NCBI GenBank assembly: GCA_938002955.1
Contig: CALLAA010000067.1
Coordinates: 1-41,183 of the forward strand
Length of the DNA stretch: 41,183 nt
DNA from: an uncultured Acidimicrobiales bacterium
GTDB lineage: Bacteria > Actinomycetota > Acidimicrobiia > Acidimicrobiales > SHLQ01
Direction: 5' to 3'
Shown here: in pieces, positions 1 to 41,183 of the stretch
How the letters are laid out: each line of letters begins with the position of its first letter
Numbering within the stretch: the stretch's first letter is position 1
The notes under the pieces: generated by a model
The model's input: the letters and a program-made list of their open reading frames with translations, nothing else
Database searches by the model: none
Told to the model about the DNA's origin: nothing
Made by a program: the position numbers and the translations under genes

Positions 1-1113
1 GGCTTCACCGCCAAGGAAGCAGCGATCGAGGCAGCGCTCGGACTCGAAGGTCCGGGCGGCGGTGTGGTCGCCGCGGCGATCATCGGCGGCTCCGTGCTGA
101 CGGTTGCGTACACCGTCCGTTTCCTCATCACCGTCTTTGGCCCCGGACCACAGACGGCCGTCGCGCCGCGGCGAATGGCCATGACCGTTCCTGCCGCGCT
201 GCTCGGCCTCGCCAGCGTCCTCGGCTACATCTTCATCGGCATCGTCAACGACCTCGTCGTCCCCGCAGCTACCCAGTTAGACGCGAAGGCAGACGTCTAC
301 CTGCTGATTGCATGGCCAGGCCTCAAGACCGCATTCATTATCTCGGTCGCCGTCCTGATCGTCGGTGGGGTCCTGGGCCGAGTTGCCGCTACCGCCTCCA
401 CCCCGGTGCCCGAACCAGTCGGTGCGAACAACGCCGATTCACTCATCGACGGGTTGCTCGACCGAGCTCCACGAATCACCGCGGTTATCCAGCACGGTTC
501 GCTACCGGTGTACCTCGCAACGATGGGACTCGTGGTCCTCGTCGCCTCGACACCGTTTCTTTCCGGAATCGACACCGACGGCCTGACCTTCTGGGACGGT
601 CCCGTGCAAGGCGTGCTCGCCCTCGCCATCGTCGGATGTTCGATCGCTGGTACGCGGGTCGGATCGCGCCTTGGTGCTGCGCTCATCTTGGGTGCCGTCG
701 GCGTAGCCATGTCCGGCATCTTTCTCGTTCATGGCGCCCCCGATCTCGCCCTCACTCAGCTGCTCGTCGAAACGATTGTCGTCGTTGGATTCGTCCTCGG
801 ACTCGGACACCTCGCTCACGAATTTCCCCAGGTTGACCACACGTGGCGCGCAGTGCGGGTGGGCCTCGCTGTCGGCCTCGGGTTGCTGGTCCCCCTAGCG
901 CTCGTCGCCGCATCGGCAAACCCAACCGGCCAGGCTCCAATCGACGCCATCGCCGAAGGGTCAGCCGAGATCGGTGGAGGTAACAACACCGTCAACGTCG
1001 TGCTGACCGACCTTCGTGCGCTCGACACGCTCGGCGAGGTCGTCGTTCTGGCTACCGTCGCGGCCGGCATCTTGGCCCTCGCATCAAGCCGTCGAGGAGA
1101 GACGACCTCATGA
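1..1113 (+). CDS. mrpA: Na+/H+ antiporter Mrp subunit A, C-terminal part (5' partial)
   Basis: The frame is open from base 1, so this is the 3' end of a longer gene; GTG 64 is internal. MrpA is the largest, NuoL-like membrane subunit of the multisubunit Mrp Na+(K+)/H+ antiporter. The visible part has the last transmembrane helices of the NuoL-like core. After a hydrophilic stretch near residue 140 comes the MbhD/MbhE-like tail (around GTRVGSRLGAALILGAVGVA, then HGAPDLALTQLLVE and a final TDLRALDTLGE helix) found fused to full-length MrpA. The stop overlaps the mrpB start (ATGA), so it heads a translationally coupled operon. Subunit identity is secure from these motifs and from gene order. Confidence 0.93.
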   Translation, partial: GFTAKEAAIEAALGLEGPGGGVVAAAIIGGSVLTVAYTVRFLITVFGPGPQTAVAPRRMAMTVPAALLGLASVLGYIFIGIVNDLVVPAATQLDAKADVYLLIAWPGLKTAFIISVAVLIVGGVLGRVAATASTPVPEPVGANNADSLIDGLLDRAPRITAVIQHGSLPVYLATMGLVVLVASTPFLSGIDTDGLTFWDGPVQGVLALAIVGCSIAGTRVGSRLGAALILGAVGVAMSGIFLVHGAPDLALTQLLVETIVVVGFVLGLGHLAHEFPQVDHTWRAVRVGLAVGLGLLVPLALVAASANPTGQAPIDAIAEGSAEIGGGNNTVNVVLTDLRALDTLGEVVVLATVAAGILALASSRRGETTS

Positions 1114-1559
1114 CCAACACGTCACCAACAACGCACAGCAAGTCATTCAGCGTGCTCCCCGCAAGCGTCGCCCTGATCACGCCCATCGCAGCATTCGCTG
1201 GCATCTACCTGTTGTTCGCAGGACACAACAACCCTGGCGGAGGTTTCGCAGCCGGGCTTGTCTTCGGTGCCATCGTCACCCTGCGATCGCTCGCTGGTGT
1301 GCCCAACCGTCTCGACGCAACGTCGCTGATTTGCGCCGGCGTTCTGATCGTCGTCGCCGTCGCCGCGGCCCCGCTCTTCTTCGGTGACGCACTACTCGAC
1401 CAGAAGGTCGTCTCGGTCACCCTTCCCGTGCTCGGCAAGATCAAATCTGGCTCCGCTCTGCCATTCGACATCGGTGTCACCGCAATCGTCGTCGGACTGG
1501 TCATCGCCCTGCTGTCGGGGCTTCGTACCGGCGACGTGACCGAAGGGGATTCGCCGTGA
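1110..1559 (+). CDS. mrpB: Na+/H+ antiporter Mrp subunit B
   Basis: This is a 149-residue membrane protein of the MnhB family, part of the Mrp antiporter complex in the cytoplasmic membrane. It has about four transmembrane helices. The family signature is GHNNPGGGFAAGL near residues 33-45, followed by further helices and a short polar C-terminus. The ATG overlaps the mrpA stop by four bases and the next gene overlaps its stop, which fixes the start. The family is required for complex assembly and activity, but its own transport role is less clear. Confidence 0.93.
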   Translation: MTNTSPTTHSKSFSVLPASVALITPIAAFAGIYLLFAGHNNPGGGFAAGLVFGAIVTLRSLAGVPNRLDATSLICAGVLIVVAVAAAPLFFGDALLDQKVVSVTLPVLGKIKSGSALPFDIGVTAIVVGLVIALLSGLRTGDVTEGDSP

Positions 1560-1918
1560 GCATCGTCCTTCTCCTCGCCATCGGTGGGCTCACCGGCGGC
1601 GGCTTCTACCTGATCACCGCCCGCTCGCTCAGTCGAATCATCTTGGGGTTTGGCCTGCTTGGCCACGCCGCTGTGCTCGCATTGCTCGTGTCCGGCGGCG
1701 GGCCGGGCGCAGCGCCGCTCGTCGGCAACGGAGCCGACGCGATCGCCAACCCGATTCCTCAAGCACTCGCGCTCACGGCGATCGTGATCTCCTTCGGACT
1801 CACACTGTTCCTGTTGGCACTCGCACAACGTCGTCAGGATTTCTCCGGTGATGACTTGGTCGAGGACGACCTCGAGGACCGCCGCATCGCTACACAGCAC
1901 GAACGGAATGGCTCATGA
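1556..1918 (+). CDS. mrpC: Na+/H+ antiporter Mrp subunit C (NuoK-like)
   Basis: A 120-residue, three-helix membrane protein of the NuoK/MrpC family. The segment GGFYLITARSLSRIILGFGLLGHA is the usual MrpC N-terminal region, and NPIPQALALTAIVISFG is the conserved segment of the third helix. The GTG start overlaps the mrpB stop (GTGA). The polar C-terminal tail (about 25 residues, DDLVEDDLEDRR) is cytoplasmic by inference. It acts with MrpA and MrpD in the antiporter membrane domain. Confidence 0.93.
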   Translation: MSIVLLLAIGGLTGGGFYLITARSLSRIILGFGLLGHAAVLALLVSGGGPGAAPLVGNGADAIANPIPQALALTAIVISFGLTLFLLALAQRRQDFSGDDLVEDDLEDRRIATQHERNGS

Positions 1919-3396
1919 ATGCGCTGATCGCAATCACGATCTTGGCGCCTCTCGCCGCATCCGCGCTCGGACTGTTGTGGCGCCGCAATGTCATGGTCCG
2001 CGACATCACGACGTTCGCCGGGCTCCTTGCAGCATCCGTTGCGTCATTTTTCATTCTCGCCGGAGTCGCCGATGACGGAACGCACGTTGTGTGGGTTGGG
2101 GATTGGAACCCAGAGGTCGGAATCGTCCTCGTCGCCGATCTGTTCGCCGCACTCGTACTGCCGGTCGCGCTGACGATCATCCTCGTCGTTGAGATCTTTG
2201 CCATCGGTCAGCGGAGGACGAGTTGGGGCGCCAACCCGGCCCTCGCCGGTCCGCTCCTCGGAGTCCTGACATCGGGTGTTTCGCTCGCCTTCCTCACCGG
2301 CGACCTCTTCACCCTCTTCGTCGCATTCGAGCTGATCCTGGTATCGAGCTACGTGCTTTTGACGCATCAGGGTCAGCGAGCTCAGATCCGATCGGGCATG
2401 ACCTATGTGGTGATGAACCTCTTCTCCTCCACCCTCTTCCTGCTCGGCCTCGCAATCGTCTACGCCGCCACCGGCACCGTGAACATGGCGCTCCTCGCCG
2501 AGCGCGTCCCCGAGCTCCCCGACGCTGTCCAGCTTGGAATTGGCGGTTGGTTCTTCGTCGTATTTGGCACCAAAGCAGCGGTATTCCCGCTGTTCTCGTG
2601 GCTGCCGGACTCCTACCCAACCGCCCCCACGACGATCACCGCCGTCTTTGCTGGACTTCTCACCAAGATCGGCATCTACGCAATGATCCGCTTTCATACC
2701 CTCACCGACATGGCCGACCTTGGGCCGGCGATGCTCGTGCTCGCCGGATTCACGATGATCGTCGGTGCCATTGGGGCGCTCGCGCAAACCGACGTCAAAC
2801 GAATTCTCTCGTTCCACATCATCAGTCAGATCGGCTACATGCTCATGGGGCTGGGTCTGTTCTCGGTAGCTGGCACGACCGGTGCAATCCTCTTTCTCGT
2901 GCATCACATGCCGGTCAAAACCGTGCTCTTCCTGATCGGCGGTCTGATCGAGAACACCCAGGGCTCATCCCGGCTCTCGCGATCGGGAGGTCTGGCCACA
3001 GCGAAGCCATGGCTCGCTGTGCTGTTCGCAATCCCAGCGCTGAGCCTCGCCGGACTCCCGCCGTTCTCGGGCTTCGTTGCCAAACTCGCAGTGATCTCTG
3101 CGGGCGTCGACGCGTCCTCATCGGTCATTGTTGCCGTCGCCCTGATCGCCGGACTTCTGACGATGCTCTCGATGACCAAGATCTGGATCGGCGTGTTCTG
3201 GGGAGCCCCGTCAGAAGAAGCAGAACCCGTGCCGACCCGCCGAGGAAACCGGCGCATGATGATCACTGCAACCTCGCTCGCGGTCGCTGGCACCCTCACG
3301 ATCTCGGTCTTCGCAGGCACGTTGTTCGACCTCAGTGAGCGAGCCGCGATCGAGTTGCGGACACCGGGTACCTACGCCGCGGAGGTGCAACGATGA
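1915..3396 (+). CDS. mrpD: Na+/H+ antiporter Mrp subunit D (NuoN/M-like)
   Basis: A 493-residue polytopic membrane protein of the proton-conducting NuoL/M/N-MrpA/D family, with about 14 predicted helices. Landmarks are the helix-5 region FVAFELILVSSYVLL with its conserved glutamate, GTKAAVFPLFSWLPDSYPTAP with the conserved lysine, and the DVKRILSFHIISQIGYM segment. These belong to the proton pathway in related subunits. The ATG overlaps the mrpC stop (ATGA), and the mrpE start overlaps its own stop. The length is normal for MrpD. Confidence 0.95.
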   Translation: MNALIAITILAPLAASALGLLWRRNVMVRDITTFAGLLAASVASFFILAGVADDGTHVVWVGDWNPEVGIVLVADLFAALVLPVALTIILVVEIFAIGQRRTSWGANPALAGPLLGVLTSGVSLAFLTGDLFTLFVAFELILVSSYVLLTHQGQRAQIRSGMTYVVMNLFSSTLFLLGLAIVYAATGTVNMALLAERVPELPDAVQLGIGGWFFVVFGTKAAVFPLFSWLPDSYPTAPTTITAVFAGLLTKIGIYAMIRFHTLTDMADLGPAMLVLAGFTMIVGAIGALAQTDVKRILSFHIISQIGYMLMGLGLFSVAGTTGAILFLVHHMPVKTVLFLIGGLIENTQGSSRLSRSGGLATAKPWLAVLFAIPALSLAGLPPFSGFVAKLAVISAGVDASSSVIVAVALIAGLLTMLSMTKIWIGVFWGAPSEEAEPVPTRRGNRRMMITATSLAVAGTLTISVFAGTLFDLSERAAIELRTPGTYAAEVQR

Positions 3397-3902
3397 CGCG
3401 CATCATTCCAGCGGTCGGCATGGTCGTGCTTGGCGTCGTTGCATGGGTAGCGCTTTGGGGCGACTGGTCGTGGGCGAATGTCTTGGTCGGCGTCGTTCTC
3501 GCAACCCTCACCCTCGTCTTGCAACGTCGTGCGCGCTCGACGCCGTTCCGGGTCGAGCCCGGCGCTCTTGTGCGTCTCATCAGCATCGTGCTCGTCGACC
3601 TCGCCCGATCCACGGTGAGCGTCGCCAAAGAGGTGATCACGCCCACCGACTACACCGAAGAAGCGGTTCTCGCGATCGAGGTCGAGCCCGCCGCAATGTC
3701 GCACGCGCTACTGCTGACAGTTGCGATCACGCTCACCCCTGGCACCGCCGTCGTCGAAGTCGACCCAGCGTCCTCGACGCTCTACCTCCACGTGTTGCAC
3801 GCGAGGGATCGCGACGAGATCGCCGCACATGTGCACCAGCTCGCCGACCTCGCCGTCGCCGCTTTCCCATCCGACGCCCCGGCCATGGAGGCCTCACCAT
3901 GA
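3393..3902 (+). CDS. mrpE: Na+/H+ antiporter Mrp subunit E
   Basis: A 169-residue MnhE-family protein. Two N-terminal transmembrane helices precede a cytoplasmic alpha/beta domain. The stretch TLTPGTAVVEVDPASSTLYLHVL near residues 112-133 is the family signature (normally LTPGT followed by an aspartate-rich strand). It overlaps mrpD and mrpF by four bases each (ATGA). MrpE is the least conserved Mrp subunit and is thought to help assembly; no catalytic residues are known. Confidence 0.92.
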   Translation: MTRIIPAVGMVVLGVVAWVALWGDWSWANVLVGVVLATLTLVLQRRARSTPFRVEPGALVRLISIVLVDLARSTVSVAKEVITPTDYTEEAVLAIEVEPAAMSHALLLTVAITLTPGTAVVEVDPASSTLYLHVLHARDRDEIAAHVHQLADLAVAAFPSDAPAMEASP

Positions 3903-4165
3903 TCTCTTCGATTGCAATCGCTGGGTTTGTCTTCGGCGGGCTGTGCGGCGTGATTCGACTGATACGCGGACCCGGTCTCGCCGACCGGATTATGGCCATG
4001 GACGTCACGCTCATGTCGCTTATGGGCGCAATCGCCGTCGATGCAGCAACCCGTGGAGATACGACCAACCTGATCATCCTTGTCGTGATCGCCCTGATTG
4101 GATTCACTGCCACGATCGCCGCGACCCGCTTTCTCGAGGCCCTCGCCGATGGAGAAACACCATGA
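3899..4165 (+). CDS. mrpF: Na+/H+ antiporter Mrp subunit F
   Basis: An 88-residue protein with three transmembrane helices. RLIRGPGLADRIMAMD at residues 20-35 is the MrpF/PhaF signature (R-G-P-x2-D-R). The ATG lies in an ATGA overlap with the mrpE stop, and the stop overlaps the mrpG start. Longer in-frame readings upstream run through mrpE and are not real. It is a small membrane subunit that contacts MrpA and MrpG in the complex. Confidence 0.92.
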   Translation: MISSIAIAGFVFGGLCGVIRLIRGPGLADRIMAMDVTLMSLMGAIAVDAATRGDTTNLIILVVIALIGFTATIAATRFLEALADGETP

Positions 4166-4479
4166 CCATCGTGAGCTCAGTTTTGATGCTCGGAGGCTCG
4201 CTCGTCGCCGTCCTTGCCGGAATTGGAATCCTGCGGTTCTCGACCCCGTACGCACGATTTCACGCCGCTGGTAAGGCAAGCCCGGTGGCGTTCGTGATCA
4301 CCGCTATCGGAGCAGCCCTCGTCGCTGACGAGGGCGCCGGCATCTTGATCTTCGCAGCGATTGCGATGGTCTTGACCCTGCCCGTTGGTGTGCATCTTCT
4401 GTTCCGGGCCGCATATCGAACCACGAACAACCAACACCTCATCGTCGACGAACTCGACGCGACGATGTACGAGTCCTAG
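4162..4479 (+). CDS. mrpG: Na+/H+ antiporter Mrp subunit G
   Basis: A 105-residue protein of the MnhG family with three transmembrane helices. It carries the signature GILRFSTPYARFHAAGKA near residues 22-39 (family pattern: G-x2-R-x-P-D-x-Y-x-R-x-H-A). It starts in an ATGA overlap with mrpF and is the last mrp gene. A weak hairpin follows 12 bases after its stop, and the next gene begins about 100 bases downstream with unrelated content, so the operon probably ends here. Confidence 0.92.
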   Translation: MTIVSSVLMLGGSLVAVLAGIGILRFSTPYARFHAAGKASPVAFVITAIGAALVADEGAGILIFAAIAMVLTLPVGVHLLFRAAYRTTNNQHLIVDELDATMYES

Positions 4480-4490
4480 CTCGCGTTGGA

Positions 4491-4510
4491 CAGTGCCACC
4501 TGTGGCGCTG
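4491..4510 (+). terminator. Weak hairpin after the mrp operon
   Basis: The 7-nt arms CAGTGCC and GGCGCTG pair with one G-U wobble around a 6-nt loop, just after the mrpG stop. No T-tract follows, so an intrinsic terminator is only weakly supported. Confidence 0.3.
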
Positions 4511-4582
4511 AATCGGTTGGTAAGAGTTCGGTAGGAACACGAATCTGTGGCATACGGCAACGACCTAGCGGGTTGTAGTTAC

Positions 4583-5335
4583 ATGCACGCACGTCTCAAA
4601 CGAGTACTCGTCCTCGCCGCCTGGACTTCGGCGGTCGTTGGTTGGGTCCTGTACCAGCGGTCGACGGGTCTTGGAACCGTTGGGTCGCTTCAGCAATTCA
4701 TCGACAGCACCCGTGGCCAATGGTGGGCGCTTCTCGCCTTCGTCATCGTGTACGCCTTCCGTCCGATCGTGCTGTTCCCGGCGTCGCTCATGACGATTGC
4801 CGGAGGTCTACTCTTTGGACCGGTCGTCGGCATCGGAGCAACGATTGTCGGTGCGAACGCCTCGGCGATGGTTGCGTATTGGCTTGCCCGGTCGCTCGGC
4901 TTCGAGCGCGAACACGACCCAGACACCGCTGGCTTGATGGCACGCTGGTCGACACGAATGCGCAACGACAGCTTCGAGACCATCATGTTGATGCGCCTTG
5001 CGTTCTTGCCGTACGACTTGGTGAATTACGCCGCCGGTTTCCTGCGAATCCGCCCCATTGCCTTCTTGCTGGCCACGGCGATTGGATCGCTCCCCGGCAC
5101 GATCTCGTTCAGTCTCGCTGGCGCATCGATCGAGTCGCTCGAAGATGGTCCATCTGGAATCGACCCTGCCGTGCTCATCGCATCGGTCGTCCTGTTTGTG
5201 CTCAGCGTCAGTGTGTCGCGTTTCGTGAAGCGTCGCGAGGGGATCACCGATGACGACACCACCGACAGCGACGACGACGGCGACGCGATAGAAACTCCCG
5301 ACTCCCTCGACGTCGGCCTGACGCATCTCGTCTAG
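4583..5335 (+). CDS. VTT-domain (TVP38/TMEM64, DedA-like) membrane protein
   Basis: A polytopic protein of about 250 residues. The N-terminal helix is followed by the VTT/SNARE-associated domain: FPASLMTIAGGLLFGPVVGI and the GANASAMVAYWLARSLG helix, then RLAFLPYDLVNYAAGFLRI and IGSLPGTISF. These are the re-entrant-loop and helix motifs of the TVP38/DedA superfamily, whose members act in membrane lipid homeostasis or as scramblases and transporters. The C-terminus is a strongly acidic cytoplasmic tail (DDDTTDSDDDGD). I chose ATG 4583 because the membrane segment begins soon after. GTG 4547 is an in-frame alternative adding 12 residues, with AGGA upstream. The substrate is unknown. Confidence 0.82.
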   Translation: MHARLKRVLVLAAWTSAVVGWVLYQRSTGLGTVGSLQQFIDSTRGQWWALLAFVIVYAFRPIVLFPASLMTIAGGLLFGPVVGIGATIVGANASAMVAYWLARSLGFEREHDPDTAGLMARWSTRMRNDSFETIMLMRLAFLPYDLVNYAAGFLRIRPIAFLLATAIGSLPGTISFSLAGASIESLEDGPSGIDPAVLIASVVLFVLSVSVSRFVKRREGITDDDTTDSDDDGDAIETPDSLDVGLTHLV

Positions 5336-5363
5336 CGCCGAGACGAACGACAAAACGAACAAA

Positions 5364-5388
5364 GCCGACCGAGTTTTCCTCGGCCGGC
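5364..5388 (-). terminator. Rho-independent-like terminator of the aldolase gene
   Basis: A 10-bp stem (GCCGACCGAG with CTCGGCCGGC, one wobble) closes a 5-nt loop. Read on the minus strand, the hairpin is followed by a T-rich stretch (TTTGTTCGTTTTG), 77 bases past the aldolase stop. On the plus strand nothing T-rich follows, so it probably serves the minus-strand gene. Confidence 0.5.
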
Positions 5389-5464
5389 CCAGTTCGGTGA
5401 TTTGCCCTCTGATCTGTGTTGTTCTCGGCACTCCCAGCCGAGATCCGCCGAAGCGGGGGACCGC

Positions 5465-6352
5465 TTAGGTAGCCGAAGCGTCCCGGATGCTCTGGATCGT
5501 TGCATCGATGGTTGCGGTGAAGTCCTCGTCGGACTGCTGCGCGGACAGGCCTTCGCTCAGTGCACGAGAGAAGCTCGCGATCATGCCGTTGTTGCGGCTC
5601 AAGCGCTCGTTCGCGACGTCACGGCTGTATCCACCCGAGAGCGCAACGACGCGCACGACCTGTGGGTGTGCGATGAGGTCGGCGTAGAAGTTGTCTTCCT
5701 CGGGAAGGGTTACCTTCAACATGATGTGCTGGTCGGCGCTGAGCTGGTTCGCGTGCTCGAGCAACGACGCACGGAGCATGGCCTCGGCTTCTGCCTTCTC
5801 CGGAGAATTGATATCGACCTCGGGCTCGATGATCGGGACGAGGCCCGCAGCGATGATCTGGTGCCCGACCTCGAACTGCTGTGCAACGACGGCGTCGACG
5901 CCAGCCTGGTTCGCCATCTTGATGACCGAACGCATCTTGGTGCCGAACATGTTCTTGGCGACCGAGCGAGCAAGGAGGTCATCGAGGCCGGGGATCGGCT
6001 TCATGACCTGGCAGCCGTTTTCTTCGTCGGCCAGACCCTTGTCCACCTTGATAAACGGAACGACACCCTTCTCGTTCCAGAGGTAATCGCCGGTGTCTTG
6101 ACCCTCGACCTGACGATCCATCGTCATCTCGAAAAGGATTGCGCCGATCACTCGGTCACCCGTGAACGCTGAGTTCGTCATGATGCGGCTGCGCATCTCG
6201 TGAACCTTGTCGAACATCTCGTCGTCGCCGGAGTACTCGTCCTCGGAAACTCCGTATGCCAGCAGCGCCTTTGGAGTTGAGCCGCCGCTTTGATCGAGCG
6301 CAGCGATGAAGCCTGCGTCGTTGGACATCTTTTGGAGCTGGTCTTGGTTCAT
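5465..6352 (-). CDS. fda: Class I fructose-bisphosphate aldolase
   Basis: A 295-residue cytosolic glycolytic enzyme that cleaves fructose 1,6-bisphosphate to glyceraldehyde 3-phosphate and dihydroxyacetone phosphate. It matches the short bacterial class I aldolase type (FdaB-like). [14 protein letters not shown] near residues 17-30 is the signature start, [10 protein letters not shown] near 98-107 follows, and IIEPEVDI is near 174-181. The Schiff-base lysine is most likely K213 in [10 protein letters not shown], with ALSGGYSR for phosphate binding. The length is normal. The gene is monocistronic and convergent with the VTT gene, and its upstream region is shared with the divergent GH13 gene. 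Confidence 0.93.
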
Positions 6353-6589
6353 GAATCTCTGCTTTTGTCGTGCCGAATGGACGTTGAATCGGACCGATGT
6401 GCCTCGGCAAAGCGTAAGCCCTGTGGCGAAGCCCGTCGTGAGACCAACAGACTAGATCGCCGACGCAAGTCTGGGCCTTGCATGTGACCAACAGACGCGA
6501 TATCGCCAGTCCAGACGTGACCAATTCGAGGCATCTGTTCGAACGATGTCGACTATCGCTGCGGACTATTGCGAAATTTGGTCCGTCGA

Positions 6590-6603
6590 TGTAACGATTT
6601 GCA
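6590..6603. promoter_or_regulatory. Putative LacI-type operator O1 (divergent centre)
   Basis: TGTAACGATTTGCA has the same half-sites as the other operators in this window (TGYAA...TTRCA, 4-nt centre) but a non-consensus centre. It starts exactly 21 bp before the next operator, placing both on one face of the helix. Confidence 0.45.
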
Positions 6604-6610
6604 TCGATTA

Positions 6611-6624
6611 TGTAAACGGTTACA
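6611..6624. promoter_or_regulatory. Putative LacI-type operator O2
   Basis: TGTAAACGGTTACA is a near-perfect palindrome with the central CG typical of LacI-family operators. It lies 76 bp upstream of the GH13 gene, which is followed by a lacI-type gene. The same motif recurs before the binding-protein gene and in the 17.5 kb divergent promoter region. Confidence 0.7.
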
Positions 6625-6699
6625 TTCGCGGGTGATCCGCGGCGTCACATCGCCGATTCGGTTCCTAAGCGAATAGAGCGTTATGAGTACAGAACGGCC

Positions 6700-8265
6700 A
6701 TGAGTACACAACAGTGGTGGAATCACGCGGTTGGCTATGAGGCGTACATCCGCTCCTTTGCCGACGGGAATGGCGACGGCGTGGGCGACTTCGTCGGCAT
6801 GCTCGACAAGCTCGACCATCTCGCCTGGCTCGGTATCGACATCTTGTGGATCACACCGTTCTATGTCTCGCCGATGCGCGATTGGGGATACGACGTTGCG
6901 GACTATGCAGCCATCGACCCCACGTATGGAACGCTCGACGACTTCGACGCCGTTATCGACAAAGCGCACCGTCTGAACATCCGCGTGCTCATCGATATCG
7001 TGCCCAACCACACAAGCGACCAACACCGATGGTTTCAGGCAGCGCTCGCCGAACCCGAGAGCAAGTACCGCGACTACTACGTATGGGCCGACGCCCCCGA
7101 AGATGGCTCGCTACCGAACAACTGGGTGGGCTACTTCGGCGGCAAGACCTGGACGCTCGACGAAGCGAGTGGTCAGTACTACCTGCACCTGTTCTTGCCC
7201 GAACAACCAGATCTCAACTGGCGCAACCCCGACGTCCTTGACGAGTTCGACGACATTCTTCGTTTCTGGCTCGATCGAGGAGTCGACGGGTTCCGGATCG
7301 ACGTGGCCCAAGCGCTCGTCAAGGACGAACAGCTTCGGTCGAACCCGCAGATTGGACCATCGGACGACTCGATGTTCCGCTGGGAACAATGGGATGCCTT
7401 CGACCACCAACACGACATCTTGCAGCCCGAATCTGTCGACATCTTCAAACGATGGAACCGCATCGCAAGCGAATACGGCGCACTACTTCTGGGCGAGACC
7501 TACGACCTCAAGATGCTCGACAAGCTCGACCGCCTCGTGAGCGGCGGCGACGCAATCCATGTCGGGTTCTGGTTCGGGGCGATGCACATGGACTGGGATG
7601 CTGGACAGATCCGATCCACGTTCGATTTCCCGCTTTCTCAGATCTCGGCGGGCTTGGGCTGGGCCCAAAACAGTCACGATGAGCATCGGTCCGTCACCCG
7701 CTTCGGAGGCGGAGACGTGGGCCGCCGCAGGGCGCTTTCTCTCGCGGTGTTGCTGCTCGGTCTGCCGGGACTCCCGTTCCTGTATCAGGGTGAGGAACTT
7801 GGCTTGCCGAGTGGTGAGCTTCCACCGGAAGCCAAACTCGACCCGATCGGTGGCGATGACCCAAACGCTGGTCGCGACGGCACCAGAACGCCGATGCCGT
7901 GGGCGCCAGGACCAGGGATGGGCTTTACCTCCCCAGGCGTCGAACCGTGGCTGCCTTTCGGGGGTCGCACCGATGCCGACACGGCCGAAGTCCAACGCAA
8001 CGAACCAACCTCGACTGCGCACGCCTATCGAGAACTGCTCGCCGTACGGCGTTCCCTTACATCGATCGCCGGAGAGGATCTCACGTGGATCGACTCGGGC
8101 GATCATGTCGTTGCGTTTCGGCGCGGTGACATTGCGTTCGTTGCCAACGTCTCCGAGGTTGCATCGGCCATGCCGTTCGATGGTGACGTCCTCTACCGGT
8201 CCGACGCCGGGACTGGCCAGACGCTCCTCGCCGATGAAGCGGCGATTGTTCGAGTGAGAACGTGA
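6700..8265 (+). CDS. GH13 alpha-glucosidase / oligosaccharide hydrolase
   Basis: A 521-residue retaining glycoside hydrolase of family 13 (oligo-1,6-glucosidase/alpha-glucosidase type). It has a TIM barrel and no signal peptide, so it hydrolyses imported glucosides in the cytoplasm. Conserved regions are seen in order: DIVPNH (region I, residues 99-104), GFRIDVAQ with nucleophile D201, LLGETYD with acid/base E266, and SHDEHR with H326/D327. Region IV reads SHD rather than the usual NHD. QGEELGLP is also present. The gene precedes and overlaps a lacI-type regulator (GTGA) and lies beside ABC sugar-uptake genes; two operators sit upstream. The exact linkage specificity (maltose, sucrose, trehalose-like) cannot be read from sequence. 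Confidence 0.9.
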   Translation: MSTQQWWNHAVGYEAYIRSFADGNGDGVGDFVGMLDKLDHLAWLGIDILWITPFYVSPMRDWGYDVADYAAIDPTYGTLDDFDAVIDKAHRLNIRVLIDIVPNHTSDQHRWFQAALAEPESKYRDYYVWADAPEDGSLPNNWVGYFGGKTWTLDEASGQYYLHLFLPEQPDLNWRNPDVLDEFDDILRFWLDRGVDGFRIDVAQALVKDEQLRSNPQIGPSDDSMFRWEQWDAFDHQHDILQPESVDIFKRWNRIASEYGALLLGETYDLKMLDKLDRLVSGGDAIHVGFWFGAMHMDWDAGQIRSTFDFPLSQISAGLGWAQNSHDEHRSVTRFGGGDVGRRRALSLAVLLLGLPGLPFLYQGEELGLPSGELPPEAKLDPIGGDDPNAGRDGTRTPMPWAPGPGMGFTSPGVEPWLPFGGRTDADTAEVQRNEPTSTAHAYRELLAVRRSLTSIAGEDLTWIDSGDHVVAFRRGDIAFVANVSEVASAMPFDGDVLYRSDAGTGQTLLADEAAIVRVRT

Positions 8266-9308
8266 AGCGCAAACGCGGACCGTCGATCGAGGACGTCGCA
8301 CGTGAAGCCGGCGTCTCGGTAGCCACCGTTTCGCGTGCGCTGCGCGGCCTTCCAAATGTCGCCGAGCGGACCCGCGAGAAAGTCCAAGAGATCGCTGATG
8401 AGCTGCAATACCGCGCCGACCCGAGCGCCGCCCGTCTGGCTACCGGGGAGACAAAGCTCGTCCAGATAGCAACGCCGACCGTCGATGGATGGTACTTCTC
8501 ACGATTCCTCGCAGGAGCGATCGACCATCTTCTCGACCAGGGATACGAGACGATCTGTCACCCGGTCGAGACACCAGAAGAGCGCGAGCGATTCCTCGAC
8601 GGCCTCGTGCACCTGGAGAAACGGGTCGACGGGCTGATCGTTGTCGACCTGAACATCTCCGAGGAAGCCGCGAACGACCTGTTCGAGGCCGGCATTCGTA
8701 CGGTTACGGCTGGTTTTCGGACCCGCAGGTTCCCGTCGGTGATCATCGATGACTACCGAGTCGGGTACGTGGCCACCGAACACCTTCTCAATCTCGGCCA
8801 CCGTCGCATCGGCCTGATCTCCGGTGAGCCCAACCATCCGCTGGCGTTCTCGGTCCCGGGCCTTCGGCTCGCTGGGTACACGGGTGCGCTCGCGGCCGCC
8901 GGGATCGCCATCGACCCAGACCTCGAACAGTCCGGACGTTTCACCGCTCCGGGCGGACGCATTGCTATGGAGCGCCTGCTCGACATCGACGACCCGCCCA
9001 CTGCAGTGTTTGCGATGTCCGACGAGATGGCGTTCGGCGCGTGGAGCGCTCTACAAGGGCGAGGGCTGTCGTGGCCCGATGATGTCGCCATCGTTGGTAT
9101 CGACGACCACGAACTCGCGGAGATGGTGGGTCTAACCACGGTGCGTCTCGCCCCGCGGGAGCTCGGTGCTGCAGCCGCTGATCGCCTACTTCGTCTCATC
9201 GAGGATGTCGAGGAGTTCGAGGCCTCTCCGGATCGGGGCGGTGAGGCTACTGAAGCGTCGCTCGAATGGCTCGAACTGGTGACCAGGCAGTCGACGATCG
9301 CGGGCTGA
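8262..9308 (+). CDS. LacI-family transcriptional regulator
   Basis: A 348-residue repressor. The N-terminal helix-turn-helix (SIEDVAREAGVSVATVSRALRG, residues 8-29) and hinge are followed by a periplasmic-binding-protein-like effector domain with LGHRRIGLISG, AVFAMSDEMAFGA and the C-terminal VAIVGIDDHELAE segment. The GTG start overlaps the GH13 stop by four bases, so both are co-translated. By position it should control the glucosidase and ABC genes through the TGYAAACGNTTRCA sites at 6611 and 9369; this assignment is inference. The effector is probably a glucoside or a sugar phosphate. Confidence 0.92.
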   Translation: MKRKRGPSIEDVAREAGVSVATVSRALRGLPNVAERTREKVQEIADELQYRADPSAARLATGETKLVQIATPTVDGWYFSRFLAGAIDHLLDQGYETICHPVETPEERERFLDGLVHLEKRVDGLIVVDLNISEEAANDLFEAGIRTVTAGFRTRRFPSVIIDDYRVGYVATEHLLNLGHRRIGLISGEPNHPLAFSVPGLRLAGYTGALAAAGIAIDPDLEQSGRFTAPGGRIAMERLLDIDDPPTAVFAMSDEMAFGAWSALQGRGLSWPDDVAIVGIDDHELAEMVGLTTVRLAPRELGAAAADRLLRLIEDVEEFEASPDRGGEATEASLEWLELVTRQSTIAG

Positions 9309-9366
9309 ATCCGCGAGAAGTTGGCGCGCGGTGTGACAAGGCGCACCTCTTGCGGTATCTTCACCT

Positions 9367-9382
9367 CTGCAAACGTTTACAG
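9367..9382. promoter_or_regulatory. Putative LacI-type operator O3
   Basis: CTGCAAACGTTTACAG is a 16-bp palindrome with one mismatched pair. It lies 47 bp upstream of the binding-protein start and 58 bp after the lacI stop. It matches the motif seen at 6611 and 17556, indicating a separate regulated promoter for the binding-protein gene. Confidence 0.7.
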
Positions 9383-9412
9383 TTTTCGGCCGAGTGGTCG
9401 GAAAGCCCAATC

Positions 9413-9420
9413 AGGAGGGG
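9413..9420 (+). promoter_or_regulatory. Strong ribosome binding site fixing the binding-protein start
   Basis: AGGAGGGG sits 8 nt before ATG 9429, the best Shine-Dalgarno sequence in this part of the window. It decides for ATG 9429 over the upstream in-frame start at 9321, whose product would lack an N-terminal signal peptide. Confidence 0.8.
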
Positions 9421-9428
9421 ACCCTGTA

Positions 9429-10916
9429 ATGAATAAGTGGATGAAGCTGCTCGCAGCTCTGTTCGCCGTGTCACTCGTTGCCGCAGCATGCGGTTCGGAC
9501 ACAGCAGCAGTAGTCGAAGACGCAGTAGATAGTGGTGACAGCGACGCGCTCGATGCAGCGAACGCCGCCCTTCAGGAAGCTCAGGAGGCCCAAGCGGCAG
9601 CCGAGGCCGATGCCGCAGCAGCTCAAGAAGCAGCCGCAGCAGCCGAGGCAGCTGCAGCCGAGAACTCCGGCGAGTCCGCAGGCCCAAAGGTCGTCACGGT
9701 CTCTGGCCCAGAGCGCTCCGAGTCCGAAGCTGGCGCATTGAACGCAGCGCTCGAGGAATTCGGTAACGCCAACGGAATCACGATCGTGTACAAGGGATCG
9801 GCAAACTGGGAAGCGGACATCAACATTCAGCTTGAAGCCGGTTCGAACCCTGACATCTCGATCTTCCCGCAGCCAGGCAAGCTCGCTGACTTCGCTCGCG
9901 CAGGCAGTGTTCTTGAGGTCCCAGCCGAGGTTGTCGACGCAGTCAGCCCAAACTGGTCCGAAGGCGCAATGGGATTCGGTAATGTTGACGGCACCCAGTT
10001 CGGCATTCCAAACAAGAACGACCTCAAGTCTCTCGTTTGGTACCAGCCAGCACGCTTCGAAGCCGCTGGCTACGAAATTCCAGAGACCCTCGACGACCTC
10101 TGGGCGCTCGCCGACCAGATGATCGCTGATGGCAACACTCCGTGGTGCATCGGTATCGAGTCAGGACAGGCAACTGGTTGGGCATTCACCGACTGGGTCG
10201 AAGACATGATGCTTCGTACCACCACCCCAGAGAACTACGACGCATGGACCACTGGTGATCTTGACTTCACCAGCCCAGAGGTAACCGCGGCGATCGAGGC
10301 TGTCCTCGAGCAGTGGAACAAGGACGGCGCAGTATTCGCCGCCGGCGGCACCATCGCAACCACCGCCTTCCAGGCAAACGGCGAGCCTCTCGTCAATGGT
10401 GACTGCATGATGCATCGTCAGGCATCGTTCTTCTCGTCCTTCTTCCCAGAAGGAACTCCAGCCGCTGACGGTAGCGAAGGCGCAGTCGACGTCTTCTACT
10501 TCCCATCGAACACCGACGCCAAGCCAGTTCTTGGTTCCGGAACGCTCGCTGGTGCATTCGAAGATCGTCCAGAGGTATGGCAGGTCATGGAGTACTTCGG
10601 TTCCGCCGAATACGCCAACGCACGCCAGGCAAACCAGCAGGCTCTCCAGGCCGGTGACGCTGAAGATCCATCAGTGATCCTCTCCGGTTTCAACACCGCT
10701 AACCGCAACGTTGACACCTCGCTGTGGGCTCCTCTTGAGGCATCTTTCATCGGCATCATGCAAAACGCTGAGATCTTCCGCTTCGACGGATCTGACCTCA
10801 TGCCCGCCGATGTTGGCGCTGGCACGTTCTGGAGCGAAGGAACCGCGATGGTGAACGGCGACAAGTCAGTCGCAGACGCCACCGCGGCGATCGACGCAAG
10901 CTGGCCAGCAGGCTGA
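9429..10916 (+). CDS. ABC sugar transporter substrate-binding lipoprotein
   Basis: A 495-residue family 1 extracellular solute-binding protein, probably for alpha-glucosides. The N-terminus MNKWMKLLAALFAVSLVAAAC is a lipoprotein signal with lipobox cysteine C21. Residues of about 39-78 form an Ala/Glu/Gln-rich segment likely to be a helical or coiled-coil stalk. The binding fold begins near KVVTVSGPERSESEAG and includes PDISIFPQPGKLADFA, the usual site of hinge and ligand contacts. Codon use differs from the neighbours (proline mostly CCA), consistent with very high expression. The permease genes follow after a strong hairpin. It anchors outside the membrane and delivers sugar to the two permeases. 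Confidence 0.92.
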   Translation: MNKWMKLLAALFAVSLVAAACGSDTAAVVEDAVDSGDSDALDAANAALQEAQEAQAAAEADAAAAQEAAAAAEAAAAENSGESAGPKVVTVSGPERSESEAGALNAALEEFGNANGITIVYKGSANWEADINIQLEAGSNPDISIFPQPGKLADFARAGSVLEVPAEVVDAVSPNWSEGAMGFGNVDGTQFGIPNKNDLKSLVWYQPARFEAAGYEIPETLDDLWALADQMIADGNTPWCIGIESGQATGWAFTDWVEDMMLRTTTPENYDAWTTGDLDFTSPEVTAAIEAVLEQWNKDGAVFAAGGTIATTAFQANGEPLVNGDCMMHRQASFFSSFFPEGTPAADGSEGAVDVFYFPSNTDAKPVLGSGTLAGAFEDRPEVWQVMEYFGSAEYANARQANQQALQAGDAEDPSVILSGFNTANRNVDTSLWAPLEASFIGIMQNAEIFRFDGSDLMPADVGAGTFWSEGTAMVNGDKSVADATAAIDASWPAG

Positions 10917-10970
10917 TCTCGTTCCCGCTCGCTACTGGCATAGCCGGTGAGTAAGCGGAAATTGACGTGC

Positions 10971-11006
10971 TGAGGTGTCAGGGGACTACGGGCCCCTGAC
11001 ACCTCA
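10971..11006 (+). terminator. Perfect 14-bp intercistronic hairpin (attenuator-like)
   Basis: The arms TGAGGTGTCAGGGG and CCCCTGACACCTCA are fully complementary around an 8-nt loop (ACTACGGG). The hairpin lies between the binding-protein stop and the first permease. There is no long T-run after it, so partial termination or mRNA 3'-end protection is more likely than complete termination. Confidence 0.65.
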
Positions 11007-11032
11007 TCTGCAAAATAATTCGGGGGGATTTG

Positions 11033-13186
11033 ATGACATTTATCTTGGGGGCAGCGACCCTCTGCGGGCTCGTGGTGGCGGGGCTATATAGCCTCGTACG
11101 GCTCTATTCGGAGCGGCCCATCAAGGCGGCGATCCTTACTGGAGCGATCGCCCTCTTAACCTTTCTCACCTTCGTCTCGGGCGGCGTCACGCTCGGCGAA
11201 TTCTTCGGTGGCGCTCGCATGGAGCGAGTGCTCGAAATGCTCGGCACCGTTCTCATATCGGTGGTCGTGTGCATTGGGCTCTGGGTGGTGCTCAACCTCT
11301 TCGTATCCCAAGCCGCCCGCAAGTGGAGCTTCTTCTCCGGACTCGTCGGCGCTGTCATGGGCGCTGCATTCTTCGGCCTCCTTCGAGGCAACCGATCTGT
11401 CGGCCCCCTCCTCGCCGACATCGATCCTGTGCTTTCCAACGCCGGTATTGACCCGCTGCTCCTTCCCGACGCCGCTGGCGTTGGGTTCCTTGGGCATCTT
11501 GAGTGGCCATTGATTGGTGGTCTACTTTTTGGCCTCGGCGGATTCGCCGTGAAGTCGCTTCCGAATCACATCGCCCGCATTGCTCTTGGTGGCGCTATTG
11601 GTGCGGCAGCAGGCGCACTAATTGCGCCGAATACAAAGATTCTCCAACGTCCCGACCCGCAGTGGGTATCGATCCTGCTCGCCACGCTGATCGTCGCGGC
11701 AATCGGTGCAGGCCTTGGAGCTCGCTCGGGCCGAATTGAGCGAGGAGCGTTGCTCGGAGCTGGCATTGGCTGGGCCATCGGCGGCTGGGTGCTCTCGCCT
11801 TTCGAGCAGGTCGTCGACGTTCCCTACATCTCGACGATAGTCCCGCTCGCGTTGATCATGATGGGCTTTGCTTGGCAACATGCACCGTCACCGAGAGAGC
11901 TCGCTAATTTCGATAGCCGAGCTCGGGCCGTGGTGTTCTTAGTGCCTGCGATTGGGTTCTTGTTCATTGCACTGATCGTGCCGGCGATTCGAACCGCCGT
12001 TCTGTCCTTCAAGGACCGTAACTCTGAGGCCAATGTTGGCCTCGACAACTACGTGTCGCTATTCACCGCCACCGATTCGGCGGACGTTTCGAACTGGGCG
12101 GACATTTTCACATCACGGTTGTTCTTTGCCGCAGCTATTCTTGCGCTGCTCGGCATCACCGTGGCGACCGTTTCAGGTATTCGCCGCAACGGCGAGCGTT
12201 CATTTGACAACGGACCTACATCGACCGGAGCGCTGCTCGCCGCCGCATTTCTCTTCTCCTTTGCCGTGCTGTCGGTCTTGCGAGGCACGTTCTTCAACAA
12301 CCTGTGGTGGGTCATCACGGTCGTCACCGTTGCATCGGTGCTTGGGCTTGCGGTCGCTGTGCTTGCCGATAGAGCGACCTGGGGTCAGAACCTGGCGAAG
12401 AGCCTGATCTTCATGCCGATGGCGATTTCATTCGTCGGTGCGTCGATCGTTTGGCGTTTGCAGTACCAAGCCCGAGATATTCGAAAGAACCAGACCGGCG
12501 TGCTCAACGCTGTTTGGGTCGCTCTCGGAAAGCTCAGTAACTCTGGCCTACCACGTATTCTAATTATGGTCTTTCTCGGGCTGGTCACCGCTTGGGCGTT
12601 GTGGAAGATCATCGAGCGGCTGCAGACCGACCGGCCATTCACTGGAATGTCGATTCTCTTGGTGGTATCTGGCTGGCTGCTTTACCGCTTTGCCGGGCCG
12701 CGCCTCGGCGGTTTCAGCAGGGATGCGCAGGGTGAGTTGGTGCCTGAGACAATCCAGTTCCTCACTGAGCGTCCGTTTAACAACGTATTCCTCATGATCA
12801 TCTTGATCTGGATGCAAACGGGATTTGCAATGGTGATCTTCTCGGCGGCGATCAAGGCGGTCCCCCAGGAGTTCATCGAGGCAGCTCGCGTCGATGGAGC
12901 CACGGAGTCGCAGACGTTCTTCAGCGTCACGTTGCCGAGCATCTTTCCAACGGTCGGCGTTGTCGTCACGACGATGATCGTTCAAGTCACCAAGGTGTAC
13001 GACATCGTTGCTGTGGCTGGACTTGGCGGTCGCTTTGGCAACAATGTGCTGGCGAACCAGATGTTTAACGAGTCCTTCCAGATTGGTGATACGGGTCTTG
13101 GCGCGGCGATCGCGATCGTGATGTTCCTGGTGGTACTTCCGGTGATGGTCTACAACATCTACAACATGCAGAAGGAGGCCCTGTAA
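11033..13186 (+). CDS. ABC sugar transporter permease, MalF type, with extra N-terminal membrane domain
   Basis: A 717-residue inner-membrane permease, much longer than the usual 300-500. Residues of about 1-290 form an extra hydrophobic, glycine-rich region with several predicted helices (for example ALGGAIGAAAGALIAPNT). The MalF-like core starts near RARAVVFLVPAIGFLFIALI and ends with the cytoplasmic EAA loop EFIEAARVDGATESQTFF near residue 615. This loop docks the ATPase. ATG 11033 is preferred over TTG 11030, with GGGGGG upstream. The stop overlaps the next permease start (TAATG). No ATPase gene is nearby, so a shared MsmK/UgpC-type ATPase is expected elsewhere. Confidence 0.9.
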   Translation: MTFILGAATLCGLVVAGLYSLVRLYSERPIKAAILTGAIALLTFLTFVSGGVTLGEFFGGARMERVLEMLGTVLISVVVCIGLWVVLNLFVSQAARKWSFFSGLVGAVMGAAFFGLLRGNRSVGPLLADIDPVLSNAGIDPLLLPDAAGVGFLGHLEWPLIGGLLFGLGGFAVKSLPNHIARIALGGAIGAAAGALIAPNTKILQRPDPQWVSILLATLIVAAIGAGLGARSGRIERGALLGAGIGWAIGGWVLSPFEQVVDVPYISTIVPLALIMMGFAWQHAPSPRELANFDSRARAVVFLVPAIGFLFIALIVPAIRTAVLSFKDRNSEANVGLDNYVSLFTATDSADVSNWADIFTSRLFFAAAILALLGITVATVSGIRRNGERSFDNGPTSTGALLAAAFLFSFAVLSVLRGTFFNNLWWVITVVTVASVLGLAVAVLADRATWGQNLAKSLIFMPMAISFVGASIVWRLQYQARDIRKNQTGVLNAVWVALGKLSNSGLPRILIMVFLGLVTAWALWKIIERLQTDRPFTGMSILLVVSGWLLYRFAGPRLGGFSRDAQGELVPETIQFLTERPFNNVFLMIILIWMQTGFAMVIFSAAIKAVPQEFIEAARVDGATESQTFFSVTLPSIFPTVGVVVTTMIVQVTKVYDIVAVAGLGGRFGNNVLANQMFNESFQIGDTGLGAAIAIVMFLVVLPVMVYNIYNMQKEAL

Positions 13187-14136
13187 TGGCTGCGATTACC
13201 CGTTCAGGTGAGTCCTTCGGCGACCGGCTCTACCAGCGACTTACCGACATCCCGACGTGGGTCTTATGGGCCATCGTGGCCGTCTGGACCGTTCCTAGCC
13301 TTGGCCTCTTTGCGAATTCGTTCCGAAATCGCGATGCCCAGCGAAACGATGCATTCTGGAACATCCTGTCCGAGCGAGAGGGCACTCTCGAGAACTACCA
13401 GACCGTGCTCGGCGCTGGAGCAACGTCGGACTTGTCCGACTCGCTCGTCACTAGCCTTGCAATCTCGGTGCCGGCGACGATTATCCCGATCGCGTTCGCA
13501 GCGTTCGCGGCGTACGGGTTTGCCTGGATCGACTTTCCCGGGCGTAAGTGGCTGTTCATCGCCACGGTGTCCCTGCTTGCCATTCCACTGCAGGTGGCGC
13601 TGATCCCGCTTCTGCAGCTGTACGGCGATGGCGATCCTTTCGGTGGCGCTCATCTGACGATCCCATTCTCGGATAAGACGGTGACGTTGTTGCCGCTGAA
13701 CAACCTGGCGAGCTCCCCAGCATCGGTTTGGCTGACACACACCGGCTTCGCCATGCCGTTCGCAATCTTCCTGTTGCACAACTACATCTCTCAGTTGCCT
13801 GGGGAGTTGTTCGAGTCGGCACGAATCGACGGAGCAAATCATTTCGGTATCTTCTGGCGTTTGGTCCTGCCACTGTCGATCCCCGCGTTGGCATCGTTTG
13901 CGATCTTCCAGTTCTTGTGGACATGGAACGATTACCTCATTGCCAACACCATGTTGCAGGGTGCGTCATCGGCTCCCACGACGGTTCGAATTGCGAACCT
14001 TGCAGGCGACTTCGATAACACCGATCACCTGTTGACGTCTGCGGCGTTTGTTCAGGCATTCGTGCCACTCGTCGTATTCTTCAGTCTGCAACGATTCTTC
14101 GTTCGGGGTCTGTTGGCCGGCTCGGTCAAGGGCTAA
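13186..14136 (+). CDS. ABC sugar transporter permease, MalG type
   Basis: A 316-residue inner-membrane permease with about six transmembrane helices. The EAA loop ELFESARIDGANHFGIFWRLVLPLSIPALA begins near residue 206. The C-terminus RFFVRGLLAGSVKG is the normal end of MalG-type permeases, so the TAA at 14134 is a genuine stop. It pairs with the upstream MalF-type permease to form the translocation channel for the sugar delivered by the lipoprotein. The start overlaps the upstream stop by one base (TAATG). Confidence 0.93.
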   Translation: MAAITRSGESFGDRLYQRLTDIPTWVLWAIVAVWTVPSLGLFANSFRNRDAQRNDAFWNILSEREGTLENYQTVLGAGATSDLSDSLVTSLAISVPATIIPIAFAAFAAYGFAWIDFPGRKWLFIATVSLLAIPLQVALIPLLQLYGDGDPFGGAHLTIPFSDKTVTLLPLNNLASSPASVWLTHTGFAMPFAIFLLHNYISQLPGELFESARIDGANHFGIFWRLVLPLSIPALASFAIFQFLWTWNDYLIANTMLQGASSAPTTVRIANLAGDFDNTDHLLTSAAFVQAFVPLVVFFSLQRFFVRGLLAGSVKG

Positions 14137-14241
14137 CCCATCCTCTCGAAGGTCCCCTCCAGCGGCGAGGTCATTGAGGCGAGTGCTCGCCTCGATGGCC
14201 TGGTCCGCCGGACGCCGACGATCGCTGTTTCTCGAACGACG

Positions 14242-15084
14242 TTGGGTCTACCCAACGGCGTCGACATACAACTCAAGCTCGAGTATCTGCAGCATTCGGG
14301 GACGTTCAAGGCCCGCGGCGCCACCCATTTTCTGGTCCGTAACTCGGTAGGTCCCGCCGGTGTTGTGGCGGCGTCAGGGGGCAATCATGGTGCCGCTGTG
14401 GCGTGGGCTGCGGCGCAACGAGGCATCCCGGCGAACATCTTCGTGCCGACGATTTCTTCACCGGCCAAGGTCGAGCGGCTGCGTTCTTACGGTGCCATCG
14501 TGCATCAGGTGGGAGCGGTCTATGGCGAGTCGCTCGTCGCCAGCCAGGATTTCCAGCGTGCGTCGGGTGCTACTGCGATCCACGCGTATGACCATCCTGA
14601 CGTGATGGCGGGTGCGGGTACGACAGCGCTCGAGTTTGTCGATCAGGTCGGTGGGATGGACGCCATGCTGCTCGCCTGCGGTGGGGGAGGCTTGTCGGGC
14701 GGTGCGGCGTGTGCGGTTGGCGAACGCACCGAGATCGTCGTGTGCGAGGGTGACACAACCAACGCATACGCTGCGGCTAAGCACGCCGGCGTGCCAACCG
14801 ATGTGGCGGTGTCTGGTGTGACCGCCGATGCCCTGGGAGCGACACAGATCGGTGGCCTGGCGTGGTCGGCCTTGTCATCGGTGAATGCGCCGAGTGCGCT
14901 GGTCCCCGACGATGCTGTGATCGAGGCCCGTCAGCTTTTGTGGGATCGCCTGCGCATTGTGGTTGAGCCAGCGGTCGCAACCACGATCGCCGCACTTCGC
15001 ACCGGGGCCTACGAAGCCGCACCCGACGAACGCATCGGCGTCGTGCTCTGCGGCGCAAACACAAGCCTCACCGACCTCACCTAA
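14242..15084 (+). CDS. PLP-dependent serine/threonine dehydratase-like protein (start uncertain)
   Basis: A fold-type II PLP enzyme of the threonine/serine dehydratase family, which deaminates a hydroxy amino acid to a 2-oxoacid. SGTFKARGA carries the PLP lysine, SGGNHG is the phosphate/substrate loop, and GGGGLSGG binds the PLP phosphate. TTG 14242 is the first ordinary start, but family-like sequence continues upstream in the same frame (EVIEASARLDGLVRRTPT, from about 14167). The true protein therefore probably begins at a rare codon such as ATC 14140 or ATT 14173. No ATG, GTG or TTG occurs in frame between the permease stop and 14242. The substrate is not certain; a hydroxyaspartate dehydratase is also possible. 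Confidence 0.8.
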   Translation: MGLPNGVDIQLKLEYLQHSGTFKARGATHFLVRNSVGPAGVVAASGGNHGAAVAWAAAQRGIPANIFVPTISSPAKVERLRSYGAIVHQVGAVYGESLVASQDFQRASGATAIHAYDHPDVMAGAGTTALEFVDQVGGMDAMLLACGGGGLSGGAACAVGERTEIVVCEGDTTNAYAAAKHAGVPTDVAVSGVTADALGATQIGGLAWSALSSVNAPSALVPDDAVIEARQLLWDRLRIVVEPAVATTIAALRTGAYEAAPDERIGVVLCGANTSLTDLT

Positions 15085-15087
15085 CCC

Positions 15088-15125
15088 ATCGATCAGTTCC
15101 GGGGTCAGACCCTCCACCTGATCGA
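15088..15125. repeat. REP-like palindrome, copy A
   Basis: Nested inverted repeat: outer arms TCGATCAG/CTGATCGA and inner arms GGGTC/GACCC around a single central A. It lies directly after the dehydratase stop, between convergent genes, and is one of seven copies in the window. Confidence 0.85.
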
Positions 15126-15144
15126 GCCGCTCCTGCCAGCCGCC

Positions 15145-15180
15145 ATCGATCAGATCCGGGGTCAGACCCTCTACCTGACC
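15145..15180. repeat. REP-like palindrome, copy B (contains the RAYT stop codon)
   Basis: Same orientation as copy A, with the inner GGGTC-A-GACCC palindrome and a degraded right outer arm (CTGACC). The transposase stop codon at 15171-15173 is inside it, so the last codons of the transposase and the repeat border coincide. Confidence 0.8.
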
Positions 15181-16133
15181 TGAGACCGTAGACGTAGCTG
15201 ATCCAAGACGGCGTCACGTAGCCGGCCTACCTCATCGCTAATGGATGAACATCGGGCACGTCGAACTGCAGCGCACAGCGCTTCATCCGAGCTGAATCCG
15301 TATCGCCTTGCGAGAGTGAACCCACGCTCGGCGGAGAGCTCTTTCGCAAGCAAGATCGCCGCCAAGCGGGCAGGGTTTGCTGGTCGGGACGACTCAACAA
15401 GCTCCTCTTGTCTCGCTCCCGTGAGCGACCTGATGAGGAACTCGATTTCCTCGATCTCGGGATGGCCGACACCTGCGGTGAGACACTCAGCGATTTCTGG
15501 ATGACGCAGGCGAAGGCTATCGACGAACGATTGGCCTCCCAGGACTCTCCCAGGGCTCAGGGGCCGTTCGAAGAATCGTTCGAGTTCGCGATCGGCGATA
15601 TGAGATTCGACGAATGTCCGGTATTCATCGGGGCAACCAAACCGCTCGAGTATGTGGCGGGTCGAGAGCCATGAGGGGCTCGCCATAAACCCGCCCGAGT
15701 AGCGATAGCTCGACCATCGGTAGTCCCGGAGGTCCTCAAAGGTGCATAGCCCCGCCGCTACTGGGTTTAGTTCGACGTATCTGGCGAGGCGTGCGAAGTA
15801 CTGATCGCTGTCGACCAAGACCGAGTGGAACCGTCCTCGGAACAGCGCTCCGTCACGGTCGTGAATTTGGTTGAAGGCTTGGGTGTACGCTCGGCCGATG
15901 TACTGCATTGTCACGCTGAGCTGCCCGTCTGGGGAGCGAACGAATACGTGGTAGTGATTGCCCACTAGTGCAAAGGCAATGAGCTCGATGCCGAAGCGGG
16001 ATACGGCCTTCTGCCAGAGCGTAAGAAACAGCTCTTGGTCGTACTTGTTCCGATACGTGTGCTGGCGTGCAGCACCGCGGTTCATTACGTGGTGGTAGGC
16101 ACCGGGAAAATCGATGCGTGGTTGACGAGCCAT
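15171..16133 (-). CDS. REP-associated tyrosine transposase (RAYT, IS200-like Y1 transposase)
   Basis: A 320-residue HUH single-strand DNA nuclease. The Y1 transposase domain occupies about residues 1-125. The metal-binding HxH is H60/H62 in GNHYHVFV, and the likely nucleophile is Y83 in GRAYTQAFN. FPGAYHHVMNRG near residue 9 is the family start. The C-terminal part (LLAKELSAERGFTLARRYG) resembles the DnaA-like helical extension of some RAYTs. AAGGGAG precedes ATG 16133. It is single-copy here, lies between REP-like palindromes in opposite orientation, and has intact catalytic residues, so it is probably active or recently so. RAYTs cut and move REP sequences rather than transposing themselves. 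Confidence 0.92.
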   Translation of the reverse strand: MARQPRIDFPGAYHHVMNRGAARQHTYRNKYDQELFLTLWQKAVSRFGIELIAFALVGNHYHVFVRSPDGQLSVTMQYIGRAYTQAFNQIHDRDGALFRGRFHSVLVDSDQYFARLARYVELNPVAAGLCTFEDLRDYRWSSYRYSGGFMASPSWLSTRHILERFGCPDEYRTFVESHIADRELERFFERPLSPGRVLGGQSFVDSLRLRHPEIAECLTAGVGHPEIEEIEFLIRSLTGARQEELVESSRPANPARLAAILLAKELSAERGFTLARRYGFSSDEALCAAVRRARCSSISDEVGRLRDAVLDQLRLRSQVR

Positions 16134-16234
16134 TGGGCTCCCTTCATGAGTAGAGGAAGGGGCTCCAAACGGTGCGCCGAGAAACGCCGAAGCGTTGGTC
16201 GAACTGTAGAGGAGGGGTGTGACAACTTCGCTCG

Positions 16235-16385
16235 TCGATCAGTTTTGGGGTCTGACCCCGGAGTTGATCGATGGGAGCTGGCGTGATGGGCTGGATCAGT
16301 TTTGGGGTCTGACCCTGGAGTTGATCGATGGGAGCTGGCGTGATGGGCTGGATCAGTTTTGGGGTCTGACCCCGGAGTTGATCTA
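16235..16385. repeat. Three tandem REP-like palindromes (copies C, D, E), 57-bp period
   Basis: Copies at 16235-16271, 16294-16328 and 16351-16385 share GATCAGTTTTGGGGTCTGACC and an outer GTTGATC arm. The 22-bp spacers between them (TGGGAGCTGGCGTGATGG...) are identical. They are inverted relative to copies A and B on the other side of the RAYT. The stop codon of the oxidoreductase (16383-16385) lies in the last copy. Confidence 0.88.
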
Positions 16386-17513
16386 GGAGAGGATTTCGGC
16401 GAGGGTTACCGGCCGATTTTCGTCAATAGAACGGTGCGCTGCTTCGCCGATCGCTACCGACCACAGTCCGTCCTCGAGGGTGACGTGTGTGCCGAGCTCG
16501 GCGACCGCGGCCGCTCCAGCGTCGCCACCTCCGGCTGCACGATGTGCCCGCACGGCCTCGGCGAAGTCGACATGCTCGAGAAAGCTCGCGCCGTGATGAA
16601 GACCCTCATGGCGAATTTCCTCGTTGGTGATCGACCGCGTCTCGACGATGCCGATATCGGGAAGTCCCTCGCCGCTACGTGTTCCGAGATGGAGCTCCGA
16701 AGTGGGGATCCGAGCATCGAGCTTGCCCTTATCGCCAACGACCGACAGTTCTTCTTGGTCCTTCGTTGCTTCGGCAAACATGCACAGATCGAGCATGGCC
16801 CGTCGACCGCCCGGGTAGTCGACGATGACGTATGCGTTGTCGAGGATGTCGCTCGTTTCGCCGTCGTAAACCTCGTCGAGGTGATTCACAGCTTGGTTTC
16901 CTGACGCGAACACCTGCACCGGTCGCTCGCCGATGATCAGGTTCATCAGGTCGAAGTAGTGACAGGTCTTCTCGACGAGGGTGCCACCGGTATTGCGGGT
17001 GAAACGATTCCAATCGCCGACCTTGATCAGGAACGGGAAGCGATGTTCACGAATTGAGACCATCTTGACGTCGCCAACGAATCCATCCTCGACCTCGTCG
17101 ATCAATGCCTGGACCGCTGGCATATAGCGGTATTCAAGCCCGACCCAGATAACGCCGTCGTAGCCCTCGCTAATCGTGACCAGTTCCTTGCAATCCGGCG
17201 TCGTTGTGCACAGCGGCTTCTCGCACAGGACGTGTTTGCCTGACGCAATGACATCGCGCATGACATCGATATGGGTGAAATTCGGCGTTACAACGACCAC
17301 TGCATCGACGTTGTTGTCGGCGAGGAGGTCGGTGTAGTCGGTGTACACGGCGCAGTCGGGTCCGGCTGCGGCGAGCCCGTCGGCGCGAGAGCCTTCGTCG
17401 GTGTCCGCGATCGCCACGACACTCGTGTCGTCGAGAGCCAAAATGTTGAGGATGTGCTCGATCCCCATCATCCCGGTTCCAATGATGCCGTACCGGATTT
17501 GTTCATTCGTCAT
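16383..17513 (-). CDS. Gfo/Idh/MocA-family NAD(P)-dependent oxidoreductase
   Basis: A 376-residue cytosolic dehydrogenase acting on a sugar, inositol or related polyol. The N-terminal Rossmann motif is GTGMMG (residues 12-17), the family EKP motif is at 98-100 (CEKPL), and the second-domain catalytic region EKTCHYFD holds H185 and D188. The length is normal. It is transcribed divergently from an aldo/keto reductase across a short region with a LacI-type operator, suggesting a shared sugar-oxidation role. Its stop codon lies inside a REP-like repeat. The substrate cannot be assigned. Confidence 0.9.
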   Translation of the reverse strand: MTNEQIRYGIIGTGMMGIEHILNILALDDTSVVAIADTDEGSRADGLAAAGPDCAVYTDYTDLLADNNVDAVVVVTPNFTHIDVMRDVIASGKHVLCEKPLCTTTPDCKELVTISEGYDGVIWVGLEYRYMPAVQALIDEVEDGFVGDVKMVSIREHRFPFLIKVGDWNRFTRNTGGTLVEKTCHYFDLMNLIIGERPVQVFASGNQAVNHLDEVYDGETSDILDNAYVIVDYPGGRRAMLDLCMFAEATKDQEELSVVGDKGKLDARIPTSELHLGTRSGEGLPDIGIVETRSITNEEIRHEGLHHGASFLEHVDFAEAVRAHRAAGGGDAGAAAVAELGTHVTLEDGLWSVAIGEAAHRSIDENRPVTLAEILS

Positions 17514-17554
17514 GCGAAATAGCCTAGCTTGTTAACTTCGTTGATATTTAATGA

Positions 17555-17570
17555 ATGTAAACGCTTGCAT
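17555..17570. promoter_or_regulatory. Putative LacI-type operator O4 in divergent promoter region
   Basis: ATGTAAACGCTTGCAT matches the TGYAAACGNTTRCA motif found upstream of the GH13 and binding-protein genes. It lies 41 bp from the Gfo/Idh/MocA start and 31 bp from the aldo/keto reductase ATG at 17602, in a markedly AT-rich segment, so it can control both directions. Confidence 0.65.
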
Positions 17571-17601
17571 ACACTACGTCCAGTTGATGTACGCTGGCCC
17601 G

Positions 17602-18510
17602 ATGTCTTCGAATCTTGTCACTAATCGCCCCCGGCGGCTTGGGCCGAGCGGCCCGACCGTGGGTCCGCTCGGATATGGAACCTGGCGGCTCACCGCAGAA
17701 AGTGTCGCGGCGAACCAAGAACTGATTGAGGCGGCGCTCGATGCCGGTATGAATCTCATCGATACTGCTGACGTCTACGGCCTCGATCATGGCGGTACTG
17801 GCTTTGGCCAGAACGAGGAGCGGCTCGGTGAGGTTCTCGCCGCCGCCCCGGCACTTCGGGATCGAATGGTGCTCGCGACCAAGGGCGGCATCATGCCCCC
17901 GCTGCCGTACGACTCGAGCCCCGAATACCTCACGAGCGCAGTCGACGCATCGCTGTCGCGACTCGGTGTTGACGTCATCGACCTCTACCAGATCCACCGC
18001 CCGGACATGTTCACGCACCCGGCGACGGTCGCGGAAACGCTCGATGGTTTGATCAGCGCCGGCAAGATCAAGATGGTGGGCGTTTCTAACTTCACCGTCG
18101 ATCAATACGACGCGCTGGCCGCTCACCTCGAGGCGCCGATCGTGTCGACTCAGCCCGAGTTCTCGGTCGCTCAGTTGCAGCCAATGCGTGATGGAACCAT
18201 GGATCGCTCGATGCGTGACGGCGTGGTCCCGCTGGCGTGGAGCCCGCTGGCCGGCGGACGGTTGTTCTCCGGCGAGGGAATCCGTCCGGAACTTCTTGAG
18301 ACGATCGACCGGCTTGCCGAACGAGAGGGCGTCGATCGAGCCACGCTCGCTACGGCGTTTGTTCTGGCGCACCCGTCCGAGCCAGTTGCGTTGCTCGGTA
18401 CACAGACCGCTGCCCGCCTCACCGCCGCTCCGGCGGCCTTTGATGTGCATCTTGATCGCACCGATGTGTACGACATCGTTGCTGCTAGTGAAGGAGTTCC
18501 TCTTCCATGA
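17602..18510 (+). CDS. Aldo/keto reductase
   Basis: A 302-residue NADPH-dependent (beta/alpha)8 reductase. The catalytic tetrad is visible as D54 and Y59 (NLIDTADVYG), K94 (LATKGG) and H132 (YQIHRPD). GVSNF and the C-terminal LLGTQTAARL segment bind cofactor. I start it at ATG 17602: the upstream in-frame ATG 17551 would put the operator inside the coding region and add residues unlike the family. The stop overlaps the next gene (ATGA). It probably reduces or oxidises a sugar-derived carbonyl alongside the divergent dehydrogenase. Confidence 0.88.
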   Translation: MSSNLVTNRPRRLGPSGPTVGPLGYGTWRLTAESVAANQELIEAALDAGMNLIDTADVYGLDHGGTGFGQNEERLGEVLAAAPALRDRMVLATKGGIMPPLPYDSSPEYLTSAVDASLSRLGVDVIDLYQIHRPDMFTHPATVAETLDGLISAGKIKMVGVSNFTVDQYDALAAHLEAPIVSTQPEFSVAQLQPMRDGTMDRSMRDGVVPLAWSPLAGGRLFSGEGIRPELLETIDRLAEREGVDRATLATAFVLAHPSEPVALLGTQTAARLTAAPAAFDVHLDRTDVYDIVAASEGVPLP

Positions 18511-19682
18511 CCACCGATGAAAATGGCGTTCTCGCTGATGACGTGGGGGCCTCGGCCGGAAGCCCGGGTGCTCTCGCTGATGACGTGGGGACCTCGGCCG
18601 GAAGTGCCGAGAAAATGGTAGAAATCTCGTGGTTTGGGGCGCTGTGCGACGACGACTATGAGTTTCTCGGTGTTCCCGATCCGAGCTTGCAAAGCAGCTG
18701 GCCGCATTGCTCAAACATCGTCAAGACCGCTGACCGTCTCGGGTATGACAACGTGCTTTTGCCGTCGGGTTACCAGCTCGGCATGGACTCGACGTCGTTC
18801 GCTGCAGCGGTTGCAACACACACCGATCAGATCCAGTTGTTGCTCGCCGTCCGTATGGGGGAGATGTGGCTTCCGCAGCTCGCCCGACAGTTGGCGACGA
18901 TCGATCAGATGGCGAACGGCCGCCTTACGATCAACATCATCTCGAGCGACATCCCGGGAGCTCCGCTCGAATCTGAACCTCGTTACCAGCGCACTCGTGA
19001 GTGGATGACCGTTCTGCGGTCGCTATTGAATGGCGAGTCGATCGACTTTCACGGCGAGTTTGTCGATCTCGAGGTCAACCCGCCACGGATGCGCACGGTC
19101 TCAGGTACGTGCCCGCCGTTCTATTTCGGTGGGTTCAGCCCGGCTGCGAAGGACACCGCTGCCGAGCATGCCGACGTTTTCCTCACGTGGCCAGACACCG
19201 TTGCCGGGGTTGCCGAGACCGTTCGTGACATGAAGGCACAGGCCGCCGGTTACGGCCGCGAGATGAACTATGGCTTGCGTGCACACGTCATCGTCCGAGA
19301 GACCGAGGCTGAGGCACGCGAGGCTGCAACTCGTCTGCTGTCGAAGTTGGATCTTGACGAGGGAGAGAAGATTCGTCAGAAGTCCCTCGACACAGCATCG
19401 GCCGGTGTCGCCCGTCAGAACGAGCTTCGCGATGCAGCAGAGGACGATGGTTTCGTCGAGGAGAACCTGTGGACCGGTGTCGGTCGTGCTCGCAGCGGAG
19501 CGGGTGCTGCAATCGTTGGTGATCCAGATCAGGTCCTCGCCAAGCTGCGGGCGTATCAGCAGGTTGGCATCGGCGCGTTCATTCTGAGCGGCTACACCCA
19601 CGCTGCTGAAGCGGACCTCTTCGCCAAGTATGTTCTGCCGAACATCGAGCATGGCCCGCTGTATGAAGGTTCCGCGACCTAA
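18507..19682 (+). CDS. LLM-class flavin-dependent oxidoreductase (SsuD-like monooxygenase)
   Basis: A 391-residue bacterial-luciferase-like TIM-barrel enzyme using reduced FMN, closest in pattern to alkanesulfonate monooxygenase (SsuD). Visible landmarks are MVEISWFGAL at the first strand, RLTINIISSDIPGAP, the PPFYFGGFSPAAKD segment and GDPDQVLAKLRAYQQVGIGAFILSGYTH near the end. The ATG overlaps the aldo/keto reductase stop, so both are translated together. The first 36 residues hold a tandem 14-residue duplication and are not part of the fold; ATG 18615 is a plausible shorter start. The substrate is unknown. Confidence 0.88.
   Translation: MTTDENGVLADDVGASAGSPGALADDVGTSAGSAEKMVEISWFGALCDDDYEFLGVPDPSLQSSWPHCSNIVKTADRLGYDNVLLPSGYQLGMDSTSFAAAVATHTDQIQLLLAVRMGEMWLPQLARQLATIDQMANGRLTINIISSDIPGAPLESEPRYQRTREWMTVLRSLLNGESIDFHGEFVDLEVNPPRMRTVSGTCPPFYFGGFSPAAKDTAAEHADVFLTWPDTVAGVAETVRDMKAQAAGYGREMNYGLRAHVIVRETEAEAREAATRLLSKLDLDEGEKIRQKSLDTASAGVARQNELRDAAEDDGFVEENLWTGVGRARSGAGAAIVGDPDQVLAKLRAYQQVGIGAFILSGYTHAAEADLFAKYVLPNIEHGPLYEGSAT
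18531..18604 (+). repeat. In-frame tandem duplication, 42-bp period
   Basis: A 32-nt block beginning CTCGCTGATGACGTGGG occurs at 18531 and 18573 with one mismatch. It encodes LADDVGASAGS and LADDVGTSAGS in the N-terminal leader of the flavin oxidoreductase. Confidence 0.9.
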
Positions 19683-19785
19683 CTCCGCGGCCCAGAGCCG
19701 TCGGCTGACGCCTGTCATAGGGCATCGGTAAGGTCGTAGACATAGCACTTCCCCCTTGCATACAACTCAGTGAATGGAGATCACG

Positions 19786-20121
19786 ATGAACATCGTCGTG
19801 TTGCAAGGGACGTTGTCGAGTGAGCCGGTGGAGCGAACGCTCCCGTCGGGCGACAACATCATGAATTGGGAAGTCACCACGACAACGAGCGTTGGTAAGC
19901 GCTCCGTGCCCGTGCAGTGGGACGACCCTCCAAAGCGAGCGCTCGCCATTGGCGAGGGCGACGAGGTAGTTGTGCTCGGCACGATTCGTCGACGCTTCTT
20001 CCGGGCCGGTGGAGTGACGGCAAGTCGCACCGAGGTCGTTGCGTCCGCGATGGCGAAGCCGTCGCAGAAGGTCGCGGTGTCCAAGCTGCTCCTGGAAGCG
20101 CAGGATCAACTCGCCGCATAA
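19786..20121 (+). CDS. Short single-stranded DNA-binding (SSB-like) OB-fold protein
   Basis: A protein of about 111 residues with an SSB-type OB fold: MNIVVLQGTLSSEPVERTLPSGDNIMNWEVTT, then PVQWDD and GDEVVVLGTIRRRFF. GGAG is spaced 6 nt before ATG 19786, which I prefer over ATG 19774. It ends soon after the OB domain and lacks the acidic DDDIPF-type tail that ordinary SSB uses to recruit partners. It is therefore a paralogue or specialised binder rather than the housekeeping SSB. It is alone between the LLM gene and the GlcD-like gene, and the hairpin at 20136 follows it. Confidence 0.78.
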   Translation: MNIVVLQGTLSSEPVERTLPSGDNIMNWEVTTTTSVGKRSVPVQWDDPPKRALAIGEGDEVVVLGTIRRRFFRAGGVTASRTEVVASAMAKPSQKVAVSKLLLEAQDQLAA

Positions 20122-20135
20122 GCGACCGAGCACCC

Positions 20136-20173
20136 TGCCCACTACGTTCTTCCCATGGAGAACGTAGTGGGCA
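20136..20173 (+). promoter_or_regulatory. Perfect 15-bp inverted repeat enclosing the start codon of the FAD oxidase
   Basis: The arms TGCCCACTACGTTCT and AGAACGTAGTGGGCA are perfectly complementary. The 8-nt loop TCCCATGG contains the ATG at 20155-20157. No T-tract follows, so this is not an ordinary terminator. It could hide the start codon in mRNA or be an operator palindrome for a dimeric regulator. Confidence 0.8.
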
Positions 20174-21582
20174 TGCTTCGCGAACGGTTCGGTACCTCAA
20201 CGGTGCTCACCACGGATCTCGATGGCTACGAGTCGGACTGGGGTAGCAAGCATGCTGGCCCGGCGATTGCGGTGGTCCGGCCGTCGACGACGAACGAGGT
20301 GTCGATCGTGCTCGCCACGTGTGATGCCAACGGCGTTGCCGTCGTTCCTCAAGGCGGCAACACCGGACTGTGCGGTGGTTCTGTTCCGCTCGCCGACGGT
20401 CACCCAGAGGGCAAGCCGACGGTGATTCTGTCGCTGACACAGATGAACCGCATCCTGTCGATCGATGTAGATCGTGCGACGGTCACGGTGGAGGCGGGCG
20501 TGACAATCCAGGCGTTGCAGGAGGCCTGTGCAGCCGAAGGGTTGCTCTTTGCCCCTGACTGGGGTGCACGGGGTAGCGCTCAGGTTGGTGGCGGTATCAG
20601 CACCAACGCTGGCGGACTCAACGTCCTTCGTTGGGGATCGCTTCGGAGCCAGGTGTTGGGGCTGGAGGCGGTGCTTCCAGATGGCCGCGTGTACGACGGC
20701 CTGCGTGCGCTGCGCAAGGACGCAACCGGACTCGATGTCAAGCAGATGTTCATCGGTACGGAGGGGACGCTCGGTATTGTCACCGCGGCGGTGTTTGCCT
20801 TGCACCCGTTGCCGTCGACGCACCGAACCGCGTTTGTTGCGCTCTCGGGTCTCGATGCCCTGATGCCGTTCTTTACCCTCTGTCGTTCGGAAAGTGGCGG
20901 CCTTGTGAGTGCGTTCGAGTTGATGCCCGAAGATGGCATTCGTCGAGTTCGCGAGAACGCTCCGCAGGCCCAACATCCGTTTTCCGAACCGAGCGAGTGG
21001 TACGTCTTGCTCCGGCTCTCGGGTGGCGACGAAGTCGACGAAGTTCTGGCCAAGACGCTCGAGTCCGCAGCTGCGGCGGGCGTCATCACCGACGCGGTGC
21101 TGGCGGCGACTTCGGACCAGGAGCAAAATTTGTGGTTCATCCGGGACGAGGTGCCACCGCCGTTCACGTTCGATGAGTACGGCAACAAGTACAAGTTCGA
21201 CATGGCGATTCCCGTCGACCGAGTCGTTGAGTTTTTCGATGCGGCCGGTCCGCTCGTCGACTCGATCGTTGCCGGAACGAAGACGTTTGGGTTTGGCCAT
21301 GTGGGCGACGGCAACCTGCACTTCAACATGTACCCGGGACCTGACGCAGATCTCGAGGACTATCTCACCCGCGGCGAGGAACTCGTGGGTGCCATCGACG
21401 AGCTCACGTGGACGTTCGGCGGCACGATATCGGCCGAACACGGGATTGGTCAGGTGATGCGTCAGCGGCTCGCCCGTCAAAAGTCCACCGTCGAACTCGA
21501 CGTCGTACGCGCCGTGAAGTCGGCGCTCGATCCAAACAACACGATGAACCCGGGCAAAGTTATCCCTCGCCCGCAGTCGTGA
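20155..21582 (+). CDS. FAD-linked 2-hydroxyacid oxidase (GlcD / D-2-hydroxyglutarate dehydrogenase-like)
   Basis: A 475-residue flavoprotein of the VAO/GlcD family that oxidises a D-2-hydroxyacid (lactate, glycolate or 2-hydroxyglutarate type) to the 2-oxoacid. The FAD-binding PCMH domain shows VPQGGNTGLCGGSVP, GGISTNAGGLNVLRWG and GTEGTLGIVTAA. The C-terminal domain has the metal/active-site HVGDGNLHFN and EHGIGQV motifs. The length is typical. The start ATG is in the loop of a strong hairpin; ATG 20173, six codons on, is an alternative start. An aminotransferase gene follows in the same direction after 40 bp. The exact substrate is open. Confidence 0.9.
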   Translation: MENVVGMLRERFGTSTVLTTDLDGYESDWGSKHAGPAIAVVRPSTTNEVSIVLATCDANGVAVVPQGGNTGLCGGSVPLADGHPEGKPTVILSLTQMNRILSIDVDRATVTVEAGVTIQALQEACAAEGLLFAPDWGARGSAQVGGGISTNAGGLNVLRWGSLRSQVLGLEAVLPDGRVYDGLRALRKDATGLDVKQMFIGTEGTLGIVTAAVFALHPLPSTHRTAFVALSGLDALMPFFTLCRSESGGLVSAFELMPEDGIRRVRENAPQAQHPFSEPSEWYVLLRLSGGDEVDEVLAKTLESAAAAGVITDAVLAATSDQEQNLWFIRDEVPPPFTFDEYGNKYKFDMAIPVDRVVEFFDAAGPLVDSIVAGTKTFGFGHVGDGNLHFNMYPGPDADLEDYLTRGEELVGAIDELTWTFGGTISAEHGIGQVMRQRLARQKSTVELDVVRAVKSALDPNNTMNPGKVIPRPQS

Positions 21583-21622
21583 CTGCCAATCGCCCTTTGC
21601 CCAACAACGACCGACGTGACGG

Positions 21623-22801
21623 ATGAAACTACAGAAGCGAACGCTCGACCAACCCAATAGCCCAATCGGGGCCCACGCCCACCTGCTCGACGATGTGCCC
21701 GCAGATCGGCCGCTGCTCGACTTGTCCCAGGGAGCCCCCGGATTTGCTCCTGCCCCCGAGGTGCAGGAACGGATGGCGGCGATTGCACGACATCCCGACG
21801 GCAGCCGGTACGGCCCCATTCGTGGACTCGCGCACCTGCGCGAAGCACTGCTCGATGATCTCCGTTCGACGTATCCAGGAGACCTTTCTGTCGACGACAT
21901 CTGCATCACCGCTGGGTGCAATCAAGCGTTTGCGATGGTCGTGAGCGCTATCGCTGCGCCCGGTGACGAAGTAGTTCTGACGGTGCCGTACTACTTCAAC
22001 CACGACATGTGGCTCGGGCTCGAAGGTATCTCGGCGGTATATCTCGAGCCAGCCGATGGACTGAACCCCACGGTGGAGGAAGCTGAGGCTCTCCTCACTG
22101 ACCGGACACGAGCAATCGTGCTTATCTCGCCCGGAAACCCGACCGGCAACATCATGACCCCGGATCGGTTGGCCGAGTTCGCCGCATTCGCCGCGAGGCG
22201 CGACATTGTGTTGCTGATCGACGAGACGTATCGATCGTTCGTACCCGGTGACGGAGCGCCTCACGAGCTGTTCACCCTCAGTGCTTGGCGAGACCACGTG
22301 GTCAGCGTGCACTCGTTCTCGAAAGATCTTGCGATTCCAGGCCAACGGGTCGGGGCGATCGTTGGTTCTCCCGACCTCATTGTCGAGGCCGCCAAGCTCA
22401 TCGACTGTGTGACGATCTGCCCGCCTCGGATGGGTCAAGAAGCGGCTCATGCGGGCCTTACCGAAGCGGGCGAATGGCGGCGCTCGAAGATTGCAGACAT
22501 CGCTGCGAAGCAAGCTCGGTTCGAGTCGGTTATGTCGACCGCTCCGGGTGGATTCACCCTGCACTCGGCCGGCGCGTACTACGGCTGGGTGGAGCATCCG
22601 TTCGCCGATATCGCCACCCCCGATGTCGTCGAAGCGCTCGTGCTCGAACAAGGGATCTTGGTGATCCCAGGGACGGCGTTCATGCGCGGAGACACCAACA
22701 TGTTGCGCTTCAGCTTTGCGAACATCGAGATCGATCGGCTCGACGAGTTGCGTGAGCGGCTGTCCGACTTTGCGTCGACTCGGTCGGACCTGCAGACCTG
22801 A
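21623..22801 (+). CDS. Class I/II PLP aminotransferase
   Basis: A 392-residue fold-type I PLP enzyme of the aspartate-aminotransferase superfamily. It has LSQGAPGFAP near the N-terminus, RYGPIRGLAHLREAL, TAGCNQAFAM for PLP phosphate contacts, SPGNPTGN, and the Schiff-base lysine in SFSKDLAIPGQRVG. The C-terminal LRFSFANIEIDRL holds the substrate-carboxylate arginine. It follows the FAD oxidase and likely transaminates a 2-oxoacid from that pathway, but this is inference. Its stop abuts the stop of the convergent Ldh-type gene with no spacer. Confidence 0.9.
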   Translation: MKLQKRTLDQPNSPIGAHAHLLDDVPADRPLLDLSQGAPGFAPAPEVQERMAAIARHPDGSRYGPIRGLAHLREALLDDLRSTYPGDLSVDDICITAGCNQAFAMVVSAIAAPGDEVVLTVPYYFNHDMWLGLEGISAVYLEPADGLNPTVEEAEALLTDRTRAIVLISPGNPTGNIMTPDRLAEFAAFAARRDIVLLIDETYRSFVPGDGAPHELFTLSAWRDHVVSVHSFSKDLAIPGQRVGAIVGSPDLIVEAAKLIDCVTICPPRMGQEAAHAGLTEAGEWRRSKIADIAAKQARFESVMSTAPGGFTLHSAGAYYGWVEHPFADIATPDVVEALVLEQGILVIPGTAFMRGDTNMLRFSFANIEIDRLDELRERLSDFASTRSDLQT

Positions 22802-23785
22802 TTACTCGGCCAGAGCCTGAATGCTCTGCCACACCGAGTCTTCGAGTTCGACGGACGTAACGTCTGCGCGTCGTGATCCAGGTAGGCGGGCGCCTGGCTG
22901 GGCGTCTACGGCTTCGCCGATGGCGTCGAGCCGATCCCAAAAGCCATCTCCGGCAAACGATGCCGGGTCGATGACGAGGTAGAACTGGCCAATGTCGTGG
23001 TGTGGCCCCTCGGGCGCCTTGAGCGGTGGGATCTCGGTGCTGAGCAGCGATCCGGTGAGCGCACCGGCGAGCACCTCGACCATGAGGCCAAGGCCGTACC
23101 CTTTGTAACCGCCCGCCGATACCAGTGATCCTTCGAGCGCCTTCTTGGGGTCGGTGGTGTCGTTGCCTTCGGCGTCGACGGCCCACCCGACAGGAATCGA
23201 CTCGCCAGCTGCTGCGGCCATGGTGATCTTGCCGAGCGCTACCGCCGAGGTGCTGTAGTCGAACTGGAACGCGACGCCGCCATCTCGTGCGGGAACCGCC
23301 ATGGCCATCGGGTTTGTGCCGAGCATCGGCGTCGCCCCTCCTGGAGGGGCAACCCGTGCGGTTGAGTTCGTTGCGCCGAGGGCGATCAGGCCGGCCTGGG
23401 CGAACTGCTCGGTGAAGTACCCAAGCGAGGTGCAGGTGTGGCTGTGTTCGATCGACAGCGCGCACGTACCGTTGGAGCGAGCAGCCTCGACCGCGGCATC
23501 GAAGCCAGCAGCGAAGGCGACTTGTGCAAACCCGTACTTGGCGTCGACCCGAACCGCTCCGGCTTTGTCGTGGTTGACCTCGGGTTCGACATCACCGAAG
23601 ACCCTGCCGGTGCGTAGCTGCGTGCAGTAGCTGTCGACGTAGTAGAGGCCGCAGATGCGGTTGTTGTTGGCTTCGGCGATGCGGACGGCATGGGCAACTT
23701 TGGCCGCCGTATCATCGGTCGCTCCTTGGCGAGTGAGTGCTTGGGCGGTAGTGGACTCGATCTCGTCCAGGGAAACATGAGGCAT
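22802..23785 (-). CDS. Ldh/MDH2-family NAD(P)-dependent 2-hydroxyacid dehydrogenase
   Basis: A 327-residue member of the malate/L-lactate dehydrogenase type 2 family (YlbC, ComC, Ldh2), distinct from the Rossmann-fold MDH/LDH. It shows the family N-terminal helix SLDEIESTTAQAL, the active-site region IEHSHTCTSLGYF with catalytic histidine, GTNPMAMAVPA for nucleotide binding, and GYKGYGLGLMVEVLAGAL. I start it at ATG 23785; a longer in-frame reading to 23878 adds residues without family similarity. It converts a 2-hydroxyacid and its 2-oxoacid; specificity is unclear. Confidence 0.88.
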   Translation of the reverse strand: MPHVSLDEIESTTAQALTRQGATDDTAAKVAHAVRIAEANNNRICGLYYVDSYCTQLRTGRVFGDVEPEVNHDKAGAVRVDAKYGFAQVAFAAGFDAAVEAARSNGTCALSIEHSHTCTSLGYFTEQFAQAGLIALGATNSTARVAPPGGATPMLGTNPMAMAVPARDGGVAFQFDYSTSAVALGKITMAAAAGESIPVGWAVDAEGNDTTDPKKALEGSLVSAGGYKGYGLGLMVEVLAGALTGSLLSTEIPPLKAPEGPHHDIGQFYLVIDPASFAGDGFWDRLDAIGEAVDAQPGARLPGSRRADVTSVELEDSVWQSIQALAE

Positions 23786-24075
23786 GGGTGGACAGTAGTC
23801 ACCAACGCGTCCAAACGCCGATTCAGCGTTTGCGCCCCCATCGGCCCGGCCGAGGGCTGGACACGACCAGGCCGACAAGGGGATTCTGAACTCAATCGTG
23901 GGTGTACTTCGCCCGCAACGACGACGTACCGACTAGATCAGAACATGCGACGAATAACGCCGCATACATATGTTGACGACGCCGCACGGTGCTGCACAGA
24001 TCAAAATGGGACTCGGTGGAGTCGTTATGGGTCAATCTCTCTCACTCCAGACGTGGACGTGCTCACAATGGCGAT
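23786..24075. other. 290-bp divergent intergenic region (Ldh / BLUF)
   Basis: Between the divergent Ldh-type and BLUF genes I see no convincing gene, repeat or strong palindrome. Short reading frames here have no family features. Promoters for both directions should lie here; an AT-richer part around 23930-23980 (AATAACGCCGCATACATATG) is the likeliest place. Confidence 0.5.
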
Positions 24076-24513
24076 GTGGGCACAACGTCTGTACCGGTCT
24101 CGCTCGTGTATTCGAGCCGAGCGACGATGCCGATGGACCGCGCCACCTTGCAAGACCTCGAGGCTCGAGCAAGCCGGGCGAATGCTGAGCGGTCGATTAC
24201 CGGCTACCTCACGTACCGCAACGAGCGGTTCACGCAGTATCTCGAAGGGTCGGCCGAGGATGTCTCCGAGACGATGTCGCGAATCCGCACCGATGCTCGC
24301 CACGGGATCTCGGTTGAAATCGAGCTCGGTACGAACCGTCGACGGTTTCCGGGCTGGTCGATGCGTCTGCTCGATCCGCTCTGGCATCCGTCGGGAAGTG
24401 TCATCGATGCAATCGAAGAACTGATCGGTCACGGACCCATGTCGCGGGCAGATCAGGACCTGGTTCGACCCGAGCTCGTGCGGCTGGTGGGCGAAGTGGC
24501 CGGAAATACGTGA
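24076..24513 (+). CDS. BLUF-domain blue-light sensor protein
   Basis: A small protein of about 145 residues consisting almost only of a BLUF (FAD blue-light sensing) domain. The conserved flavin-site residues are present: tyrosine in SLVYSSRA, asparagine in RANAERSITGYL, and glutamine in FTQYLEG. Then follow IRTDARHGISVEIE and FPGWSMRLLD, the usual fifth-strand tryptophan/methionine region. I chose GTG 24076 because the domain begins about ten residues later; upstream in-frame starts such as 23989 are also possible. An AraC-type regulator starts 10 bp after its stop, so the two are co-transcribed and may form a light-response pair. There is no fused output domain. Confidence 0.85.
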   Translation: MGTTSVPVSLVYSSRATMPMDRATLQDLEARASRANAERSITGYLTYRNERFTQYLEGSAEDVSETMSRIRTDARHGISVEIELGTNRRRFPGWSMRLLDPLWHPSGSVIDAIEELIGHGPMSRADQDLVRPELVRLVGEVAGNT

Positions 24514-24523
24514 TACTGGAGGT

Positions 24524-25384
24524 ATGAGCCCGGGCCAAGCCTTTCCAGAGATCATCGATCTCGAGAGCATCTTTGGTGACCCCGCGGCCCGTCCATCGGT
24601 GAGCTGCACCCCGATCGGCGACGTGCGCAAGACCGATCACGTCCGCAACGACGTTTCGGTCCGAGTCTCTTCCCATGTCATTATCGTCCCGACTGCGGGC
24701 ATGGGCTCACACATCGTGGACATGGCGACCTACATGGTCGAGCCAGGCTCGGTTATTCACGTGCAGCCCGGGCAGGTTCAACGGTGGCTTCCCAACGAGG
24801 AATTCGACGGGTGGGCAATCGTGATTGCCCCTCACGTCTGTCCGCCAGGCCTGTTCGACCTCACCTCGCCGTCACCGAAGGTCGTGCTCGGCACATCGAT
24901 CGAGGTTGCGAAGTCGCTCGTGGCGTCGCTCACCGAGCCAGACCTTCTCCCGCCCAAAGCACAGGCCCGTCTTCGATTGAGCATTGCGGCTGTCCTGCTC
25001 GAGCTCATTGCGAGCGCGGGCGAGGGCCCAACGATCCCGCCAGAGCTGAGTTCGGAACAGGCGATCGTGTCGGATTTCCGTCGCGAGCTCGAGTTTCACT
25101 ATCTGACATCGCGCTCGGTGACGGACTACGCAAAGTTGATCGGGTGTTCGCCCAAGACCCTCACCCGGGCAACCAATCGGGTTCTTGGACAAACACCGAA
25201 GCAAGTCATCGACGCTCGGGTCACGTATGCGGCAAGTCGTCTTCTGGCGAACACCGATATCTCGATCAGTTGGATATCGACGAAGTTGGGATTCTCACAG
25301 CAAAGCAACTTCGCCAAGTTCTTTGCTCGTCAGGTCGGCCTGACGCCGGCGGCATATCGCTCGGACTTCAGCACCACCCGTTAG
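24524..25384 (+). CDS. AraC-family transcriptional regulator
   Basis: A 286-residue regulator. The N-terminal half is a cupin-like sensing domain (DMATYMVEPGSVIHVQPGQVQRW). The C-terminal AraC/XylS helix-turn-helix pair is seen as SVTDYAKLIGCSPKTLTRATNRVLGQTPKQVID and ISISWISTKLGFSQQSNFAKFFARQVGLTPAAYR. GGAGG sits just upstream of ATG 24524. It is probably in one transcript with the BLUF gene. Its stop codon interlocks (TTAG) with that of the convergent hydroxyacid oxidase. Likely targets are the flanking 2-hydroxyacid enzyme genes, which is inference. Confidence 0.9.
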   Translation: MSPGQAFPEIIDLESIFGDPAARPSVSCTPIGDVRKTDHVRNDVSVRVSSHVIIVPTAGMGSHIVDMATYMVEPGSVIHVQPGQVQRWLPNEEFDGWAIVIAPHVCPPGLFDLTSPSPKVVLGTSIEVAKSLVASLTEPDLLPPKAQARLRLSIAAVLLELIASAGEGPTIPPELSSEQAIVSDFRRELEFHYLTSRSVTDYAKLIGCSPKTLTRATNRVLGQTPKQVIDARVTYAASRLLANTDISISWISTKLGFSQQSNFAKFFARQVGLTPAAYRSDFSTTR

Positions 25385-26517
25385 CGGCTCGTCGCCAGAC
25401 GACGTTCGAGTTCGGAGACCGACTCCACGCCCACCTGATGCATCGTGGTCGTGAGCCCTTCGCGAAGAATCTCGTACGCGTGCGACGCACCGTTCTCGCC
25501 CAGTGCACCGAGTCCGAACAGAAACGGTCGACCAGCGAAGCAGAAGTCGGCGCCGAGGGCGAGGGCACGGGCAATGTCGAGGCCGTCTCGGATGCCCGAG
25601 TCAAAGAGCACCGGCACGGCACCGTCGAGCGCGTCAACGATCGGCCCAAGGGCATCGATCGAAGCGATCGCGCCGTCGAGCTGACGGCCGCCGTGATTGG
25701 ATACCCACACGGCGTCTGCCCCATGGTCGCGGCACTGGACAGCGTCATCGGGATCGAGGATGCCCTTGACGACGAGTGGCCCGTCCCACTGGTTCCGTAG
25801 TGCGTCGAGGTACTCGAACGACAGCGTGCCACCGAGGTTCGCGCCGACGAAACCAGCGGTGTTCTTCATGCTGGCGCTGTCGACGTATTGCTCGAGTCCA
25901 CGAAAGCGCGGTAGGCCGTGCCGGACAATCCCAGCGCTCCAACTCGGTCGGAGCGCCGATGCTGCAATGAGGCGCGGACCGATGCTCGGAGGCACCCGGA
26001 TTTGGGCCTTTCGTTGCCGCTCGCGTCGGCTCGGTGCGGGGACATCGGCGGTGACCACCAGGGTGGTGAACCCCGACGCCTTGGCGCGGTCGACCATGTC
26101 GGTGCGCATGTCGTCATCGCGAGGTGGGTAGAGCTGGAACCAGCCCATGCCCTGAGCGTTTGGCCCCGCGACTTCTGGTGCTTCGGTGCCGACGGTGCTG
26201 AGTACATAGGGGATCGTGTTGCGGGCTGCGGTTTGCGCCAGCATGGCGTCGGCGCCAGGCCAGATCAGTCCGGTAAGCCCGACGGGTGCAATGCCGATCG
26301 GCGCTGCGTAGGTGACTCCGAACAACGTGGTCTCGATCGATGGGGCGAGCGGGCCTTTCAGGAACTGCGGCCGGAAACGAACAGCGTCGAGCGCGGTGCG
26401 ATTGTGGTCGCGGGCGACATCATCGCCGGTGCCGGATTCGAGGTACACCCATGCGAACGAGGGGATTCGTTTCTTCGCTCGCGCCTCGAGATCGGAGATT
26501 GCGGGGTACGAGTCCAT
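25381..26517 (-). CDS. FMN-dependent alpha-hydroxyacid oxidase/dehydrogenase (LldD-like)
   Basis: A 378-residue FMN TIM-barrel enzyme oxidising an L-2-hydroxyacid (lactate, glycolate or mandelate type) to the 2-oxoacid. It has IPSFAWVYLESGTGDD, GIAPVGLTGLIWPGAD, VVTADVP, the lysine region LVVKGILDPDDA, and the active-site histidine/arginine motif VSNHGGRQLDG. I start it at ATG 26517, where the family homology begins; the frame stays open to 26730 but that part is unlike the family. It is divergent from the class V aminotransferase over 53 bp. Confidence 0.9.
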   Translation of the reverse strand: MDSYPAISDLEARAKKRIPSFAWVYLESGTGDDVARDHNRTALDAVRFRPQFLKGPLAPSIETTLFGVTYAAPIGIAPVGLTGLIWPGADAMLAQTAARNTIPYVLSTVGTEAPEVAGPNAQGMGWFQLYPPRDDDMRTDMVDRAKASGFTTLVVTADVPAPSRRERQRKAQIRVPPSIGPRLIAASALRPSWSAGIVRHGLPRFRGLEQYVDSASMKNTAGFVGANLGGTLSFEYLDALRNQWDGPLVVKGILDPDDAVQCRDHGADAVWVSNHGGRQLDGAIASIDALGPIVDALDGAVPVLFDSGIRDGLDIARALALGADFCFAGRPFLFGLGALGENGASHAYEILREGLTTTMHQVGVESVSELERRLATSR

Positions 26518-26570
26518 GTCAGAACCGGTCACGTCATGAAGTGTCGCACGGCAAGTTGTACGTTGTCGCC

Positions 26571-27770
26571 ATGACGTTGAACTCCGGCATTGATCTCGTT
26601 TCGATACCTGGCCCGACGATCCTTCCAGATCGCGTTCGTGAGGCACTCGCCCGGCCAATGCCGAACATCTACGATGGGCCGTTGCTCGAAACGTCCGATC
26701 GAGTGCTCGACCGGCTGCCATCGATTGCACGCACGAGTGGCCACGGTTTCGTGGTCATCGGCAACGGACACGCCGCCTGGCAGATGGCGATCAACAACAC
26801 GATGGAGCCGGGCGACAAGGTACTCGTTCTCGAGTCGGGGATCTTCGCCGCGATCTGGGGGAACAACGTGGCTGCAGCTGGCGTCGATGTTGAGGTGCTG
26901 CCCGGGACGATGACCGGACCGGTCGACGCCGACGCCTTGCAGACTCGCTTGGCCAATGACACCGTTGGGTCGATCGTCGCGGTCCTCGTAGCGCAGACCG
27001 ACACGGCAAGTTCGGTACACAACGACATCCCCGCTCTTCGGGCAGCTATGACGGCCGCCGGACATGATGCGTTGCTGATGGTCGATGGCATTGCATCGAT
27101 CGGGACCGAACGGTTCGAGATGGACGAGTGGGGCGTCGACCTTGCGATCGGCGCGTCACAGAAGGGGCTGATGTGCCCGCCTGGGGTGTCGTTCGTCTGG
27201 GCGGGTGAGCGTGCCATCGATCGCTATCGCTCCCTTTCCGTCGACCGTCCACGCAACGCCTATGTCGATTGGGCGCAACGCCTCGAGCCCGAAGCCGTCT
27301 ATCAGAGCTACTCGGGCACCCCGCCCGTGACGCACCTTCGAGCACTCGATGTCGCGCTCGACATCATCGACGAAGAAGGAGGGCTGCCGGCGGTATGGGA
27401 ACGTCATCGGGTGCTCGCCGGCGCCGTTCATGCAGCGATCGATGCCTGGCACACGCCCGACGGTCTGTCCTTCAACATCACCTCCCCGGCCCACCGGTCG
27501 AACGCGGTGACGACCGTGCGAACTGGGACGGTCGATTCGCTCGCACTCGCTCGGGTGTGTGAGCGCGAATACGGTGTCACCCTCGGCATCGGAATCGGCG
27601 CGATCCGGGACCGCTCATTTCGCATTGGACACATGGGACACCTCAATCCGCCCATGGTCCTCGGCACGCTCGGCGCGATCGAAGCCGCGCTCGTACACCT
27701 CGACGCGCCACTGGCAGGTTCCGGTGCGGCCGCGGCAGCTCGATACATCGGCGAACAGACCACCGGGTAA
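26571..27770 (+). CDS. Class V aminotransferase (serine/alanine-glyoxylate aminotransferase-like)
   Basis: A 399-residue fold-type I PLP enzyme that transfers an amino group from serine or alanine to glyoxylate or pyruvate. It shows IPGPTILPDRVREAL, IGNGHAAWQMAINN, MVDGIASIGTERFEMDEWGVD and the PLP lysine in GASQKGLMCPPG. The C-terminal RIGHMGHLNPPMVLGTLGAIE is the usual family end. ATG 26571 is the start by family alignment; the frame is open upstream but overlaps the divergent hydroxyacid oxidase. Pairing with a glycolate/lactate-type oxidase suggests glyoxylate-to-glycine conversion. Confidence 0.92.
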   Translation: MTLNSGIDLVSIPGPTILPDRVREALARPMPNIYDGPLLETSDRVLDRLPSIARTSGHGFVVIGNGHAAWQMAINNTMEPGDKVLVLESGIFAAIWGNNVAAAGVDVEVLPGTMTGPVDADALQTRLANDTVGSIVAVLVAQTDTASSVHNDIPALRAAMTAAGHDALLMVDGIASIGTERFEMDEWGVDLAIGASQKGLMCPPGVSFVWAGERAIDRYRSLSVDRPRNAYVDWAQRLEPEAVYQSYSGTPPVTHLRALDVALDIIDEEGGLPAVWERHRVLAGAVHAAIDAWHTPDGLSFNITSPAHRSNAVTTVRTGTVDSLALARVCEREYGVTLGIGIGAIRDRSFRIGHMGHLNPPMVLGTLGAIEAALVHLDAPLAGSGAAAAARYIGEQTTG

Positions 27771-27811
27771 TTCGCTCGGGAGGTGTTGTCCGGCACTATG
27801 GTCGGCGTTCT

Positions 27812-28639
27812 ATGGCGGTCGAGATCGACATCACCCCGAAACCCGAGGGCACGTATCGCATCGTCGTCTGGACGGTGGGGCCGGCCGTCGAGCGGCGATA
27901 CCCCAAGCTCGAAGCGCTCGAGGCCGACGTCGTCGTGGCCGCCCGCTGCGGCAACGAAGTTCGCTTGATCAAAGCGAAACGCACGGCGCACTCCTCGATG
28001 GCTTGGGTCGGCCGCCACGCCCAGCGCGGTCTTGGGGTGCTGTCGTTCCTGCCGACCTTCGCAAAGCTCGACGGTGGCCGCTGGGACCAACGCCTCGAAT
28101 GGATCATGCCCGTCATGGTCAACGGTCCGGTGAGCCATCATCTGCTCGCGGTTTGGGCGTTGAACGAGAAAGCACAGGTCAAGTTCAAGACGAACCCACC
28201 CGCGTCACAGCCGATCCAGATGATGCGCCTCTACCAGCGCATCCTGAACAAGCCGACCGTGATTGCCGGCGACTTCAACAACAACCCTGTCTTTCATCGC
28301 AACGACCCGAACTGGGACATGCTCGAGTTGATCGCCCTCCTCGAGACACAGGGGTACGTCAGTGCGTACCACTCGTTCACGGGTCTTGAGCATGGCGACC
28401 CGCGCGAGCAAGCAACCCGATTCCGCCCGGATCCAATCGGGGGCACCGATGCCCATCACGTCGACTATTGCTTCGTCCCAAGCCAATGGCTGCCGGCGCT
28501 GCGAAACGTCCAGGTCGGCAATCCTGATGTGTGGTTCAGCACTGTTCGGGCCGAAGAGCACGTGCCTGTCGTGATCGACTTCGATCAGTTCGTCGTGCGC
28601 GACATCATTGCTGCGATGCGCAAACGCAACGAGGACTAG
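27812..28639 (+). CDS. Endonuclease/exonuclease/phosphatase (EEP)-fold protein, probably catalytically altered
   Basis: A 275-residue soluble protein with the EEP superfamily layout. An N-terminal strand IVVWTVGP stands in the place of the usual WN motif, KLEALEADVVVAARCGN replaces the DxxxLQE segment, PTVIAGDFNN retains GDFN, VDYCFVPS matches the DYxF strand, and EEHVPVVIDF takes the place of SDHxPV. Thus the asparagine of WN and the metal-binding glutamate are not seen, and the SDH aspartate is glutamate. The GDFN aspartate and the last histidine remain. It may be a binding protein or have a changed metal centre. It is convergent with the flavoprotein operon, 6 bp away. Confidence 0.65.
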   Translation: MAVEIDITPKPEGTYRIVVWTVGPAVERRYPKLEALEADVVVAARCGNEVRLIKAKRTAHSSMAWVGRHAQRGLGVLSFLPTFAKLDGGRWDQRLEWIMPVMVNGPVSHHLLAVWALNEKAQVKFKTNPPASQPIQMMRLYQRILNKPTVIAGDFNNNPVFHRNDPNWDMLELIALLETQGYVSAYHSFTGLEHGDPREQATRFRPDPIGGTDAHHVDYCFVPSQWLPALRNVQVGNPDVWFSTVRAEEHVPVVIDFDQFVVRDIIAAMRKRNED

Positions 28640-28645
28640 CGACTT

Positions 28646-29641
28646 CTACGGCGCTGAGGTCCCAGCAATGGCCTGCGCTGCGGCGACGCCGGAGTTGAAC
28701 GCTCCTTCGACCTTTGGCCCCCCGAATGCATCGCCAGCGATGATGAGGTTGCCGGGAGAGGTTCGGGCCACAAGACATCGCTCAGGATGTGGCGTGTAGG
28801 GCCCGGCATATTTCCATGTCTTGAGCTGCACGTCGACGATCGGGGCGTCGCCGATCCACGGCTGCGCTTCGTGAAGCAGATCGGCGATGACAATGGCGGG
28901 GTTGTCGTCCCATCGGTCGGTGCTGACCTGGCCGTTCACATGAAAGGTCAATGCCGGTGTTGCGCTGACGCCTTTGAGATGGTTGTCGCTGATGAACGTA
29001 AAGAGGTCGTCTTCTGTCCGCTGTTCCCCGCCCGGTGCGTCGAGCGCCGAAGGTGCCTCCAGGGTGACCAGCAGGGCCATTGTTGGCTTGTAGCTGATGC
29101 GGTCGAGTGCGTCGCGACGTTCGGCATCGAGTGAGACCTCGCCAGCGTCGATCAAGTCGAGTGTCTGCGGGACCGGTGCGGTGCTGATCACATTTGTCGC
29201 GCGCAACGCCGTTTCCGACTCGAAGGGGAGGTGCCAGCCGTCGACGGTCTCCTCGATTGCGGTGGCACGCTCGCCGGTGGCGATCGTTACCCCGCTGGCT
29301 CGCAGGTCCTCGGCCATCCACTTCGCGAGCGCCGTCATTCCGTTCGGGCAGTAGTAGCGGGGGTATCCATCGTCTCCAGAGAACCCGTTACACCAGACGT
29401 CGACCACACCAGCGGCGAGTGCTTGGTCGATGTGCGCTCGAAACATGTCGCCTCGCACCGTGAAGAACTGTGCGCCATGATCGAGTGTGGCGTCGCCGAT
29501 TCGACGGGTGGCCAGTCGACCACCGACGCCGCGGCCCTTGTCGACAACGAGCACGGAACGGCCGGACCGAACGAGTGTCTGCGCGGCCGACAATCCGGAG
29601 AGGCCTGCGCCGATGATCAGTGTTTCGGTGTTGAGCTGCAC
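28646..29641 (-). CDS. Renalase-like FAD-dependent oxidoreductase
   Basis: A 331-residue flavoprotein of the amine-oxidase/renalase type. The N-terminal Rossmann FAD motif is IIGAGLSGLSAAQ (residues 9-21), followed by VVDKGRGVGGRLATRR and LDHGAQFFTVR, the renalase/bacterial-homologue signature. The C-terminal NLIIAGDAFGGPKVEGAFNSG is the second FAD contact. The start is GTG 29641, whose first base is the last base of the upstream stop (TAGTG), so it is translationally coupled. Renalase oxidises isomeric beta-NAD(P)H; the substrate here is unproven. No secretion signal is seen. Confidence 0.85.
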   Translation of the reverse strand: MQLNTETLIIGAGLSGLSAAQTLVRSGRSVLVVDKGRGVGGRLATRRIGDATLDHGAQFFTVRGDMFRAHIDQALAAGVVDVWCNGFSGDDGYPRYYCPNGMTALAKWMAEDLRASGVTIATGERATAIEETVDGWHLPFESETALRATNVISTAPVPQTLDLIDAGEVSLDAERRDALDRISYKPTMALLVTLEAPSALDAPGGEQRTEDDLFTFISDNHLKGVSATPALTFHVNGQVSTDRWDDNPAIVIADLLHEAQPWIGDAPIVDVQLKTWKYAGPYTPHPERCLVARTSPGNLIIAGDAFGGPKVEGAFNSGVAAAQAIAGTSAP

Positions 29642-30555
29642 TAGTAAATCTCCCCGGTGAAGCTGTTGGTGATGAAGAACTCGTAACGCTGCTTGCGGAC
29701 CTTCGTCGCCCACAGTCGTTGTGCCCGGGCGAGACGTTTGATCGTTGGAAGGTCTCGGACCACCCGATCGAAGTTCTTGTCGACCTCGGCGCGAGTAAGT
29801 GGCGTGTCGAGCACCGCGTTGAAGCACTCGATGGCCGGCTGAACCCAGCGTTCCTGTTCGATTCGTAGGAGATACACGGCGGTCTGCTGCAGGACGCCGT
29901 GCAGTGTGCGGTAGTCGTCGCCGGATCGTTTCGTCAGATGGATCGCAGCGGGACGCAACGCCCACGGAACAGCCGTGAGATAATTGCCGACCTCGTACAT
30001 CGGGCCGCTGTTCGCGCCCCAGATGAGAGGCGGTGTGGTATCGATGGACACCACCTGCTCGCCCGTCCACGCAAAGTTCGTGACCTGGGCGTCGATCGAC
30101 AGCCCACCGTTCGGGCCGTCTCGAACAACGTTCGCAACGGTGTCTCGCAGCGAGACCAAGATGGGATGGGTTGGCGACGGGTCGTCGACGGCCAAGATGT
30201 TCTCGGCGAGCTGATCGCGCTCGATGATTGGCTGAATGAGGTATGGGATCTGCACGCCATGTTCATTGGTGATCACACGAATGTCGGTCGGAAGAACGGG
30301 AGCTCCAGCGTTCTCGAGAGCTTCGTGGAATGCGTGCATCCGTTCCATGTCGGCGGCGAGGTCAGGCCCGGGGGCCTGTCGTTTGAACACTGCGATCGGG
30401 TTGGTGGTCGGCCAGCCGACGGCCAGACCGAGCTCGCCCAATCCAAAGATCGTGATGTTGTTCGTCGAGCGCGCTTCGAACGCGCGAAGAATGGCGCGCT
30501 CAACATCGTGGATCTCGGCGTCGGTGACGACGGGCAAGGTCCACGGGAGCGTCAC
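29641..30555 (-). CDS. Conserved protein with kinase-like (APH/protein-kinase-fold) motifs
   Basis: A 304-residue soluble protein that may belong to an uncharacterised family resembling DUF6206 (my recollection, unverified). The sequence shows a glycine-rich loop GLGELGLAV near residue 38, a following lysine in PIAVFKRQ, a linker QPII, a catalytic-loop-like DAQVTNF (D-x4-N) and a DFG-like SIDTTPPL eleven residues later. This order matches the aminoglycoside-phosphotransferase-like kinase fold; the usual catalytic-loop histidine position is isoleucine. A small-molecule or protein kinase is inferred. The GTG start directly follows the stop of the phosphatase gene (TAA-GTG), and its own stop overlaps the flavoprotein start. 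Confidence 0.6.
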   Translation of the reverse strand: MTLPWTLPVVTDAEIHDVERAILRAFEARSTNNITIFGLGELGLAVGWPTTNPIAVFKRQAPGPDLAADMERMHAFHEALENAGAPVLPTDIRVITNEHGVQIPYLIQPIIERDQLAENILAVDDPSPTHPILVSLRDTVANVVRDGPNGGLSIDAQVTNFAWTGEQVVSIDTTPPLIWGANSGPMYEVGNYLTAVPWALRPAAIHLTKRSGDDYRTLHGVLQQTAVYLLRIEQERWVQPAIECFNAVLDTPLTRAEVDKNFDRVVRDLPTIKRLARAQRLWATKVRKQRYEFFITNSFTGEIY

Positions 30556-31128
30556 TTACAGATCCCTCAACCAGTGGCATTCGTTAAACGACGCCATCGA
30601 GCGATTCCCCGATGCCGATGCTTTGATTCGGGTGACCGACGTGTAGTGCGAGTCGAAGTAGTTCATGCCGTCGACGCCGAGAATGTTTGCGAGGACCGTG
30701 CTGATCACGCCACCGTGGCAGACGGCGGCCACCCGCTGGCTTGGGTGGTCCTCGATGATTCTGTTCACCGAGTCGAGGACACGGCCAACGAAGTGATCCG
30801 AGGTGAGTTCGGAGATCAGCGATTGCAACTGTGTTTCGGTGAGCGGCCCAGATTCTTCGCCGGGAACATAACTCGTGTGCCCAAGGTCGAATTCGGCGAT
30901 GCCGTCGACAATCGTCGGGGTGAAACCGAGGTGCGAGGCGAGTGGCGCGGCGGTTTCTTTGGCGCGCAATTGCGGTGAAACGTACAGCGCATCGATCGTC
31001 TCAGGAGCGAGAAACTCGGCCATTCGTGCTGCTTGGGTATGACCGAGTTCGGTCAACGCCGGGTCGGCTCCGTTCGGATCGTGATCGATGCGTTCGGGAC
31101 GGCCATGACGGATGAGTATCAGCTCCAC
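30556..31128 (-). CDS. Histidine phosphatase superfamily protein (phosphoglycerate mutase-like)
   Basis: A 190-residue enzyme with the RHG motif at the extreme N-terminus (LILIRHGRPERI, catalytic histidine near residue 8). Further landmarks are LTELGHTQAARMAEFL, the YVSPQLRAKETAAPL arginine segment and the second active-site histidine in AAVCHGGVIS. I place the start at GTG 31128, just before the first strand; the frame is open to 31503 but overlaps the divergent alanine racemase. It is the first gene of a three-gene operon (phosphatase, kinase-like protein, flavoprotein) with near-zero spacing. The substrate is unknown. Confidence 0.85.
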   Translation of the reverse strand: MELILIRHGRPERIDHDPNGADPALTELGHTQAARMAEFLAPETIDALYVSPQLRAKETAAPLASHLGFTPTIVDGIAEFDLGHTSYVPGEESGPLTETQLQSLISELTSDHFVGRVLDSVNRIIEDHPSQRVAAVCHGGVISTVLANILGVDGMNYFDSHYTSVTRIKASASGNRSMASFNECHWLRDL

Positions 31129-31151
31129 CCACGGGAGCGTAGTCTTGGCGG

Positions 31152-32246
31152 GTGATGAGGCCGACGTCGTGTGAGATAGATCTCGACGCGATCGAACAAA
31201 ATGTTCGAACGCTATCCGCGCTGGTTTCGCCAACTCCGCTATGTGCGGTCGTGAAGGCGAACGGGTACGGGCACGGAGCCGTTCGGGTCGCCGAACGAGC
31301 ATTGCTGGCGGGCGTGTCGTGGCTTGCTGTCGCCTTGGTCGAAGAGGGAGTCGAGCTGCGAGAGGCCGGCATCGATGCGCCAATTCTCGTACTCTCCGAG
31401 CCGCATCCCTCGGCGATGGGAGCTGTGGTTTCGAACCGGCTGACGCCATCGCTGTACTCGCTCGGTGGGATCGCAGCGATCGCCGATGCGGCCCTGCAGG
31501 CACCCGACCCGGTCGAGGTCCACGTGTGTCTCGACACGGGGATGCGTCGAGTCGGCGCCGCTCCCGGCTTGTTGTCGGAGCTGACCGAACGAATCGAGCG
31601 CCACGACCAGCTCAGACTCACCTCCATTTGGACGCATTGTCCCGTCGCTGACGAGCCGGACAATCCGTTCACCGACGAACAGCTCGAACAGTTCACCCAG
31701 GCGATCGACGCACACGCCCACAATGTGGATACCCACGTGGGGAACTCGGCGGTCGCAATCACCCGCCCAGAACGCGAAGCTCTGATGGTTCGCTGCGGCA
31801 TCGCAATGTACGGGATCGATCCAGATGTCGCGTTGAGAGACCGCGTAACCCTCGTTCCGGCCATGTCGGTTCGCTCCGAGGTGTCGTTCGTCAAGACGGT
31901 CGGTCCTGGCGAAGGAATCGGCTACGGACATCGCTTCGTGACGTCGCAGACCACGACCATCGCAACCGTCCCGATCGGTTACGCCGATGGCATTCGGCGA
32001 GATCTCGGGTTACGGGGCGGCGAGGTGTTGATCGGCGGGCAGCGGCACCCGATTCGAGGGGTCGTGACGATGGATCAGCTCATGGTCGATGTCGGTGACG
32101 CCGGTGTCGCCGTTGGTGATGAGGTCATTCTGATCGGCGGTCAGGGTGAGGAGACGATCTCCGCGGCCGAAGTCGCTGCTCGACTCGACACAATCCCGTA
32201 CGAGATCGTGTGCGCGGTGAGCAGCCGTATGCCCCGCCGGTACTAG
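31152..32246 (+). CDS. alr: Alanine racemase
   Basis: A 364-residue PLP enzyme interconverting L- and D-alanine for peptidoglycan. The PLP lysine is K35 in AVVKANGYGHG and the second catalytic base is Y258 in GIGYGHRF. Also seen are VCLDTGMRRVG, MVRCGIAMYGI and the C-terminal SSRMPRRY. The start is GTG 31152, immediately followed by ATG 31155, which may be the real start. Its stop shares CTAG with the convergent aquaporin stop. In many actinobacteria alr is close to tsaE; here about 5.8 kb separates them. Confidence 0.94.
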   Translation: MMRPTSCEIDLDAIEQNVRTLSALVSPTPLCAVVKANGYGHGAVRVAERALLAGVSWLAVALVEEGVELREAGIDAPILVLSEPHPSAMGAVVSNRLTPSLYSLGGIAAIADAALQAPDPVEVHVCLDTGMRRVGAAPGLLSELTERIERHDQLRLTSIWTHCPVADEPDNPFTDEQLEQFTQAIDAHAHNVDTHVGNSAVAITRPEREALMVRCGIAMYGIDPDVALRDRVTLVPAMSVRSEVSFVKTVGPGEGIGYGHRFVTSQTTTIATVPIGYADGIRRDLGLRGGEVLIGGQRHPIRGVVTMDQLMVDVGDAGVAVGDEVILIGGQGEETISAAEVAARLDTIPYEIVCAVSSRMPRRY

Positions 32247-32926
32247 TTCGAATCCGTCGGCCAGAGAACCCGTATCACGCCGACCGCAACACCGACCGCC
32301 ACCAGTTGGGCCACGATGAACATCGGTGCCGAGGCCGGCTCGATTCCGGCAAAGGTGTCGGACAAGGTTCGAGCCACGGTGACCGCAGGATTCGCGAAAC
32401 TCGTCGATGACGTAAACCAGTAGGCACCGCCGATATAGCCGCCCACGGCGAACGCAACCATTGCCGGATTGCCGGCGCGGACAATACCGAAGATCACCAG
32501 GAGCAGTCCGAGGGTGGCGATGCCCTCGGCGAAGATCAGACTGGTGTCGGAGCGGGCCTTGGTGGACACATTCACTGCGTCGAGCTCGAACATGATGTTT
32601 GCGGCGATGACGCCGAGCGCTCCGCCGAGGACCTGTGCAGCAATGTAGGTCCCGGCCCGAGCCGCGTCGATCTGACGGAGGGCGAGCTCGGTCAGGGTGA
32701 CGGCGGGGTTGAAGTGGGCTCCCGAGGTCGCTGCAAACGTGAGGATGAGGGCGATCAGCACCCCGACGGTGGCCGTTGAATTGGCGAGAAGTTGTAGGCC
32801 GACGTCATCGGTTAGCCGTTCGGCCATAATTCCTGAACCCACGACCCCGGCGAGCAGGAACGCAGTTCCAAGAAGCTCAGCGAGTGCGGCTTGCAGGAGC
32901 GTGGGGGAGGAAGTGTTTGACACCAC
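32243..32926 (-). CDS. Aquaporin / MIP-family channel
   Basis: A 227-residue six-helix membrane channel. The two NPA motifs are GAHFNPAVT (NPA at 73-75) and SFANPAVTVAR (NPA at 179-181). The residue after the second NPA is valine rather than the arginine usual in water-selective aquaporins. This feature and the ANPAVTVARTLSDTFAGI pattern resemble the MIP proteins associated with arsenic or small neutral solutes. It lies 32 bp after the histidine kinase gene in the same direction, so co-transcription with the two-component system is likely. Confidence 0.85.
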   Translation of the reverse strand: MVSNTSSPTLLQAALAELLGTAFLLAGVVGSGIMAERLTDDVGLQLLANSTATVGVLIALILTFAATSGAHFNPAVTLTELALRQIDAARAGTYIAAQVLGGALGVIAANIMFELDAVNVSTKARSDTSLIFAEGIATLGLLLVIFGIVRAGNPAMVAFAVGGYIGGAYWFTSSTSFANPAVTVARTLSDTFAGIEPASAPMFIVAQLVAVGVAVGVIRVLWPTDSN

Positions 32927-32958
32927 GAGCCACGTTAGACAGAGCTATCGCCGACGGC

Positions 32959-34356
32959 CTAACGCTGCGGGAGTCCAATCGCGAAGCGGGCGCCCCCGTG
33001 CGGCGATGTGCCCACCTGGATCGAACCGCCGTGGGCCGCAACGATCTCTTTCGTGATGGCGAGGCCGAGCCCACTGCCGCCTGCGTCTCGCCCGCGAGCT
33101 TCGTCGAGACGGACGAAGCGATCGAAGATGTGTGCTCGTTGTTCGATGGGAATTCCCGCGCCGTCGTCGTCGACGGTCAGCGTCACGACGCCGTCGAGCT
33201 CGGCGAGGCTAACGGTCACCGTTGACGTCGCGTGGCGGGCAGCGTTGCTGATCAGGTTGATTACGACCCGACGAAGTTGGTCTCGATTGCCATAGACCAG
33301 CCCAGCGGAGACCCGTGATGCATCGATGGTCACCTCGGGCCGAGTGGCTGCGGTGCGAATAACGTCGAGCACGACGTCATCGACATCGACCATTGCTTGC
33401 GGTGCTCCAGCGATCCCCGGTTGGCCATCGGCTGAGCTGTCGGACCGCGCGAGGAGCAACAGGTCGTCGACGAGACGGCGCATTCGATCGGTCTCGCGCT
33501 GGAGGTCGCCGGCGGTTTCGTGCCAGTCGTCGGCGGTTCCGTGACGCTCGGCAACCTCGAGCATTGCCGACATCGATGTGAGCGGAGAACGCAACTCGTG
33601 CGACGCGTCGCTGACGAACTGCTGCTGGGCACGCTGTGAGGTCTCGAGGCGGGCGAGCATCCGGTTCATCGTTCCGGCGAGCCGACCGACTTCGTCGCCA
33701 GCTGCGGGTTCGGGCACACGTCGGTCGAGGCCACTCGCGGTGATGCTCTCCACCTCGTTGCGGATGGCCTCGACCGGTCGCAACGACCGTCCGGTAAGGA
33801 ACCACGTGAGGAGTCCGACGAGCAACACGAAGATCGGGCCGACAAGCGAGGCGCCGAGAAATACTCGCTGGACCGTGCTGTCGACGGGCGATAGGGAGCT
33901 CCCGACGAACACGAGCACGTCGAGTTCGTCGATTTCGATGTCACCGTCGGGGTCGATAAGGCCGCTGTCTTCGGCGAGCAGCACGATCGATCGCAGTTCG
34001 TCGGTGCCCTCGACCCCAGGTAACGCAATGTTGGCGGTGAAGGGTTCGCCAAGCGCAATCGTTGCATCTCGCAGATCCTGGGGATCGATGGTGTCTTCGG
34101 TGGATGCGTAGTAGGAGTCGTCAAAGACCGCCGCAAAGGTGAACCCGTCGAATCCGGCGCCGAGGATGATGAAGTCGTTCTCGCTGTCCCACTGCTCGGC
34201 AATGTCATCGGCTCGGCTGAGAATCGAGCGGTCTACCTCGGCGATCAGTGACTGTCGCAACGTCGTGAGCAGTAGGGCGGTGCCGGCGACGACGGCCAGT
34301 GTTACGGCGAGCATCGCGAATATTGATGCGCTGGCTCGCACCCCCATCTTCTTCAT
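32959..34356 (-). CDS. Sensor histidine kinase
   Basis: A 465-residue membrane sensor. The first transmembrane helix spans about residues 9-31, an extracytoplasmic domain of about 130 residues follows, and the second helix is at 166-188. Then come a HAMP domain, the HisKA box with phospho-acceptor H253 (SDASHELRSPLTS), and the HATPase domain with NLISNAARHA (N box), DDDGAGIP (G1) and GGSGLGLAI (G2). The start codon begins 2 bp after the response regulator stop, so the two are a coupled pair. The stimulus is unknown; the downstream aquaporin hints at an osmotic or solute signal. Confidence 0.93.
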   Translation of the reverse strand: MKKMGVRASASIFAMLAVTLAVVAGTALLLTTLRQSLIAEVDRSILSRADDIAEQWDSENDFIILGAGFDGFTFAAVFDDSYYASTEDTIDPQDLRDATIALGEPFTANIALPGVEGTDELRSIVLLAEDSGLIDPDGDIEIDELDVLVFVGSSLSPVDSTVQRVFLGASLVGPIFVLLVGLLTWFLTGRSLRPVEAIRNEVESITASGLDRRVPEPAAGDEVGRLAGTMNRMLARLETSQRAQQQFVSDASHELRSPLTSMSAMLEVAERHGTADDWHETAGDLQRETDRMRRLVDDLLLLARSDSSADGQPGIAGAPQAMVDVDDVVLDVIRTAATRPEVTIDASRVSAGLVYGNRDQLRRVVINLISNAARHATSTVTVSLAELDGVVTLTVDDDGAGIPIEQRAHIFDRFVRLDEARGRDAGGSGLGLAITKEIVAAHGGSIQVGTSPHGGARFAIGLPQR

Positions 34357-34358
34357 TC

Positions 34359-35048
34359 TCAGCCGCCCGTAGCCGAGAGTCGATAGCCGACACCGCGGAC
34401 CGTCTCAAGAGATTTGCGGTCGAACGCGGTGTCTATCGCCGCGCGGACACGGGAGATATACACCTCGACAATGTTCGGATCGCCGTCGAACGCGTGATCC
34501 CAGACGTTGCGCAAGATGTCGTCTTTGGACACGACCAGGCCAGCGTTGTGCATCAGGTATTCGAGAACAGCGATCGCTCGTGGCGACAGGTCGAGTTCGG
34601 TGTCGCCGCGCCATACCCGGTGCGCTCGGGGGTCGAGCCGGAGGTCGCCAACCGACACGGCGTCGTCGAGCGCTCCGCCGGAGGTCGCGGTGCTACGCCG
34701 TATGAGGGCTCGAACCCGGGCGAGCAATACCGAGTATGAGAATGGTTTCGTGACGTAGTCGTCGGCGCCGGTGTCGAGCCCTTCCATTTCGTCGAACTCG
34801 CCATCCTTAGCGGTGAGCATGAGGATTGGGGTGAGGTTGCCGTCCTCACGAAGCTGTCGACAGATGCGGTAGCCGTTCAGGCCGGGCAGCATCAGGTCGA
34901 GAATGATTGCCGCGTACTCGTTCTCCTGTGCGAGATGCAGTCCGTCGAGCCCATCGTGTGCGACATCGACGGTGAAGCCGTCGGCGGTAAAGCCCTTATG
35001 GAGCGACGATGCGATACCGATCTCATCCTCGACGACGAGCAGCTTCAT
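34359..35048 (-). CDS. OmpR/PhoB-family response regulator
   Basis: A 229-residue regulator. The receiver domain has the acidic pair in VVEDE (7-9), phospho-acceptor D51 (ILDLMLPG), T79 and K101 (YVTKPF). The C-terminal winged-helix DNA-binding domain shows LDPRAHRVWRGDTELDLS and the VYISRVRAAID recognition-helix region near the end. It heads the transcript of the histidine kinase and probably the aquaporin. Tandem TTCAGG boxes with 11-bp spacing lie upstream and suggest autoregulation. Confidence 0.93.
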   Translation of the reverse strand: MKLLVVEDEIGIASSLHKGFTADGFTVDVAHDGLDGLHLAQENEYAAIILDLMLPGLNGYRICRQLREDGNLTPILMLTAKDGEFDEMEGLDTGADDYVTKPFSYSVLLARVRALIRRSTATSGGALDDAVSVGDLRLDPRAHRVWRGDTELDLSPRAIAVLEYLMHNAGLVVSKDDILRNVWDHAFDGDPNIVEVYISRVRAAIDTAFDRKSLETVRGVGYRLSATGG

Positions 35049-35089
35049 GAGATTCCTTGCGGTGGTCGTGATCGAGCGTTCGGGGTGGT

Positions 35090-35130
35090 CATATAGCCAT
35101 GGTGGCCGAGCGACCTGAACCGATCCTGAA
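35090..35130 (-). promoter_or_regulatory. Response regulator promoter with tandem TTCAGG boxes
   Basis: On the minus strand TTCAGG occurs twice with an 11-bp period (35130-35125 and 35119-35114), as in OmpR/PhoB boxes. It is followed after 17 bp by CTATAT (35096-35091), a -10-like hexamer, about 40 bp before the regulator ATG. Confidence 0.5.
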
Positions 35131-35138
35131 CATGGCTC

Positions 35139-36095
35139 TTAGGTTCGCACACTCAGCCATGTCGCCGAGAGTTCCTCGGAGATCCGTACGAGCTCGGCAC
35201 ACAGCTCCTTTGGTGGTTCGAGTAACTCGATACCGTTGCCGTAGCCAGCGAGCTGAGCGGCCAGAGGCTTGGGGCCATACTCGGTGATCGTTGCGCGTGT
35301 CCGTCCGTCCGCAACGGCGTCTCCGATCTCGATTCGGCCCGCAAACTGGTACCGGAGGGGAGCGAGCATCTCCGGGTCTGCCAGAAGTTCGACGACCATG
35401 CCGGTCTTTCGTGACTCCACCTCGCTCACGATGCGATCCCATTCGGCCTCGAGGTCGAAATCGCCGGGACGTACAACCGGGGCATCGAGTGGCGTAGCGC
35501 GCCGCACGCGAGCCACGCGGAACGTACGGAGACCGTCGTCGGTGTTGGCAACGAGGTACCAAACGTTGCGTTTGGTCACGAGGCCGAGCGGGCTGACGGT
35601 TCTGACCGAACTTCCCGATCTCGGACTTCGGTAGTCGAGTTCGACCTGGCGTGCAGAAATGACCGCAGTTGTCAGGGTCTCGAGGTGCGCTGGCGTAAAA
35701 CCGCCCACACGGCCCCAACCGTTGGGGTCGACCTTGATCGCTGTCGCGGCGGCTTCGGCATCGGCGCGGAACGTCTCGGGCAGGGCGCCGGTGAGTTTGC
35801 GCATGGCCGATTTGAGCTCGGGGGTGCTGTCGAGGGCTGGCCCGGCAGCGAGGAAGAGCGCTCGGGCTTCGTCTGCGGACAGCCCGGTGAGATCGGTCCG
35901 TGCGCCGCCGAGGAGGGTCCAGCCACCGCCACGGCCCGCAGTCGAGTAGACGGGAACCCCGCTCATTGCGAGCGCTTCGAGGTCGCGACGTGCAGTTCGT
36001 TCGGAGATCTCGAGTTCGCTGGCGACCTGGGCTGCGGTGACCGAGCCGCGGCGTTGAAGGAGAAGGAGAAGGGCGATCAGTCGGTCGGCGCGCAT
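35139..36095 (-). CDS. WYL-domain (HTH_11/DeoR-type) transcriptional regulator
   Basis: A 318-residue regulator. The N-terminal winged helix is DRLIALLLLLQRRGSVTAAQVASELEISERTARRDLEAL. A central WYL domain contains VELDYRSPRSGSSVRTVSPLGLVTKRNVWYLVA (the name motif), and a C-terminal WCX-like domain follows (ATITEYGPKPLAAQLAGYG). It is divergent from the TIGR03086 gene with a perfect palindrome between them, the usual arrangement for self- and target-regulation. No Shine-Dalgarno sequence precedes its ATG; CATACT six bases upstream could serve a leaderless transcript. WYL domains sense nucleic-acid or small-molecule ligands. Confidence 0.9.
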   Translation of the reverse strand: MRADRLIALLLLLQRRGSVTAAQVASELEISERTARRDLEALAMSGVPVYSTAGRGGGWTLLGGARTDLTGLSADEARALFLAAGPALDSTPELKSAMRKLTGALPETFRADAEAAATAIKVDPNGWGRVGGFTPAHLETLTTAVISARQVELDYRSPRSGSSVRTVSPLGLVTKRNVWYLVANTDDGLRTFRVARVRRATPLDAPVVRPGDFDLEAEWDRIVSEVESRKTGMVVELLADPEMLAPLRYQFAGRIEIGDAVADGRTRATITEYGPKPLAAQLAGYGNGIELLEPPKELCAELVRISEELSATWLSVRT

Positions 36096-36113
36096 TTCTT
36101 GAGTATGTCAAAC

Positions 36114-36138
36114 AAAGTGGCCACCGGATGGCCACTTT
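36114..36138. promoter_or_regulatory. Operator-like palindrome between WYL regulator and TIGR03086 gene
   Basis: AAAGTGGCCA and TGGCCACTTT are perfect 10-bp inverted arms around a 5-nt centre (CCGGA). The site lies 19 bp from each divergent start codon (36095 and 36158), fitting the binding site of the WYL regulator. Confidence 0.7.
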
Positions 36139-36157
36139 AGGTAGGCACGGTGTTCCC

Positions 36158-36760
36158 ATGACAGAAACAAACACCCCAGAGATAACCCCAGACGACCCTC
36201 GCTTCGGCTTGGCCCAGGTCGTGTCCAGCATGCGAGGACTGATCGACGGCGTCGCTATCGATCAGTTCGACGAATCAACCCCGTGTGCTGACTTCACGGT
36301 CAAAGACTTGTTAGATCACTGCAACCTAGTGATGAACCGCGTTGCTGTTATTGGCAACGGGGGGCACTGGAGCGAGGTGACCGACGAGTCGGTGGCTCGC
36401 GAAGACGGACACGGAGAGGCGTTCGGCCAAGCAGCGCACGCGTCGATGCACGCCTGGACCGACTCGACCAAGCTGGAGCAGCTGTACGAAGTGCCATGGG
36501 GCGAGCTGCCAGGTGGGCCTGTGCTCCTGACCTACACCGCCGAACTTGCAACCCATGCTTGGGACTTGGCGACCGCAACAGGACAATCGCTCGAGATCCC
36601 CGACGAGGTTCTCCACGGCGCTCTCGTCGCGGCGAAGATGCTCCCGGACGAGGGTCGCGAGGACCCCGAGTTTCCGTTTGATCCAGTCGTCGACCCCGGC
36701 CCAGACGCTCCGGTCCTTCTCCAGATCGCTGGCTGGCTCGGGCGACAAGTGGGAGAGTGA
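36158..36760 (+). CDS. TIGR03086-family (mycothiol-dependent maleylpyruvate isomerase N-domain) protein
   Basis: A 200-residue DinB-like four-helix protein of the actinobacterial TIGR03086 family. It shows STPCADFTVKDLLDHCNLVMNR (metal-ligand histidine region), the central VPWGELPGG segment and LATHAWDLATATGQ with a second histidine, and ends in a DPVVDPGPDAP motif typical of the family. ATG 36158 is used because it follows the operator; upstream in-frame codons lie in the palindrome. Members are thought to use or handle mycothiol; this one has no assigned substrate. It is co-transcribed with the next gene (overlap or 5-bp gap). Confidence 0.85.
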   Translation: MTETNTPEITPDDPRFGLAQVVSSMRGLIDGVAIDQFDESTPCADFTVKDLLDHCNLVMNRVAVIGNGGHWSEVTDESVAREDGHGEAFGQAAHASMHAWTDSTKLEQLYEVPWGELPGGPVLLTYTAELATHAWDLATATGQSLEIPDEVLHGALVAAKMLPDEGREDPEFPFDPVVDPGPDAPVLLQIAGWLGRQVGE

Positions 36761-36765
36761 AACCC

Positions 36766-37185
36766 ATGGCGTTCGAATACGTAGACACGTTCATTGCGGT
36801 GGCCGACGACTGCACTGCGGACATCGCCGACGTGCCGCCGGCTGAGTATCGGGGCAAGCCGACCATTGCGGCGCAGGAGTTCGCGATGCTCAACGGCCAC
36901 GATTTCGAATTCACGATGTCGGAGGTTTTGTCGCAGATCTGGGTCGACCGTAAGGGTGGCCCAGATATGGCCGACGACGAGCGTGAGGCACTGCGGGCGG
37001 AGTATTTCAGCGAGGGCCGGGCGTGCTTTCGAGCGTCCCCGCTGGCGAAGCGATACGGATGGGGATTCGTCTTCAACGGAGACGGCAAGGTCGCGCTCGT
37101 CGCGTCGGATTCAGCCGACTACGCCAGGTACGCAGCCGACGGTGACCTCACGCAGTTGGCAGCGATGCGCTCTAGCCGCAAGTAG
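36766..37185 (+). CDS. DUF6157-like conserved protein
   Basis: A 139-residue soluble protein of unknown function. It opens with FEYVDTFIAVADDCTADIADVPP, then ...TIAAQEFAMLNGHDFEFTMSEVL, and ends with the hallmark segment FRASPLAKRYGWGFVFNGDGKVALVASDSADY. I recognise this pattern as DUF6157-like. GGAGAG is 9 nt before ATG 36766; GTG 36757, which overlaps the upstream stop (GTGA), would add three residues. It pairs with the TIGR03086 gene under the WYL regulator. Confidence 0.75.
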   Translation: MAFEYVDTFIAVADDCTADIADVPPAEYRGKPTIAAQEFAMLNGHDFEFTMSEVLSQIWVDRKGGPDMADDEREALRAEYFSEGRACFRASPLAKRYGWGFVFNGDGKVALVASDSADYARYAADGDLTQLAAMRSSRK

Positions 37186-37188
37186 CCC

Positions 37189-37225
37189 TCGATCAACTTC
37201 GGGGTCAGACCCTAAACCTGTTCGA
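37189..37225. repeat. REP-like palindrome, copy F
   Basis: This copy opens with TCGATCAACTTC and has the GGGGTC-A-GACCCT core and an outer right arm CCTGTTCGA. It follows the DUF6157-like stop by 3 bp, and is 21 kb from the RAYT. Confidence 0.85.
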
Positions 37226-37233
37226 GGGCGTCA

Positions 37234-37270
37234 TCGATCAACTTCGGGGTCTGACCCCAAACCTGATCGA
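37234..37270. repeat. REP-like palindrome, copy G
   Basis: A 37-bp copy opening TCGATCAACTTC with a perfect GGGGTC-T-GACCCC core and outer arms TCGATCA/TGATCGA. It ends 1 bp before the zinc peptidase stop, so copies F and G fill the whole gap between convergent genes and may stop transcription from both sides. Confidence 0.87.
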
Positions 37271-37271
37271 G

Positions 37272-37955
37272 CTAGACGATCCAGCGCCCGCGCCCTCGGG
37301 CGAACAGCATGGCGAAGTAAGCGAGGCTCGTGGCTGCGGCGGCCACGTAGGTGAGCGCGGCGGCCCGCAGCACGGCCTCAACGCCATCGCGCTGGGCGGG
37401 GTCGGAAAGCCCCAATCGCTCCAGGCTGTCGAGAGCTCGCTTGCTCGCGTTGAACTCGACCGGCAGGGTCGCGATCTGGAAGATCGTCATACCGAAGAGC
37501 AGCAAGGCCCCGATCTGCAAGATGCCTTCGCTCCCGGTGATAAATCCGGCGAACACCACCATTGGTCCGAACCGGGACCCGAGCGCCGCAAGCGGCACAA
37601 GAAACTTGCGGAGCTTCAGCCGAAAGTCGCCGCTGAAGTCTTGCAGCGCATGCCCAGCCTCATGTGCCGACACCGCCATGGCCGACACGCTCGTCTTGCC
37701 CCAGTTCTGCTGAGACAATCGCAAGATGTCCTTGGACGGGTCGTAGTGGTCGGTGAGCTTGCCTCGAACCTGTTGAAGCTGCACACCCTTCACACCGTGG
37801 TCTTCGAGGATGGCGGCGGCCGTTTGGGCTCCGGTCACCCGATACTGATTCTCGACCTGGCTCCACTTCTTATACGTGCGCTTCAGCCACCACTTCACGA
37901 GGTACGAGCCGCCGAACGCAATCGCCGCCAATAGGTATGCCAATCCTGTACTCAT
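37272..37955 (-). CDS. YugP-like membrane zinc metallopeptidase (Zn_peptidase_2 family)
   Basis: A 227-residue integral membrane protein. An N-terminal helix precedes a cytosolic catalytic segment with DHYDPSKDILRLS (69-81) and the zinc motif HEAGH (98-102), followed by three or so helices. NASKRALDSLERLGL after the third helix is the third conserved segment of the family. The sequence agrees with Bacillus YugP (PF04298). ATG 37955 is preferred to TTG 37961. The stop lies 1 bp from a REP-like repeat. The substrate is unknown. Confidence 0.88.
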   Translation of the reverse strand: MSTGLAYLLAAIAFGGSYLVKWWLKRTYKKWSQVENQYRVTGAQTAAAILEDHGVKGVQLQQVRGKLTDHYDPSKDILRLSQQNWGKTSVSAMAVSAHEAGHALQDFSGDFRLKLRKFLVPLAALGSRFGPMVVFAGFITGSEGILQIGALLLFGMTIFQIATLPVEFNASKRALDSLERLGLSDPAQRDGVEAVLRAAALTYVAAAATSLAYFAMLFARGRGRWIV

Positions 37956-38021
37956 AGGCAAGACCCTAGAAGTAGCAACCGACCGTTAGCCAATGCCCGA
38001 AGACTCTCTAGACTCAGAGCC

Positions 38022-38510
38022 GTGATTACCGTTGCAACTTCATCGCCAGAAGAGACTGCAGTTCTGGCCACGACGTTGGCCGAGACGGCCGAACCCGGCG
38101 ACTTGTTGGTCTTGGTCGGCGACCTCGGTGCTGGCAAGACCGCGTTCTCCAAGGCATACGGAAAAGCGCTCGGTGTGGACGAACGAATGACCAGCCCGAC
38201 GTTCACGCTCGCCCGCCAATATGAAGGACGGTTGACGCTCCACCACCTCGACGTCTACCGCCTCGAGCAGATGTCGGAGGTTCTCGATCTCGACCTCCCC
38301 GATCTACTCGAATCCGGGGGAGTCGTGCTCATCGAATGGGGTGACGCGATCATGCCGATGCTGCCGCAGGACTTCCTCGAGATCCGGTTTACGTTTGGCG
38401 AGGGCGACGATGATCGATCGATCGAGATTCGTCCCGTCGGCCCGCGGTGGTGCGGGCGAGAAGAGACATTGTCTGCACTGGGCGGCCAGGTCGGAGAGTC
38501 CTCGTGCTAA
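38022..38510 (+). CDS. tsaE: tRNA t6A biosynthesis ATPase TsaE
   Basis: A 162-residue P-loop ATPase needed with TsaB and TsaD to form N6-threonylcarbamoyl-adenosine (t6A37) on ANN-decoding tRNAs. Walker A is GDLGAGKT (33-40), then TSPTFTL, HHLDVYRL and VVLIEWGDAI, all typical of TsaE. The GTG start is the first in frame after the zinc peptidase promoter region. TsaB begins inside its 3' end (7-bp overlap), so the operon is tight. Confidence 0.94.
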   Translation: MITVATSSPEETAVLATTLAETAEPGDLLVLVGDLGAGKTAFSKAYGKALGVDERMTSPTFTLARQYEGRLTLHHLDVYRLEQMSEVLDLDLPDLLESGGVVLIEWGDAIMPMLPQDFLEIRFTFGEGDDDRSIEIRPVGPRWCGREETLSALGGQVGESSC

Positions 38511-39202
38511 TTCTTGGAATCGAATCCGCGACGTCGCAGGTAGGTGTGGCTGTTGGCGGACACGAAGGTGTTCTCGCGTCGGCACACTCCGCTCGCGATC
38601 GTCGCCACGCAGAAAATCTGACACCCCAGATCCGATTCGTTTGCGAGCAGGCGCGAGTCGAGCTGTCCGAAATCGGCTGCGTCGCGGTCGATATCGGGCC
38701 CGGGTTGTTCACTGGACTGCGGGTCGGAATCGCGTCAGCGATGGCCGTGGCCCACGGCCTTGGTGTTCCCATGATCGGTGTGTCCTCGCTGGACCTCGGA
38801 GCGTTCGCAGTCGAGCATTCCCGACGGCTGATCGTGCCGTGTTATGACGCACGCCGAGGCGAGGTATTCGCGGCCCAATATCGTTCGGTGCCTGGTGGCG
38901 TTCAACGCGTCAGTGAACCAACGGTGGCGACGCCCGACGAACTCGCCGCCGAGCTGATGGCGATGTCGGAGGACATTTTGATGGTCGGCGACGGCAGCGA
39001 GCGATACCGAGATGTCTTCGGGGCGATCTCCCACATCGAATTCGCCGGCACGAGCCTGCAGTACCCCTCGGCCCGTTCGCTCGTCGAGCTATCGCACCCC
39101 AAGGCGCTTCGCGAAGAATTCGTGGCGCCGAACGAAATCGTGCCGATGTATTTGCGCCTTCCCGACGCCGAGATCAATTGGAAGACCCGCGCGAGTGCCT
39201 GA
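38504..39202 (+). CDS. tsaB: tRNA t6A biosynthesis protein TsaB
   Basis: A 232-residue ASKHA-fold pseudo-enzyme that binds TsaD and is required for t6A synthesis. It has the N-terminal ILGIESATSQVGVAV, the family IGPGLFTGLRVGIASAMA and VPCYDARRGEVFAAQY. GTG 38504 with GGAGAG 5 nt upstream is the start; upstream in-frame codons belong to tsaE. It overlaps rimI by 8 bp. Confidence 0.94.
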   Translation: MLILGIESATSQVGVAVGGHEGVLASAHSARDRRHAENLTPQIRFVCEQARVELSEIGCVAVDIGPGLFTGLRVGIASAMAVAHGLGVPMIGVSSLDLGAFAVEHSRRLIVPCYDARRGEVFAAQYRSVPGGVQRVSEPTVATPDELAAELMAMSEDILMVGDGSERYRDVFGAISHIEFAGTSLQYPSARSLVELSHPKALREEFVAPNEIVPMYLRLPDAEINWKTRASA

Positions 39203-39707
39203 TGGGCCGGCGGTTCTGATCCGTCCGGCCGAACTGCGAGACGTGCGGGCCATCCGAGCGATCGACGCGCAGGTTTACCCAACCCCGTGGTCCGAGAAAC
39301 TCACGATCGAACAAACAACGGGCCCAGGTCGAGTGCACCTCGTCGTCGAAGAAGACCACCGGATCATCGCCCATGGAGGGATCGCATTGCTCGACGGCGA
39401 TGCCCACATCACGACGATCGCCGTCGACCCGACGCAACAACGTCGCGGCATTGCAGGTGTCGTGATGCGACACCTCTTCGCTGCGGCTCTCGATAACGAC
39501 TGCGCGGCGGTGACGCTCGAAGTTCGAGCGAGCAACACCGCGGCGATCGCGCTCTACGAACAGCACGGAATGGAGTCCGTTGGTGTACGGCCCGGCTACT
39601 ACGGCGACAACGGCGAGGACGCCGTGATCATGTGGACCGTCGAACCGCTTAACGACACGCTTAGCCCGAATCGAACGGCTGTAGATTGGGACCATGACGA
39701 AGCGTGA
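39195..39707 (+). CDS. rimI: Ribosomal protein S18 alanine N-acetyltransferase RimI
   Basis: A 170-residue GNAT acetyltransferase. VLIRPAELRDVRAIRAID starts the fold; the acetyl-CoA motif is TTIAVDPTQQRRGIAGVVM (R-x2-G-x-G/A type) and the final motif is LEVRASNTAAIALYEQHGM. GTG 39195 overlaps the tsaB stop. The family acetylates the N-terminal alanine of ribosomal protein S18. The linkage tsaB-rimI-tsaD is widespread. Its last 14 bp overlap tsaD. Confidence 0.92.
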   Translation: MPDGPAVLIRPAELRDVRAIRAIDAQVYPTPWSEKLTIEQTTGPGRVHLVVEEDHRIIAHGGIALLDGDAHITTIAVDPTQQRRGIAGVVMRHLFAAALDNDCAAVTLEVRASNTAAIALYEQHGMESVGVRPGYYGDNGEDAVIMWTVEPLNDTLSPNRTAVDWDHDEA

Positions 39708-40704
39708 GCTCATCTTGGGTATCGAGACCTCCTGTGACGAGACGGCGGCTGCGGTCGTAGCGAACGGCCACGATGTGCTCTCGAATGTCGTGTCGAGTCA
39801 GATCGATATCCACGCCCGCTATGGCGGCGTCGTGCCCGAGGTGGCGAGTCGGGCGCACGTCGAGATGATGACCCCGGTGATTGCCCAGGCCATGGTGGAG
39901 GCTGGCGTCGATAAGGACGACATCGATGCCATTGCGTGCACGGTTGGCCCCGGTCTGATCGGCTCCCTGCTCATTGGGGTGAGCTCGGCTAAGGCCTTGT
40001 CGCTTGTTTGGGACAAGCCGTTCGTTGCCGTGAACCACCTTGAGGCGCACCTCTACTCGTCGTTCCTCGAAGAGCCCGACCTTGAGCTGCCCGTTGTCGT
40101 GCTCCTCGTATCGGGCGGTCACACGATGCTGATTCTGATGGAGGGTCACGGCCAGTACCGGCTCCTCGGCGAGACGCTCGACGACGCTGCGGGCGAGGCG
40201 TACGACAAGGTTGCCCGCTACCTCGGCCTCGGGTATCCGGGTGGCCCGATCATCGACAAGATGGCCATGGACGGCGACCCGCACGCGGTCAAGTTTCCGC
40301 GAGCAATGGTGAACGACGGGTACGACTTCTCGTTCTCGGGGCTGAAGACCTCCGTCGTTAACTACGTTCGCAAGAACCCCGATGTTGCCGATGTCGACAT
40401 CGCAGCGTCATTCCAGGAAGCCGTAGTCGACGTCTTGTTGACGAAGGCCCGCCGTGCGGTGAAAGAGTTCGGCGCGACCGGCCTCTGTCTTGCCGGCGGA
40501 GTTGCAGCGAACTCGTCGCTGCGAGAGCGCACGCTCGACCTCGCCATCGAAGACGGCATCAAAGGCTTCGTGCCAAGCCGCTCGATGTGCACAGACAACG
40601 CTGCGATGATCGCAGCTGCTGGATGGTGGCGCTTCCACTCCGATGGCCCCGCCTCGCTCGACCACGGCGCTGACTCGAGCCTTCGCTTCCCGAGTTACGC
40701 GTAG
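39694..40704 (+). CDS. tsaD: tRNA N6-adenosine threonylcarbamoyltransferase TsaD
   Basis: A 336-residue catalytic subunit transferring threonylcarbamoyl to tRNA A37. It has the ASKHA start ILGIETSCDETAAAVV, the metal ligands H115 and H119 in VNHLEAHLYSSF, VSGGHT, and CLAGGVAANSSLR. The third metal ligand, an aspartate, is in MCTDNAAMIA. The length is normal. The start overlaps rimI by 14 bp. An unrelated small membrane gene follows directly. Confidence 0.95.
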   Translation: MTKRELILGIETSCDETAAAVVANGHDVLSNVVSSQIDIHARYGGVVPEVASRAHVEMMTPVIAQAMVEAGVDKDDIDAIACTVGPGLIGSLLIGVSSAKALSLVWDKPFVAVNHLEAHLYSSFLEEPDLELPVVVLLVSGGHTMLILMEGHGQYRLLGETLDDAAGEAYDKVARYLGLGYPGGPIIDKMAMDGDPHAVKFPRAMVNDGYDFSFSGLKTSVVNYVRKNPDVADVDIAASFQEAVVDVLLTKARRAVKEFGATGLCLAGGVAANSSLRERTLDLAIEDGIKGFVPSRSMCTDNAAMIAAAGWWRFHSDGPASLDHGADSSLRFPSYA

Positions 40705-40711
40705 CTCGCCG

Positions 40712-41182
40712 ATGGAGTTCGCGGACAGGATCACCGAGAACTTCGAGCCTCACCGTCGGCAATCGGAGACCGTGGTCGCTGCGTTTCCTGCCGGCTCACA
40801 CAATCAGATTCTTGTGACGATCCCGGCGGCCATTGCGGGCATCGGAGCGTTCGTCTTTGATCGGTCGGCCGACTCGGTCGTATGGGTGCTCGTTCCGTTG
40901 GTGTCGCTGCTGCCGGTCGTGTGGTTCATGGTCGTCAACCGGAACTACACCGTGATCGCAACCGACGAGCGAACCGTCGTCGCCCGCTCATCGAGATTCA
41001 GCGTGCTTCAGGTTCTGGAGCCCATTGAAGAGCTGCCGTTAGATGTGCAGATCGGCCCGGCATCGGGCCTGATCACGTATACGACAAGCGCCCTCGTGGA
41101 ACCGCTACGGATCCATCGCCGAGCCTTTGACCAGGTGCGTCGGGCAGATGAGCGGGAGAGCGAAGCCACACCTTCGAACTAG
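40712..41182 (+). CDS. Small membrane protein of unknown function (two-helix, PH-like)
   Basis: A 156-residue protein. A short polar N-terminus is followed by two predicted transmembrane helices (ILVTIPAAIAGIGAFVF and VWVLVPLVSLLPVVWFMVV), then a soluble part with alternating beta segments (NYTVIATDERTVVARSS). This layout resembles bacterial PH-domain membrane proteins, which is inference. ATG 40712 lies 7 bp after the tsaD stop; an upstream in-frame start inside tsaD is less likely. The stop TAG is within the window, so the gene is complete. No function is assigned. Confidence 0.6.
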   Translation: MEFADRITENFEPHRRQSETVVAAFPAGSHNQILVTIPAAIAGIGAFVFDRSADSVVWVLVPLVSLLPVVWFMVVNRNYTVIATDERTVVARSSRFSVLQVLEPIEELPLDVQIGPASGLITYTTSALVEPLRIHRRAFDQVRRADERESEATPSN

Positions 41183-41183
41183 C

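Follow-up and report, generated by a model that had tools for sequence, protein, structure and literature searches.

Genes transcribed without a leader have been described in Actinobacteria and other bacteria, with a -10 element of the form TANNNT some 12 bp ahead of the start codon (PMC3160421, PMC3898074). In a GC-rich actinobacterium, structured 3' ends with few U have also been described; in the available part of that work those of Streptomyces clavuligerus are divided into classes, with three U among the 8 bases past the stem as the boundary, and the class lacking U is explained as I-shaped terminators or as trimmed Rho-dependent ends (PMC8269248). The locus that we describe here, found in a window of 41,183 nucleotides (the whole stretch of DNA that was analysed) from an uncultured Acidimicrobiales bacterium, resembles both. 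As in the leaderless genes of the available parts of PMC3160421 and PMC3898074, the element TACGTT begins 12 bp ahead of the ATG of a FAD-linked oxidase gene, the same spacing peak is seen in this genome and no SD-like word was seen; the difference from them is that the oxidase has its start codon and -10 element enclosed in a perfect inverted repeat. The likeness to the GC-rich structured 3' ends, as far as the available part of PMC8269248 describes them, is a stable GC-rich hairpin shortly past a stop codon, in this case that of an SSB-like gene. However, the hairpin at 20136-20173 overlaps the predicted promoter and the opening codons of the gene that follows. Among the titles listed by a literature search none dealt with a leaderless promoter inside the 3' hairpin of the upstream gene, although this does not prove that none exists. 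On balance, we lean towards reading the repeat as a hairpin at the 3' end of the SSB-like transcript, with a weak U tail, that would overlap the leaderless promoter predicted for the oxidase.

The inverted repeat and its neighbourhood

Three genes on the plus strand surround the repeat. The SSB-like gene (111 aa, 19786-20121, ATG at 19786 and stop codon TAA at 20119-20121) matches the Pfam family SSB (PF00436) with an E-value of 8.5e-06, its 26.2 bits barely passing the 26-bit cut-off (scan from the ATG at 19774), and relatives at E <=1e-10 were found in 29 of 40 genomes, our own counted. The oxidase (475 aa, 20155-21582, ATG at 20155-20157) is GlcD-like, with the Pfam domains PF01565 (FAD_binding_4) and PF02913 (FAD-oxidase_C), its match to the GlcD model TIGR00387 being under the equivalog cut-off. 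A PLP aminotransferase gene follows (21623-22801); in the genomes G006, G010 and G007, none of which has the oxidase at this place, it is the next gene behind the hairpin. The sole regulator among the eight window proteins scanned with Pfam is an AraC-type gene ca. 4.4 kb downstream. It adjoins a BLUF photoreceptor gene (23989-24513), and in G004 and G005 (L164 and L166) the SSB-like gene, judged by eye, also seems to be followed by BLUF-like frames. At 19745-19755, ca. 27-31 nt ahead of the SSB-like start, we found the word GCACTTCCCCC, shared by our genome, G004, G005, G006, G007 and G010, with a near version in G001 and G002. By eye it sits just past a TANNNT, near the predicted 5' end of the SSB-like mRNA, and it is possibly a leader element.

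The 5' arm of the repeat, TGCCCACTACGTTCT (20136-20150, plus strand), begins 14 nt past the SSB-like stop codon and carries the -10 element. It is followed by the 8-nt spacer TCCCATGG (20151-20158), with the centre of the dyad at 20154.5, between the predicted -1 and +1, and by the 3' arm AGAACGTAGTGGGCA (20159-20173), which encodes the residues ENVVG after the start methionine. By direct reading all 15 pairs of the arms are Watson-Crick, which confirms the perfect 15-bp inverted repeat with the oxidase ATG in its spacer that a sequence-only reading of this DNA had reported. Its remark that the repeat constrains the first codons of the enzyme also holds in our lineage, where the 3' arm encodes them. 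A further proposal, that the AUG is presented in an 8-nt loop, does not agree with the RNA fold: this adds the pairs U20151-G20158 and C20152-G20157, giving a 17-pair stem with a 4-nt loop (CCAU), and the G of the AUG is paired. The minimum free energy of the region is -54.3 kcal/mol (121 nt, z -5.5), and none of 200 shuffles was equally stable.

No perfect arm exceeded 11 in a control of 1 Mb of first-order Markov sequence (dinucleotides of our genome, loops of 3-20), in line with the earlier view that such a repeat is unlikely by chance. The real sequence, sampled over 441,183 bases (the window together with a further 400 kb of its genome), contained 13 perfect repeats with arms of at least 13 and five with arms of at least 15, the one at 20136-20173 among them. 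The repeat is beyond chance, yet long perfect repeats are no rarity in this genome. Eight of the 13 sit 3-54 nt past a stop codon (seven located by script, plus the present one, whose SSB-like gene was overlooked by the gene caller); three lie within predicted genes, one is ambiguous and one is at 208 nt. The window holds a second perfect repeat at 10971-11006, with 14-bp arms and an 8-nt spacer, 54 nt past a predicted stop codon.

The palindrome at 20136-20173 occurs as a single copy in the 3.93-Mb assembly, and the genome-wide search that had been proposed for it thus gave no further sites. Its 14-nt half-site (the arm minus its first base), with up to two mismatches, was found 27 times, its own two arms included, vs 34 times for the reversed control. 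With one copy and no excess of half-sites, a REP-like dispersed palindrome or genome-wide family was rejected. No known RNA family matched across the window at gathering thresholds. A different set of repeats, CGGGGTCWGACCCY, is located at 15100-15170, 16247-16374 and 37188-37271 of the window and flanks a Y1 transposase-like gene (15171-16133, Pfam PF01797). It has 45 strand-wise matches in the genome vs none for the reversed control, a count in which a palindromic copy may appear on both strands. Presumably these repeats and the transposase-like gene resemble a REP/RAYT-type system.

The predicted leaderless promoter of the oxidase

The predicted -10 element, TACGTT, is located at 20143-20148 on the plus strand, 6 nt ahead of the ATG at 20155, and its first T falls at the distance of ca. 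12 bp from the start codon that marks leaderless genes. In the 441-kb sample, TANNNT precedes 30 of 567 candidate in-frame ATGs at exactly this spacing, the oxidase start included. The neighbouring spacings are less frequent (N7 15, N8 8, N9 7), and the 26 remaining ones total 31, ca. 1.2 each, an enrichment of ca. 25-fold for TANNNT-N6-ATG; genes were called with a simple longest-ORF routine, here as well as in the motif scan for SD-like words and in the counts of gene ends and of hairpins after stop codons given below. Over the whole genome the pattern was found 454 times vs 319 for the reversed pattern, in agreement with the enrichment but diluted by ATGs that are not starts. The columns of TACGTT and ATG are invariant in our genome and in the four congeners where the frame starts at this point (G006, G010, G002 and G001), and G007 has TACGGT-N6-ACG at the matching place. 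A simple motif scan of our own genome found no SD-like word between -20 and -4 of the oxidase. No sigma-70 promoter with a -35 element was found in 19600-20400, by a scan whose models exclude -10-only promoters. A later oxidase start at ATG 20172 was rejected, because TACGTT-N6 fits the ATG at 20155 and the arrangement is kept in the four congeners.

From the enrichment of TANNNT-N6, the conserved TACGTT-N6-ATG and the lack of an SD-like word, we predict with high confidence that transcription of the oxidase starts at the A of the AUG at 20155, at the centre of the dyad. With this predicted start the oxidase mRNA would be devoid of the 5' arm and unable to form the hairpin. The idea that the stem buries a ribosome-binding region in the oxidase mRNA is not supported here, since the predicted message would lack the 5' arm and no SD-like word was seen in the scan. 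The sequence-only reading had also stated what would speak against a role of the hairpin, namely a transcription start mapped within or after the repeat together with arms that are not conserved. The two parts came out differently: the predicted start inside the repeat counts against that reading, and the conservation of the arms, clear in three of the five that carry TACGTT-N6-ATG, counts in its favour. What stands of that reading is a real repeat, beyond chance and partly conserved; what finds no support is its role in presenting the AUG and burying a ribosome-binding site. None of the other TANNNT-N6 starts among the 30 in the sample lies within such a repeat, the next longest perfect arm being 9 bp.

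The hairpin behind the SSB-like gene

Seen from the upstream gene, the hairpin lies 14 nt behind the SSB-like stop codon (17 bp, z -5.68), i.e., a stable hairpin close past the stop codon as expected of a structured 3' end of any class. In the 100 nt that follow the SSB-like stop codon, folding reached z < -2.5 in 12 of the 29 genomes (one frame of just 83 aa, that of G034, was retained among them), vs 6.0% of 232 random windows from the same loci. The 12 are our genome, G001, G006, G007, G010 and seven others (G005, G011, G016, G017, G018, G020 and G028), these last being from outside the neighbourhood that has the aminotransferase behind. These seven are counted among 23 genomes, the 29 less our own, G001, G002, G006, G007 and G010. 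Judged by eye, the next frame is different or converging in some of the seven, and in G016 and G017 it converges on the hairpin. Because hairpins are found after the SSB-like gene with different or converging neighbours, we tie the hairpin to the 3' end of the SSB-like gene rather than to the oxidase. The value of -2.5 was not reached behind the SSB-like gene in 17 of the 29 genomes, and G002 and G003 showed no excess of folding there (z 0.23 and 1.38). In our genome, z < -2.5 was found at 52 of 385 gene ends (13.5%) and in 9 of 335 windows inside genes, and the excess of hairpins at the SSB-like end is partly a general property of gene ends.

The tail of the hairpin is poor in U. The 12 bases past the repeat (TGCTTCGCGAAC) contain three T; ten other perfect hairpins located after stop codons in our genome have a mean of 5.1 T per 12 vs 2.3 expected by composition. 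A terminator scan did not report the hairpin at 20136-20173, and a canonical intrinsic terminator (at least five T in 8 bases) was rejected in view of this weak U tail. The first 8 bases past the stem, TGCTTCGC, have exactly three T, which leaves the hairpin out of the class lacking U (fewer than three) and on the border, just inside the U-rich class, as the available part of PMC8269248 draws that line. In G006 and G010 the matching bases contain about one U. For G006, G010, G001 and G018 the stem search returned outer helices spanning the whole region, and the stem lengths and tails that it gave for them were excluded.

Conservation in related genomes

The genomes G006 and G010 lack an oxidase in the interval from the SSB-like gene to the aminotransferase, but the hairpin is still present there, immediately past the SSB-like gene. 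Both hairpins are homologous to ours, although longer-looped. The outer arm is identical in the three genomes, save for a T-A pair that is C-G in G010, and at position 7 past the first T of TACGTT our genome has T-A and both sisters G-C. The paired changes are located at -7 and +7, counted from this first T. The check on the conservation of the arms that had been suggested has thus come out in favor of pairing, with a homologous hairpin and paired changes in two sister genomes. G007 has a long, diverged hairpin in nearly the same register, with different letters in its arms. The homologous 3' arm is missing in G001 and G002, the latter keeping TACGTT-N6-ATG without the hairpin. MAFFT alignments placed the 3' arms out of register and were not used for statistics on paired changes. 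A pattern search for the element (up to two mismatches, 20 genomes) gave matches free of mismatches in our genome, G006 and G010 only, and six other matches. In a search of contigs for close relatives, among the best 80 of 520 loci, only two exceeded 50% identity; these appear to be the oxidase contigs of G002 and G001 and add no relatives.

The oxidase adjoins the SSB-like gene in our genome, G001 and G002 and is absent from this place in G006, G010 and G007. In a tree of the seven genomes our own groups with G006 and G010 (support 99; 100 for G006 with G010), the deeper branches having supports of 59 in the joint tree and of 70 and 85 in that of the aminotransferase. Because of this grouping, loss of the oxidase in the ancestor of G006 and G010 would be the simplest history. 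In these two genomes, which lack the oxidase here, short frames begin at TACGTT-N6-ATG, MQISWDERVGRCACA in G006 (L160, 1404-1451, minus strand) and MQISCDEVGGRPCA in G010 (L161, 1386-1430, minus strand). Their ends overlap the region of the GTG start of the aminotransferase, an arrangement that suggests translational coupling between the short frame and the aminotransferase.

Possible roles of the repeat

Several explanations can be weighed against a 3'-end hairpin. That a dimeric regulator bound to a dyad centred at the start site blocks RNA polymerase seems to us very unlikely. The geometry would suit it, with the dyad centre at 20154.5 between the predicted -1 and +1 and an arm spanning the -10 element. 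However, a fixed-spacing operator keeps half-site and spacing in orthologues, and here the distance from CCCACT to AGTGGG is 22 bp in our genome, 34 bp in G006 and 31 bp in G010, the arm is absent from G002 and G001, and its letters differ in G007. The variable spacing disfavours the high-affinity operator that had been put forward, at least in its fixed-spacing form, as do the lack of a second genome copy or of an excess of half-sites and the position of the only regulator found, the AraC-type gene mentioned above. An accident of replication, in which a template switch copied the promoter-side arm to the coding side, or made an older imperfect hairpin perfect, leaving a repeat without a function of its own, is an improbable alternative. 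Template switching has been reported both to generate hairpins and to make them perfect (PMC8794818), and the likeness to the RNA hairpins made in this way, in the available part of that source, is that the arms are perfect in one lineage and imperfect in its sisters, where G006 leaves one A unpaired and G010 has an internal loop. Here, unlike in those hairpins, a promoter constrains one arm and the switch event is itself a deduction. Template switching may account for the perfect arms of our genome but hardly for the persistence of a stable hairpin in G006, G010 and, in diverged form, G007, which would be unexpected for a neutral accident.

We also give little chance to a translational switch, by which the hairpin in read-through SSB-like RNA would shut in the oxidase AUG and make its translation depend on a signal opening the stem. 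The AUG is indeed enclosed by the 17-bp stem, and the paired changes at -7 and +7 fit. Pair partners were taken from folds, which are biased towards pairing, and shuffles were therefore used as the test: the energy of the duplex between the promoter side and the coding side surpassed that with shuffled downstream sequence in our genome (p 0.001), G006 (0.001) and G010 (0.002), three related and not independent cases, as well as in G007 (0.028) and G001 (0.04), with G002 at 0.54. A duplex p of 0.05 or less was reached by just three of the 30 leaderless starts of the sample, the oxidase start included, and such pairing is no general feature of leaderless starts. On the other hand, a second measure, how many bases of the 5' arm pair with the downstream side, reached significance in none of the six genomes (p 0.08-0.43). 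The predicted leaderless promoter inside the 5' arm would deprive the main oxidase mRNA of this arm, and the upstream region of the oxidase in our genome offers no SD-like word. Besides, G006 and G010 retain the hairpin with short frames and no oxidase downstream, and G002 retains the start without the hairpin. It is more likely that the hairpin is part of the end of the SSB-like message than a switch acting on the oxidase. A combination of both roles, in which the DNA would act as a leaderless promoter centred on the dyad and the RNA as an SSB-like 3' hairpin locking the oxidase AUG, only the RNA started at the promoter being translatable, we regard as quite doubtful.

With the hairpin as the 3' end of the SSB-like transcript, the reading towards which we lean, the SSB-like RNA would fold the repeat into a very stable hairpin 14 nt past its stop codon. 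This would mark or protect the 3' end, either as a terminator-like structure with a weak U tail or as a stem-loop that halts 3'-5' trimming. As DNA, the 5' arm would supply the -10 element of the leaderless promoter, whose transcripts would begin with the A of the oxidase AUG, in the centre of the dyad. An oxidase message without the 5' arm would escape regulation by the hairpin, an insulation that, like the 3' end and the transcription start, we infer from the letters of the genomes. Transcripts that run on past the end of the SSB-like gene would have the oxidase AUG shut in the hairpin, and there it would be poorly translated. That the SSB-like protein binds the opened strand of the hairpin, as DNA or RNA, and controls the end of its own message and the promoter behind it is pure conjecture.

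A 33-nt intergenic gap may host a 3'-end hairpin and a leaderless promoter on the same bases. A hairpin around a start codon would tell little about translation if the message is leaderless, and in lineages rich in leaderless genes sites of this kind are good tests of how the end of one transcript and the start of the next are kept apart.
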